Position numbers and translations under genes: made by a program. From NCBI GenBank assembly GCA_945917985.1, contig CAMEIH010000016.1:1-52383 (forward strand): a stretch of 52,383 nt of DNA, given 5' to 3'. Positions 1-52,383 of the stretch are shown in pieces (position 1 is the first letter of the stretch; each line of letters begins with the position of its first letter). The notes under the pieces were generated by a model. That model had not been told where the DNA came from. It made no database searches and saw nothing but the letters and a program-made list of their open reading frames with translations. The DNA is from an uncultured Clostridium sp. Its GTDB lineage: Bacteria > Bacillota > Clostridia > Lachnospirales > Lachnospiraceae.

Positions 1-61
<61 letters not shown>

Positions 62-348
62 AAAGTTTTTTCCCGGTTAAGATTAACTCTAGCTAATCAT
101 TAACCCGCGAATTGCTTCTGCAATTCGACCGAACTAATCATTTATGATTTGTTCGTGTTTACTGTTTTAGGTTCGTTTCTGTTCGAAACTTGCTTCTGAA
201 TTTTCTTCAGAGCTGTGGGTCCTTTTTCAGAACCCATGTCCTTTCGGACTTACTCATTTAGAATTTTCAGGGTTGCATTGCTGTTTATTTGTCAAGGTAC
301 GCTTCCTTTCTCTCGATCGGAAGTTGTTTTGTCTTGTTCAGACGCAAC
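62..348 (-). other. 16S rRNA leader, highly structured
   Basis: This is the transcribed spacer between the proximal rrn promoter and the 16S 5' end. On the minus strand it can fold several short hairpins, including GTCC-GAAA-GGAC, GAATTGC-agaa-GCAATTC, CTGAA-gaaaa-TTCAG and a GGGT/CCC stem. These are probably part of rRNA folding and processing. I saw no protein gene here and could not pick out a convincing boxA. Confidence 0.7.
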
Positions 349-354
349 TCTGAT

Positions 355-383
355 ATAATATCATGTGCTTTGTTCTGTGTCAA
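355..383 (-). promoter_or_regulatory. rrn promoter P2
   Basis: On the minus strand TTGACA (378-383) is separated by 17 bases from TATTAT (355-360). Transcription would start near 348 and run into the 16S leader. It is the proximal of two tandem promoters, a usual arrangement for rRNA operons. Confidence 0.8.
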
Positions 384-444
384 GACTTTTTTCAAACTTT
401 TTGAATTTCTTTTCCGCCGCTTCTGTTTTTCGCGGTGGATTTTT

Positions 445-474
445 ATTATAACATTAATTCAAAAAATTTGTCAA
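445..474 (-). promoter_or_regulatory. rrn promoter P1
   Basis: On the minus strand TTGACA (469-474) is separated by 18 bases from TATAAT (445-450). This is the distal promoter of the rRNA operon, about 90 bases upstream of P2 and just downstream of the tRNA-Ser terminator. Confidence 0.78.
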
Positions 475-537
475 CGCATAAATTCAAACTTTATGCTTTC
501 CTTGCAGTTTCTGCTTAACTGCCTTCACCACACAGGC

Positions 538-573
538 GAAAAATTTGGAAGTACTATGTTTCCAGCACTTCCA
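538..573 (-). terminator. Terminator of the tRNA-Ser unit
   Basis: On the minus strand a 10-bp stem (TGGAAGTGCT pairing with AGTACTTCCA, one G-U pair, 546-573) with an 8-base loop is followed by AATTTTT. It lies 23 bases past the tRNA 3' end and before the rrn promoters, so it insulates the two units. Confidence 0.8.
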
Positions 574-595
574 CTTGCTATATTGGCAGCTAAAC

Positions 596-682
596 GGAGA
601 AAGAGGGATTTGAACCCTCGCGCCGCGTGAACGACCTACACCCTTAGCAGGGGCGCCTCTTCAGCCTCTTGAGTATTTCTCC
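596..682 (-). tRNA. tRNA-Ser (anticodon GCT)
   Basis: The reverse complement folds as a class II tRNA with acceptor arm GGAGAAA/TTTCTCC, a long variable arm typical of tRNA-Ser, and the anticodon loop CTGCTAA reading AGC/AGT. The discriminator base is G. The 3' CCA is not encoded. It has its own promoter and terminator. Confidence 0.95.
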
Positions 683-743
683 ATAATCTGAATTGCATCC
701 CGCTACCAATATTCTGTTATGAGTTTTTCACAACGCAAAAGTT

Positions 744-772
744 ATTATACATAAGCAAATATCGTTTGTCAA
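744..772 (-). promoter_or_regulatory. Promoter of tRNA-Ser
   Basis: On the minus strand a consensus TTGACA (767-772) is separated by 17 bases from a consensus TATAAT (744-749). It lies 3 bases past the stop codon of the upstream acyltransferase gene and about 60 bases before the tRNA. Confidence 0.88.
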
Positions 773-775
773 CTG

Positions 776-1483
776 TTACATCGAATATTCTTCAATCGTT
801 TTCTCAATCCTTCTTTTCACTTCTGCCGCGATATCCACAGTCTTCATGTCCTTATACTCTTCATAGTACAAAGGTTTCATATAAATAACCTTTACCGTAA
901 CAGGTTGAATAGAATTTTCATCAAAGGGTTTAAAGGAATCTATCAGGGCACAAGGAACAATCGGGCATTTTGCTTTTACAGCACTCTTAAAACTTCCGCC
1001 CTTAAAATCGTTTAGTCTGTTTCCCATTTTACTTCTTGTCCCTTCAGCAAAGATAAGAAAATTTTTACCTGCCTTTACTTCCTCTGCCATCTTAAGGATT
1101 ACCTGCATAGACTGCTTGATATCTTCCCTGTCTATTGCGTAAGAACCAAGTGCCTGCATTACCTGTTTCAATAGGATTACATTTCTTACCTCTTTTTTTG
1201 CAACAAAGGCAAAAGGACGCGGACAGGAATCCAAAAATACCAGCACATCATATAATCCCTGATGATTTGGAAATAGGATAAATCCATCTTCCTTCGGTAG
1301 ATTTTCAATTCCATACGCCTCCACCGCAACTCTTCCTGCACGGTTTGCTTTCTTAGTTACCTTTTTTATCAGTGCAAAAGATTCCTCCATAGAAATCTTT
1401 TTGCTTTTGCCACACCACCAAATACGAAAAAAGTAATAGGGTGCCTGAATAAACAGCCGCAGCACCATTAACGCAATTCTCAC
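776..1483 (-). CDS. 1-acyl-sn-glycerol-3-phosphate acyltransferase (PlsC family)
   Basis: This membrane-associated enzyme probably transfers an acyl chain to lysophosphatidic acid to make phosphatidic acid. It has an N-terminal hydrophobic stretch, then the family signature NHQGLYDVL (NHxxxxD), and later a FAEGTRSK block that binds the phosphate of the acceptor. About 235 residues is normal for the family. I chose the GTG at 1483 because AGGAG sits 9 bases upstream. A TTG at 1513, overlapping the fumarase stop, is the alternative. It follows the fumarase beta gene with no terminator between, so the two may be co-transcribed. Confidence 0.88.
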   Translation of the reverse strand: MRIALMVLRLFIQAPYYFFRIWWCGKSKKISMEESFALIKKVTKKANRAGRVAVEAYGIENLPKEDGFILFPNHQGLYDVLVFLDSCPRPFAFVAKKEVRNVILLKQVMQALGSYAIDREDIKQSMQVILKMAEEVKAGKNFLIFAEGTRSKMGNRLNDFKGGSFKSAVKAKCPIVPCALIDSFKPFDENSIQPVTVKVIYMKPLYYEEYKDMKTVDIAAEVKRRIEKTIEEYSM

Positions 1484-1509
1484 GATTACACTCTCCTGCC
1501 CTGTTTTCG

Positions 1510-2061
1510 TCAATCTTCTTTATATTCATTTATAGCAGTTTCATATAAATTATTTCCCTCGGAATCAATTACCACAATCACCGGAAAATCCTTCACTTCC
1601 AGTTTCCTGATTGCTTCTGTTCCAAGATCATCATAGGCAATCACTTCTGAACTAACAATCGATTTCGAAAGCAATGCCCCCGCTCCTCCTACAGCCGCAA
1701 AATATACAGCTTTATTACGAATAATAGCTTTTCTGACTTCCTCTGATCTTTTTCCTTTACCTATCATACCTCTTTGTCCTAAGTCAAGCAGTGTCGGGGC
1801 GTATTTATCCATTCTGCTGGCAGTGGTAGGTCCTGCTGAGCCAATGGGTCTCCCCTCTCTTGCCGGAGAAGGTCCCATATAATAAATAATATTGTTCCTA
1901 ATGTCAAAAGGAAGTTCTTCTCCCCGCTCCAAAGTTTCAAACATTCTTTTGTGTGCGGCATCACGTGCTGTATAAATCGTGCCTGTTAAATAAACATAAT
2001 CTCCGCTTCGCAGTTCCGTCGCTTCCTTTTCTCCAAAAGGTACTGTTAAGTGCTTATCCAT
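1510..2061 (-). CDS. fumB: Fumarate hydratase, class I, beta subunit
   Basis: This is the C-terminal domain partner of the oxygen-sensitive, iron-sulfur fumarase that interconverts fumarate and malate in the cytoplasm. The 183-residue product carries the conserved blocks YTARDAAHKR, YYMGPSPAREG and GSAGPTTASRMD, which bind substrate in the class I family. Split-subunit fumarases of this length are standard in Clostridia. The start has a clear AAGGAAAGG site upstream. It lies 116 bases after the alpha subunit gene, and both are needed for activity. Confidence 0.93.
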   Translation of the reverse strand: MDKHLTVPFGEKEATELRSGDYVYLTGTIYTARDAAHKRMFETLERGEELPFDIRNNIIYYMGPSPAREGRPIGSAGPTTASRMDKYAPTLLDLGQRGMIGKGKRSEEVRKAIIRNKAVYFAAVGGAGALLSKSIVSSEVIAYDDLGTEAIRKLEVKDFPVIVVIDSEGNNLYETAINEYKED

Positions 2062-2177
2062 TTTATTTCCTTTCCTTATATAGTATGAAACTAAAACTCT
2101 TCTACTATATATAGAATATTTACACTATTAATATAGAAGAAACTCATTTCGTAAAACATTAAATTTATTAAAATTCC

Positions 2178-3020
2178 CTATATTTCTCTGACGCAATGCC
2201 TGTTTACATGGCAACAGATGTTGACCGCAACCGGTAAGCCTGCAATATGCGTCGGATAAGTGTTAATATTGACCGCAAGTGCCGTTGTGCTTCCGCCAAG
2301 TCCACCGGGGCCGATTCCCGTCTGATTGATTTTGGCAAGCAGTTCCTCTTCCATCTCTTTTACATAGGGGATTTCGGAATGTTGATTCACCGGCCTTGTC
2401 AGTGCCTGTTTTGCCATTAAAGCACACTTCTCGAAGGTTCCGCCGATACCAACTCCCACTACCATAGGAGGGCAGGCATTGGGACCCGCATCTTTTACTG
2501 CTGTCAGAATTGCATTTTTCACACCTTCTATTCCGTCAGCAGGCTTCAGCATAAATACTCTGCTCATATTTTCGCTGCCAAATCCCTTGGGGGCTATTGT
2601 AATTTTAATTTTATCTCCTGCAACAATATTATAATGAATCACTGCCGGAGTGTTATCCTTTGTATTTTCTCTGATCAGAGGATCCTTTACGACAGATTTG
2701 CGTAAGAACCCTTCTGTATAGCCCTGACGCACTCCCTCATTGATAGCGTCTGTCAAAAGTCCTCCCTCCAGCGCTACTTCCTGACCAAGCTCCACAAAAA
2801 CAACAGCCATTCCGGTGTCCTGACAGATAGGGATCATGTCCTTCACCGCAATCTCCAAATTTTCCTGCAGCTGATTCAAAATCTGTTTTCCCAAAGGCGC
2901 TTTTTCCTTCTGTGCTGCCTGATCCAACGCCGCTTTCATGTCATCTGTAAGGTAATGGTTGGCTTCAATACACATTTCCTTCACATTCCTGGTTATCTCA
3001 TTTACATGAATTGTTCTCAT
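2178..3020 (-). CDS. fumA: Fumarate hydratase, class I, alpha subunit
   Basis: This subunit carries the [4Fe-4S] cluster of class I fumarase. At 280 residues it shows the three cluster cysteines in CQDTG, NACPP and the GGTFEKC block, plus GGLGGSTTALAVN near the end. The start follows GGAGATAAAG. The next gene downstream is the beta subunit. The 116-base gap to it is AT-rich, and I could not pick out a hairpin or promoter there with confidence. Confidence 0.94.
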   Translation of the reverse strand: MRTIHVNEITRNVKEMCIEANHYLTDDMKAALDQAAQKEKAPLGKQILNQLQENLEIAVKDMIPICQDTGMAVVFVELGQEVALEGGLLTDAINEGVRQGYTEGFLRKSVVKDPLIRENTKDNTPAVIHYNIVAGDKIKITIAPKGFGSENMSRVFMLKPADGIEGVKNAILTAVKDAGPNACPPMVVGVGIGGTFEKCALMAKQALTRPVNQHSEIPYVKEMEEELLAKINQTGIGPGGLGGSTTALAVNINTYPTHIAGLPVAVNICCHVNRHCVREI

Positions 3021-3053
3021 CTTTATCTCCGTAGATCGATTCTGTTTCTTTTA

Positions 3054-3464
3054 TTAACCTGTAATCAAATTCTTTATTTCTTCCAGTTCTTCCTGTGTAG
3101 GTTCCCCGGGGTTCCAGCCGATTGTCTGTCCATCATCCTCATAACGTGGAATCAGATGCATGTGGAAATGGAATACCGTCTGTCCTGCTACTACGCCGTT
3201 ATTCTGCACAATATTGAAGCCGTCACAATTCAATTTTTCTGTGATAACTCCGGCCATTTTCTTTGCAAGCTTCATTGCAGAAGCTGCAACCTCGTCTGGT
3301 ATCTCATAGATATTTGCACAATGCTCCTTGGGAAGAATCAGTGCATGTCCCTTTGCAGCCGGCCCAAGGTCTAAAATTACTCTGAATTGCTCATCTTCAT
3401 AAAGTGTTTTAGAAGGGATTTCCCCTGCCGCAATCTTACAAAAAATGCAGTTATCACTTTTCAT
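3054..3464 (-). CDS. HIT family nucleotide-binding protein
   Basis: A 136-residue histidine-triad protein, probably a small cytoplasmic nucleotide hydrolase acting on AMP-linked compounds (Hint-like). The N-terminus has CIFCKIAAGEIPS, a typical metal-binding start, and the C-terminal half has the triad FHFHMHLIPR. Length and layout match bacterial HIT proteins. The start follows AAAGGAGAG. It sits between the flavoprotein and fumarase genes with short gaps, so probably in the same transcript. The physiological substrate cannot be told from sequence. Confidence 0.93.
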   Translation of the reverse strand: MKSDNCIFCKIAAGEIPSKTLYEDEQFRVILDLGPAAKGHALILPKEHCANIYEIPDEVAASAMKLAKKMAGVITEKLNCDGFNIVQNNGVVAGQTVFHFHMHLIPRYEDDGQTIGWNPGEPTQEELEEIKNLITG

Positions 3465-3491
3465 TTTTCTCTCTCCTTTTACTATTTTTCT

Positions 3492-4499
3492 TTATAGGGT
3501 TTTTTCCATAAAGGCAAAAATCTGATCCAGTGTTCGCAATATCTTAAAGTCACCCTTCATTTTCATAGCCCCTCCCATAAAAGCTCTCTGGAAAGTCATC
3601 CGGGCATAAATAATATCATCCATGGTTTCCCTGTTCATCTGAATCTCCACATCACATCCGTCAACAGAACCATAATGGTATTTGCATTCAGGTCCGTTTA
3701 CCTCGATGACCAGTGGTTTTTTCTTTCCATCTATCTGAATCTTATATACTGCTTTAAAACCGGGCTGAGGTACAAAATGGCTCTGAAATGCACTGATATA
3801 TTCTTCTTCTGTCCCCTCCAAATCATTGTTTCCCATCATATCACGAAAAAGGCTTGTGAGTTCCTGGATATCCTCCTTCTGTCTTCTCACATAGCTGTCA
3901 TCCGCAGCATAATGAGATAGCTGCTCTGATTCCTGTGGAGTCAGATCAATGTTCTTGGTAATGGAAACCATTTTTTTGACAGCCTGATTGCTGGCAGGGA
4001 GACTTGCCATCTTCTGGTTTATGGTGCGGTACATATTCTCCGCTTTTTTCTCGATAATCTTATTGTACTCTTCATTTCCTTCAAAAATGGAAGTGTCTGC
4101 AATATATCCACAGATACCGCTACAGGGCAGTCCTCCCAAGATTTCCCACGCATTGGCAAGATTCAGCTTACCTTCCCGCTCTCCGTAGGTCGTGGACATG
4201 ACAATAGGACACATATATGTTTTGGCAATTTTTTCTTTATCACCATAAAGCCAGCATGCATCAAGAAACTGCTGCATGTATCCGCCGATTCCAAACCATT
4301 CCACAGTGGTCGCAAGGATAATTCCATCCGCTTCCTTAAGCGTTTGGGGCAGAGTGGTGATACTGTTCTTCAATTCATACAGATTAAAGCGTTCCACAGT
4401 TACATGAAGTTCTTCCAACACTTCCTGCATTTTGTTGATCACATAAAGTGTCGGATCATCCATCAATCCTCTTCCGCCGTAGTAAATATAAATCTTCAT
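3492..4499 (-). CDS. Flavodoxin-fold NAD(P)H oxidoreductase with SCP2-like C-terminal domain
   Basis: The first 170 or so residues look like a flavodoxin/NADPH-dependent FMN reductase fold (beta start KIYIYYGG, then IILATTVEWFG and a loop typical of FMN binding). The last 100 residues resemble an SCP2 sterol-carrier domain (ITIDGKK-like strand, IQMNRETM, ending GDFKILRTL). The fusion is known in Clostridia but its substrate is not. The ribosome binding site is GGAAAGG. The gene could read on from the pilus operon, because I saw no terminator in the 60 bases before it. Confidence 0.78.
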   Translation of the reverse strand: MKIYIYYGGRGLMDDPTLYVINKMQEVLEELHVTVERFNLYELKNSITTLPQTLKEADGIILATTVEWFGIGGYMQQFLDACWLYGDKEKIAKTYMCPIVMSTTYGEREGKLNLANAWEILGGLPCSGICGYIADTSIFEGNEEYNKIIEKKAENMYRTINQKMASLPASNQAVKKMVSITKNIDLTPQESEQLSHYAADDSYVRRQKEDIQELTSLFRDMMGNNDLEGTEEEYISAFQSHFVPQPGFKAVYKIQIDGKKKPLVIEVNGPECKYHYGSVDGCDVEIQMNRETMDDIIYARMTFQRAFMGGAMKMKGDFKILRTLDQIFAFMEKTL

Positions 4500-4559
4500 A
4501 CCAAACTGTCCTTTCCTGTTACTATGAAATGCATTACTTTTAGTATAAAACTGATTTGA

Positions 4560-5828
4560 TTATCTGTAAATAAATTTTAGTTTTCCGAGCCTGATTTCAT
4601 CTCCGGGCTCCAGCACCTCAGAAGCATTTGGCAAAAGACGCATCCCGTTTTTAAAGGAGCCGTTGGTGGAATTCAGATCACTCATATATATTCTGTTTCC
4701 TTCCCTGAAAAATCTGGCATGCCTGCGGCTGATGCTCTGATCCTCAATAACCATGTCCACACTTCCCGCAAGCTTTCCCACTGTCAACGGTAATCTTCCT
4801 AAATCAATATGATTTTTGTTCCCTTTGCCCACTCCGTAAAGCTTGTTTTCACAGTTTTCCACCCATGGAATGAAAACAGTATTCCCGTAGGCCTGCTCCG
4901 CTTTCTGTTGAATTCTGTCGCTGATGTCCGTTTCCCTGTACGGCTTTTCCTCTTCCCTTTCCATTTTTCGGAACCTTTCCTTTATTCCGCCATCTTCTCT
5001 TTTTCCAGAAAGAAACAAATCATAGATAAAAAATCCCGCATTTCCCAGAAACAGTGCGCCGCAAAATAATAATCCCGCATACAGACAAATTTGTATTTTT
5101 TCAGAGAAAAGAAAGAACCGGTTCATAAAATACAATATCAGAAAAAGCATGATTGCCGCTATCATAAAAATAACAGCCCATTTGTTACCGATTTTCTCCT
5201 CTTCTTCCTCTTCAGGAGGTTCCAAAAGGGAAAGTGGGTTCTCCCTTTCCGGTATTTCCTGTATCCTTTCATTTACTTTTTCTTCCCATTCCAGATCCTC
5301 CTCAAACCAATTGACCACCTCATCCAGCACAAACTGCTCTTTTGTGGCAAGTTCAAGCATTTTATAAACTATTTCTACGGCTGTCTGATCTTCATTGTCT
5401 ATTTTTTCCGCCAAATATTCCAGAAAGGATACTATGTAATTGTCCTCTGTCTCAAATGGAAAATAAAGAAAATATAAATGCTCTGTTTCCGCATCCGCAT
5501 AAATATATTCCGGCTGTAGAACAAGATTTCTCTCATTCAGCAAAAATTTTGACAGCTTCTCCTGTACCATTTTTAAATGTATAAAAATATTTTTAATCTG
5601 TTTCATGGTAAGCTTTCTGCCTTCGTAGAGATTTAACAGATTTTGTTTTGAAGTAATTTCGTAGTACAAAAAAACATCACCGTTTACATGCCTCTCTTTA
5701 CAGGGAAGTAAGCCTTCAATCTGATTATCCGTTATCATACGGCATTGATACAATTCCGTTCTTTGATTCTCTCCTTCCATGATCAGATAATTATGTCTAT
5801 AATCCTTATAATAACTTACATTTATCAT
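4560..5828 (-). CDS. FHA domain protein with DUF6382-like N-terminus, membrane anchored
   Basis: The last gene of the pilus operon. The N-terminal 200 residues resemble DUF6382, which in Clostridia sits in front of FHA domains. Two membrane segments follow at about 218-275. The last 80 residues are an FHA fold with SRRHAR and LNSTNGSFKNG, the residues that bind phosphothreonine. It probably ties pilus assembly to Ser/Thr phosphorylation or acts as a scaffold. I chose the ATG at 5828, which overlaps the upstream stop as ATGA and has AAGG 8 bases upstream. A GTG at 5837 is possible. Confidence 0.85.
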   Translation of the reverse strand: MINVSYYKDYRHNYLIMEGENQRTELYQCRMITDNQIEGLLPCKERHVNGDVFLYYEITSKQNLLNLYEGRKLTMKQIKNIFIHLKMVQEKLSKFLLNERNLVLQPEYIYADAETEHLYFLYFPFETEDNYIVSFLEYLAEKIDNEDQTAVEIVYKMLELATKEQFVLDEVVNWFEEDLEWEEKVNERIQEIPERENPLSLLEPPEEEEEEKIGNKWAVIFMIAAIMLFLILYFMNRFFLFSEKIQICLYAGLLFCGALFLGNAGFFIYDLFLSGKREDGGIKERFRKMEREEEKPYRETDISDRIQQKAEQAYGNTVFIPWVENCENKLYGVGKGNKNHIDLGRLPLTVGKLAGSVDMVIEDQSISRRHARFFREGNRIYMSDLNSTNGSFKNGMRLLPNASEVLEPGDEIRLGKLKFIYR

Positions 5829-6247
5829 CCTTGACACCTTACCCCTTCTATCAACCCTACAATATTGATCCGTTCTGATTTCTTTTTTATTTTAAGAGAA
5901 CCTCCATAGCTTACAGTTTCTATGCTCACCTGCAGGTTGTCCCCTTTTATCCTGTTTTCTTCCACATGGCAAAAAGGGTAGAACCGCATTTGATATTGTA
6001 GTCTGCTCTCAACATATTGACTGTCCGGCTCTCTTAACATCATATCTCCGTAAATAACCTCCCCGTAATTTATTCCTGCTTCCGTAAACCGGCTTCCTCG
6101 AAAGGCCACAAGATAATCATTCTGTGATATGATGCATCTGTTATACAGGAAAAAACCACACAAAATAATAAGTAAATACAAAAAAATCACAAGAGGCATT
6201 ACAAAAGATGCCTCCACTGTCAAATATCCCTTCAGGTTTTTACACAT
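5825..6247 (-). CDS. TadE-like minor pilin
   Basis: A 140-residue protein with a class III prepilin signal: basic KNLKG, then YLTVEASF with Glu at +5 of the predicted mature protein, then about 20 hydrophobic residues. The remainder is a small extracytoplasmic domain. It would be cut by the neighbouring prepilin peptidase and act as a pseudopilin of the Tad-like machine. It overlaps the peptidase gene by 8 bases and the FHA gene by 4. Confidence 0.82.
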   Translation of the reverse strand: MCKNLKGYLTVEASFVMPLVIFLYLLIILCGFFLYNRCIISQNDYLVAFRGSRFTEAGINYGEVIYGDMMLREPDSQYVESRLQYQMRFYPFCHVEENRIKGDNLQVSIETVSYGGSLKIKKKSERINIVGLIEGVRCQG

Positions 6248-6653
6248 AAATAAGTATCACCTCCATGGCTGCCAGAAAAAAAGGAATCAGGGGAACAGGC
6301 TCTTTGTTTCCGCGCATCAACCGATACAGAGAAAATATTCCTGTCATCATAATTCCAATGCTGACCATTATCGTACATAATCCTCCTCCAAGAAAAAAAC
6401 CGATCACCAAAGCCACCATGCCGTCTCCGAAACCTATTTGTTCTCCTGTCAAAAACGCCAGAAATAGAAGCGCCATTCCGGGAAGGATACAAATCATTGC
6501 CTTATCCACACCGTTTCCTGCTGCGAAATAAACGACAGCTGCTATGCCAAAAGCCACAATCCATATCGTTGGAATTGTTTTCCATCTGATGTCATATGAT
6601 GCCAAAATGCCAAGGAATAAAAGAGTAAGGCTGTATCCTATCTGCTCATACAT
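6240..6653 (-). CDS. Prepilin peptidase, A24 family (TadV/CpaA type)
   Basis: A 137-residue membrane aspartic protease that removes the leader of Flp-type pilins. It has the two catalytic aspartates in SYDIRWKTIP and in the GxGD motif GFGDG, with about four to five membrane segments. The short form lacking the methylase domain is the TadV/CpaA type. The ATG at 6653 has AGGAGAG 4 bases upstream. A longer reading from 6719 has no better site and overlaps the upstream gene. Confidence 0.87.
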   Translation of the reverse strand: MYEQIGYSLTLLFLGILASYDIRWKTIPTIWIVAFGIAAVVYFAAGNGVDKAMICILPGMALLFLAFLTGEQIGFGDGMVALVIGFFLGGGLCTIMVSIGIMMTGIFSLYRLMRGNKEPVPLIPFFLAAMEVILIYV

Positions 6654-6666
6654 ACGCTCTCTCCTC

Positions 6667-7524
6667 TCATCCGCACTTGCTGCAGGCGCTTCTTCCTCCC
6701 GCTTCTGAGAAAGGAACAAGATACACTGTTCTTTTCAGAGACGGACAATCTGTTTCTCCATGATATTTGTTTCCCCATTCCGTAAGATAAACAAGTCCAT
6801 GCTTACCCGGACGGCAAGTCTCACAGGGATAATATTTTTCTCCGGATCCGTTGCGCAGTCCGGAAATCTCTTCTGCCTCTTCCGCCCGGATATTGATTTT
6901 CAGATAAGTACACTCCTGTGAAAGATGATATTTACTTCCTGATGGCGTTATATAAACATAAATATCTGAATTTTTTCCGCCTTCCTCGCCGCCTTCCCGG
7001 TATCCTACAAACCCATGTCCGAAAAATGCATCAGTTATTTCAATATTTCCTATAGGAAGCCAACGGACAAACGGTTTCATGGCATAGGAAGTCTGAATTT
7101 CCAAATTTCCATCTCCACAGTTATCCCATGAAGTATTTACAATGACTCCATCACTTCCCTCTTCAACACATAAATATGGAAGCAACTGTTCCCCTAAATA
7201 TTGCTTTATTTCTTCCTCCTGACTATCTGTAAACAGACCGGCAGTTCCCTGCTCATACACTCTTTCATATGCCAAAAAACACATTTTACTTCCAACCTGA
7301 TGCATTGCTTCATATGCATCACTCTGAAATCTCACCATCTCAAGACTGTAGAGCAGGGTCACCGTAAAAAGAAAAAACAGGGGCAAAACAAGACACCCTT
7401 CAAGGGCCATTCCCGCTTTCAGAAAAATGGGGAAAGAGAAAGATGCTCTCTCAAAAAAGCTGTACCGAGAAGGGGCCTTTTCACTATTTGATTTTTCTTT
7501 ACTGATTCTTCGAAAAGAGAACAT
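6667..7524 (-). CDS. TadE-like pseudopilin with two C-terminal Cys/His modules
   Basis: The N-terminus has a class III-like signal (KAG, then MALEG with Glu at +5, then LVLPLFFLFTVTLL). The middle, about residues 70-185, is an unrecognised extracytoplasmic region. The end holds two copies of a module, VY-(I/L)-T-x-x-G-x-KYH-x4-C followed by CxxC, at about 189-237 and 245-284. The Cys and His residues look like a metal site. The protein is far longer than a plain TadE, so the modules may form an exposed tip or a surface-binding part. Its role is inferred from context. Confidence 0.72.
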   Translation of the reverse strand: MFSFRRISKEKSNSEKAPSRYSFFERASFSFPIFLKAGMALEGCLVLPLFFLFTVTLLYSLEMVRFQSDAYEAMHQVGSKMCFLAYERVYEQGTAGLFTDSQEEEIKQYLGEQLLPYLCVEEGSDGVIVNTSWDNCGDGNLEIQTSYAMKPFVRWLPIGNIEITDAFFGHGFVGYREGGEEGGKNSDIYVYITPSGSKYHLSQECTYLKINIRAEEAEEISGLRNGSGEKYYPCETCRPGKHGLVYLTEWGNKYHGETDCPSLKRTVYLVPFSEAGGRSACSKCG

Positions 7525-7545
7525 CCTTCTCTTTCCCCCTTTCTA

Positions 7546-8931
7546 CTAATAGTATCCATAGGTCCTGGTAAGGGTATAGTTATCTCCCATGATTCCTCTC
7601 GCCTCAACCTGTGCACGATATTTTTCTACACAAAAATCCATGGAAAAGCAGGGATTTCCTGTCAGCGATCTGATATCCATTTCCATAATATCCATGCTTC
7701 GCAGATTTCTTTCCTCCTCGGAAAGAAGCATGATTATACAGGCAAGATACTGTTCATAATTAAGTCCAATATCCGCATCCATAATGAAAGGGATTTCACC
7801 GGAGAGCACCTGATCAATTCCTGTATAAAAACTGTTCTTTTCAAGCGGAACCCTGGCACCGCTTAAAAGCGACTTTACCTCTGAGAGCGACTCCAGATAA
7901 GCACAGGCATAAAGGATGCTCAAGGTTACCGGCAGATGAAATTCCTCTTTCATCTGCACTGCCTGAAGAGACACGGCTAGAGAGGAAGCTTCCTCATGCA
8001 GTTTTCCGTTTTCCAGTATGGCAGCAGCATTTATTGCAAACCGCCATTTGATCAGTCTGTCAGCAACCGCTTTCAAGTTTTCATAATCCGAAGGCTCCCC
8101 ACAGGCTATGTATTCCATCTGAAACAGGAGAACGGAATCTTCTCTGACTTTTCTGTAATTTCCCATCTTTTCAAACAGATAAATAAGAAAAAGCTCATTA
8201 TCTCCCTCTTTCTCGCAGCTTTTGCCTACATTTTCTGTTCTTCTTCCGGAAATAAAATCACTCTTTCGTATACGTCCGACTCCGATACCATTCATATCTA
8301 AGTTAAGAAGATAAAGGATATCACTGTCCGTCATTCCATAAATGCGGTCTGCCGGATTTCCAAGAGAAACTTCTACCAGTTCCCCTTTTTCATTTAGAAT
8401 CCTGGGAAGCTCTATTCCTGCTATCTGTTCCTGCAGAGCACTCCACTCTTCCATTGCATCCCTTCCATCAAGACTATCCACATTTTGAAGGTATGAAAAA
8501 ATTTCTGTTTCTTCTCTCCGGATGTTACTGTCCTTAATATACTTTACTGCCTGATACTTCATGGAAGCCCCTATTCCCTCCGATGCTACAGCTACTTCCG
8601 GTATCGTCACTTTTTCAAGTTCAACATCGATCCATGGTTTCTTGTCTGACTTTATGCTTAAATTACGTCTTATATAAAAATCAAGCCTCTCCTCTATATT
8701 GGAAACAGAAGGCTCTCTGCCAAGGTAAGATGCATCGATATAGAAAAGATCATATCTTTCCTGAAGCGCAGTGGAAAACTCTGCAAGAACAGAATTCATC
8801 CCTATATCTGTGGCGCATTCCAATCTCACTTTTCCTCCGTTTCTGATTGCATTTCCTGTCAAAAACAGTACAAAACCAATCAGCGCTGAAAGAGATAATG
8901 ACAGAAACACAGTCAAATATCCCCTCATCAT
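7546..8931 (-). CDS. DUF5702-like protein of the pilus operon
   Basis: A 461-residue protein that begins RGYLTVFLSLSLSALIGFV, a single membrane segment with the same GYLTV start as the TadE-like protein downstream. The rest is a large, mostly helical extracytoplasmic domain. I assign it to the DUF5702 family, which occurs in clostridial Tad-like operons, from this layout and context. Function is unknown. It probably is a pilus-associated minor subunit. It overlaps the pilin gene stop as ATGA. Confidence 0.68.
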   Translation of the reverse strand: MMRGYLTVFLSLSLSALIGFVLFLTGNAIRNGGKVRLECATDIGMNSVLAEFSTALQERYDLFYIDASYLGREPSVSNIEERLDFYIRRNLSIKSDKKPWIDVELEKVTIPEVAVASEGIGASMKYQAVKYIKDSNIRREETEIFSYLQNVDSLDGRDAMEEWSALQEQIAGIELPRILNEKGELVEVSLGNPADRIYGMTDSDILYLLNLDMNGIGVGRIRKSDFISGRRTENVGKSCEKEGDNELFLIYLFEKMGNYRKVREDSVLLFQMEYIACGEPSDYENLKAVADRLIKWRFAINAAAILENGKLHEEASSLAVSLQAVQMKEEFHLPVTLSILYACAYLESLSEVKSLLSGARVPLEKNSFYTGIDQVLSGEIPFIMDADIGLNYEQYLACIIMLLSEEERNLRSMDIMEMDIRSLTGNPCFSMDFCVEKYRAQVEARGIMGDNYTLTRTYGYY

Positions 8932-9110
8932 GCCAGAATCGCCGCACTGTCAGCAGATATCTTCTGGAAAACATTTCCCACAAGATCACTGATTTGTGTC
9001 TTAAAAATCAACACCAGACCAATCAATACCACAATAATCAGAATCATTTCCACAGTTCCCATTCCCCGATTGTTTCTCATTATTTTTGTTATTTTCTTCA
9101 TAAGTTTCAT
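8928..9110 (-). CDS. Flp1-type type IVb pilin
   Basis: A 60-residue major pilin candidate. The leader MKLMKKITKIMRNNRG ends in Gly, and the mature part starts MGTVE with Glu at +5, then a hydrophobic helix of about 20 residues and a short tail. Length and layout match Flp1-type pilins of Firmicutes. The prepilin peptidase in the same operon would process it. It is the smallest gene of the operon and likely the most abundant product. Confidence 0.9.
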   Translation of the reverse strand: MKLMKKITKIMRNNRGMGTVEMILIIVVLIGLVLIFKTQISDLVGNVFQKISADSAAILA

Positions 9111-9127
9111 CCTTCCTTATTATTTTA

Positions 9128-10357
9128 TTATGCCGCGAATCCGAAAAAAGCAGGCAGCAGTATCAGAAACATGACTACAACCAACATCAGCATCATAGGA
9201 AACAGCAGTTTTGTTCCTGCTTCCTCTCCTCTTTTTCTTGCCAGGTTTCTTCTCTCCTCCAATGCCGCATCAGCCTCTTCCGACAGCAACGACAGTATTT
9301 TCTCATTCCCCTGTCTCAAATGGGAAATCAGCAGAAAGGAAAGCTTCCTGTATTTCATTTCTCCGCATCGTTTTCCCCATTCCCGGTATACCTCACTCTC
9401 CGGCATCCCATTCAAAAAACCATAATTGCAGACAAGTATCTCTTCATATAAAATCTGTGTTTTTCCATTCCTTTTCTTTTGTGCCTGATACTCATTTCCT
9501 ATTCTCAAAAAAGCATTTTTTACATTGAGTCCTGCCCCTATGTAAAGCCTAAGCTTTGAAACAAATTCCGGATAGCATCTGTTTAGTTCCCTGCTACGTT
9601 TTTGCTCTCTGATTTCTCGATTTCTTTCCCGAAAAACAGGTACACATACCACACACAAAAAACTGATCAGCAGTGGTATATAGCTGTTATCTTTTATCTT
9701 CTCTTTCCAGATAACCGCTTCCTCTCCTATTTTTTCCGGAAGAACCATTTCGCTGCTTTCACGGTAGAGAAAATCATTTTCATACAGTTCCTCCTGCATA
9801 GCTGCAAGATACTGCTCCCTTGGTGTCAGAATTACGGGCAGGAGTTTCACTGTCATTTCCTTTTCCCATTTTTCATCCTCATAAGTGCCTGCCACCTTAA
9901 GAGTTATCATTTCTCCCTCTGTAGGCACATTTGCAGTATTCACTTTTCCGTCTGCTCTGATTCTGTCATGGTTACTGCTTTGCCAGGCAAGCGTGAACGG
10001 ATAACCCTCCACTTCTGTCACAAGGTTCAAATCCTTCTTTACTGCCATCAGACTTTCATTTTCTCCGGCAATAATCTGCGGCAGTTCCTTCAGCAATTGC
10101 TCCTTTAAAGCAAGTCGTTCCTCACTGTTAAAGATTCTCTCTCTTATTTCATAAGTGATCTCACCCTCCTTTGATTGCGTAATTCCCTTCAGAGTAATCG
10201 TATAATTTCCCTCTCCCCATTCGTTTCTGAGCAAATGGGTCCCCTCCACCAGTCTGCCTTTCCTTTGGCTGCCGAAATGGACACAGACTGAGGATACAAT
10301 CCCAATTAGAATTATCAAAAACAGATACCTGTTTTTTCTGTTTTTTTTCTGTATCAT
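9128..10357 (-). CDS. TadC-like type II secretion system F domain protein
   Basis: A 409-residue inner-membrane platform protein. It has a membrane helix at about 10-28, then an unusual extracytoplasmic region of about 170 residues, a second membrane segment near 225-240, a cytoplasmic helical T2SSF domain (VSKLRLYIGAGLNVKNA), and a final hydrophobic segment LMLVVVMFLILLPAFFGF. The extra N-terminal region is longer than in classical TadC. It would pair with the TadB-like protein and the CpaF ATPase. The start follows a weak site. Confidence 0.8.
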   Translation of the reverse strand: MIQKKNRKNRYLFLIILIGIVSSVCVHFGSQRKGRLVEGTHLLRNEWGEGNYTITLKGITQSKEGEITYEIRERIFNSEERLALKEQLLKELPQIIAGENESLMAVKKDLNLVTEVEGYPFTLAWQSSNHDRIRADGKVNTANVPTEGEMITLKVAGTYEDEKWEKEMTVKLLPVILTPREQYLAAMQEELYENDFLYRESSEMVLPEKIGEEAVIWKEKIKDNSYIPLLISFLCVVCVPVFRERNREIREQKRSRELNRCYPEFVSKLRLYIGAGLNVKNAFLRIGNEYQAQKKRNGKTQILYEEILVCNYGFLNGMPESEVYREWGKRCGEMKYRKLSFLLISHLRQGNEKILSLLSEEADAALEERRNLARKRGEEAGTKLLFPMMLMLVVVMFLILLPAFFGFAA

Positions 10358-10367
10358 TTTTTCTCCT

Positions 10368-11135
10368 TTATGTTTCTATCGCTGCTATCTTTATGCCCAT
10401 GATATAAGCACAAAAATAAATGATAAGGCATACCGTCATAATACTCACACCCTGAAAAGTATGATAAAATCTGTCAAAATATCCGGGAGAAGTAATACTG
10501 ATATAAAAGATCAGCAGAAAAGGCATAACGTTCATAATCTTCTGTTCCAGCTTTCTGGCGCTTAACAGAGTTTCTATTTCTTTTCTTGTCTCTGCTCTGT
10601 TTTCGATAGTTCTCGACGTTTTCTCCATGACAGCATCGATATTTCCGCTACTTTCTCTGGCAATATCAAAAACAGATGCAAACTCCTTGATCTCCTCAAT
10701 ATCACAGGATTCCCCCATCTTTTCCCACAGCTTTGATGCCTTTCTGTTATTGGAAAGTCCTGCTCTGATTTCCCGCAGCATGAGGCAAATACCACTGTCC
10801 TTTCCATATAAATTTTCCATATCCTCATAGCTGTTCAATAAAGCATTTTCCACAGAATATCCTGCTTTCTGTCCGGCTACGACAAGGAGGAGCATTTCCT
10901 TAAATTGTTGCCTGATCTCCTCTTTTTTTCTGTGAAGCAGATCTTTTCTTTCTATTCGATAAAAGCATAAACCCGGAAGAGAAAGGGGAATCAGCGCTAC
11001 ATAGCTTCGATAAAAGCAATAGTCTATCATAGATACTGCAAGAATGCTCTTTCCGATCAAAAATAACTCTTCCTTTGCAGAAATTCTGATAAAATGTCTA
11101 AATTGATATTCCTGCCGCCTTAAGTTTTTCCTCAT
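10368..11135 (-). CDS. TadB-like type II secretion system F domain protein
   Basis: A 255-residue membrane platform protein with two N-terminal hydrophobic stretches, a helical T2SSF domain (LLLVVAGQKAGYSVENALLNS, then FASVFDIARESSGNIDAVMEKT) and a C-terminal pair of membrane helices. The start lies inside the end of cpaF, with GGGAG 9 bases upstream, giving a 38-base overlap that suggests translational coupling. With the TadC-like protein it forms the membrane base of the pilus. Confidence 0.85.
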   Translation of the reverse strand: MRKNLRRQEYQFRHFIRISAKEELFLIGKSILAVSMIDYCFYRSYVALIPLSLPGLCFYRIERKDLLHRKKEEIRQQFKEMLLLVVAGQKAGYSVENALLNSYEDMENLYGKDSGICLMLREIRAGLSNNRKASKLWEKMGESCDIEEIKEFASVFDIARESSGNIDAVMEKTSRTIENRAETRKEIETLLSARKLEQKIMNVMPFLLIFYISITSPGYFDRFYHTFQGVSIMTVCLIIYFCAYIMGIKIAAIET

Positions 11136-12375
11136 ATTTCAGTTCTCCCATCTTTTTTAATTCTCCGGATACCCTTCCTCTTTTATCTACTCCCGTCTCA
11201 AAAAAGCGAAACAACGTCTGTATCTGTACTTCTTCACCTGCTACCGAGAGGGGCTCCGCTATTTCCAGCACTCTTCTGCTTCCGTCCCTAAGTCTTCCAA
11301 GATGGATCATTAAATCAAATCCGGATACGATCTGCTTTCTGATGGCATTTAGGGGAAGATCCATTCCCATTAGCACCATGGTTTCCAGACGGCTTACCAC
11401 ATCGCGCACACTGTTTGCATGTACCGTGGTCATCCCGTAATGCCCTACATTCACACTTTGGAGCATGTCCACCGCTTCTTTTCCACGAACCTCTCCCACA
11501 ATCAGGCGTGATGGTCTCATGCGAAGAGATGCTTTGATCAAATCACGTATGGTAATTTCACGGCATCCGTCCACGTTGGCATTGCGTGTTTCAAGTCTTA
11601 CCAGATTAGGCAGATTCTGAAGCTGAAGCTCCGCGGAGTCTTCGATGGTAATTACTCTCTCCGTCTCCGGAATAAATCCGGACAGCACATTTAAAAATGT
11701 AGTTTTGCCGCTTCCTGTTCCTCCGCTGACTAAAATGTTATATCCCGCCTGCACCATTTTTTTCAGAAACTCCGCCGCTTCCTGCGTAATAGAGTTCATG
11801 GAAACGAGCTGCTCCATGGTAATAGCTTCTCTTGGAAAACGTCTGATGGTAAGAATGGGCCCATTTAACGCTATGGGTGTAAGAACAGCGCTGACTCTCG
11901 ATCCATCTTTAAGCCTGGCATCCACAATCGGAGACGCTTCGTTGATTACTCTGTTACACCTTGAAACAATTTGTTGAATCACATGATTCAATTTTTCTTC
12001 AGACTCAAAAGAAACCGAAAGCTGACTGATTTTTCCTTCCTTTTCCACAAAAATTGGTGTTGTACCGTTTACCATAATTTCCGTAATTTCGGGATCATCG
12101 ATCAGATCCTGTAAAATTCCAAGCTCTCTGATCGTATGATAAATTTCCTTTCTTAACGTGGCCTTTGTGTCAAGTGTCAGATGTCTTGCTTTCCCTTCTT
12201 TTGAAATCTCCTCATCAATCAACTCTCTGACCTCTTCCTCGCTCATCTGTCTCGAAAGGTCCATTCGTCCTATAATACTCTCCTGCAAAAGTGCCATATT
12301 ATCTGCAGGCACTCTGCTCTGCCCCAAAGAGGTCAGGGAACACTTCTTTTTTGATATATCCTGCCAGGTCTCCAT
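11098..12375 (-). CDS. cpaF: CpaF/TadA-type secretion ATPase
   Basis: The motor ATPase that powers Flp pilus assembly. It has VSGGTGSGKTTF (Walker A), an acidic IEDSAEL box, LIVGEVRGKEA (Walker B) and TTVHANSV (His box), in the order of the VirB11/CpaF family. The ATG at 12375 has GAGGAA 7 bases upstream and overlaps cpaE by 77 bases. A second ATG at 12297, one base past the cpaE stop, would remove 26 residues but has a poor site. About 400-425 residues is usual. Confidence 0.93.
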   Translation of the reverse strand: METWQDISKKKCSLTSLGQSRVPADNMALLQESIIGRMDLSRQMSEEEVRELIDEEISKEGKARHLTLDTKATLRKEIYHTIRELGILQDLIDDPEITEIMVNGTTPIFVEKEGKISQLSVSFESEEKLNHVIQQIVSRCNRVINEASPIVDARLKDGSRVSAVLTPIALNGPILTIRRFPREAITMEQLVSMNSITQEAAEFLKKMVQAGYNILVSGGTGSGKTTFLNVLSGFIPETERVITIEDSAELQLQNLPNLVRLETRNANVDGCREITIRDLIKASLRMRPSRLIVGEVRGKEAVDMLQSVNVGHYGMTTVHANSVRDVVSRLETMVLMGMDLPLNAIRKQIVSGFDLMIHLGRLRDGSRRVLEIAEPLSVAGEEVQIQTLFRFFETGVDKRGRVSGELKKMGELKYEEKLKAAGISI

Positions 12376-13354
12376 ATGTCAGTTCCTCAAATTGTAACGG
12401 AAGCTTTCTGAACACAGGAAGTTCCCATTTTCTTGTTTTACTTGCAATGTCTCCATATTGCATGCTCTCCAATGCTTTTTCATACTGTTCAATTTTGGCT
12501 GCTGCAAGAGGATCCTCCCGAACAATGGTATAAATATGGTCACAGTTTTTTAAAACCTCCCAGAGATCCAAAAGACTGTCAGACAGATCCAGTATCAGAA
12601 ATTCATATTCCGTTACCTTTTCAATTTCCCTGAAAAGATCCACCCAGCCTGTTCCTCTGATGCCTCCCAGACTTTGATAGACATCTGCCGGCGGGATAAA
12701 ATCCAGCCCTCCCACTGTCTCAATCATGCTTTTCATCTGATAAAACAGCTTTTCCCTGGCACAGCTGAAATAATAGGCCAGATCTGAAATATCACTTTTA
12801 AATTCCCGGTTCAGCATTCTTCCAAGCCCCGAATAGGCTTCAAAATTTAAATAAAGGGTTTTGTAATGACGGGCAAGCATTTGCCCCAAAGTCAATGAAA
12901 ATGTGGTTTGAAGACACCTTCCTACAGGTGTATAGACTCCAATGATACTCATATTTCTGCTGCCGGTTCGAAGAATCGTTCCGACATCCTGTGCCTTTTG
13001 TGTGTAGTACTCCATCACCTCCCTTATAATATTTTCACCGGATTGGTATTTGTTAATGTGACACAGGGTTTTGTTTAAAATATTGCCGTTTTCACTGAGA
13101 ATGATGATATGCGGTATTTTCAATTTCTCAATCTTTTTTTGATATGCGTTTTCTGATATGAGCAGACACTCAATTTCTTCCTTTTCCGCATAAGGAAAAA
13201 ACTTGTCCTCTCTTGTAAAGACATGGACCTCAAACGGAATATCCTCTTTGTTGCTGATAAAGTCCATAAGACGATAGACATAGCTCTCCTCGCCATCAAA
13301 AATCGCAAGGATTCTCTTATCCAATAATTCCCCTTTCTGCTTTTGTGTTAACAT
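12299..13354 (-). CDS. CpaE/TadZ-like protein with degenerate P-loop
   Basis: The first gene of the pilus operon. The N-terminal 130 residues resemble the receiver-like domain of CpaE/TadZ, and the rest is a MinD/ParA-type fold (YLNFE, then FLILDLSDS in the place of the Walker B strand). The P-loop at about 141-152 reads TPVGRCLQTTFS, with Gln where the ATP-binding Lys should be. It may localise the machine at a pole without hydrolysing ATP. The ATG at 13354 has no clear ribosome site. A TTG at 13324 has AAAGGGG 5 bases upstream and may be the real start. Confidence 0.8.
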   Translation of the reverse strand: MLTQKQKGELLDKRILAIFDGEESYVYRLMDFISNKEDIPFEVHVFTREDKFFPYAEKEEIECLLISENAYQKKIEKLKIPHIIILSENGNILNKTLCHINKYQSGENIIREVMEYYTQKAQDVGTILRTGSRNMSIIGVYTPVGRCLQTTFSLTLGQMLARHYKTLYLNFEAYSGLGRMLNREFKSDISDLAYYFSCAREKLFYQMKSMIETVGGLDFIPPADVYQSLGGIRGTGWVDLFREIEKVTEYEFLILDLSDSLLDLWEVLKNCDHIYTIVREDPLAAAKIEQYEKALESMQYGDIASKTRKWELPVFRKLPLQFEELTYGDLAGYIKKEVFPDLFGAEQSACR

Positions 13355-13477
13355 GTCAAGCTGCGTATTTTAATAAGTTGTTTGAAAATCCGGAAAGAAA
13401 CTTTCCAATGACCTTCTAAATGAATGTAAACATTCTGATAAAGATAAATAAAAGACTGCCTTTCGTTTGTAATGTGA

Positions 13478-13506
13478 ATTATAGTTAAGATTTTCCTGTT
13501 TGTAAA
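13478..13506 (-). promoter_or_regulatory. Promoter of the Tad-like pilus operon
   Basis: On the minus strand TTTACA (13501-13506) is separated by 17 bases from TATAAT (13478-13483). The untranslated leader would be about 120-150 bases and holds a small hairpin, GGAAAG-ttt-CTTTCC (13392-13406). No other promoter is evident inside the ten tightly packed genes. Confidence 0.72.
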
Positions 13507-13631
13507 GTAGTTGATGGCAATTTTTTTAACTTTGGTACATTTCTACAAAATTCTTCTGTTTTCTCTTATTCCAAACTCTAAAAACCATTGCAAATACTGG
13601 CTTTATCCGCATTTTAAAAATTACCAAAAAA

Positions 13632-13904
13632 TCATAAAACCATATAGAAACCTATGCCGTAAAGCATAAAAATACCGGGTACTCCAAGAAATCCGGACAC
13701 ACAAAATGTAAGGAGATTATAACCCATATTAAGTCCCGGCATCCACCCGGCAAGAAAATAATTTCCAAAGTAGATCAGCATCATCCCCAGAATGCCCCTT
13801 AAAACAAAGTTGATGATCATCTCCACATGTTTTCTGAAAATTCCCAGCAAAAGTACCGCTGCAAGAGCTGCTGCTATCCACAAAATACCGCTGTATGTGC
13901 TCAT
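13632..13904 (-). CDS. bofA: BofA family protein (pro-sigma-K processing inhibitor)
   Basis: A 90-residue membrane protein of the BofA family, which in Bacillus holds the SpoIVFB protease inactive until the sigma-K checkpoint of sporulation. Three hydrophobic stretches are visible, and the C-terminus FLGVPGIFMLYGIGFYMVL is the family hallmark. The ATG at 13904 has AAGGA 9 bases upstream. A longer frame to 13994 lacks a site. It stands head to head with yaaL. In Bacillus the two genes lie in one direction. Confidence 0.87.
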   Translation of the reverse strand: MSTYSGILWIAAALAAVLLLGIFRKHVEMIINFVLRGILGMMLIYFGNYFLAGWMPGLNMGYNLLTFCVSGFLGVPGIFMLYGIGFYMVL

Positions 13905-14095
13905 TCGTCCACATCCTTTTCTTTTCAATCTAATATATGTCCACACTTGCAAAAAATTACCCTTTTCCCCCCTGCTTTGAATAAAGATTCTCATTTTTGC
14001 TTATACTTCGAATAAAAGGAAATAATTGGATAGTAAATGAATATGATGTAGAAAAACACTCCTGCATTACATAAAAGGAATGGAGGTAATCACTT

Positions 14096-14398
14096 ATGAA
14101 AATGTATTTTGGATTTTCATCGCATACAAACCGTACTCTCTCTGAAAAAGAAATTGAGAGAAATGCTCTTCTCTCTGACCTGGAGCAGACAAAAAAAGCC
14201 CTGGAAATAGCTTATGCGGGCTTTGACAATGTGACAGAACCTGATCTGATCGACTGTTATATTTATGAAGTGAATTCTGTGCTGAAACGCTATAAATTTT
14301 TAATGGAACAGGCAGCACACATTCTGGTGCTGCCTGAAGAAAACGAAAATGTTGCATCCCTAAACGCGGAAACCCCTGCTGCTTCCCTGATCGGCTAA
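14096..14398 (+). CDS. YaaL/DUF2508 family protein
   Basis: A 100-residue protein with a charged helical N-terminal half (LLSDLEQTKKALEIAYAGFDNVTEPDLIDCYIYE) that is characteristic of DUF2508 (Bacillus YaaL). Function is unknown, and it is usually a neighbour of recR and bofA. It has a very strong site, GGAGGT, 8 bases before the ATG. The 3' end overlaps the convergent fliS gene by 39 bases. A TGAATA-18-TATACT pair in the region before it could be a promoter, but the match is moderate. Confidence 0.78.
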   Translation: MKMYFGFSSHTNRTLSEKEIERNALLSDLEQTKKALEIAYAGFDNVTEPDLIDCYIYEVNSVLKRYKFLMEQAAHILVLPEENENVASLNAETPAASLIG

Positions 14399-14836
14399 GC
14401 TTTCATTCAGGTTGTTTCTGCCATAAGTAAGTCCCGCGTAGACGGTCTGCGTGTTTGCCATAACGGGTGATGATTCATCCTGCTTACTGACAGTTTCATA
14501 GGCAGCATGCAGTCTTGACATGATTTCTTCCACATGAGCAAGCTCCGTTCTGCTGTTTCTTAAATCCGCCCTTGTCAATTCTCTGTCAGAATAAACATAA
14601 AGCTGCATCAGATTTTCTGCAACAGGATATTCCAGATGAAGGGATGCCATAAGCTCATGCAGGCATCCTTTTGCATTTTTAATTCCCTTTCGAAAAGATT
14701 CCTGATCTCCGGCTTCATTCGCCTGCCTGGCCTCTTCAATATAGACAAGCATCATTTCATAGAGAATCACCACAAGACGCGTTTTGTTTGCCTGAGATAT
14801 TTTCAATGTAAACTGCTGTTTTAATTCACTGGTCAT
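14360..14836 (-). CDS. fliS: Flagellar export chaperone FliS
   Basis: A 158-residue, mostly helical chaperone that binds the C-terminus of flagellin in the cytoplasm and keeps it unfolded before export. The block LKISQANKTRLVVILYEMMLVYIEEA and the following EAGDQESFRKGIKNAKGCLHEL fit the FliS helix bundle. I chose the ATG at 14836, 8 bases after GAGGG. Upstream ATG and TTG codons have poor spacing. The C-terminal 40 residues are longer than in Bacillus FliS. It follows flagellin by 32 bases, its usual partner. Confidence 0.88.
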   Translation of the reverse strand: MTSELKQQFTLKISQANKTRLVVILYEMMLVYIEEARQANEAGDQESFRKGIKNAKGCLHELMASLHLEYPVAENLMQLYVYSDRELTRADLRNSRTELAHVEEIMSRLHAAYETVSKQDESSPVMANTQTVYAGLTYGRNNLNESLADQGSSRGFRV

Positions 14837-14868
14837 ACTCATTCCCTCTATTTCTTCCAAATCAAAGA

Positions 14869-16014
14869 TTACTGTAACAGCTGAAGTACCTGGGAAGGTC
14901 TTTCGTTTGCCTGGGCCAGCATGGAGGTACTAGCCTGGGAAAGAATCTGAAGGGTCGTATATTCTGTCATCTCTTCTGCCATATCTACATCCATGATACG
15001 GGAGTAAGCAGCTGTCATGTTCTCCGATGAAATGTCCAGACTGCTGATGGTGTGCTCCAGACGGTTCTGATAAGCACCGAGTCCGCTCCTTGCATTGGAA
15101 ATATACTTGATGGCATTATCCACCTGATCGATTGCCTTCTGTGCACCCTCCGCAGTGGTCAGATCCAGAGAGTCAATTCCCATATTTTCTGCATTGATTC
15201 TGGGAATACGGATGCCAAGCTGTTGTCCTTCATTGGCACCGATCTGCATATCCATGGCACCGAATCCAGTCAGATCCAGTGATAATGTTTTTGTAACCGG
15301 ATTTCCCGATGCATCTGTTGTGTTAATCGGGACTTTAGCAGTGATATCCTTCATCTTCAGTTTCAGTTCAAAGCCCTGATCTCCTGTAATTGTGACAATG
15401 CTTCCGTCCACCTGCGTGATCTTGGCATTGCTGCCGGAAGGACCGGAGAGCGTAATCTTGGAGTTATCCGTATCAAGATTACCCTCTGCGTCGAACTTTA
15501 CTTCAAGCTCACTGATCTCATATTTTCCCACCTTCACATCATCACTGTAATAGGCAACCTTGATATCCGCTTCTGATGTATAACCCTTTAAATCAAAGGA
15601 ACCATCCAAAATCTTCTGCCCATTGAATTCTGCCTCATTGGCTATTCTTTCAATTTCATCCTTGAGCTGCTGTGCTTCATCATCGATCAGTTTCCTGTCC
15701 TCATCTGTCAGTGTCCCCGTACTTGATTTTACGGAAAGCTCATTGATCCTCTGAAGCATATCATGAATCTCGGCCATGGTTCCGTCCGCAATCTCAATGA
15801 TGGATACGCCATCACTGGCATTGTTTGTGGCAACACTGAGCCCCTCAATCTGGGCATTCATTCTCTTGGACATGGCAAGCCCTGATGGGTTGTCTTTTGC
15901 GTTTACGATCTTGAGACCTGATGAAAGTCTTGCCAGCGACTCTGATAATTTATTGTCATTTTTTGTCAATGAATTGTTGGCGATCACTGCCGATGCATTA
16001 AAACTGATTCTCAT
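14869..16014 (-). CDS. hag: Flagellin
   Basis: The filament subunit, 381 residues. The N-terminal D0/D1 region (about 1-140: NNSLTKNDNKLSESLARLSSG, then AKDNPSGLAMSKRM) and the C-terminal D0 region (YSRIMDVDMAEEMTEYTTLQIL, then QASTSMLAQANE) are well conserved. The middle 200 residues form a variable surface domain. The stop of the upstream 1005-residue gene overlaps its ATG, and AAAGGA lies 11 bases before it. Secretion is through the flagellar export system, so no signal peptide is expected. Confidence 0.96.
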   Translation of the reverse strand: MRISFNASAVIANNSLTKNDNKLSESLARLSSGLKIVNAKDNPSGLAMSKRMNAQIEGLSVATNNASDGVSIIEIADGTMAEIHDMLQRINELSVKSSTGTLTDEDRKLIDDEAQQLKDEIERIANEAEFNGQKILDGSFDLKGYTSEADIKVAYYSDDVKVGKYEISELEVKFDAEGNLDTDNSKITLSGPSGSNAKITQVDGSIVTITGDQGFELKLKMKDITAKVPINTTDASGNPVTKTLSLDLTGFGAMDMQIGANEGQQLGIRIPRINAENMGIDSLDLTTAEGAQKAIDQVDNAIKYISNARSGLGAYQNRLEHTISSLDISSENMTAAYSRIMDVDMAEEMTEYTTLQILSQASTSMLAQANERPSQVLQLLQ

Positions 16015-19000
16015 AATTCCATACTTCCTTTCCTGCTGATTTCCCGGACAAAAACGATATAAGCCTTCGCCGCTCTGTATAGCGTATCCGCTGTCTGCCC
16101 TGATTTTCTTCCTTTTTCTGTTCTGAGCAAAAACTCTTTCTGTTCCTGATTTTCTCCTGTAATGAAACGGATATCTCCCATTTCCATATCTTCACTTGCA
16201 AGAAGTTCCTTTAAGCGGTCATCATTTTCCGAGAGAAGTCTGCTGCCCTGTTCTTTCCCACAACTGCTGTAGCCGGAAAGTCCTGTATCTGTCACAGTAA
16301 ATTCTGCCAGATTTACGCCGAGAACCTCCGTTTCAAGAGTAACGGATACTTTGCTCTCCTCTCCATCTTTATGTATCATTCGAAGAGTTACAGCTGTCAG
16401 CTCTCCTCCGATTTCCACGGGCATCACATAGTTTTCTTCTCTTGCCATGGATTTCATAAAGGAAATCTGCTTATGCAGTGCATTCAGGGCTTTCACATCA
16501 AGGGAATTGTTATCTTCCTCAAAAGCTTCCTTCGCAGTTGCACTTAACCACTCATCAGAAGCTTCTTCATAGGCTTCTTTTGCACTTTCACTGTCTGTCA
16601 GATTCTCGATAGAGAAAGACAGATCGTGATCAGTTTTTCCCGCTTCACTGCCTCTTTGCTTTTCCAAAACCTTCTTCAGCTTATCCACCATTTTCCCGGA
16701 GCCTTTCAGCATCTCACCTGCAGCCAGCAGATAATCGGCAGTCACTGGTTTCCCATAATCCATCAAGTGCCTAAGTACGGCTTCTTCACTGCCAGCAGCA
16801 CTTCGAATGCCTTCATACAGAGTATGATCATATTCCTTATCTGCCAGTTCCGTCTCCTCGTCCTTCAGCACTTCTTCCAGATCTTCCCTGGTTTTGATAA
16901 AGCCTTTCCTGATTTGCTCCGTCACGGATTGTGCATCACTTTTCTTTGCCTGAATACCTCCAAAGCTGTCATCCACACGGTAGTCCATATGCTTTTTCTT
17001 ACTGCTTCTCACAGCAGAGAGAAGATTCTCAAGAGTTTCTGATGCGCCGCTTCCTGCCACAGCACCGACAGCTGCATCATCCCCCTTTTCTATCTGGCGA
17101 AGAAGTCTGTAAATTCCTATAAAGGCACTTCTCTCTTCCTCCGTGATGTCTTTTTTCTTTTCCAGCTTATATAAAAATCTGCTGTAGGACTCCATATCCT
17201 GCTCTGTATGATCAAAATTCTGATCCAGATAGGCGGACAGGTCACTGAGTGACATGGCAAGCGGATTGACATCTTCTCTGATCATGGAAAGAACGGTTCC
17301 CGGCTTCATCCTTTCTATTACACCTGAAAGCAGTTCCTCCGACTTCCTGATGCGTTCAAAATTCTCTTCCGTCATCTCCATGCTGTTATAGCCCAGGATC
17401 CTCACCACTTTTTGATTTTCCGCAGTAAGCTCTTTTCTCATATCTGTGAGAATATCATCCACATTCCGGAAGGCTTTTTTGATAGAGTCTCCCATATCTC
17501 TGCGCGGTACTGTCATCAGTGCCTCATAGCTTTCTCCTGCCTGCTGATATTTTGCCTGCAGATTTTTTCCTTTTGCTTCTATTACGGGAAGTGTGTCTTC
17601 CCGGGTGATATCAGCCACCGTCTGAACCGGCACCGTCCTAATACTTTCCAGTGTATACAGTGTACGCTGATACAGGTTACCCTTCTCCTCTGCCTTCTCC
17701 GGCTCTGTTTCCTGCAAGAGCACGCTGTTGCCATCTCTCCTTGCCGCTTTCAGCTTCTCGATCAGCTCCTCCATAGGCGCTGTCTCAATGCTGTAACCGC
17801 TCTTTAAGAGTTTGAGATTCGCATTCACCGTCATGGAAAGCCTGACTTCCTCAAGCAATTCTCTCTTATGGATCAGGTCGGCTTCCTGAACTGTTAGGTC
17901 CTTCCCTGAAAAAATTCCGCCATCTTTCTTCTGTTCCTCATGGACTGCAAACAGGTTCTTAAGTTGAAAAGGCAGGTCCCTTGCCACAATCACGGTAACA
18001 TCCTGCTCCTGAAGTTCCTGCACCTTTTCTTCTATGGAAACCGCCTGTTTGATAAAACTTTCTTTTTTTGTAATATCTGCCTTTCCGGGTGTTATGCCAT
18101 CGGCAATGGCTGATGCTGCACAGGCTGCGAACTCTTTTTCCCCAATGGGGAAGGCAATTCCCTTTAACTGCTCCATTCTGAGAAAAGTGTCTTCCGTTAA
18201 GGGAATTCCTTTTTCAATCAGCCATTTGGCATCCAGGATAGTACTGTCCTCTATGGGATATCCGGCTTCCCCGATCACCTTTTCTATCTGAGGCATCAGC
18301 TGTTCATAATCAATCGTTTCCGGCTTTTTTGCATAATAACCGGAAACTGTTCCTGCTGCATAATACCCTTGCGCCTGGCGTCCTGGATCTTTCGCTCCTG
18401 CAAAACTGGCAAGATAAAGATGGTCTGCGGATGGTTCCATTTCATTTTCAATCATATATTTTAAACTGCCCTCGGAAAGCTCCGGTATTTCCGAAAGAGC
18501 TTTATAGGCATCGGTCACCGCTTTCACGTTTTCTTCCGTGAAAGGAATATCATTGCGCCGGAATTCCTTCTGCAGTTCATTGGCAAAAGTTTTACTTCCC
18601 GTAATACTCTCAAGCTTCTCTCCGCTTAAGGTATCCGTATATCCGATTACTTCCGTGCCGCCCTTTAAGAGAGCTGCCTTAATCTCATCGACAATGGTAA
18701 CAACCGTTTCAATATCTGTGCTTCCCGGATGAAAGCCGTCTTTCTGCAGATTGGCAAAATCTTCGTCCGACATAGAATTAGACATAACTGCCATATAGTT
18801 TCTGCGGGCAGTGATATCCTGTGATCCCGCTTCCTGCATAACCTCTTCTGCGGTCCGTCCGTGACCTGCGTAAGCGCTGTTATCCATAACTGTGCCAGAA
18901 ATGTCTAATGCAAAATTCTCTGTCCGTACTTTCCCTGTACTTTCAGATCCCTGATATATTGTTGTTTCCCTGCCTACATTTGAATGGGTGGAGACTTTAT

Positions 19001-19028
19001 TATCTGTCCCGTTAAAAATAATATTCAT
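16011..19028 (-). CDS. Large protein of flagellin locus, possible FliK-like C-terminus (DUF6240-like)
   Basis: A 1005-residue, highly charged, mainly helical and low-cysteine protein with no signal peptide or membrane segment. I recall similar proteins in Lachnospiraceae next to flagellin, listed as DUF6240, but cannot confirm this. Residues about 880-970 (VTLRMIHKDGEESKVSVTLE, then a helix DDRLKELLASEDMEMGDIRF) look like the strand-helix-strand C-terminal domain of FliK, the hook-length control protein. It overlaps flagellin by 4 bases. The start follows GAGGGAACG. It could be a hook-length regulator, an export substrate or a filament-associated protein. Confidence 0.7.
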   Translation of the reverse strand: MNIIFNGTDNKVSTHSNVGRETTIYQGSESTGKVRTENFALDISGTVMDNSAYAGHGRTAEEVMQEAGSQDITARRNYMAVMSNSMSDEDFANLQKDGFHPGSTDIETVVTIVDEIKAALLKGGTEVIGYTDTLSGEKLESITGSKTFANELQKEFRRNDIPFTEENVKAVTDAYKALSEIPELSEGSLKYMIENEMEPSADHLYLASFAGAKDPGRQAQGYYAAGTVSGYYAKKPETIDYEQLMPQIEKVIGEAGYPIEDSTILDAKWLIEKGIPLTEDTFLRMEQLKGIAFPIGEKEFAACAASAIADGITPGKADITKKESFIKQAVSIEEKVQELQEQDVTVIVARDLPFQLKNLFAVHEEQKKDGGIFSGKDLTVQEADLIHKRELLEEVRLSMTVNANLKLLKSGYSIETAPMEELIEKLKAARRDGNSVLLQETEPEKAEEKGNLYQRTLYTLESIRTVPVQTVADITREDTLPVIEAKGKNLQAKYQQAGESYEALMTVPRRDMGDSIKKAFRNVDDILTDMRKELTAENQKVVRILGYNSMEMTEENFERIRKSEELLSGVIERMKPGTVLSMIREDVNPLAMSLSDLSAYLDQNFDHTEQDMESYSRFLYKLEKKKDITEEERSAFIGIYRLLRQIEKGDDAAVGAVAGSGASETLENLLSAVRSSKKKHMDYRVDDSFGGIQAKKSDAQSVTEQIRKGFIKTREDLEEVLKDEETELADKEYDHTLYEGIRSAAGSEEAVLRHLMDYGKPVTADYLLAAGEMLKGSGKMVDKLKKVLEKQRGSEAGKTDHDLSFSIENLTDSESAKEAYEEASDEWLSATAKEAFEEDNNSLDVKALNALHKQISFMKSMAREENYVMPVEIGGELTAVTLRMIHKDGEESKVSVTLETEVLGVNLAEFTVTDTGLSGYSSCGKEQGSRLLSENDDRLKELLASEDMEMGDIRFITGENQEQKEFLLRTEKGRKSGQTADTLYRAAKAYIVFVREISRKGSMEL

Positions 19029-19063
19029 AAACGTTCCCTCAATGTAGTGGTATCTGTATCCTG

Positions 19064-19097
19064 AAAAAAAGGATGAATGTAACTGCTACATTCACCC
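19064..19097 (-). terminator. Terminator after glgB
   Basis: On the minus strand a stem GGGTGAATGTA-gcagt-TACATTCATCC (19071-19097) is followed by seven T residues (19064-19070). It ends the TPR protein-glgB transcript 35 bases past the glgB stop. Confidence 0.9.
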
Positions 19098-19100
19098 TTT

Positions 19101-19127
19101 ATTTCGGCATTTCTATTTTATTTCTTA
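19101..19127 (-). promoter_or_regulatory. Possible sigma-28 (SigD) promoter for the flagellin locus
   Basis: On the minus strand TAAG (19124-19127) is 15 bases from GCCGAAAT (19101-19108), one or two mismatches from the flagellar sigma-28 consensus TAAA-N15-GCCGATAA. It lies between glgB and the flagellar gene. The predicted start at about 19094 falls inside the glgB terminator stem. The match may be chance. Confidence 0.32.
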
Positions 19128-19131
19128 ACCT

Positions 19132-21048
19132 TTAAAAAAGAAAGATTGCCGCACTGTAAGGCGGAAGATCAAGAGAAATACTGTACTTCCGATAATTGCA
19201 CGGTTTCGACACAGCTGTAATTTCTTTTGGAATAGCTTCTCCCATTCCTCCAAACCTTTCCTCACAGCTGTTAAGCAAAAGCTTGTATTTCTTCTTCTTG
19301 GGTACTCCAAGTTGATATTTTTCCCATTTCATAGGTGTCATATTGATGACAAACAACAAATTATTTCTGCCGCTTTCGGACTTCCTGATAAAGCTGTATG
19401 TACTTCTGTCCTTGTCATCACAGTTCATCCATTCAAAGCCTGCCCAGTTGTTATCATTCTCATACATGCAGGGGTATTTACGATAAATGTTAAGAAGTTC
19501 TTTTACATATTCCTGCATACCTTTATTAAGATCATTGGAAAGAAGGAACCAGTCAAGCTCTCTCTCTTCACTCCATTCCCTCTCCTGTCCGAATTCCTGT
19601 CCCATGAACAGAAGCTTCTTTCCGGCATGACCAAACATATAAGTATATCCGGCTCTCAAATTTGCATACTTATCAACCTTATATCCGGGCATCTTTTCCA
19701 CCATGGAACATTTCAGGTGTACCACTTCATCATGTGACAGAGGCAGGATATAATGCTCGCTTTCATTATAGGACATAGCGAATGTCATGGCATAATGGTT
19801 GTCTTTTCTGAAATAGGGATCCAGCTTCATATACTCGCAGAAATCATGCATCCATCCCATATTCCACTTGAAACTGAAGCCAAGTCCGTCATCCTCAATA
19901 TCGTGAGTTACTTTAGGCCAGGCTGTAGATTCCTCTGCAATGGTCATAAAACCGGGATAAGTACCACGAATCACCGAATTCAGATGTTTGAAGAACTCAA
20001 TTGCCTCCAGATTCTTATTATCGCCGTATTTGTTGGGAACCCACTGACCATCCTGCTTACCGTAGTCAAGGTAAAGCATGGATGCCACTGCATCAACACG
20101 GATACCGTCAACATGATATTCCTTGATCCAGAACAAAGCATTGGCAATCAGGAAATTCTTAACCTCATTCTTACCATAATTGAAAATCTTGGTACCCCAG
20201 TCGGGATGTTCCCCTTTTCTGGGATCGGGATCTTCAAAAATACACTGTCCGTCAAATCTTCCCAGTCCGTGGGCATCTGTGGCAAAATGAGCCGGTACCC
20301 AGTCGAGAATGACGCCTATCTTATTCTTGTGAAGCTTGTTCACAAGATACATAAAGTCGGAAGGCTCTCCGTATCTGGCGGTGGGCGCGTAGTAGCCTGT
20401 TACCTGATATCCCCAGGAACCATCATAGGGATACTCCGCAATTCCCATCAGCTCCACATGGGTATATTTCATTTCCTTCAGATAATCAACTATCCTGTCT
20501 GCAAATTCCCTGTAATTGTAAAAGCCCTTTTCCTCCGGTCTTGGATGACGCATCCAGGAACCAATATGACATTCATAAATTGCCAACGGCTCCCTATAAT
20601 AGTCCTTCTCATCCCTTTCCTTCATCCAGGCATCGTCTGTCCACTTAAATCCCGAAATGTCTGTAGTCTTTGATGCCGTGCCCGGGCGAAGCTCCGCATA
20701 ATTGGCAAAAGGATCTGCCTTATAAAGCTTTTCTCCCTTTGGTGTTGTGATCAGGAATTTGTAAAGTTCTCCGGTTCCCACTCCGGGAATAAATACTTTC
20801 CATATTCCTCCGGGTCCTAATTTTGTCATCGGCGCCGCCGTCTCATCCCAGTTATTAAAGGTACCGATCACATGGACACTTGCCGCATTGGGCGCCCATA
20901 CGCCGAAAAACATACCTTTTTTCCCATTCTCTACGGAAGGATGTGCGCCCAGCTTCTTGTAGATGTCGTAATGAGTACCCTGGGCAAATAAATACTGATC
21001 CGCCTCTGAAATAAATACCGTTGCTTCTGTCTGCTTCTTTCTGTTCAT
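19132..21048 (-). CDS. glgB: 1,4-alpha-glucan branching enzyme
   Basis: Makes alpha-1,6 branches in glycogen. At 638 residues it has an N-terminal CBM48 domain (about 40-125, FFGVWAPNAASVHVIGTFN) and a GH13 barrel with DWVPAHFATDAHGL, GIRVDAVASMLY (nucleophile Asp), TIAEESTAWP (acid Glu) and PLSHDEVVH. A C-terminal beta domain ends the protein. The start follows GGGGG. It is 15 bases downstream of the TPR protein gene and ends at a strong terminator. No other glycogen gene is in the window. Confidence 0.95.
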   Translation of the reverse strand: MNRKKQTEATVFISEADQYLFAQGTHYDIYKKLGAHPSVENGKKGMFFGVWAPNAASVHVIGTFNNWDETAAPMTKLGPGGIWKVFIPGVGTGELYKFLITTPKGEKLYKADPFANYAELRPGTASKTTDISGFKWTDDAWMKERDEKDYYREPLAIYECHIGSWMRHPRPEEKGFYNYREFADRIVDYLKEMKYTHVELMGIAEYPYDGSWGYQVTGYYAPTARYGEPSDFMYLVNKLHKNKIGVILDWVPAHFATDAHGLGRFDGQCIFEDPDPRKGEHPDWGTKIFNYGKNEVKNFLIANALFWIKEYHVDGIRVDAVASMLYLDYGKQDGQWVPNKYGDNKNLEAIEFFKHLNSVIRGTYPGFMTIAEESTAWPKVTHDIEDDGLGFSFKWNMGWMHDFCEYMKLDPYFRKDNHYAMTFAMSYNESEHYILPLSHDEVVHLKCSMVEKMPGYKVDKYANLRAGYTYMFGHAGKKLLFMGQEFGQEREWSEERELDWFLLSNDLNKGMQEYVKELLNIYRKYPCMYENDNNWAGFEWMNCDDKDRSTYSFIRKSESGRNNLLFVINMTPMKWEKYQLGVPKKKKYKLLLNSCEERFGGMGEAIPKEITAVSKPCNYRKYSISLDLPPYSAAIFLF

Positions 21049-21063
21049 ATGAAAGCCCCCAAT

Positions 21064-23838
21064 TTAATAATGCATAAAATCCTTTTCTCTCAGGATAATC
21101 ATATCCTCTTCATCATAGCGTTTGCCGAGCAGGATATCAAAGAAATGCTTCGGTGTCTTTTTATCTGCATAATAAATCGCTTCATCCACAATTTCTTCAA
21201 TCTCTGCCAGGGTTACTTCATGATCGCTCGTCTGCATATCCGCAATTCTGGTATGAAGAGCAAGAACTCCAAGTTCATCGATCACATACTCCTGATCAAG
21301 TGCGTATTTCTTTGCATATTTTACAAGAGTCTGATCGTCCAGAGCCTCGACATCCACTCTTAAATTAAAGAGAGTGTTAAGAGCCGCATGCTTGGAAAGA
21401 AATTTTTCCATGGAATCCTTTTTGTCCTCAAGAAGGACAATCAGTCCTCTTCCCTCCTGATTCAACTCCTTTACAAGAGCATCCACCGTATTCCTTTTCA
21501 TGGTTGCTGCACTCTCGATAATCAGTGCTCCCCCTGAAAGCTTTGAAAGGGTTGCCCCCACATCCTTCTTGTTCATATTACTTCCGGAAATTTTGGCAAC
21601 TTTTCCGGAAAAATTATTATCGGACAGCTGAATTTCCTTAACCAAAAGCTTTGCCAGTGCAGTGGTTCCGGTACCTTCTTCGCCGGTAATAACCACATTA
21701 CCCGTATAGGATGCCATGCTGATATTATCGATGGCCTCCACAATCTGCCTTCTGGTCTTCTTGTGATGGATGAAAGGAGCAAACTGTTCTCTCTCACTCT
21801 TTGTCATCTCTCTTGCCTGAGATTTATCCTCTGTTTTTTCCTTCTGTTCTGCTTCCGAAGAAGGATCAGCCTCATCGGCATTTACGGATTCCTCCTGCAA
21901 TTCTTCTGCTGATTTCTCTTCCGAATGCGATTCTGCTGCTTCATCAGAATCTTCCGTTGATTCCGGTTCCACTTCCGGCTCTTTTTCAGGGATTTCTTCC
22001 GGCTCTGCTTCGGTTTCCACCGTTTCCTCAGAAATCTCTTCCGACTCTGCTTCCGTTTCCACTGTTTCCTCAGAAATCTTTTCCGGCACCGTCTCCGTTT
22101 CAGATACTTCATTCAGAATTTCTTCTACTTCTGTCTCTTCAGCGCTTGGCTCTTCTTCGGTCAGAGGTTTATCGTCTTTCGTCTGACTCTCAATATCAGA
22201 AACTTTGACAACCTTAGGACGCTGCTCATCTGCTTTCTTTTTGCTCTCCTTGATAGCCGCATCTACCATTGCTTTTTCAAGCTCTTCCAAAAGCCCTGTC
22301 TTGGTAGCCTCGTCAAAATCCGCAAAAAGTGAATCTGTCTGCTTATGAACACGCTGCTTGATCTCCTCAAGCATCTTCTGTTCATTTTCTTTCTTCATTC
22401 TTTCCCATTCAGCCATAACATCATCAATACTGAGCTGTCCGGTAATCTGCTTCTCTATCTTTTCTTCTTCAGGAACCACCAGACTGATCTGTCCGTCATA
22501 TTCCTGAGAAAGAATATTATCATAGCCTGAAGGCTTATGAAAAGTTCTGATCACTCCTGTGTTGCTTACGGAGGGAGACGGGCTTGCCGCCGGAATATTA
22601 ATAGCTTTTCCCTCTGTATATTCAGGTCTCTGCGCTACCTTTGACACAGATTCCTGCATGGAAGCAATGTTTTTTGCGGTCTCTGCATCCTTCTCCACAA
22701 GCTCAGAAACCACATCATTGATATTGACTTCCGACGTATTTCCAAAAAATACTTCTTCAGAAGAAGTCTTTTCTACAGTTTCTGAGGGTTTTACAGGTTC
22801 AGCAGATCTTTCCGAGACCATCTCTTCACTGATCATCTGCATCTCATCTGTATCCTGTCTGATAGGAGGTATCTCTTCCGACTGCATTTTCTCTTCCGGA
22901 ACTGCCTCTTCGACAGAAGAAGAATCCTCTTCTGCCTCCTGTTCCTCTTCGTCTTCCTGTATCTGTTCTACGGGCTGATCGTTCAGAAACTCCTTCATGC
23001 TTTCTGCAAGCTCTCTCTGGAGATTGATGGTGTTATACTGACTGACATCAACGGTTTTCACCTGAATATCGTCAAGCTCCTTGCCGGGAAGCTCCTGGGT
23101 AGGATCAGTCAGGACATTCTGCGCTTTGCTGAATTCATCATCCTCTTCGTCCTCAGTTTCCTTTTCCGCTTCTTCTCTGATTGCTTTTCCTTCCGTCACA
23201 ATATCGGCCTCAATGATGCCGCCTGTATGCTTCATCTGTTCGTATTTCTGCTGCTGTTCCTCTGTCAGCGGCTGATGAAGCTGCTTCAGTTCCAATGCTT
23301 TGAGGACATAACGTCCGTCCCCGAACCACAGAAACATCTCATCGCACTCTTCTACGCACTTGGATTCCAGTCCTACTCTGTGATATAAATAAGCAAGTTC
23401 ATAAGCCCACTTCTCGCGATAGTCCTTTTTCTTAAATTCCTCAAGAACCGCAATTCTTTCCTCCAGACTTACCTCCTGCGCTTCATATAACTTATATTGA
23501 AGCACATACCTTCCGGAATCCTTCGGTGCAAGCTGTACAAATTCTTTATAATATTCAATGGCCTGCACATATTCTTCCAGTTTAATGGAAAGCTCACATA
23601 AAGAGTATACGATTGCTCGTCCTCCTGTATGCTTTTCATAAGCAAGAAGAAGAATATCCCTGCTGTCCTCGTATCTTCTGTTGATCTTATATAAGTCACT
23701 GATGGTGCATAACATCATGACACTTTTGACTCTGCGCCAGTCTATGGTGTCAGCTATCTTGACTGCTTCCGCATAATCGCCTTCCGCGATCAATGATTTA
23801 ATTTCATCTGCGCGTACTTTATATTCGTATTTATCCAA
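21064..23838 (-). CDS. TPR protein with acidic repeats and AAA-like C-terminal domain
   Basis: About 924 residues in three parts. Residues 1-200 are helical repeats of TPR type (YAEAVKIADTID, YVQAIEYYKEFVQLAPKD). Residues about 210-680 are very acidic and low-complexity, with EETVETEAE-type repeats. Residues about 690-880 resemble an AAA module, but its P-loop is GEEGTGTT, lacking the Lys, and the Walker B site reads LIIES. It may be a scaffold that does not hydrolyse ATP. The TTG at 23838 has GAGGTGAG 4 bases upstream and is better than a TTG at 23871. Co-transcribed with glgB, so a role in glycogen particles is possible but unproven. Confidence 0.75.
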   Translation of the reverse strand: MDKYEYKVRADEIKSLIAEGDYAEAVKIADTIDWRRVKSVMMLCTISDLYKINRRYEDSRDILLLAYEKHTGGRAIVYSLCELSIKLEEYVQAIEYYKEFVQLAPKDSGRYVLQYKLYEAQEVSLEERIAVLEEFKKKDYREKWAYELAYLYHRVGLESKCVEECDEMFLWFGDGRYVLKALELKQLHQPLTEEQQQKYEQMKHTGGIIEADIVTEGKAIREEAEKETEDEEDDEFSKAQNVLTDPTQELPGKELDDIQVKTVDVSQYNTINLQRELAESMKEFLNDQPVEQIQEDEEEQEAEEDSSSVEEAVPEEKMQSEEIPPIRQDTDEMQMISEEMVSERSAEPVKPSETVEKTSSEEVFFGNTSEVNINDVVSELVEKDAETAKNIASMQESVSKVAQRPEYTEGKAINIPAASPSPSVSNTGVIRTFHKPSGYDNILSQEYDGQISLVVPEEEKIEKQITGQLSIDDVMAEWERMKKENEQKMLEEIKQRVHKQTDSLFADFDEATKTGLLEELEKAMVDAAIKESKKKADEQRPKVVKVSDIESQTKDDKPLTEEEPSAEETEVEEILNEVSETETVPEKISEETVETEAESEEISEETVETEAEPEEIPEKEPEVEPESTEDSDEAAESHSEEKSAEELQEESVNADEADPSSEAEQKEKTEDKSQAREMTKSEREQFAPFIHHKKTRRQIVEAIDNISMASYTGNVVITGEEGTGTTALAKLLVKEIQLSDNNFSGKVAKISGSNMNKKDVGATLSKLSGGALIIESAATMKRNTVDALVKELNQEGRGLIVLLEDKKDSMEKFLSKHAALNTLFNLRVDVEALDDQTLVKYAKKYALDQEYVIDELGVLALHTRIADMQTSDHEVTLAEIEEIVDEAIYYADKKTPKHFFDILLGKRYDEEDMIILREKDFMHY

Positions 23839-23900
23839 GGTGCTCACCTCATAATATTTTTCTGAAATCAAAAAATAATATCCCTATTTTTCATTTTTTA

Positions 23901-23929
23901 AGTGTACCATAAGGTCATGCTTATGTCAA
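23901..23929 (-). promoter_or_regulatory. Promoter of the TPR protein-glgB operon
   Basis: On the minus strand TTGACA (23924-23929) is separated by 17 bases from TACACT (23901-23906). It begins 28 bases past the rsmA stop. I saw no clear terminator between, so some read-through from rsmA is possible. Confidence 0.72.
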
Positions 23930-23956
23930 AAACATCATAGCAAAAACCATTCAAAA

Positions 23957-24826
23957 TCATTTGATTTTTCTGTATAAAATATTGCTTAAGTCAGCAAATT
24001 CCCGAAGGGTCAGAGCCTCCCCTCTGATAGATGGACTTAACTCCATCTGCAAAAGTGCCTCCTCTGCCTGCTGCCGCGTAATTCCAAGTTCTCTGGCATT
24101 GGCAAGACCATTTGCAAGAGTTTTCCTTCTCTGATTAAAAGCTGCCTTTATGACTGCAAACAGAAATGCCTCATCCTCCGTCTCCACCGGAGGTTTTTCA
24201 TATCTGTCCAGTCTGATCACAGCACTTCCCACATTAGGTTTCGGAATAAAACAGGCCGGGGAAACATAAGCGATAACCTCCGGTCTGGCATAATACTGCA
24301 CCGCAAGTGACAGCGCTCCGTAATCCTTGGTTCCGGGTCCCACCTGCATTCTGTCCGCTACTTCTTTCTGTACCATAATAGTAATACTCTTCAAAGGAAC
24401 ATGACTCTCAAAAAGTCCCATAATAATAGGTGTTGTAATATAGTAAGGAAGATTTGCCACTACTTTGATGGGTTTTCCCTGATTTTTTTCCTGTACCAGT
24501 CTTTCTATATCTACTTTCAAAATATCTTCATTAATTACGGTAACATTGTTGTAAGAAGATAAGGTATCACCAAGGATGGGGATCAGTGACTTATCTATCT
24601 CTACAGCAACCACTTCTCTGGCACTTTCTGCCAGATACTGGGTCATGGTTCCGATCCCTGGACCGATTTCCAGTACAAAATCCTCCTTTGTGACCTCCGC
24701 AGACTCTACGATCTTCGTAAGGATATTACTGTCGATCAGAAAATTCTGCCCAAAACGTTTTTGAAAATTAAAATTGTATTTTTTTAAAATTTCTATGGTT
24801 CCCTTAGGATTTCCGAGTGTAGGCAT
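23957..24826 (-). CDS. rsmA: 16S rRNA (adenine(1518)-N6/adenine(1519)-N6)-dimethyltransferase
   Basis: KsgA/RsmA dimethylates two adjacent adenines near the 3' end of 16S rRNA during small-subunit assembly. The 289-residue protein shows the SAM site VLEIGPGIGTMTQYL, the acidic VAVEID, NEDIL, and the catalytic motif NLPYYITTPI (IV). The C-terminal helical domain has AAFNQRRKTLANGL. The start follows AAAGGAG, just past the tatD stop, as in Bacillus where tatD-rnmV-ksgA are linked. The RNase M5 gene is absent between them. Confidence 0.96.
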   Translation of the reverse strand: MPTLGNPKGTIEILKKYNFNFQKRFGQNFLIDSNILTKIVESAEVTKEDFVLEIGPGIGTMTQYLAESAREVVAVEIDKSLIPILGDTLSSYNNVTVINEDILKVDIERLVQEKNQGKPIKVVANLPYYITTPIIMGLFESHVPLKSITIMVQKEVADRMQVGPGTKDYGALSLAVQYYARPEVIAYVSPACFIPKPNVGSAVIRLDRYEKPPVETEDEAFLFAVIKAAFNQRRKTLANGLANARELGITRQQAEEALLQMELSPSIRGEALTLREFADLSNILYRKIK

Positions 24827-24838
24827 TTCTTTCTCCTT

Positions 24839-25630
24839 TTATATGTGAAACAGCTTTCTGGCATTTTCTTCCGTAATCTCAATGACCCGCTCCGGCTCTA
24901 CTTTTTTGATCTCACTGATTGCCTGTACCACATAGGGAAGATTTAAGGAACTGTTTCTCTTTCCCCTGTTTGGAACAGGTGCAAGATATGGGCAATCTGT
25001 TTCCAACAGAATACTGTCCATCGGCAGATATTCTACCACTTCCTTCAGCTTTCTGGAATTCTTAAAGGTGAGTACGCCGCCGATTCCGAAAGAAAACCCC
25101 ATATCCAGAAAATCTCCGGCAAGTTCCCTTGAATAGGAATAACAGTGAACAATACCTCCGTTTTCTCCCGCCTGCTGTGCTTTCATGATTTCATAGGTAT
25201 CCTTTGCCGCCTCTCTGGAATGAATGATGATAGGAAGCTTCACCTCTTTGGCAACCACGATCTGTCTTTCAAACCATTCTTTCTGTATCTCTTTGTCCGG
25301 CTGCTCCTCATCATTCCAATAATAATCAAGCCCAATTTCTCCGATTGCCGCCACCTTACCGCCATTTTGAACGGAATGGGAAAAGGCTGTTTCTTTCAGC
25401 CATATCATATATTCTTCATTCAGTTCTTTCGTTCCGGAAGGATGTACGCCGAGAGCTGCATAGATAAAAGGATATTCCTCTGAGAGGGCAAGGGATTTTT
25501 TAGAGCTTTCCATATCGGCACCAACATTTACTATGGTGCCAATTCCATTCTCTGTCATATTTAAGAGTAATTCTTCTCTGTCTTCGTCAAATGCCTCATC
25601 ATCATAATGTGCATGAGTGTCAAATATCAC
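24839..25630 (-). CDS. tatD: TatD family metal-dependent hydrolase (DNase)
   Basis: A 263-residue TIM-barrel metalloenzyme of the TatD DNase family, thought to be a 3'-5' exonuclease on DNA or RNA. Metal ligands are visible in FDTHAHYDD, GEIGLDYYW, IIHSREA, VHCYS and LETDCPYLAP. It starts with GTG at 25630, 7 bases after AGGAGG. It is the first gene of the tatD-rsmA operon, whose promoter interlocks with that of the opposite tRNA-Lys. Confidence 0.94.
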   Translation of the reverse strand: MIFDTHAHYDDEAFDEDREELLLNMTENGIGTIVNVGADMESSKKSLALSEEYPFIYAALGVHPSGTKELNEEYMIWLKETAFSHSVQNGGKVAAIGEIGLDYYWNDEEQPDKEIQKEWFERQIVVAKEVKLPIIIHSREAAKDTYEIMKAQQAGENGGIVHCYSYSRELAGDFLDMGFSFGIGGVLTFKNSRKLKEVVEYLPMDSILLETDCPYLAPVPNRGKRNSSLNLPYVVQAISEIKKVEPERVIEITEENARKLFHI

Positions 25631-25712
25631 AGTGTTTCCTCCTGCTGTCTGCCTTAATAGTTCTGAAAAAAACTACACGGAAAAACATTCTTAAAATTTT
25701 TTTAAAAAATGC

Positions 25713-25741
25713 TTGCATTTCAAAATGCATTATACTATAAT
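25713..25741 (+). promoter_or_regulatory. Promoter of tRNA-Lys
   Basis: TTGCAT (25713-25718) is separated by 17 bases from TATAAT (25736-25741), with a start near 25748, 37 bases before the tRNA. It overlaps the opposite tatD promoter. Confidence 0.75.
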
Positions 25742-25757
25742 AACACTTGCGTTGCAA
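25729..25757 (-). promoter_or_regulatory. Promoter of tatD-rsmA
   Basis: On the minus strand TTGCAA (25752-25757) is separated by 17 bases from TATAAT (25729-25734). The two opposite -10 boxes are one base apart (ATTATA-C-TATAAT), so each promoter occupies the other's start region. Confidence 0.75.
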
Positions 25758-25784
25758 ATGATGCACGTTTTTAACAAAAGAAAT

Positions 25785-25857
25785 GCACCGCTAGCTCAGT
25801 TGGTAGAGCACCTGACTCTTAATCAGGGTGTCCAGGGTTCGAGCCCCTGGCGGTGCA
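25785..25857 (+). tRNA. tRNA-Lys (anticodon CTT)
   Basis: A 73-base cloverleaf with acceptor arm GCACCGC/GCGGTGC, D-loop AGTTGGTA, anticodon stem CCTGA/TCAGG around CTCTTAA (anticodon CTT at 25818-25820, reading AAG), and T-loop TTCGAGC. The CCA end is not encoded. Confidence 0.97.
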
Positions 25858-25863
25858 CTTACG

Positions 25864-25913
25864 AGTACCATTTTTGAGGACATAAGAGCCTTGGGGATGG
25901 TGCTTTTCTTTTT
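25864..25913 (+). terminator. Terminator after tRNA-Lys
   Basis: An 8-bp stem AGTACCAT/ATGGTGCT (25864-25871 and 25897-25904, one G-U pair) with a 25-base loop is followed by TTTTCTTTTT. It sits 6 bases past the tRNA and just before the convergent AraC gene. Confidence 0.68.
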
Positions 25914-25922
25914 CATCCATTT

Positions 25923-26807
25923 TTATTCTTTATCTGTTTTTGCATGTTGCATTTTAAACTGCTTCGGTGTTACCCCTTTCCATTTCCGAAAAATCTTGAT
26001 CAGATGACTGCTGTCCGAAAATCCTGTTTCCTGACTGATATAGCTTAAGTCAAAATCTGTAAAGAGCAGCATATCTTCCACCTTGCTAACTCTGATGAAT
26101 TCAATATATTCTTTGCAGGAACGACCATAGTACTGCTTAAAATTTTTTGCAAAGTAAGAATAGCTCATATTGCACATATCAGCAAGTTCTTCTACTCGAA
26201 TAGGTTCTCCCACATGGTTGTCTATATATTCCGTAATAGCATGAATGGAATCGGTTTCCTTTGCATACTCCGAAGCTTTGTCAGTATCAAATCCCTTTTC
26301 TCTCCATTTTCTGATCAGACGCACCAAAAGATAACAGATCTTATTATGAACAACAATATCATAACCATAATCTCTCTTATCCAGTTCTTTCCAGCATTCC
26401 TCAAAAATATCTTCTACCGCGATATCTTCGATTTCTTCTTCCTTAAAATAGATGGAAGCAGCCTCATTTTTTCTGGCGCTGCTCAAAATAGCACGTATTT
26501 TGGGTGCATAGCTGTTTTCCGTATAGAGCTTATTGATATCAAATTTCAACACGCTATATTTTAACGGCACATTTGTTGCTGTATAAATAGAATGTACCGC
26601 CTCCGGATGGAAGAGGATCATATCACCCGGTTCAACAACATAGCTTTTCCCGTCACACTCTATCAGCCCTGTTCCCTCTTTCATGTAAATAATCTCCATA
26701 AAATAGTGCCAATGAGGTCTGATTGGGAAACCCATAGTGGATGTATCATACAAAAAAGCTTCATATGGTGAGTTTAAAGTATCACTGTATTCAAATAAGT
26801 ATTGCAT
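25923..26807 (-). CDS. AraC family regulator with cupin sensor domain
   Basis: A 294-residue sugar-type regulator. The first 100 residues form a cupin (PHWHYFMEIIYMKEGTG, then EPGDMILFHPEAVHS) that probably binds a sugar. The last 100 hold two helix-turn-helix motifs (VEELADMCNMSYSYFAKNFK and DLSYISQETGFSDSSHLIKIF). The start follows AAGGTG. It is divergent from the GH113-like gene across 142 bases, so it probably controls that gene and the ABC transporter. Confidence 0.92.
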   Translation of the reverse strand: MQYLFEYSDTLNSPYEAFLYDTSTMGFPIRPHWHYFMEIIYMKEGTGLIECDGKSYVVEPGDMILFHPEAVHSIYTATNVPLKYSVLKFDINKLYTENSYAPKIRAILSSARKNEAASIYFKEEEIEDIAVEDIFEECWKELDKRDYGYDIVVHNKICYLLVRLIRKWREKGFDTDKASEYAKETDSIHAITEYIDNHVGEPIRVEELADMCNMSYSYFAKNFKQYYGRSCKEYIEFIRVSKVEDMLLFTDFDLSYISQETGFSDSSHLIKIFRKWKGVTPKQFKMQHAKTDKE

Positions 26808-26949
26808 AATAACACCTTACTTTTTCTTCCTGTTCAAATAGATTTTTACAATTTTTATACGGCTATATTATAGCGGATAAACGGTAAGAGTGCTATAGTT
26901 TTTATAAAATATAATTGTTATACTTTGATCACGGAAAGGAGCATAATGT

Positions 26950-27879
26950 ATGCAATTCATAAAAGGTGTCACATTTGCAGCTTTTCCCCATAGAGGAAGC
27001 TTTGAGACAAAGGAAGCCCGGGAAAGTCTCTGTCGATTAAAAGAAAATACGGGTGCCGATTTTATCACACTGGTGCCAAACGGATTACAGGAAACCCCTC
27101 AATCGGAAGAAATTTTTTATCAGACCGAAGCCAATATATCAGATGAAGAGTTGATCTCCATGATCCGGTTCGCCCATGAACTTGGACTTCGTGTTGCACT
27201 GAAGCCTACTGTCAATTGCAAAAACGGAGCCTGGAGAGCACACATCAGTTTCTTCGACAAGGATGTACCCTGCGAGCCCAAATGGAGCAACTGGTTTAAA
27301 GCCTACACAGAATTTCAATTGCATTATGCTGCCATTGCTCAAAAAACAAACTGTGAAATGTTCCTTGCAGGCTGCGAAATGGTTATGACCGAAAGGCGGG
27401 AAACAGAATGGAGAAAGCTTATCTCCGATATCAAATCTGTTTACTCCGGTCCTGTTTCCTATAATACAGACAAATACCAGGAAGACAATATTACCTGGTG
27501 GGATTGTGTGGATATCATCTCCTCAAGTGGCTATTATCCGATCACCGACTGGGAACAGGAGCTTGATCGAATCGAACCTGTTGTTAAAAAATACGGTAAG
27601 CCTTTCTTCTTTGCAGAATGCGGATGTATGTCAACGGAAGGCTCCTCCAAGGTTCCCAATAACTGGAATGTTCGCGGCAATGTCAATCTGGAGGAACAGG
27701 CAGACTGGTATACCGCTATGTTTGAAGCCTGTAAGAAGCGCCCCTGGGTAGAAGGCTTCTGTCTCTGGGACTGGGCATGGAAACAGTATCCGACCTGCAA
27801 GGCAACAACAAATGGCGGCTATGACATTTATGAAAAGCCTGCCCAGGCCGTTGTAAAGAAATATTATGACATGTTTTAG
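26950..27879 (+). CDS. Glycoside hydrolase, GH113-like (beta-mannanase fold)
   Basis: A 309-residue TIM barrel that resembles GH113, whose known members are beta-1,4-mannanases. The likely acid Glu is in FLAGCEMVM (about 139) and the nucleophile Glu in FFFAECGCMS (about 227). Aromatic residues such as WDWAWK near the end fit substrate binding. There is no signal peptide, so it would act in the cytoplasm on imported oligosaccharides. The start is 8 bases after GAAAGGAG. It is followed by the ABC transporter after 28 bases. Confidence 0.8.
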   Translation: MQFIKGVTFAAFPHRGSFETKEARESLCRLKENTGADFITLVPNGLQETPQSEEIFYQTEANISDEELISMIRFAHELGLRVALKPTVNCKNGAWRAHISFFDKDVPCEPKWSNWFKAYTEFQLHYAAIAQKTNCEMFLAGCEMVMTERRETEWRKLISDIKSVYSGPVSYNTDKYQEDNITWWDCVDIISSSGYYPITDWEQELDRIEPVVKKYGKPFFFAECGCMSTEGSSKVPNNWNVRGNVNLEEQADWYTAMFEACKKRPWVEGFCLWDWAWKQYPTCKATTNGGYDIYEKPAQAVVKKYYDMF

Positions 27880-27907
27880 ATGTTTGTCATATCTCTGAGG
27901 AATTATT

Positions 27908-29710
27908 ATGAAAACTTTTACACAGACGGAAGATTTCGATCTGGACGCTTCTGAAAGAGCATTGCTTGAAACCTTCAGAAGAAATGAGGGAAGCAGTCTC
28001 AAAACGCCGATTGGCATTTACAAAGGACACTACCTGAACCTGTTTTTTTCCATTTTGTTTTTTGCCATCAAGCATTCCCCGGTATGGGTACTGCCTATCG
28101 TTACTTCCAATATTATCAATGTTGCCACGGAAAGACCTGATAATTCAGGCGCAATTATTTTGATCAATGCATTGATCATGTCATTTTTTGTTATACAGAA
28201 TATTTTTACAAATTACATCCATACCTGGCTATATGCGAAAACCGTTCGAAATGTGGAAAGAGGCCTTCGAAGCTCTCTGGTAAGGAAACTCCAGCAACTG
28301 TCCATCACCTATCATAACGAAATGCAGTCAGGTCGTCTGCAGTCAAAGATCATGCGTGATGTGGAACAGATTGAAACACTTTCCTCACAGATATTCATTA
28401 CTGTTTTAAGTATCCTTTTGAATGTTTTTGTAGCATTTGGTGTCGTTATTTTTAAAAGCCTTACCGTGTTTCTTTTCTTCCTTGCCACCATTCCCGTTGC
28501 GGTGTGCCTGATGGTCACTTTCAGGAGCAAGATCAAAAGGTACAATGCCGATTTTCGAAAAGAAATGGAAGAGACCTCCGTCAAAGTGATGGAAATGGTA
28601 GAACTGATTCCCGTTACCAGAGCGCACGCCCTGGAAAAGCAGGAAACTCAAAAGATGGACCATCAGCTTGGAAATGTAGCGGAAAAAGGCTTAAAGCTTG
28701 ATATGATCCAGACTTATTTTTCCTCCATCAGCTGGGTTGCCTTCCAGCTGTTTCAGGTGATCTGCCTTGCTTTTACCGGCTATCTCGCCGCAAAAGGTAA
28801 GATTTCCGTGGGAGAGGTGGTCATGTATCAGACCTATTTTTCCAGTATTGTAAACCAGGTTTCCAACGTGATCACGCTGCTGCCCACCATTTCAAAAGGC
28901 CCTGAATCTGTAGATTCCATCGGTGACATTCTTCTTTGTCATGATGTGGAAGACAATAAAAATAAAAGAAAAGTAAAAAATATTACAGGTAACATTACCT
29001 TTGACCATGTAACCTTTCAGTACCCGGATGCAGAAGCACCGGTGCTTAAGGATTTAAGCTTACAGATCAGAGCAGGTGAAACCGTAGCCTTTGTGGGAAG
29101 CTCAGGAGCCGGTAAAACCACCATCTTAAATATGGTGATTGGCTTTATCAAGGCAAATTCCGGCAGGGTTTTGATTGATGATATGGATTTAAACTCTTTA
29201 AATTTGCAGAGCTATCGCTCTCATATTGCGGTAGTTCCACAGCAATCCATCCTTTTCTCCGGCACCATCCGCGAAAACATTACTTACGGCATGGACAATA
29301 TCTCAGAGGAAATGCTTTATAAAGTAATCAAAGCCGCTAATCTGGAGGATGTGATCGCGGCTCTTCCGGAGGGGCTTGATACCATGATTACAGAACACGG
29401 CAGCAACTTGTCCGGTGGACAAAGACAGCGTATTTCTATCGCAAGAGCCTTTATCAGAGATCCCAGAATCCTGATTCTGGACGAGGCTACTTCTGCTCTT
29501 GACACTATCTCTGAAAAGAAAATACAGGATGCAATCCATAATCTGGTGCAGGATCGTACTACTTTGATCGTTGCACACAGACTCTCGACCATTCGCGATG
29601 CGGATAAGATTGCCGTTGTCGGAAATGGCGGGATTGAAGAATTCGGCACCTATGATGAATTACTTGATCTGAAGGGTGAATTTTACAGACTTAAGAATTT
29701 GCAGATATAA
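27908..29710 (+). CDS. ABC transporter, fused permease and ATP-binding protein
   Basis: A 600-residue half-transporter of the exporter type. Six membrane helices fill about residues 45-320, and the ATPase domain follows with GSSGAGKTT (Walker A), LSGGQRQRI (signature), ILILDEATSALD (Walker B) and AHRLST (H-loop). The partner may be itself (homodimer). GAGGA lies 6 bases before the ATG. It is linked to the GH113-like enzyme and the AraC regulator, so the cargo may be a sugar-related compound, but exporter folds rarely import sugars and this is unclear. Confidence 0.9.
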   Translation: MKTFTQTEDFDLDASERALLETFRRNEGSSLKTPIGIYKGHYLNLFFSILFFAIKHSPVWVLPIVTSNIINVATERPDNSGAIILINALIMSFFVIQNIFTNYIHTWLYAKTVRNVERGLRSSLVRKLQQLSITYHNEMQSGRLQSKIMRDVEQIETLSSQIFITVLSILLNVFVAFGVVIFKSLTVFLFFLATIPVAVCLMVTFRSKIKRYNADFRKEMEETSVKVMEMVELIPVTRAHALEKQETQKMDHQLGNVAEKGLKLDMIQTYFSSISWVAFQLFQVICLAFTGYLAAKGKISVGEVVMYQTYFSSIVNQVSNVITLLPTISKGPESVDSIGDILLCHDVEDNKNKRKVKNITGNITFDHVTFQYPDAEAPVLKDLSLQIRAGETVAFVGSSGAGKTTILNMVIGFIKANSGRVLIDDMDLNSLNLQSYRSHIAVVPQQSILFSGTIRENITYGMDNISEEMLYKVIKAANLEDVIAALPEGLDTMITEHGSNLSGGQRQRISIARAFIRDPRILILDEATSALDTISEKKIQDAIHNLVQDRTTLIVAHRLSTIRDADKIAVVGNGGIEEFGTYDELLDLKGEFYRLKNLQI

Positions 29711-29764
29711 TTATGTTTTACTTCTGCTGCAATTTGCAGCAATTAATTCCTATCCCCCTTTAAC

Positions 29765-29802
29765 AGAAACAGCCGGTCTAAAATATAAGACCGGCTGTTT
29801 CT
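29765..29802. terminator. Bidirectional terminator between convergent genes
   Basis: A perfect 15-bp stem, AGAAACAGCCGGTCT pairing with AGACCGGCTGTTTCT, with an 8-base loop. It serves the ABC transporter (plus) and probably the permease gene (minus), whose stop codon at 29778-29780 falls inside the hairpin. The T-rich tract is weak on both sides. Confidence 0.85.
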
Positions 29803-30644
29803 ATTATGATTCCCGAAATCACGCCTATTACATATAGCATCAACGTGATCTTGAAATTTTCTTTTACATTATCGTTTACCCGGAACAAAACCAAAAGTCC
29901 CACGCCCGCTCCCACAAGGAGTCCTGCAATCATGGAACCGGCGTTCAGCATACCCTCCAGATAGAGCTGTGTCAGTACCACTGAAGCCGCACAGTTTGGA
30001 ATGAGCCCAACAAGTCCGGCAAGCACAGGACCTAACACCTGTTTCCCTGACAGGATTCCGGAAAGGCTTTCTTCTCCTATGATTCCAATGAGAAGATTGA
30101 GCACAAAGGAAACAATAACAATAAAAAACAATATCTGCATGGTATGACTGAATGCGGATTTCAAAATTTTTCCTTCCGCACAATGGCAGTGTTGATGATG
30201 ACACATTTCCTCTATTTTCAAATGCTCATGTTCTGCTTCCCCATGCTGCTTTTTCCTGATCACAAGATCTATGAGAAAGCCTGCTGCCATACCAATGACC
30301 ACTTTCACACCCAAAATCTTTAAAACGGTCATGACAGGAACCTGCTCGGAAATAAAGATCGGCAGCATTTCATCAGAAGTTGACAGGAAAATAGAGATCA
30401 GTGTTCCCAGCGTAATGATCCTTCCCGCATAAAGGTTAGAAGCTGCTGCTGAAAACCCGCATTGAGGGAAAACACCAAGCACACTTCCGATCAGGGGACC
30501 GAATTTCCCGGCTTTCTGAACCATCTCCTCTGCTCTGTCACCTGCCTTATGCTCAATATACTCCATCACAAGATAGGTCACAAAGAGAAAAGGAAGAAGC
30601 TTAATGGCATCTATTAATGTATCGGCTATCACATCCAGTATCAT
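29778..30644 (-). CDS. ArsP_2-type permease (putative metal or metalloid transporter)
   Basis: A 288-residue membrane protein with about eight hydrophobic segments in two homologous halves, typical of the ArsP_2 family (annotated as arsenic efflux or putative manganese transporter). Shared motifs are GVFPQCGFSAAASNLYAG in the first half and GLIPNCAASVVLTQLYLEG in the second, each with a Cys. A cytoplasmic His/Cys-rich loop (CHHQHCHC) sits between the halves and may bind metal. The start follows AAAGGAG. Substrate cannot be told from sequence. No regulator is adjacent. Confidence 0.82.
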   Translation of the reverse strand: MILDVIADTLIDAIKLLPFLFVTYLVMEYIEHKAGDRAEEMVQKAGKFGPLIGSVLGVFPQCGFSAAASNLYAGRIITLGTLISIFLSTSDEMLPIFISEQVPVMTVLKILGVKVVIGMAAGFLIDLVIRKKQHGEAEHEHLKIEEMCHHQHCHCAEGKILKSAFSHTMQILFFIVIVSFVLNLLIGIIGEESLSGILSGKQVLGPVLAGLVGLIPNCAASVVLTQLYLEGMLNAGSMIAGLLVGAGVGLLVLFRVNDNVKENFKITLMLYVIGVISGIIIETAGLIF

Positions 30645-30687
30645 GGTAATCTCCTTTTGGACAATTGAATAAGAAGTCTCATTTGCC

Positions 30688-30717
30688 AGTATACCATTAA
30701 GATCGCCATATATTCAA
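30688..30717 (-). promoter_or_regulatory. Promoter of the ArsP_2-type permease
   Basis: On the minus strand TTGAAT (30712-30717) is separated by 18 bases from TATACT (30688-30693), right after the stop of the upstream gene and about 40 bases before the start codon. Confidence 0.65.
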
Positions 30718-30730
30718 CTGTTTTCCATTT

Positions 30731-31966
30731 TTACATAATATAGCTGTCCGCATTGACCATTTTTGTATGTGCCAGATCCTTAAGGGTTCCGAAAATATCT
30801 CCCATTCCCATCATGTTTTCTCCACAAGAGTCCTCACCGATTCCGGCTACATTAACGGCAATTGCCGCAACAGCGCTTTCCTGTTCTTTTGTACAATTCA
30901 CTCTTGCACAGTTTTTAAGAGTCAGCTTCTCGAGGATCATTTCCGGTGTAACATCTTCATCAATGATCAGCTGGGCAATATTTTCCGCTTTGATTCCTTC
31001 CGGTGAGTTGTCAAACAGGTTTTTATCAAGCCTGGTTTTGGGCATATTCTTTATTACCCTGCTGTTTCTTACCACTTCGATCTCATCATATTCGGCATCC
31101 AGCTTTTCAAATGCCTCAAATTGTTCCTTTTTGAGCGTTATCTTACCCTTCACCACCAGCTTTTTCAGCATCTCACAGAGAACATCCATGTCTGCATTTT
31201 CATCTGTTTCCAGATTTCCGTATACAAAAAGGTTATCCCCTTCTTTACGGATCATCTCCTCATTTAAGAGGGCATCTCCATACACAAGTTCCATACCCTC
31301 CGGTACCACAGTCATCTCTGTCTGTTCATCGAACAGGGAAACGCTTTCTTCAATCTTACACTCCGGAAGTATCACTTTGTTTGTGATAAACCGAACCTTT
31401 TTCCCGGCAAGCTTTGCAATATCCACATTTCTATCCTTTATGATCACAGCTGTCTTTGCATAATATTTTCCGTTCTCCTTTGCACGGAGAGGAAAATACT
31501 GATCGATGGTAAATTCATCTTTCAGCAAAATGCAATCATCCGGGTAGGCAAATGCAGAGCCGTTTACACTCATTTTGCTCAAAAAGCCATTGAGGCTCTT
31601 CGGATACTCCGCCGACCCGTTGACGATTATCTGCTCATATCTTTGCAGTACTTCTGCCGTTCCGGGATCAATCTTCAGGGAACCGTTTACCACCAGTATG
31701 GTATGTTCCTGATTTGCCTCATTGCCGGTGATCTCATAAGAACCGTTCACAACTTTAACAACAGCTTCTATCTGATCTGAAAGCTCGATCATTTTGTCAT
31801 GATTCATGGCAATGGGTAGACGATTTAAAACACTCTTGCTGTGCTCATTTACAAGTACCACATCCGCGTTGACCATGATCTGCTCAAAATTGCTGTAATC
31901 CTCCTCTTTTATTTTTCTAGTATCACACACATCACAGTTCAATAAAAATTTCTTTTTCTCAAACAT
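30731..31966 (-). CDS. VNGS-repeat protein paired with an ECF sigma factor
   Basis: A 411-residue cytoplasmic protein I do not recognise. It has no signal or membrane segment. The N-terminus carries LLNCDVCDTRKI. Residues 32-137 hold a repeated strand motif VNxx (32, 73, 93, 115, 134), spaced about 20 residues, four times as VNGS. This suggests a beta-solenoid, like a bactofilin or leucine-rich repeat. A similar pattern, FVYGNL and LVVKGKI, recurs near residues 250-275. The ATG follows GGAGG, one base past the sigma factor stop, so the two are translationally coupled. It may act as the sigma factor's partner or output. Confidence 0.7.
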   Translation of the reverse strand: MFEKKKFLLNCDVCDTRKIKEEDYSNFEQIMVNADVVLVNEHSKSVLNRLPIAMNHDKMIELSDQIEAVVKVVNGSYEITGNEANQEHTILVVNGSLKIDPGTAEVLQRYEQIIVNGSAEYPKSLNGFLSKMSVNGSAFAYPDDCILLKDEFTIDQYFPLRAKENGKYYAKTAVIIKDRNVDIAKLAGKKVRFITNKVILPECKIEESVSLFDEQTEMTVVPEGMELVYGDALLNEEMIRKEGDNLFVYGNLETDENADMDVLCEMLKKLVVKGKITLKKEQFEAFEKLDAEYDEIEVVRNSRVIKNMPKTRLDKNLFDNSPEGIKAENIAQLIIDEDVTPEMILEKLTLKNCARVNCTKEQESAVAAIAVNVAGIGEDSCGENMMGMGDIFGTLKDLAHTKMVNADSYIM

Positions 31967-31967
31967 C

Positions 31968-32429
31968 TCATTTTCCTCCGATCACATCTTTTAAATGTTT
32001 TCTGGCAGAAGAAAGTTTTGAGCGCACGGTTCCGGGCGGCAGAGAAAGCATCTCTCCGATCTGCCTGGAATTGTATCCTTCCAGATATCGCATGGAAAAC
32101 AACATTCCCTCTATATCCGGCAAAGAATCCAGCAGATCTTTCCATTCCGCTTCTCTCAATTCCTCCGGTTCTTTCTGCTTTTCCGGAAGTATTTCCGTAA
32201 TGGTTTCACGGGAAAAATGGCGGATCCTGTCAATATACATATTCTTCACGGTTCGATACAACCATGACCGTCTCTGACCTTCATCAAGCATTGTGAGCAG
32301 TTCTTCAAAAAGCATAGCGCGCAAAAATGCTTCCTGAACAAGTTCCTCCGCCGTCTGAAAGCTGTCTGTCATCCCCTGACACCACTTTACAAGCTCCTGA
32401 TGATATTTTTCATATAGTTTCTCTATCAT
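31968..32429 (-). CDS. ECF-type RNA polymerase sigma factor
   Basis: A 153-residue sigma-70 family factor of the extracytoplasmic-function kind. Region 2 is at about 1-75 (EELVQEAFLRAM, then SWLYRTVKNMYIDRIR) and region 4 at about 95-150 (YLEGYNSRQIGEMLSLPPGTVRSKLSSARKHL, with the helix-turn-helix). I chose the ATG at 32429, with AAAGGA 10 bases upstream, over a longer frame running into rlmI. No membrane anti-sigma follows. The coupled VNGS-repeat protein takes that place. It likely reads the ECF-type promoter just upstream. Confidence 0.92.
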   Translation of the reverse strand: MIEKLYEKYHQELVKWCQGMTDSFQTAEELVQEAFLRAMLFEELLTMLDEGQRRSWLYRTVKNMYIDRIRHFSRETITEILPEKQKEPEELREAEWKDLLDSLPDIEGMLFSMRYLEGYNSRQIGEMLSLPPGTVRSKLSSARKHLKDVIGGK

Positions 32430-32464
32430 CTTCCGCGTTCCTTTCTTTTGCCCTTCACTTATAA

Positions 32465-32490
32465 GACGAATGAGAAAGGAAAAGTGTTGA
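32465..32490 (-). promoter_or_regulatory. Possible ECF-type autoregulatory promoter
   Basis: On the minus strand TCAACA (32485-32490) is separated by 16 bases from CGTC (32465-32468), in the sequence CGTCTTA. This matches the common AAC/CGTC layout of ECF promoters. The start would be near 32457, giving a leader of about 28 bases, and the promoter sits just downstream of the rlmI stop region, in front of the sigma gene. Confidence 0.5.
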
Positions 32491-32494
32491 AAAT

Positions 32495-33697
32495 TTATTT
32501 CTCCCCGCAAACCTGGAAAATATAAAACTTCAAATAGTAAGACTCATCCGCTGCCCAGAGAATGGGATGATCGGGAGCCTGGGTTCTGAATTCCACCTGA
32601 CGAAGCCTTTTGTGGACATTTCTTGCCGCCTGATTAATGGTTTCCGTAAACAGGTCATAGGACATAAAATGGGAACAGGAGCAGGTAGCCAAAAATCCAC
32701 CGTTCTTTACCAGCTTCATGGCTCTTAAGTTGATTTCCCGGTAACCTTTTATTGCATTTTTAACAGAGCTGCGGGATTTGGTAAACGCGGGAGGGTCAAG
32801 GATCACCACATCAAATTTCTCTCCTGCCTCTTCCAACGCCGGCAATAATTCAAACACATCTTCGCACCGGAAGGAAACCACATTCTCAAGGCCGTTCAAC
32901 TTCGCATTCTCCGTTGCCTGATCCACGGCAAGCTGTGAGGCATCCACACCAATCACTTCCCTTGCGCCGGCAATCCCCGCATTGAGTGCAAAGGACCCTG
33001 TATGGGTGAAGCAGTCCAGTACTCTCGCACCATTACAAAGCTTCTGGATTGCAAGCCTGTTATATTTCTGGTCAAGGAAAAATCCCGTCTTTTGGCCATC
33101 CTTGACATCCACGATATATCTGACACCATTTTCCACGATCTCTACATTGGTATCAAATTCCTCTCCGATAAAGCCTTTGACGCGCTCCATGCCTTCATTC
33201 AAACGCACCTTGGCATCGCTTCTCTCATAGACTCCTTTTATTCTGATACCATCTTCGGACAATATTTCTTTTAAAAGATCAATAATCTCAAGCTTGAACC
33301 TGTCAATACCAAGTGCCAGCGACTCCACTACCAGCACATCGGAAAATTTATCTATGACAAGTCCCGGAAGGAAATCCGCTTCTCCGAAGATCACCCGGCA
33401 GCTCGATATATCCACTGTCCTTTTCCTGTATTCCCAGGCATCTTTTACTCGCTGTCTCAGAAACTCTCTGTCTATTTCCTGCTTACTGTTCCGGGTCAAC
33501 AACCGTACTTCTATCTTGGAGTTCCGGTTGATAAAGCCCTTGCCCATAGGATATCCGTCAAAATCATGAATCACTACGATATCACCGTTTGTGCAGGAGC
33601 CCATGATGCTTTCAATTTCATTGTCAAAAATCCACATACCGCCCGCTTTAATGGTGCGTCCTTCTCCCTTTTTCAGTGTTACAATCGCTTCGTTCAT
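32495..33697 (-). CDS. Class I SAM-dependent rRNA methyltransferase (RlmI family)
   Basis: A 400-residue protein with an N-terminal PUA domain (about 1-75), then the SAM-binding domain with VLDCFTHTGSFALNAG, VIGVDAS and VILDPPAFTKS. The order fits RlmI/RlmK-type 23S rRNA cytosine-C5 methyltransferases. The Cys-containing block near the end (TCSCSHFMS) is the likely catalytic site. The start follows AAAGGAATAG. It lies 25 bases downstream of the DUF1624 gene. Exact target base cannot be told. Confidence 0.92.
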   Translation of the reverse strand: MNEAIVTLKKGEGRTIKAGGMWIFDNEIESIMGSCTNGDIVVIHDFDGYPMGKGFINRNSKIEVRLLTRNSKQEIDREFLRQRVKDAWEYRKRTVDISSCRVIFGEADFLPGLVIDKFSDVLVVESLALGIDRFKLEIIDLLKEILSEDGIRIKGVYERSDAKVRLNEGMERVKGFIGEEFDTNVEIVENGVRYIVDVKDGQKTGFFLDQKYNRLAIQKLCNGARVLDCFTHTGSFALNAGIAGAREVIGVDASQLAVDQATENAKLNGLENVVSFRCEDVFELLPALEEAGEKFDVVILDPPAFTKSRSSVKNAIKGYREINLRAMKLVKNGGFLATCSCSHFMSYDLFTETINQAARNVHKRLRQVEFRTQAPDHPILWAADESYYLKFYIFQVCGEK

Positions 33698-33722
33698 TTC
33701 AATCTATTCCTTTCTGAATCAT

Positions 33723-34496
33723 CTATAGTAACTGAAACATGCAAAAACCCGCCAGATACAAAACCGGCTGATGAAGCAGATAAATCCAAAAGGAATATCT
33801 GCCGGGAATACTAAAGGGAGCAAAATTCCATTGAAACAGAGAAATATTAAAAAGGTTTCTTTTTAAAAAAATATGGCACAAGTAATATCCGCCTATGAAC
33901 AAAAACAGCCAGGGAAACAGAGAAAAATAATCTGTTGAGAAGAAATCCGGTGCCGTAAATCCAAGATAAGTTGCTACCATTCCCTGGTACCATTCCCTGG
34001 GAAGCTTTATCAGGTTAAAGGCTTCAAAGCCAAGAAATCCACTGTTAATATTCCTTGTCAATGCAAACAATAACAGACTGAAAAAGATCCCCGCTTCGGG
34101 AAGAATCTTTTTCAGCAGTTTATTAAGTGGTATCATTAGAAGCATCCCGGAACCGATCAGGGTAAGTACTCCGAAGATAACCCTGCTCTCCGGCATGATA
34201 AGACAAGTCACTGTCGTTACAAGCACACTGCCTCCCAGAACGATCAATCCTCTTTTAACAGGCTTCTTCCCAAGAGGCCAGCAAAATCCCGAAAGAAAGA
34301 TAAATGTCCAGCAAATACTCTGCTGCCAAATATAGGCTGCCGGTCCTCTATACCAGCTCCACTTTAAGCCATAAATGTTCACCAGATCCCACACGCCATG
34401 ATAGCAGATCATACTGATAAGAGTAATACCTCGAATACTGTCTATCAAAGCATATCGCTGGTTTCCGTTTTCTGTTTGTACTGCTGTCCGGCTCAT
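33723..34496 (-). CDS. DUF1624 / heparan-alpha-glucosaminide acetyltransferase-like membrane protein
   Basis: A 257-residue protein with about seven hydrophobic segments. It begins with the family block RYALIDSIRGITLISMICYHG and ends with YSFWIYLLHQPVLY, typical of the DUF1624 membrane acyltransferase-like family. It probably modifies a surface sugar, but the substrate is unknown. The ATG overlaps the upstream phosphatase stop as ATGA, so the two are coupled. Confidence 0.82.
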   Translation of the reverse strand: MSRTAVQTENGNQRYALIDSIRGITLISMICYHGVWDLVNIYGLKWSWYRGPAAYIWQQSICWTFIFLSGFCWPLGKKPVKRGLIVLGGSVLVTTVTCLIMPESRVIFGVLTLIGSGMLLMIPLNKLLKKILPEAGIFFSLLLFALTRNINSGFLGFEAFNLIKLPREWYQGMVATYLGFTAPDFFSTDYFSLFPWLFLFIGGYYLCHIFLKRNLFNISLFQWNFAPFSIPGRYSFWIYLLHQPVLYLAGFCMFQLL

Positions 34497-35104
34497 TGAT
34501 AAAATAATTTCCCCTCTTCCATTATTTCTATTTTATTATCTTTTGCCTCTAATATCGTAACCGCGCAGTTTTTGTGCACCCCATCTCCCCAGAAATTCTC
34601 AATGGATGGATGCTTGATATTTGCCAGAATTGCTTTCAGGGCACAGCCGTGGGTAGAAATCAGGATTGTTTTATCTGCATACTCTTCCTTGTGAATCAGC
34701 TCTGTCAGGAACTCCCCTGTTCTTTTTATAATATCTTCAAAGCTTTCCCCTCCGGGCGGTGTACGGTAATTTGCAGTGTCAAAAAAGAAATTTAAGAAGG
34801 TCTTATCCGGCACATCAAAGTTTTTCCTTCCACAATGCTTTCCCTCGTATTCTCCAAAGCATATTTCCTGTATTCTCGGTTCTTCAATCCATACTACCTT
34901 TCTGTCACCGATCACAATCTGCGCCGTTTCCTTTGCCCTGATTAACGGAGATGTATAGACAACATCAAAAGGAACCTCTTTAAGTCCCTCTGCCGTGATC
35001 CTTGCGAGCTCTCTTCCGTATTCATTCAGTTCAATATCGCACTGTCCCTGTATCATTTTATTTTTGTTATAATCGGTTTCTCCGTGTCGCATCAGGTATA
35101 TTTT
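34493..35104 (-). CDS. Histidine phosphatase family protein (phosphoglycerate mutase-like)
   Basis: A 203-residue phosphatase with the catalytic LMRHGETDYN at the N-terminus and the second His in LISTHGCALKAI. The fold also covers cobalamin biosynthesis CobC and broad phosphatases. Substrate is unknown. I start at the ATG at 35104, so that the protein begins MKIYLMRHG. A longer frame to 35164 would add a tail with no homology. The ribosome site is weak (AAGG, 12 bases upstream). Confidence 0.85.
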   Translation of the reverse strand, partial: KIYLMRHGETDYNKNKMIQGQCDIELNEYGRELARITAEGLKEVPFDVVYTSPLIRAKETAQIVIGDRKVVWIEEPRIQEICFGEYEGKHCGRKNFDVPDKTFLNFFFDTANYRTPPGGESFEDIIKRTGEFLTELIHKEEYADKTILISTHGCALKAILANIKHPSIENFWGDGVHKNCAVTILEAKDNKIEIMEEGKLFYQ

Positions 35105-35141
35105 CATTTCTACTTCAAGCCTTTCAAAATACTTACTATAA

Positions 35142-35173
35142 AGAGATGCACTGAAAAAACTCAATGCATCTCT
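35142..35173 (-). terminator. Terminator-like hairpin after ahcY
   Basis: On the minus strand a 9-bp stem AGAGATGCA/TGCATCTCT with a 14-base loop lies 24 bases past the ahcY stop. The following T tract is short (TTTATAG). A TTGAGT-18-TATAGT pair overlaps the hairpin and could start the phosphatase transcript. Confidence 0.5.
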
Positions 35174-35196
35174 TCTGAAACTACTATATTTCTCTA

Positions 35197-36447
35197 TTAA
35201 TCTAATGCATAGCTGTTCAGGTATTTCTCCTGCTCAGGAGTCAGAACATCAATTTCCTTGCCAAGGAACGCAAGCTTACGCCTTGCTACATCCATATCCA
35301 CTTCTCTGGGCACATCGATCAGCTTTTCCGTCAGTTCACTGCCGTGCTCCACCAGATACTTTGCAGAGAGAGCCTGGATCGCAAAGCTCATATCCATGAT
35401 CTCTGCGGGATGTCCGTCACCTGCTGCCAGATTTACCAGTCTGCCTTCTCCGAGGACGAAAATCCACTGACCTGTGGGAAGCTTATATCCCATGATATTC
35501 TTTCTCATTTCTTTGGTTTCCACTGCAATCTCACGAAGCCTTGCCATATCGATCTCACAGTCAAAATGACCTGCATTACAAAGGATGGCACCATCCTTGA
35601 GTACAGCAAAATCCTCCTCATCAATGACTTTATCACATCCTGTAACCGTGACAAAGAAGTCACCTACCTTCGCAGCCTCATGCATAGGCATTACATCAAA
35701 ACCATCCATCACTGCCTCAATCGCCTTGATAGGATCAATTTCCGTAACGATAACCCTTGCACCAAGCCCTTTTGCTCTCATGGCAGTACCCTTACCGCAC
35801 CAGCCGTAACCTGCCACAACTACAATCTTGCCTGCCACGATCAGATTGGTGGTTCTGTTGATGCCATCCCACACAGACTGACCGGTCCCGTATCTGTTAT
35901 CAAATAAATGCTTGCAGTCAGCATTATTTACACGAACCATGGGGAACTTAAGCTCTCCCGCCTTATTCATAGCCTCCAGGCGGATGATGCCTGTGGTAGT
36001 CTCTTCGCAGCCTCCGATAATATTAGGGATCAGCTCCGGCATATGGCTGTGTACCATATTTACCAGATCGCCGCCGTCGTCAATAATGATATTGGGACCG
36101 GCCTCCAGGGTATGACGGATATGCATATCATATTCCTCAGGCGTACTGTCGTACCATGCATGCACTTCCAGTCCGTCAGCTACAAGAGCTGCAGCCACAT
36201 CATCCTGGGTAGAAAGAGGGTTGGAGCCGGTTACATACATTTCGGCACCGCCTGCCTTAAGCACCTTGCAAAGATAAGCTGTCTTAGCCTCCAGGTGAAC
36301 GGAAAGAGCGATTTTTTTGCCTGCAAAAGGCTTTGTCTTAGAAAATTCCTCCTCCAAAGTGCGGAGAAGATCACAGTTGCGCCTCACCCATTCAATCTTA
36401 CGTGCACCGGATTCGGCTAAATTAATGTCTCTGATTTCACTACTCAT
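35197..36447 (-). CDS. ahcY: Adenosylhomocysteinase
   Basis: Splits S-adenosylhomocysteine into adenosine and homocysteine with a bound NAD, clearing the product of methyltransferases. The 416-residue protein is the short form. It has the NAD-binding loop GYGWCGKGTAMRAKGLGA, and the blocks HLEAKTAYL (N-terminal), NADCKHLFDN and NAGHFDCEID. The start has GGAGG 7 bases upstream. It is downstream of the SAH/MTA deaminase gene, so two routes act on the same compound. Confidence 0.96.
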   Translation of the reverse strand: MSSEIRDINLAESGARKIEWVRRNCDLLRTLEEEFSKTKPFAGKKIALSVHLEAKTAYLCKVLKAGGAEMYVTGSNPLSTQDDVAAALVADGLEVHAWYDSTPEEYDMHIRHTLEAGPNIIIDDGGDLVNMVHSHMPELIPNIIGGCEETTTGIIRLEAMNKAGELKFPMVRVNNADCKHLFDNRYGTGQSVWDGINRTTNLIVAGKIVVVAGYGWCGKGTAMRAKGLGARVIVTEIDPIKAIEAVMDGFDVMPMHEAAKVGDFFVTVTGCDKVIDEEDFAVLKDGAILCNAGHFDCEIDMARLREIAVETKEMRKNIMGYKLPTGQWIFVLGEGRLVNLAAGDGHPAEIMDMSFAIQALSAKYLVEHGSELTEKLIDVPREVDMDVARRKLAFLGKEIDVLTPEQEKYLNSYALD

Positions 36448-36548
36448 TTCATGTCCTCCAATAAGATATTTTCAGCCGAATTTTTATTATAGTGATGGTC
36501 GTCTGTCCTATCATCACTTCTATGAAAACTGCAGTGCAGCCATATACT

Positions 36549-37850
36549 TTAATATTCTTTTTTGTCAAGACCCATACGGGTTATGATCTCATTAACCTTT
36601 TTATACACTAATTCCTCATCCATGGTCAATATCTTTCTGTTTTCCATGGTAATTTTACCGTCAATAATGACTGTCTCCACCTCAGAACCGTTTGCGGAAT
36701 AAGAAAGTCCGGCTATCAGGTTATTTCTGGGAGTCAGGGAAGGCACATTCAGGTTCAGAATTGCCAGATCTGCCTTTTTGCCTGCTTCAATGGACCCGAT
36801 CTCTTTCTCAAGTCCCAGTGCCTTTGCACCGTTGATGGTAGCGATGCGGAATCCCTCTCTTGCGCTGACACATTGAGGCGTTTTATTTACTCCCTTATGA
36901 ATCAGGGTTAATAGGCTTAACTCATGGAACATATTAAGACTGTTGTTGGACGCTGCTCCGTCTGTACCGAGGCACACATTGACACCCTTTTCCAGCATCT
37001 TGGCAACAGGGGCAAATCCGTTTCCAAGCTTCATGTTGCTTGCAGGATTGGTGACTACACTGACTCCTTTTTCCTTTAGAATATCGATATCATGGTCTGT
37101 CACCTGCACGCAGTGAGCTGCAATGGCAGGTACATCGAAAAGCCCGTTCTTCTCTGCCATCTCAATCGGCGTACAACCGTATTTTTCCTGAATCTGCTCT
37201 ATTTCACTTTCGCTTTCGGAGAGATGCACATGAATACCCATATGATTCTTCTTTGCTTCCTCAGATACGATCCTCATAAAACCATCATCACAGGTATAAG
37301 GTGCATGGGGTCCCAGCATAAAGGTCAGTCTGTCACAATCCCTGGCCGCGTCTCTTTCCTCGTAAGCCTGCTTTAGCCTCATCTGACCTGCCTCATCATT
37401 GCCGCTGCCTACAAGCCCTCTGCAGATCACTGCTCTCATACCGGATTCCTTCACAGCCCTTGTAGTCATGTGAATATTCATCTGCATATCGTTAAAGCAG
37501 GTGGTTCCGCTCTTCATCATTTCGATGATAGCAAGGCAGGCGCCCCAATAAGTATCTTCATCCGTCATCTTCTGCTCGATGGGGTCAATGGTTCCAAACA
37601 GCCAGTCCATAAAAGACAGGTCATCTGCCACATTTCGCATAAATGCCATATAGGAATGGGTATGACAATTGACAAGCCCCGGGATCACCAGCTTATCTTT
37701 GCCCTCAATCACCTTGTCCGCCTGAAAGCCTGCAGGCTCCTGCCCCACTGCAGCAATCTTGTTACCTTCAATATAAATACTGGTCTCTTTAACCTCGTCT
37801 TTTTCCTCCCCCGGAAGTATAGCGAGTATGTTCTTTAATACAATTCCCAT
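36549..37850 (-). CDS. mtaD: 5-methylthioadenosine / S-adenosylhomocysteine deaminase
   Basis: An amidohydrolase that removes the 6-amino group of SAH, methylthioadenosine or 5'-deoxyadenosine. The 433-residue protein shows metal ligands in NCHTHSYM, HVHLSES, AHCVQ and LGTDGAASNN, in the family order. Substrate choice among the three is not visible. The start follows AAAGGAG. It lies about 100 bases upstream of ahcY, with an AGTGATG/CATCACT inverted repeat in the gap. Confidence 0.9.
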   Translation of the reverse strand: MGIVLKNILAILPGEEKDEVKETSIYIEGNKIAAVGQEPAGFQADKVIEGKDKLVIPGLVNCHTHSYMAFMRNVADDLSFMDWLFGTIDPIEQKMTDEDTYWGACLAIIEMMKSGTTCFNDMQMNIHMTTRAVKESGMRAVICRGLVGSGNDEAGQMRLKQAYEERDAARDCDRLTFMLGPHAPYTCDDGFMRIVSEEAKKNHMGIHVHLSESESEIEQIQEKYGCTPIEMAEKNGLFDVPAIAAHCVQVTDHDIDILKEKGVSVVTNPASNMKLGNGFAPVAKMLEKGVNVCLGTDGAASNNSLNMFHELSLLTLIHKGVNKTPQCVSAREGFRIATINGAKALGLEKEIGSIEAGKKADLAILNLNVPSLTPRNNLIAGLSYSANGSEVETVIIDGKITMENRKILTMDEELVYKKVNEIITRMGLDKKEY

Positions 37851-37861
37851 AAGGTTCTCCT

Positions 37862-38821
37862 TTACTTACTGACAACATTTCTGTCTTCGCCCTTTAAAAA
37901 GGCTTCGATATTTTTACAGGTTTCTGAAACGCACCTGGTTCTCGCTTCAATGCTTGCCCATGCCATGTGGGGTGTGATAATCAGCCTGTTGCTGTCCTTG
38001 ATTCTGCTTAGTGGGTTGCTGTCCTTCATAGGCTCCGTACCCGTCACATCAAGACCTGCTCCTAAAATATAGTTTTCGGTCAAAGCGGTGTAAAGATCCT
38101 CATCATTCACAACAGGTCCTCTTGCCACATTGAGCAGGATTGCTGTCTTTTTCATTTTCTTAAGGGCATCCAGATTGATCAGGTTTCTGGTGATATCACT
38201 TAACGGACAGTGAAGAGACAAGAAATCTGATTCCCTTAATAAAGTGTCAAAATCTACTCTCTCATATTCGTTGCAGCTGCTCTTACCCGTTACGGAATAA
38301 AAAATAACACGACATCCGAAGGCTTTCGCAATCTCTGCCACTTTTTTTCCGATATTTCCCATGCCGATGATTCCCCAGGTCTTTCCGGCAAGCTCCGTAT
38401 AAGGAAGGTCAAAATTGGAAAAGCGGTCCTGCGCCGCATATTCACCGGACTTTACATAATCATCATAGTGGCGGAGCTTTTCCAGAATATAGAGGCACAT
38501 TGCAAATGTGTGCTGTGCCACGGCATCTGTAGAGTAGTTTACCACGTTGGCTACTCTGATTCCTCTGCTCTTGCAATAGTTAAGGTCCACATTATCATAA
38601 CCGGTGGCAAATTCACAGATCAGCTTCACGTCCTTTGCATCCTTTAAAGTGCTTTCATTTAAAGGCGCTTTGTTTGCCACAATGATCTGCGCATCCTTTA
38701 TTCTCTCTGCCACATCCTCTGCGGTAGTATTGCGATAGACAGTGGTTTCTCCATATTCCGAAATGGAATCCACCGAGACATCGGTTCCTACACTGTTTCT
38801 CTCCAATATCACAATTTTCAT
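37862..38821 (-). CDS. D-isomer-specific 2-hydroxyacid dehydrogenase
   Basis: A 319-residue NAD-dependent dehydrogenase of the D-lactate/glycerate type. It has the Rossmann motif GIIGMGNIGKKVAEIAKAFG and the catalytic Arg (NVARGPVV), Glu (TGTEPM) and His (ITPHMAW). Substrate is not clear. The gene is 11 bases upstream of the mtaD start, so probably co-transcribed with mtaD and ahcY. The start follows AGGAG. A weak TATACA-type promoter lies in the gap behind it. Confidence 0.88.
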   Translation of the reverse strand: MKIVILERNSVGTDVSVDSISEYGETTVYRNTTAEDVAERIKDAQIIVANKAPLNESTLKDAKDVKLICEFATGYDNVDLNYCKSRGIRVANVVNYSTDAVAQHTFAMCLYILEKLRHYDDYVKSGEYAAQDRFSNFDLPYTELAGKTWGIIGMGNIGKKVAEIAKAFGCRVIFYSVTGKSSCNEYERVDFDTLLRESDFLSLHCPLSDITRNLINLDALKKMKKTAILLNVARGPVVNDEDLYTALTENYILGAGLDVTGTEPMKDSNPLSRIKDSNRLIITPHMAWASIEARTRCVSETCKNIEAFLKGEDRNVVSK

Positions 38822-38893
38822 CTGCTTTTACTCCTCATATCTTGTCGTAATGGATAATGTCCTATTTATTGTATACTAAAGTGAAGCTAAAAT

Positions 38894-39910
38894 CTATCCC
38901 TGATTCCTATTCTTAACCGAATCTCCACAGGATACTTTCCCCGATATCATGATCCTCTTGATCGGTTCCTTTCCCGGGTTTTCTATCAATGCTGTGATTC
39001 TCTCTGCAATGGCTTCCCCCATCTTCTCCGAATCCTGCTTAAGGGTAGTCAGTTCGGGAGATATTGCCTTCGCAAGTGGTATTCCGTCGTATCCTGCAAT
39101 AGAAATATCCTCCGGAATCGTAAGCTTTCGATCATGGATGGCACCTATTCCACCAAGTGCGGAGAAATCGTTGGGATAAATAATGCAGGTTGGCGGATCA
39201 GGAAGGTCAAGAAGCTCTTTTGTCAATTGCCCCGCTTTCCGAAAATCCAGATATCCGCCTTCTCTCACATAAGTATCCGGAACAGAAAGTCCAAGGTGCT
39301 TCATCGTCTCATAAAAACTGTCAACGCGCTTTGTCGTGATTTTGGAATTTTCCCCATGAATATAAGCAATCTTGCGGTGTCCTTTTTCATAAATATAGGT
39401 GACAAGATCGCGGATTCCCTTTTCATAGTCAAAACAGACGGATGTCTTTTCTTCAAAAATCCTGTCAACCGTCACAACAGGCAGTTCACTCCTGATCAGT
39501 TCTATTACTTCCGGATGCCGATAATATGTATATGCCAGAACCACACCATCCACTCCTCTGTATCTGCAATGCTCGAGATAGGTCATGGTGTGACTTCCCA
39601 CTTCCTTATTGATGAAAATGATTTCATAACCCCGCTTTTCCACCGCAATCTTGAAAGCATTGAGCACCTTCGGAAAAAATTCATCCGTCAGAGCCGTTCC
39701 TCCGTCCTCACCGAATAAAACACCTATGCTGTAGCTTCTCTTCGAGCGCAGAGTTCTTGCCGAAGCGTTTGGAAAATATCCCATTTCATCCGCAATCTCA
39801 CGAATCCTCTTTTTCGTTTCTTCTCCGATATCACTTTTATCATTCAGTGCCTTACTGACAGTAGCCACAGATACCCCACAGCGCTGTGCCAGTTCTTTAA
39901 TGGAAACCAT
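38894..39910 (-). CDS. LacI family transcriptional regulator
   Basis: A 338-residue sugar-type repressor. The N-terminal helix-turn-helix reads IKELAQRCGVSVATVSKALN, followed by the hinge and a periplasmic-binding-protein-like effector domain (about 60-330). It lies upstream of the 2-hydroxyacid dehydrogenase across 72 bases, so local control is possible. The repeat array follows on its 5' side. The effector is unknown. The start follows AGAGGTAG. Confidence 0.93.
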   Translation of the reverse strand: MVSIKELAQRCGVSVATVSKALNDKSDIGEETKKRIREIADEMGYFPNASARTLRSKRSYSIGVLFGEDGGTALTDEFFPKVLNAFKIAVEKRGYEIIFINKEVGSHTMTYLEHCRYRGVDGVVLAYTYYRHPEVIELIRSELPVVTVDRIFEEKTSVCFDYEKGIRDLVTYIYEKGHRKIAYIHGENSKITTKRVDSFYETMKHLGLSVPDTYVREGGYLDFRKAGQLTKELLDLPDPPTCIIYPNDFSALGGIGAIHDRKLTIPEDISIAGYDGIPLAKAISPELTTLKQDSEKMGEAIAERITALIENPGKEPIKRIMISGKVSCGDSVKNRNQG

Positions 39911-40001
39911 ATTTCTACCTCTTCAATCCGGCTTTTGTGAAAAAATTGTAGCATGTGGTCATTCAGAACGCAATTATTTCATGCTGTGAAACTGCTCGCG
40001 T

Positions 40002-40313
40002 ATTTTACGCTGTGAAACCGCTCGCGGAGGGTATGGAAGCCGGATAAGTGCTTGCTGTACCCTCGGAAATAGCTTTCCAGAAACATTTTACGCTGTGAAA
40101 TCGCTCATGGAGGGTATGGAAGCCGAAAAAGTGCTTGCTGTACCCTCGGAAGCTGCTTTCCAGAAACATTTTACGCTGTAAAACCGCTCGCAGAGGGTAT
40201 GGGAGCCAGAAAAGTGCTTGCTGTACCCTCGGAAGCTGCTTTCCAGAAACATTTTACGCTGTAAAACCGCTCATGGAGGGTATGGAAGCCGGATAAGTGC
40301 TTACTGTACCCTC
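40002..40313. repeat. Tandem array of four 83-bp units with internal hairpins
   Basis: The start ATTTTACGCTGT recurs at 40002, 40085, 40168 and 40251, exactly 83 bases apart. Units are nearly identical, differing at a few positions. A shorter, degenerate copy of about 20 bases lies at 39981-40000. Each unit has an inverted repeat GAGGGTA...TACCCTC (40027-40033 and 40058-40064 in the first) and a second short one, GGAAGC-TG-CTTTCC. The last copy diverges after 40313. No ORF spans the array, and 83 is not a multiple of 3. It fills most of a 454-base gap; I saw nothing else in the rest. Confidence 0.9.
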
Positions 40314-40364
40314 CATGGAAATTCTTAAGGGTAAATTCACTTCCTCATGCTAACGTTCTCTCTT

Positions 40365-40856
40365 TCAGACAAACGTTCTCACTTTCTTAAGCAGTAAATA
40401 CAGCGGCTTTCCGATCACCAGCATCAGCACGAAGTTGCACACGCCATGCCAGACATCCCATGGCAGCCCGCTGATCCAATAAGCTAACGCGTAAGCGGGA
40501 TCTACAGGGAGATAAACAATTGCAAACAGACTGCCGAAAATAAGCCCAAACAAACCTGATACAACACTCCAGATCAGAAATTCCTCTTTAATGAACTTTT
40601 TGAGCAACAGCGTGATCAAAACAAGAAGCGGCCATACATAAAGGTAAGATACCCACCATGTGCCGAACCCCCACTGGATCAGTTCAAACAGATTAAATAC
40701 CGTGACAATGAGGAATGCTTCTTTGCCAAAAACCAGCGTATATAAAATCGTGAGCAGTGAAACCAGTTCCACGTTGGGCAGAAATTCCAGAGCCACTTTA
40801 GACACATAAAGGATAGCACTTAAAAGCGCTATCCTTGTAATCTTGCGAACCGGCAT
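40365..40856 (-). CDS. ECF transporter S component, probably for cobalamin or a precursor
   Basis: A 163-residue membrane protein with about five to six hydrophobic helices, the size and layout of an ECF-type substrate-binding (S) component. The N-terminus (ITRIALLSAILYVSKVAL) has an alanine-rich helix in keeping with docking to EcfT. The substrate is inferred from the cobalamin riboswitch and the DUF4430 gene, which starts the same transcript. The ATG is one base past the DUF4430 stop. The EcfA and EcfT parts are not in the window and are probably shared. Confidence 0.84.
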   Translation of the reverse strand: MPVRKITRIALLSAILYVSKVALEFLPNVELVSLLTILYTLVFGKEAFLIVTVFNLFELIQWGFGTWWVSYLYVWPLLVLITLLLKKFIKEEFLIWSVVSGLFGLIFGSLFAIVYLPVDPAYALAYWISGLPWDVWHGVCNFVLMLVIGKPLYLLLKKVRTFV

Positions 40857-40857
40857 C

Positions 40858-41256
40858 TTACCACCCCTGTTTTAATGTGAAGTTATAGATGTCTCCATCC
40901 TGAAGCGGTATCTCATCGGCACCCGTCATGCTTGGCTCGCCGTTGACGGAAACACACCACCAGTACTGGTTGTCCATATCCTCCTGCATACCGTCAAAGC
41001 CTGTGATGTAAATGCCATACTCGGATTCCTGCCACTCACATCCTTCAAAGGTTCTTAAGAATTCTCCGAGGTACTCCGCATCCGACTTACAATCTGTGGT
41101 TTCGGAAACGCCGTCCCTGTCGGAAACGATCTCGATCTGGCACTCCTTCCTTCCTGCCTGGGTGGCACGGTAATTCAGTGCGCCCGCCAAAACCGCGGCA
41201 ATCACAATAATAGCCGCAAATACGGACACAAGGGTAATTTTTTGTTTTTTGGTCAT
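40858..41256 (-). CDS. DUF4430 domain protein, membrane anchored
   Basis: A 132-residue surface protein with one N-terminal membrane anchor (about 5-25) and an extracytoplasmic DUF4430 domain (WWCVSVNGEPSMTGADEIPL near the end). DUF4430 resembles the C-terminal domain of transcobalamin, and often lies next to cobalamin ECF systems. It may hand a corrinoid to the S component. The ATG at 41256 has AAAGGAG 8 bases upstream. An ATG at 41283 lacks a site. Confidence 0.85.
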   Translation of the reverse strand: MTKKQKITLVSVFAAIIVIAAVLAGALNYRATQAGRKECQIEIVSDRDGVSETTDCKSDAEYLGEFLRTFEGCEWQESEYGIYITGFDGMQEDMDNQYWWCVSVNGEPSMTGADEIPLQDGDIYNFTLKQGW

Positions 41257-41295
41257 AATATTCTCTCCTTTCTTTCCTACCAAAGAAACAGATTC

Positions 41296-41496
41296 TTACG
41301 TTTATGGCAAGTCTTAGGACTTAGCTTCATCTGACTTATCCGCCTTCTCATGGCACCATGGTTCATTTCCTTCCATGACCTCCACAATGGCTGTTTGCTG
41401 CAACCGGGATAACTCATCCGCCTTACCTCAGAGTAAGCTGTCAATGATTCTCACATTGTTCCTTTTTAAACCGATCATAGACCGGTACCATAACCG
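41296..41496 (-). promoter_or_regulatory. Cobalamin riboswitch
   Basis: Read on the minus strand, the region begins with TTATGGTACC, then GGTTTAAAAAGGAA, matching the conserved GGTxCC...GGxTTAAAAGGGAA core. CAATG-TGAGAAT-CATTG follows, matching the GUG-AAUC arm. GCCATTGTG matches the CCACTGTG box, and AAGTCAGATGAAGC resembles the B12 box. The closing CCATAA pairs with the opening TTATGG. A peripheral insert lies near 41400-41440. The DUF4430 ribosome site is about 30 bases downstream. Confidence 0.85.
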
Positions 41497-41523
41497 CCGG
41501 CTCACCGCCGTTACCAGATTTTT

Positions 41524-41551
41524 ATTCTATCATAGATTATAAGAATTGCAA
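41524..41551 (-). promoter_or_regulatory. Promoter of the cobalamin riboswitch operon
   Basis: On the minus strand TTGCAA (41546-41551) is separated by 16 bases from TAGAAT (41524-41529), with the start near 41517, just ahead of the riboswitch. Confidence 0.62.
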
Positions 41552-41673
41552 GCATCTTTCCCTGTATATTTCCTATTTTCTTTTTTGACTTACTGCAGAA
41601 TTTACTTGTTTTGTTTCTTTCCGTATCTTAAAATTAGATTAAGAAAAAACACAACTAAGGAAAGGCAAAAAAC

Positions 41674-43716
41674 ATGTGGATTGAAGGTAATTACAGAAGA
41701 AATCTTATGGACATGCACATCGATGACTGGAATCCCGAATTCCTCTCTAAAATCAATGTGGAAGAGTACGTGGAGGCATTGAAGGATGCCGGAGTGCAGG
41801 CTGCCATGGTAAAAGGCAAACCCCACACGGGCCTGTGCTATTATCCAACAAAAATCGGAAGAATGCACCGGGGTCTCAAGGGTTACGACTTTTTGGGCGA
41901 AATGATCAAGGCCTGCCACGCAAACAATATCGCCGTCATTGCTTATTTTTCCCAGATCTTTGACAACTGGGCTTACGAGGAACACCCGGCATGGCGTGTG
42001 GTGACGGCAGAGGGAAAAAATATGCGCCAGTACCGTCACGGCAGCGATTTTAAAACCGGCAGATACGGAATCGTCTGCCCCAACAATCAGGAATACCGGG
42101 CGTATGTGAAAGCGTCCCTGACAGAGATGAATACTCTGTATGATTTCGAGGGTATGTTCCTTGACATGACCTTTTTCCCCGAGGTCTGCTACTGCAGCAG
42201 CTGTCGGGAGCGGTATAAAAAGGAGACGGGAAAGGAACTTCCCACAAGGATCGACTGGAAGGATAAGGACTGGCTTTCCTACGTTTATAAAAGAGATGAA
42301 TGGATGGCAGAATACGCAGCCTTTGCCACCGGCTGTGTCAAGGCGGTAAAGCCCCATGTGACGGTGGAGCATCAGTTCTCCCGAATCACAGGAAGCTGGA
42401 TCGACGGCAGCTCTGAAATGCTGACGGAAGCGGTGGATTACTGCGGCGGCGACTATTACGGAGGCTTTTTACAGCAGACCTTCATCAATAAATACTATAA
42501 AAATGTGTCACCCAATCTGCCCTTTGTCTATCATACCTCAAGGTGTGATCCCGAGCTTGTATATCATACCACCACAAAGACACAGGAAGAGCTGATGCTC
42601 CATGTGATCACCGCGCTGGTACATAACGGAGCGTTCCTTCTGGTGGACGCCATCAATCCCGACGGCTCCATTGTGCCGCAAGTTTACCATGGATTGATGA
42701 AAAACATCTATGCAAAGACACAGCCCTATGAGAAGTATGTGAACGGAAATCTTTTGCACAATGCATCTATCTGGTTTGCATCCCATGCAAAATACAATCC
42801 TTTTGAACAAAATGAAGCGATCATGGATAAGAGCTTCCATCCGGATTACTACATGGACGCACCGGTATCAGCCGCATCTGTTTTACGGGAAAACAACGTG
42901 CCCTTCGAGGTCATCGGCACCAAAAATATTGCAGCAGAAACGGCAGATGTTTTGATCCTCTCCCATGTGGCAGCCATCCGTGATGAGGAAATGGATGAAA
43001 TTGAAAAATTCCTTGAAAAAGGCGGCAACCTCTATATCAGCGGCCCTGTGGGTAATGAAAGACTGCAAAAGCTCATCGGCATTCAGGTCACAGGCCGGAC
43101 CAGCCACGAATTTACATATATGAGCCCCACAAAGGAGGGCGCAGAAATTCTCACAGGCTTTGACCGGCTGACGCCTCTCACGATTCCCATGGCGCAGATA
43201 GCAGCCACCGTTACGGATCCTGAAGGAATTACGGTGCTGGCAACCAGAACACTTCCCTATACCCTGACAGATACGGAGGACTTTGCTGCCATTCATTCCA
43301 ACCCTCCCGGCGTTTATACGGACGAGCCCTGTCTGATCCTGAAAGACACAGGAAAGAACAGGATTATCTGGTCTGCAGCTCCCATCGAGATGTCAAAGCC
43401 CTACATGAGCCGGCAGGTATTTTTGCGCATCATCCGTTCCCTGATAGGGGAGCCTGCATTTACTTCTAACGCCCCAAAATTTGTGGAGGTGTTATCCTGG
43501 GAAAAGGACGAAAAACAGTATTTTGCCATCATCAATGAACAGGAGGAATCCCCCGTGGTTCCCATGTACGACATTACCATTGATGTGAAGAAGCCTGAGA
43601 AAAAGGCGGTACTTCTGCCGGAAGGAAGTGAACTTTCATGCGAAATCGTGAACGGTAATACCCTGAGAATTCATCTGCCCAAACTGGAGATCTTCCAGAT
43701 GATAGAGCTTATTTGA
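41674..43716 (+). CDS. Putative glycoside hydrolase (GHL6-like) with trimerisation domain
   Basis: A 680-residue protein without signal peptide. The first 400 residues look like a TIM barrel of the GHL6 hypothetical glycosidase group (AGVQAAMVKGKPHTG, FEGMFLDMTFFPEVCYC, VEHQFSRITGSW). Residues about 420-480 (ADVLILSHVAAIRDEEMD, then GGNLYISGPVG) resemble the Glyco_hydro_42M trimerisation domain. The linked sugar is not visible, but the downstream epimerase and fucose isomerase suggest fucose or a rare ketose. AAGGAAAGG lies before the ATG. A moderate TTTACT-17-TATCTT promoter lies at about 41611-41639. Confidence 0.78.
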   Translation: MWIEGNYRRNLMDMHIDDWNPEFLSKINVEEYVEALKDAGVQAAMVKGKPHTGLCYYPTKIGRMHRGLKGYDFLGEMIKACHANNIAVIAYFSQIFDNWAYEEHPAWRVVTAEGKNMRQYRHGSDFKTGRYGIVCPNNQEYRAYVKASLTEMNTLYDFEGMFLDMTFFPEVCYCSSCRERYKKETGKELPTRIDWKDKDWLSYVYKRDEWMAEYAAFATGCVKAVKPHVTVEHQFSRITGSWIDGSSEMLTEAVDYCGGDYYGGFLQQTFINKYYKNVSPNLPFVYHTSRCDPELVYHTTTKTQEELMLHVITALVHNGAFLLVDAINPDGSIVPQVYHGLMKNIYAKTQPYEKYVNGNLLHNASIWFASHAKYNPFEQNEAIMDKSFHPDYYMDAPVSAASVLRENNVPFEVIGTKNIAAETADVLILSHVAAIRDEEMDEIEKFLEKGGNLYISGPVGNERLQKLIGIQVTGRTSHEFTYMSPTKEGAEILTGFDRLTPLTIPMAQIAATVTDPEGITVLATRTLPYTLTDTEDFAAIHSNPPGVYTDEPCLILKDTGKNRIIWSAAPIEMSKPYMSRQVFLRIIRSLIGEPAFTSNAPKFVEVLSWEKDEKQYFAIINEQEESPVVPMYDITIDVKKPEKKAVLLPEGSELSCEIVNGNTLRIHLPKLEIFQMIELI

Positions 43717-43735
43717 AAAAAGGAGGTAACAACTT

Positions 43736-44638
43736 ATGAGATACGGAATTTATTTTGCTTATTGGGAGCAGGAATGGAACGTAGACCAGAAGAAATATAT
43801 CTCCAAGGTGAAAGACCTTGGCTTTGATGTCCTTGAGATTTCCTGCGCCATGCTGAAGAATATCAGCAGGGAAGAACTGCTTTCCATGAAACAGATGGCA
43901 AAGGATGCCGGCATCACTCTGACTGCAGGCTATGGCCCCGGCGCATCGGAAAATCTGGCAAGCAGTGATCCCGCCATCGTGAAAAATGCTATTGCTTTCT
44001 ACACCGATATCCTACAGAAGCTGGAGCTTCTCGATATCCATACCATCGGCGGCGGCATCTATTCCCACTGGCCGGTGGACTACTCCAAACCCATCGACAA
44101 GAAAGGGGACTGGGCGCGAAGTGTGGCCAACGTGAGAACTGTGGGAAAAATTGCCGGAGAGTGCGGTGTGGAGTACTGTCTGGAGGTATTGAACCGCTTC
44201 GAAGGCTATCTTTTAAACACCTGTGCGGAGGCAAAGAAGTTTGTGGAAGAGGTGGATGTCCCCGCCGTGAAGATCATGCTGGATACCTTCCATATGAATA
44301 TCGAAGAAGACGATATGGTGGAAGCCATTCTGCTTGCCGGCGATAAGCTGGGACACTTCCATGTAGGAGAAAACAACAGACGGCTCCCTGGCAAGGGCGG
44401 TATGCCCTGGTATCAGATCGGTTCTGCCCTCCGTGCCATCGGCTATAACAAAAACGTGGTGATGGAGCCCTTTGTAAAGAGCGGCGGCGGTGTTGGAAGC
44501 GACATCAAGGTATGGCGCGATCTGAGCAAAGGTGCTTCCTCGGAAATGCTGGATGCAGACGCTGCTGCTTCTGTGGCATACCTTAAGAATGTGTTCAGCG
44601 GTCCCAATTCAGACTATGCCAGCGTGCTGCGCGGCTAA
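43736..44638 (+). CDS. Ketose 3-epimerase (D-allulose/D-tagatose 3-epimerase family)
   Basis: A 300-residue metal-dependent TIM barrel that inverts C3 of ketoses. Start MRYGIYFAYWEQEW and the metal ligands and catalytic Glu pair in CLEVLNRFE (Glu about 150) and VVMEPFV (Glu about 245), with Asp in MLDTFHMNIEED and His in GHFHVGE, match characterised D-psicose 3-epimerases as I recall them. The strong GGAGG site lies 8 bases before the ATG. The sugar it handles here is not known, but the downstream fucose isomerase suggests a deoxy-ketose. Confidence 0.9.
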   Translation: MRYGIYFAYWEQEWNVDQKKYISKVKDLGFDVLEISCAMLKNISREELLSMKQMAKDAGITLTAGYGPGASENLASSDPAIVKNAIAFYTDILQKLELLDIHTIGGGIYSHWPVDYSKPIDKKGDWARSVANVRTVGKIAGECGVEYCLEVLNRFEGYLLNTCAEAKKFVEEVDVPAVKIMLDTFHMNIEEDDMVEAILLAGDKLGHFHVGENNRRLPGKGGMPWYQIGSALRAIGYNKNVVMEPFVKSGGGVGSDIKVWRDLSKGASSEMLDADAAASVAYLKNVFSGPNSDYASVLRG

Positions 44639-44692
44639 TATTGATGTTTGGATTGTATGAAAGTTGTTTTAAGAAAGAAAAGGAGAAACGTG

Positions 44693-46462
44693 ATGAAAAA
44701 TTATCCTGCAATCGGCATTCGTCCCATTGTGGACTCCAGACGCATGGGAATCAGGGATGCGCTGGAAGGTAAAGTGCGCGAAATGGCAGAAAGCGCCAAA
44801 AAATTGATTGAAGAAAATGTATTTTATGCAGACGGAACACCGGTGAATGTGGTGGTATTTCCGGGCAGTATCGCCGGCGGAGAGGAAGCTGCCAGATGCG
44901 CCGCTTACTTTGAAACACAGAACGTGGTGGCAACCTTAAGTGTGACTCCAAGCTGGTGCTATCCTCTGGAAACCATAGACTTAAATCCTCTCACGCTGAA
45001 AGCCATCTGGGGCTTTAACGGGACAGAACGTCCCGGCGCCGTTTATCTGGCATCCGCGCTGGCTGCCCACAACCAGATGAAACTACCCTGCTACTCCATT
45101 TACGGAAGAGATGTACAGGACATGGAGGAAACAGAAATCCCTGAAGATGTGCGGGAAAAAATCCTGCGTTTTGCCAGATGTGCCGCAGTCGTGGGACAGA
45201 TGAAAAACAAGTCCTATGTGGGTATCGGTGCTGTTTCCATGGGTATCATGGGTTCTTTTCTCGATCCCCTGTTTTATATTCAGTATCTCGGCATGCGTCC
45301 GGAGTGGGTGGATATGACAGAGATCTTAAGAAGAATGGATCTTGGTATCTATGATAAAGAAAAGTTTGAGGAGGCCCTCGCCTGGGTTAAGAAATACTGC
45401 AGGGAAGGACATGATCCCAACCCGGAAAGCCGTGCACACACAAGGCAGCAGAAGGAGGAAGAATGGGAGTTCGTAGTTAAGATGACTCTCATTGTAAAGG
45501 ATATCATGCAGGGCAATGAAAAGCTGGCCGAAATGGGCTTTTTGGAGGAATCTCTCGGCAGAAATGCCCTTTTTGCAGGCTTCCAGGGACAGCGTATGTG
45601 GACAGATTACAGACCAAACGCCGACTTCACCGAGGCGATCCTGAACTCCACCTTCGACTGGGACGGAAAGAGACCGCCATTTGTATTTGCCACAGAAAAT
45701 GACAACTTAAACGGTCTTTCCATGATATTCGGCAATCTCCTGACCGGAAAAGCCAGCGGTTTTTCCGATGTCAGATGCTACTGGAGCCCGGAAGCGGTAG
45801 AGCGTGTCACCGGCTGGAAGCCGGAGGGTTCCGCAAAGGAAGGCTTTATCCATCTGATCAATTCCGGTTCCACCTGTCTGGATGCCACGGGAAAGAGCAG
45901 GGATAAGAATGGCAACCCCGCGATGAAGCCCTGGTGGGATATGACGGAAGATGACATCGAAGCCTGCCTGAATGCCACCGACTGGTGCCCCGCAGAGCTC
46001 TGTCAGTTCCGTGGCGGCGGCTATTCCTCCCATTTTAAGACAGATGCGGAAATGCCTCTGACTATGGTAAGGGTAAATCTGGTTGAGGGAGTCGGTCCCG
46101 TACTTCAGATCGCAGAGGGAAAAAGCATTGTTCTCCCCGAGGAAGTTCATAACAAGCTTGATGAGAGAACGGATCCCACCTGGCCCACCACCTGGTTTGT
46201 CCCGAGAACCACAGGCGAAGGAGTCTTCCGCGATGTCTACAGCGTAATGGCTAACTGGGGGGCCAACCACGGCGCCTTCATTCATGGACATGTGGGCGCT
46301 GATCTGATCACACTGGCATCCATGCTGAGAATTCCCGTAGCAATGCACAATGTGGAGGAAGAAAAAATCTTCCGTCCCCATGCATGGGGAAGCTTTGGCA
46401 CGAAGGATACGGAAGCCGCAGACTTTGCCGCCTGCAAGGCCTACGGACCCTTATATGGCTAA
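44693..46462 (+). CDS. fucI: L-fucose isomerase
   Basis: Converts L-fucose to L-fuculose, and can also act on D-arabinose. The 589-residue length is near that of the E. coli enzyme (591). Start MKNYPAIGIRPIVDSRRMG, and blocks VGIGAVSMGIMGS, FATENDNLNG and GANHGAFIHGHVGADLITL carry family metal and substrate residues. AGGAG lies 7 bases before the ATG at 44693; an upstream ATG at 44648 is unlikely. It is the last gene of the operon. The kinase FucK and aldolase FucA are not here, and I saw no terminator before the trp promoter. Confidence 0.95.
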   Translation: MKNYPAIGIRPIVDSRRMGIRDALEGKVREMAESAKKLIEENVFYADGTPVNVVVFPGSIAGGEEAARCAAYFETQNVVATLSVTPSWCYPLETIDLNPLTLKAIWGFNGTERPGAVYLASALAAHNQMKLPCYSIYGRDVQDMEETEIPEDVREKILRFARCAAVVGQMKNKSYVGIGAVSMGIMGSFLDPLFYIQYLGMRPEWVDMTEILRRMDLGIYDKEKFEEALAWVKKYCREGHDPNPESRAHTRQQKEEEWEFVVKMTLIVKDIMQGNEKLAEMGFLEESLGRNALFAGFQGQRMWTDYRPNADFTEAILNSTFDWDGKRPPFVFATENDNLNGLSMIFGNLLTGKASGFSDVRCYWSPEAVERVTGWKPEGSAKEGFIHLINSGSTCLDATGKSRDKNGNPAMKPWWDMTEDDIEACLNATDWCPAELCQFRGGGYSSHFKTDAEMPLTMVRVNLVEGVGPVLQIAEGKSIVLPEEVHNKLDERTDPTWPTTWFVPRTTGEGVFRDVYSVMANWGANHGAFIHGHVGADLITLASMLRIPVAMHNVEEEKIFRPHAWGSFGTKDTEAADFAACKAYGPLYG

Positions 46463-46490
46463 GAAATACGGGTTCAACTAAATTTTTTTG

Positions 46491-46519
46491 TTGACAACAA
46501 AAAAATACCGCGTTATTAT
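46491..46519 (+). promoter_or_regulatory. trp operon promoter, with a palindromic -35 region
   Basis: A consensus TTGACA (46491-46496) is separated by 17 bases from TATTAT (46514-46519). The -35 box sits at the centre of a perfect 12-bp inverted repeat (46482-46493 and 46495-46506, ATTTTTTTGTTG and CAACAAAAAAAT). Transcription would start about 46526 and run into the T-box. Confidence 0.85.
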
Positions 46520-46544
46520 GAGATTAATTTAATATCACTTTAAA

Positions 46545-46818
46545 CCGTTGAAACGGAGATAAAGGTGATGATGCTCCCACAGAGAGCCCGGCGTGCTGAG
46601 AACGGGTGGAAAACAAGTCATCAAATGGACCGCTGAGGGTGCAGGGAAAAGCAGGTTTTCTGTTTGCTTAGTATTCTGCAACGTGGAGGCATACGTCAGT
46701 TGCCGGGGATATGTTGGTATCCTGTTAAGCGTACAGCACAGCTGTAAATCAAGGTGGCACCGCGGATCGATTATCATTCGTCCTTGACAGAAATCAAATT
46801 CTGTCAAGGACTTTTTTT
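46545..46818 (+). promoter_or_regulatory. T-box riboswitch for tRNA-Trp
   Basis: Stem I begins with GTTGAAACGGAGATAAAGGTG and carries the specifier TGG (Trp) at 46626-46628 in CAAATGGACC. The T-box sequence AAGGTGGCACCGCG lies at 46751-46764. A strong terminator follows (GTCCTTGACAG/CTGTCAAGGAC, 46780-46811, then seven T residues). Uncharged tRNA-Trp should favour the antiterminator and switch on the trp genes. Confidence 0.95.
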
Positions 46819-46862
46819 CGTCAGCAGAAGGTCAAAAGATGCTGCAACATAAAGGAGGCAAT

Positions 46863-47130
46863 ATGATAAAACCCAGTATCGACACACTAAAAGAACTGAA
46901 AGCTCAAAAGAGGTATTTACGGAGGTGCCATCGGCTACATTGATTTCACCGGAAATCTGGACACCTGCATTGCCATCCGCATTGCCTACAAGAAAAACGG
47001 CAAGGTGTTCATCAGAAGCGGAGCCGGCATCGTGGCAGACTCTGTTCCCGAGAAAGAGTATCAGGAATGTTTAAACAAAGCGGCAGCTGTTGTGAACGCA
47101 TTAAAAGCAGCCGGGGAGGTGACGGAATGA
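46863..47130 (+). pseudogene. trpE: trpE remnant with large internal deletion
   Basis: Anthranilate synthase component I is normally about 490 residues. Here the first 16 codons ([16 protein letters not shown]), with a good AAAGGAGG site, run straight into the last 74 codons of TrpE ([16 protein letters not shown], then the tail block [11 protein letters not shown]), in a different frame. Frame 0 stops at 46941-46943. The C-terminal part lies at 46906-47127. About 1.2 kb of the chorismate-binding core is lost. The junction is in AAAAGAGGTAT, which could have been a short direct repeat. The end still overlaps trpG by ATGA. Confidence 0.9.
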
Positions 47131-47699
47131 TTTTATTGATTGATAATTATGACAGTTTTTCTTACAACCTGTTTCAGCTCATAGGCTCCATCAACCCCGA
47201 CATACAGGTGATCAGAAATGACGCCGCTACCCCTTCGGAGATTGCCGCCATGAAACCGGAATCCATCATCATCTCCCCCGGCCCCGGAAGACCGGAGGAC
47301 GCAGGTATCTGTATTGATGTGGTAAAAGAGCTCGGGGAACATTTTCCCATTCTCGGTGTCTGTCTCGGCCACCAGTCCATCTGCAAGGCCTACGGCGCCA
47401 CCGTTTCTTATGCCAAAGAGCTGATGCACGGCAAGCAGTCTCTCACAATGCTTGATCCTGACTGTCCCATTTTTGCGGGCTGCCCCGAAACGGCTCCTGT
47501 TGCCAGATATCACTCACTGGCAGTGCTTGAGGAAACACTTCCCGTGTGCCTACAGGTAACGGCAAGAACGAATGACGGCGAGATCATGGCGGTGCAGCAC
47601 ACTGTAAACCCCGTTTACGGACTGCAATTCCACCCGGAATCCATTCTCACCCCGGACGGAAAGATCATGTTACAAAATTTTCTTAAGATTAAAAAATAA
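47127..47699 (+). CDS. trpG: Anthranilate synthase component II (glutamine amidotransferase)
   Basis: A 190-residue class I glutamine amidotransferase that feeds ammonia to TrpE, or to PabB for folate. It has [12 protein letters not shown], the nucleophile Cys in GVCLGHQSI, and the His-Glu pair QFHPESI. Start ATG at 47127 overlaps the trpE remnant stop, with GGGGAGGTGA upstream, so it no longer needs trpE translation to begin. With trpE broken, it has no partner in this operon. It may instead serve a PabB elsewhere. Confidence 0.95.
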
Positions 47700-47768
47700 A
47701 AAGCCCGAAAACTCTCTATTAAAATATAGAAACTCAAAATAAAGAATCAAAGAAAGGATATGAGAAAA

Positions 47769-48785
47769 ATGATCAAGGAAGCAATTGTTAAAATCGTTGA
47801 CAAACAGGACTTAACTTATGACGAAGCATACGCTGTCATGAATGAAATCATGAGCGGAGAGACTTCTCCTACACAGAACGCCGCTTTTCTGGCTGCTTTA
47901 TCCACAAAGAGCACCACAGCAGAAACCATTGATGAAATTGCCGGATGTGCCGCTGCCATGCGATCCCACGCATTAAAGGTAGAACACGACGGAGAGGTAC
48001 TGGAAATCGTGGGAACCGGCGGTGACGGTGCTCACAGCTTTAACATTTCCACCACCTCCGCCATGGTCATTGCCGCAGGTGGTGTCAAGGTAGCCAAACA
48101 CGGAAACCGTGCCGCATCCTCCAAGAGCGGCGCTGCAGACTGTCTGGAAGCCCTTGGTATCAACATCAATCTGGAGCCCGAAAAATGTACTGACCTCCTT
48201 CAAACCATCGGCATCTGTTTCCTGTTTGCACAGAAATATCACACTTCCATGAAATATGTAGGGGCTATCCGCAAGGAACTGGGCATCCGTACTGTTTTCA
48301 ACATCTTAGGACCTCTTACCAATCCCGCTTCCCCTTCCATGATGCTCCTTGGCGTTTATAACAAAGCACTGGTGGAGCCCCTTGCAAGAGTCCTTTACAA
48401 CCTGAGTGTAAAGAGAGCCATGGTGGTTTACGGCATGGATAAGATGGATGAAATTTCCGCAAGCTCCGAGACCTTTGTCTGTGAGCTGAACAATGGTGAC
48501 TACAAATCCTATACCATTAAACCGGAGGATTTCGGTTTTACCTCCTGTGCAAAGGAGGATCTGGTGGGCGGAACACCGGAAGAAAATGCACAGATCACCC
48601 TTGCCGTTTTAAAAGGTGAAAAAGGTCCCAAGAGAACTGCGGTTCTTTTAAATGCCGGTGCCGCTCTTTATATTGGCGGTAAGGCTGACAGCCTTGCAGA
48701 CGGTGTGAAGCTGGCAGCAGAACTGATCGATAGTGGCAAAGCACTTGCCAAGCTGGAGGAGTTTAAAACGGAAAGCAACAAGTAA
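47769..48785 (+). CDS. trpD: Anthranilate phosphoribosyltransferase
   Basis: Joins anthranilate to phosphoribosyl pyrophosphate. The 338-residue protein carries the PRPP site [14 protein letters not shown], and [21 protein letters not shown], then GPLTNPA. I chose the ATG at 47769 (MIKEAIVK), with AAAGG about 11 bases upstream; an ATG at 47760 has the site too close. There are 60-70 bases after trpG with no visible signal. Confidence 0.95.
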
Positions 48786-48811
48786 TCAACGTAGAAAGGC
48801 GTACAAAACCT

Positions 48812-49597
48812 ATGGCAACCATTCTTGATACTATTGCTGCATATGCGGCAGAAAGAGTGGCGGCTGCCAAAGCGCAGGTGCCACTTGAAGAAATTAAGAA
48901 ACAAGCACTCTCCATGGACTGCAACACCGGCTTTCCTTTTGAGAAAGCACTCCGCCAGAGAGACATCAGTTTTATCTGCGAATGCAAGAAGGCATCCCCC
49001 TCCAAAGGACTGATTACAGAGGATTTCCCCTATCTTGCCATCGCAAAGGATTATGAGGCTGCAGGAGCATCCTGTATTTCCGTACTGACAGAGCCCAAGT
49101 GGTTTCTCGGCGGTGACAATTATCTGAAAGAAATCACAGAGGCTGTTTCCATCCCCTGTATCCGCAAGGATTTCACTGTGGATGAGTATATGATCTACGA
49201 AGCAAAGCTTCTCGGGGCAAGCGCCGTGCTCCTTATCTGTTCCCTGCTATCGGAAGAAACCATCAGAAATTATATTGAAATCTGCGATCTGCTTGGTTTA
49301 TCTGCTCTTGTGGAAGCCCACGACGAGGAGGAGATTGCTTCTGCTATCCGTGCAGGCGCCCGCATCATCGGTGTGAACAACAGAAATCTCAAGGATTTTA
49401 CCGTGGACGTTCACAATTCGGAGCGACTGCGCAGACTGGTGCCGGAATCCGTGCTTTTTGTGGCGGAGAGCGGTATCCGTACTTCAGCAGACATTGATGT
49501 ACTCCGTCATGCCAACGTCAATGCAGTGCTGATCGGCGAGACACTGATGAGGGCACCTGACAAAAAGGCCATGCTGGATGCGCTGCGAGGGATTTGA
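48812..49597 (+). CDS. trpC: Indole-3-glycerol phosphate synthase
   Basis: Closes the indole ring. At 261 residues it shows the family blocks FICECKKASPSKGLI (catalytic Lys), CIRKDFTVDEYMIYEAKLLGA, EAHDEEE, GVNNRNLKDF and VAESGIRT, in order. It begins 26 bases after trpD with AAAGG upstream at a long spacing. It is not fused to trpF. Confidence 0.96.
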   Translation: MATILDTIAAYAAERVAAAKAQVPLEEIKKQALSMDCNTGFPFEKALRQRDISFICECKKASPSKGLITEDFPYLAIAKDYEAAGASCISVLTEPKWFLGGDNYLKEITEAVSIPCIRKDFTVDEYMIYEAKLLGASAVLLICSLLSEETIRNYIEICDLLGLSALVEAHDEEEIASAIRAGARIIGVNNRNLKDFTVDVHNSERLRRLVPESVLFVAESGIRTSADIDVLRHANVNAVLIGETLMRAPDKKAMLDALRGI

Positions 49598-49623
49598 CAA
49601 TCACATGTCGGAAAGGATATTCT

Positions 49624-50229
49624 ATGACAAAAGTAAAGATCTGCGGATTAAAGTCAGAAGATGATATTTCCTATGCAAATGAACTAAAGCCGGACTATAT
49701 CGGATTTGTCTTTTTGCAGGGCAGAAAGCGGTATGTTTCCCCTTCCCATGCCGCACATCTAAGGGAACTGCTTGACCCTTCCATTCCGGCTGTCGGGGTT
49801 TTTGTCAACGAACCTCTGGAGCATGTCATTTCGTTGGCAGAAAGCGGAACCATCCAGATAATCCAGCTTCACGGACAAGAGGATGAAACCTATCTTAGAG
49901 AACTGCGAAAGAATTGTGGCATGCCTGTGATCAAAGCCTTTATCATCAGAACAAAGGAAGATATGGAAAAAGCGCTTCTCTACCCTTCCGATTATCTTTT
50001 GCTGGACAACGGACTCGGCACGGGGGAAGCCTTTGACTGGTCTCTGATTGAAAAGATAAACAGACCCTTTTTCCTGGCCGGCGGCTTACATCCAGAAAAT
50101 GCCGCTTCCGCCATAGAACTGGCACACCCCTATGCACTGGATGTGAGTTCCGGGGTGGAGACCGATGGAAACAAAGATTACGAAAAGATGAAAGCATTTA
50201 TTCATACAGTAAGAACAACCGCTAATTAA
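49624..50229 (+). CDS. trpF: Phosphoribosylanthranilate isomerase
   Basis: Rearranges phosphoribosylanthranilate for TrpC. The 201-residue barrel has VKICGLKS (catalytic Cys), [14 protein letters not shown] (catalytic Asp), [10 protein letters not shown] and [14 protein letters not shown]. The ATG at 49624 is 7 bases after AAAGGA; an earlier frame to 49594 overlaps trpC and lacks a site. Confidence 0.95.
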
Positions 50230-50240
50230 GGAGGAAATTT

Positions 50241-51431
50241 ATGTCACAGTCAAAAGGACGCTTCGGAGTTCACGGCGGTCAGTACATTCCCGAAACACTG
50301 ATGAACGCCGTTATCGAACTTGAAGAAGCTTACAACCATTATAAGGATGATCCCGAATTTAACAGGGAGCTCACTTCTCTGTTTAATGAATATGCGGGAC
50401 GTCCAAGCCGCCTGTATTACGCAGAAAAAATGACAAAAGATCTTGGCGGTGCCAAAATTTATTTAAAACGTGAAGATTTAAACCACACCGGTTCCCACAA
50501 GATCAACAATGTGTTAGGTCAGGCACTCCTTGCCAAAAAGATGGGCAAAACAAGGCTGATCGCAGAGACAGGCGCCGGTCAGCACGGCGTGGCTACCGCC
50601 ACTGCAGCCGCATTGCTTGGCATGGAATGTGTGGTCTTTATGGGCGAGGAAGATACGAAAAGACAGGCACTCAACGTTTACAGAATGAAGCTTTTAGGTT
50701 CAGACGTTGTTCCCGTAAAGACCGGAACCGCAACCTTAAAGGATGCTGTTTCGGAAGCCATGAGAGAATGGACAAGCAGAATTGATGATACCCACTACTG
50801 CCTTGGTTCGGTTATGGGACCTCATCCCTTCCCCACTATCGTCAGAGATTTTCAGTCTGTGATCTCCCGTGAGATCAAGCAGCAGATTCTGGAAAAGGAA
50901 GGACGTCTCCCCGATGTGGTCATGGCCTGTGTGGGCGGCGGCAGCAACGCTATGGGTACCTTCTATCATTTCATCGAGGATAAAGATGTGAAACTGATCG
51001 GATGTGAGGCAGCGGGCAGGGGCATTGACACCTTTGAAACCGCAGCTACCATCAACACCGGACGACTCGGCATTTTCCACGGTATGAAGTCCTACTTCTG
51101 TCAGGACAAATACGGTCAGATTGCTCCCGTGTACTCCATCTCTGCAGGGCTTGACTATCCCGGCATCGGTCCGGAGCACGCATGGCTTCACGATACCGGC
51201 AGAGCCGAATATGTTCCCGTTACCGATGAAGAGGCGGTAAACGCCTTTGAATATCTCTCCCGCACGGAGGGCATTATTCCTGCTATTGAGAGTGCCCATG
51301 CAGTGGCACACGCCATGAAGATCGCACCCACTCTTTCAAAGGATAACATCATGGTCATCACTATTTCCGGTCGCGGCGATAAGGACTGTGCAGCCATCGC
51401 ACGCTACAGAGGGGAGGATATCAATGAGTAA
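50241..51431 (+). CDS. trpB: Tryptophan synthase beta chain
   Basis: Condenses indole with serine using pyridoxal phosphate. The 396-residue protein has the PLP-binding Lys in [33 protein letters not shown] (active-site Glu) and the phosphate loop [10 protein letters not shown]. The start follows AAGGAGG. It overlaps trpA by 8 bases. Confidence 0.97.
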
Positions 51432-52194
51432 GATTCGAGAAGCCTTTGCAAAGGGCAAGGCATTTATTCCATTTATCACCTGTGGGGATCCCGATCTTGA
51501 CACCACTAAGGCAATTGTGCGCAGTATGGTGGCAAACGGCGCCGACCTGATCGAGCTTGGCATCCCCTTTTCCGATCCCACCGCAGAGGGCCCTGTAATC
51601 CAGGGTGCCAACTTGAGGGCACTATCCGGCGGTGTCACCACCGACCAGATCTTTGATATGGTACGGGAGCTTCGAAAAGATCTCACTGTTCCTATGGTCT
51701 TTATGACCTATGCCAATGTGGTATTTTCCTATGACGCGGAAAAGTTCATCGGCACTTGCGCCGAGATTGGTATTGACGGACTGATCCTCCCGGATCTTCC
51801 CTTTGAAGAAAAAGGAGAATTTGACGACACCTGTAAGAAATACGGCGTGGATCTGATCTCCCTGATCGCTCCCACCTCCGCAAACCGAGTAGCCATGATC
51901 GCCAAAGAGGCGCAAGGCTTCATCTACATCGTATCCAGCCTCGGTGTCACCGGTGTGAGAAGTGAGATCAACACCGACATCGCTTCCCTGGTGAAACTGG
52001 TGCGGGAAAATTCCTCTGTTCCTTGTGCAGTGGGCTTTGGTATCTCCACCCCGGAGCAGGCTGCCAAAATGGCAGGCATATCAGACGGTGCTATCGTGGG
52101 TTCCGCCATCATCAAGCTGGTGGCCAAGTACGGCAAGGATGCCGCAGAGCCTGTGGGAGAATATGTAAAGAGCATGAAGGATGCGCTGAGATAA
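51424..52194 (+). CDS. trpA: Tryptophan synthase alpha chain
   Basis: Splits indole-glycerol phosphate and hands indole to TrpB. The 256-residue barrel has the catalytic Glu in ELGIPFSDP and the phosphate site [10 protein letters not shown]. The second catalytic Asp (Salmonella Asp60) is replaced by Glu in AEGP, instead of the usual ADGP. I recall this variant in other Firmicutes. The ATG at 51424 lies inside the end of trpB, with GGGGAGG upstream. No plus-strand terminator with a good T run follows. Confidence 0.95.
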
Positions 52195-52238
52195 GAGCAA
52201 ACGCCGACTCGCTTTGCGTGTCAGCTTATTGGACAAAA

Positions 52239-52280
52239 AAGGCTGTCATACCGGCAACTGCTCCTTGGTATGACAGCCTT
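52239..52280 (-). terminator. Terminator of the unidentified gene at the right edge
   Basis: A perfect 14-bp stem AAGGCTGTCATACC/GGTATGACAGCCTT with a 14-base loop. On the minus strand it is followed by TTTTTTG, so it mainly ends the partial gene to its right. It may also stop trp transcripts coming the other way, but the T tract there is weak. Confidence 0.85.
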
Positions 52281-52302
52281 CTCTGTCAATTATATTATCT
52301 AT

Positions 52303-52383
52303 TTACAGTCTCTTTAAGAGTTCTTCTCTCTGTGCCTCATAGCCGGGCTTTCCGAGAAGTGCAAACATGTTCTTCTTGTAGCT
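52303..52383 (-). CDS. C-terminal fragment of an unidentified protein
   Basis: The window ends inside a minus-strand gene. The last 26 residues are visible and end GYEAQREELLKRL before a TAA at 52303-52305. The reading frame is open to the edge, codon use is like the rest, and a strong terminator follows 22 bases later. I do not recognise the family from this fragment. Confidence 0.6.
   Translation of the reverse strand, partial: SYKKNMFALLGKPGYEAQREELLKRL

Follow-up and report, generated by a model that had tools for sequence, protein, structure and literature searches.

The window, that is, the whole stretch of 52,383 nucleotides that was analysed, is the complete contig C16 of a Lachnospiraceae draft genome (G000; 2.9 Mb, 111 contigs, 88.5% complete). 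Close to its end, on the forward strand, lies a trp operon with the following features:

46491..46519, + strand: sigma-70-like promoter TTGACA-17-TATTAT (11 of 12 matches, 17-nt spacer)
46539..46788, + strand: T-box leader with specifier UGG (Trp) in the context TGGACC (RF00230, 86.6 bits, E 1.7e-19)
46780..46811, + strand: terminator hairpin of the leader, with a T run after it
46851..46858, + strand: ribosome binding site of trpE, AAAGGAGG, read directly
46863..46943, + strand: 5' remnant of trpE, about 16 original codons, then about 10 more read out of frame up to a stop
46905..46916, + strand: deletion junction in an imperfect 12-bp repeat with the exact core GGTAT (1,196 bp absent in comparison with G016)
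46906..47130, + strand: 3' remnant of trpE, about the last 74 codons (Chorismate_bind positions 1-197 of 257 missing)
47127..47699, + strand: trpG, amidotransferase subunit, intact, its ATG overlapping the trpE stop (TIGR00566, 205 bits, cut-off 121)
47760..48785, + strand: trpD, intact (TIGR01245, 417 bits, cut-off 199)
48812..49597, + strand: trpC, intact (NF001377, 338 bits, cut-off 260)
49624..50229, + strand: trpF, frame intact (NF002298 as best NCBIfam match, 175.5 bits, E 1.1e-51, short of the cut-off of 215)
50241..51431, + strand: trpB, intact (TIGR00263, 648 bits, cut-off 392)
51424..52194, + strand: trpA, intact (TIGR00262, 283 bits, cut-off 102)

The contig ends 189 bp beyond trpA. 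The closest relative among the genomes compared is G016, a Lachnospiraceae metagenome-assembled genome with an uninterrupted TrpE of 487 residues. Upstream of the lesion in trpE, its trp region is 95% identical to the window (924 aligned bp); downstream of it the identity is 93% (5,483 aligned bp).

Translation from the trpE ATG at 46863 yields 26 residues before a stop codon at 46941-46943. The frame starting at 46906 encodes 74 residues up to the trpE stop and matches only positions 198-257 of the 257 positions of Chorismate_bind. By gapless placement of the two arms on G016, 1,196 bp are missing, which is not a multiple of three; trpE, with its frame disrupted relative to intact orthologues by this deletion, would be a pseudogene. 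The first-pass annotation had claimed that about 1.2 kb of trpE was lost and that 16 codons were joined out of frame to the last 74, and had proposed to compare the gene with that of close relatives. This comparison confirmed the claim, as trpE of G016 is full-length and colinear with the window except for the 1,196-bp gap.

Apart from trpE, the operon is intact. Open reading frame lengths of trpGDCFBA in the window and in G016 agree within one residue, and that of trpF is identical in both. A promoter scan of the region returned four promoter-like sites against 1.1 expected. The T-box was absent at the Rfam gathering threshold (86.6 versus 93 bits) and surfaced in a search by E-value; both the UGG specifier context and the T-box sequence GGTGGNACCGCG are present in the leader. 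As the leader of the intact G016 operon likewise falls below gathering for RF00230, the low score of the window's T-box does not point to decay. The earlier impression that promoter, Trp T-box and trpGDCFBA look functional is thus borne out by the promoter match, the specifier, the profile matches and the reading frame lengths. In having a Trp T-box ahead of the trp genes (RF00230) the window resembles its congeners; it differs in that its first structural gene is broken.

In G016 the two arms of the junction, CAAAATAGGTAT and CAAACGGGGTAT, are alike in 9 of 12 bases (counted by eye) and share GGTAT exactly. When junctions were placed randomly in trpE of G016, exact runs of 5 or more bases had a frequency of 0.0055 in 200,000 draws, and 12-mers matching at 9 or more positions one of 0.0033 in 40,000 draws. 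This rarity supports the suggested slippage between short repeats, and the deletion is likely to have been repeat-associated. The additional prediction of a Lys-Arg run at both ends of TrpE held for the right arm and failed for the left one, which encodes Gln-Asn-Arg in G016. In G015 the right arm reads AAAAGAGG, close to what had been guessed from the window, and the repeat of the ancestor may therefore have been closer than that of G016.

The gap might have been produced by assembly or binning, with the source cells carrying a full trpE that the contig skips, and the fragmentation of the draft into 111 contigs would be in keeping with such an error. However, the longest exact match between the G016 arms is 5 nt, and assembler k-mers are far longer than that, so that a collapse of the assembly graph is not expected. 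Moreover, the flanks are colinear with G016 over the aligned lengths given above, and lesions of the same class are found at other breakpoints in G129 and G222, which are drafts too (see below). An artefact is thus considered very unlikely. Given only five shared exact bases and colinear flanks, we accept that at least some cells of the population carry the deletion. It might be confined to these, the assembler having kept the shorter of two paths; the allele state is known here from the consensus contig only, and a deletion that looks young may still be polymorphic. We regard such a mixed allele as a minor but genuine possibility.

The age of the loss was estimated from the 3' remnant of trpE, which over 72 codons shows six synonymous and no nonsynonymous differences from G016. 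With this pattern the deletion looks younger than the split of G000 and G016; the few substitutions fit a remnant that has diverged mostly under selection. In comparisons of trpG, trpD, trpC, trpF, trpB and trpA with G016, dS was 0.21-0.40 and dN/dS 0.011-0.143. As the loss appears too young, these ratios are uninformative about selection after the deletion.

The first-pass annotation had raised another TrpE or PabB as a backup source of anthranilate. In the draft genome of the window, which at 88.5% completeness could conceal such a gene, the trpE remnant is the sole match to PF00425 (E up to 10), and PF04715 (Anth_synt_I_N) has no match. Within the genus, PF00425 matches 23 of 37 genomes (own included) and no genome twice; this applies also to G016 and G003, whose listed completeness is 100%. 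A backup enzyme is thus unsupported and hardly to be expected; a trpE might lie on a missing contig of this 111-contig, 88.5% complete assembly, and the relatives discussed here are likewise multi-contig drafts. The accompanying claim that TrpG is left without a partner is supported in that no known partner was found. Kynureninase was considered as an alternative source of anthranilate and discarded, TIGR01814 being absent from all 37 genus genomes, and no internal source is therefore known. Chorismate synthase is present in 36 of the 37 genomes, own included; G019 has half of it only. Lacking a further PF00425 protein and kynureninase, the cell should need external tryptophan, anthranilate or indole.

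The explanation that we favour, and hold to be quite probable, is the following. Two short, imperfect repeats would have been the end points of a recent deletion of 1,196 bp, by which most of trpE was lost and its frame broken. This would have left the lineage without a detectable anthranilate synthase and TrpG without a known partner, while the Trp T-box still precedes trpGDCFBA. All enzymes leading from anthranilate to tryptophan are encoded. TrpDCFBA could convert anthranilate, so the predicted tryptophan auxotrophy should be rescuable by anthranilate, indole or tryptophan. The locus would stand near the start of a path on which relatives have gone further, either to a T-box-trpDCFBA operon without trpEG or to the absence of trp genes.

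The anthranilate-only state as such is already known. In PMC9026213, variant A3, consisting of TrpABCDF without TrpEG, is described for 38 human gut genomes, and salvage of anthranilate is proposed. The window resembles A3 in having kept the enzymes from anthranilate to tryptophan, TrpA, B, C, D and F being present, and apparently in having lost anthranilate synthase. The absence of TrpEG that marks A3 applies to it in part: TrpE is broken with no other copy in the draft genome, and TrpG is intact. With trpG and both ends of trpE still present, the window would be at an earlier stage and should work like an A3 genome. G031 and G033 of the same genus (see below) fit A3 as outlined in that paper. 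According to PMC3932018, the trp operon of Chlamydia pecorum comprises trpD, F, C, A and B together with kynureninase (kynU), and anthranilate could be obtained from kynurenine. The likeness lies in post-anthranilate trp genes without trpE/G, from which tryptophan could in theory be made from anthranilate; C. pecorum belongs to an unrelated lineage and, as described, has kynU, found in none of the 37 genomes of the window's genus. A limited literature search, mostly of abstract openings, returned no description of the window's trpE deletion. With respect to A3 (PMC9026213), what is new is an early step seen beside later ones in one genus; parallel lesions in G129 and G222 are added.

A TrpE with both domains over cut-off was found in 22 of the 37 genus genomes; in G012 the operon runs off the contig. 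Four of 26 genus loci are broken, namely that of the window and those of G022, G031 and G033, with trpE involved each time; in addition, trpE of L154 (G028) shows an in-frame gap, and a contig end truncates L058 (G012). In G022 (98% complete; L056:4626-5978), residues 1-198 of TrpE continue in frame into TrpA, starting at its residue 5, which makes a 450-residue open reading frame behind a T-box, and trpGDCFB are gone from the locus. In G031 (95% complete) and G033 (88% complete; L055:3520-8314), a T-box (90.5 and 88.9 bits, respectively) with UGG context stands directly before trpDCFBA; trpEG are absent, and neither genome has a PF00425 match. Both T-boxes were found by E-value and did not match at the gathering threshold of 93. 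G031 and G033 are unlike in the sequence that links the T-box to trpD.

A tree of concatenated TrpDCFBA placed G031 beside G001 and G002, both intact (support 94), G033 beside G003, likewise intact (support 73), and G000 beside G016 (support 100). This tree was computed in one run on 30 of 31 loci; G022 was left out, having one gene of the five, and genomes without trp genes are absent from it. As G016 is intact, the event in G000 is independent of the other losses in the genus. The losses in G031 and G033 are likely, though not proven, to be mutually independent.

Several further peculiarities were seen at trp loci of the genus. At L054:3267-9967 of G031, where trpEG are absent, an opposite-strand open reading frame of 525 residues, presumably an IS transposase by its resemblance, splits T-box-trpDCF from trpBA. 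The upstream neighbours of the G033 locus, which we take to be dehydrogenase-, amidohydrolase- and adenosylhomocysteinase-like, resemble those of G031. In TrpE of G028 (L154 / L097), an in-frame gap between the two domains takes out about 59 residues (156-214); Pfam still recognises both domains. In G014 (L053:308-1883) a T-box over gathering precedes a lone divergent TrpB, with no match to trpA, trpC or trpE, and in G012 (L057:5916-7046 plus leader) a T-box motif with UGG context likewise precedes a lone divergent TrpB. Both TrpB proteins, divergent at 51-53% identity, could serve indole salvage. Finally, three additional TrpA-like matches lie in a row at G009:C19:11087-14008, on a different contig from the normal trpA.

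These relatives bear on a serious rival, namely plain decay of the trp pathway with no period of anthranilate use, trpGDCFBA remaining in the window merely for lack of time. In eleven of the 37 genomes of the genus, none of trpE, trpC and trpA is over cut-off (G006 has only a TrpA-like fragment of 77 residues), and kynureninase is missing throughout. The extra losses of trpGDCFB in G022, which kept the trpE-trpA fusion, and of trpB in G222, which at its locus also lost most of trpE and the start of trpG, favour decay in those two lines. By contrast, G031 and G033 keep a full T-box-trpDCFBA, and between them dN/dS was 0.019-0.185 in four of the five genes, at dS of 1.6-2.8, trpD being saturated. 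The low ratios fit continued conversion of anthranilate to tryptophan, part of the history they record predating the losses. For the window itself we rate plain decay at somewhat less than an even chance.

The survey was extended to the family, in which 153 of 200 genomes (own included) have PF00218 (trpC) over cut-off. The PF00218 and PF00425 listings were compared by eye, and cases were picked for absence of PF00425. Six genomes have PF00218 and no PF00425 (G042, G069, G115, G206, G222 and G229); in G000 and G129, both with PF00218, the only PF00425 match is a weak one. In G042, G069, G206 and G229 the contig ends at or before trpE, so that the loss lies inside a contig only in G115 and G222. 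G115 (99% complete) has trpDCFBA without trpEG in 14 kb from a 237-kb contig. G056, with trpDCFBA and no trpEG in 14 kb, was not counted, as its genome contains two PF00425 matches. The converse, PF00425 without a PF00218 match, applies to G160, G164 and G204, and the asymmetry between loss of trpE and loss of trpC is therefore modest. In G042 (L165:6934-7380), trpG adjoins trpC, and the 7.4-kb contig contains no match to TrpD.

An internal trpE deletion was also found in G129, a member of another genus (84% complete; L162:4199-4940), in which residues 4-77 of TrpE are joined out of frame to residues 439-485. The broken gene lies behind a T-box of 80.6 bits (below gathering), with TGGACC at L162:4288, and before an intact trpGDCFBA; its deletion is an independent event. 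In G222 (86% complete; L163:1578-5300), a T-box sequence is followed by residues 2-34 of TrpE, which lead into TrpG at its residue 85, and then by trpDCF and trpA; trpB is missing from its place between the last two genes. G222 is labelled as another genus, yet adjoins G028 in the Trp tree (support 89).

As a control, 80 named trpG loci were inspected. TrpE was 85% covered in one piece in 73 of them (74 with a looser coverage cut), five were cut by a contig end, trpE of L097 has the in-frame gap already mentioned (about 59 residues), and that of L125 is frame-shifted. Three of these loci (L059, L060 and L097) appear to be the same as G016, G018 and G028 of the genus set. None of the 80 has a deletion of the window's type, and this state is thus uncommon beside an intact trpG. 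Split genes elsewhere in these loci affect trpA (L092), trpC (L095) and trpB (L110), and trpE is not claimed to be a preferred target. In a specifier scan of 30 loci, TGGACC was present in the scanned stretch of 26, the G129 copy lying just outside it; the T-box motif was missing in G014, G115 and G229, of which G014 has an Rfam T-box over gathering.

It is tempting to generalise that loss of anthranilate synthase alone is a repeated and selected first step in gut Lachnospiraceae, in which trpE breaks, trpEG are excised and T-box-trpDCFBA lives on the anthranilate of neighbours. If this were true, anthranilate would be a shared currency of the gut community; the idea is speculative, and we doubt that it holds in this general form. 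The deletion described here would, in our favoured reading, place the window, as a seemingly young intermediate, between a trp operon that is complete and the dependence on anthranilate already known from gut genomes. Counts of trp genes could rate such a genome as nearly complete for tryptophan synthesis despite the missing committed step. The bacterium probably needs ready-made tryptophan or anthranilate, and related bacteria have suffered similar losses, some in separate events. With several stages side by side in one genus, exchange of anthranilate among gut bacteria becomes testable on concrete loci.
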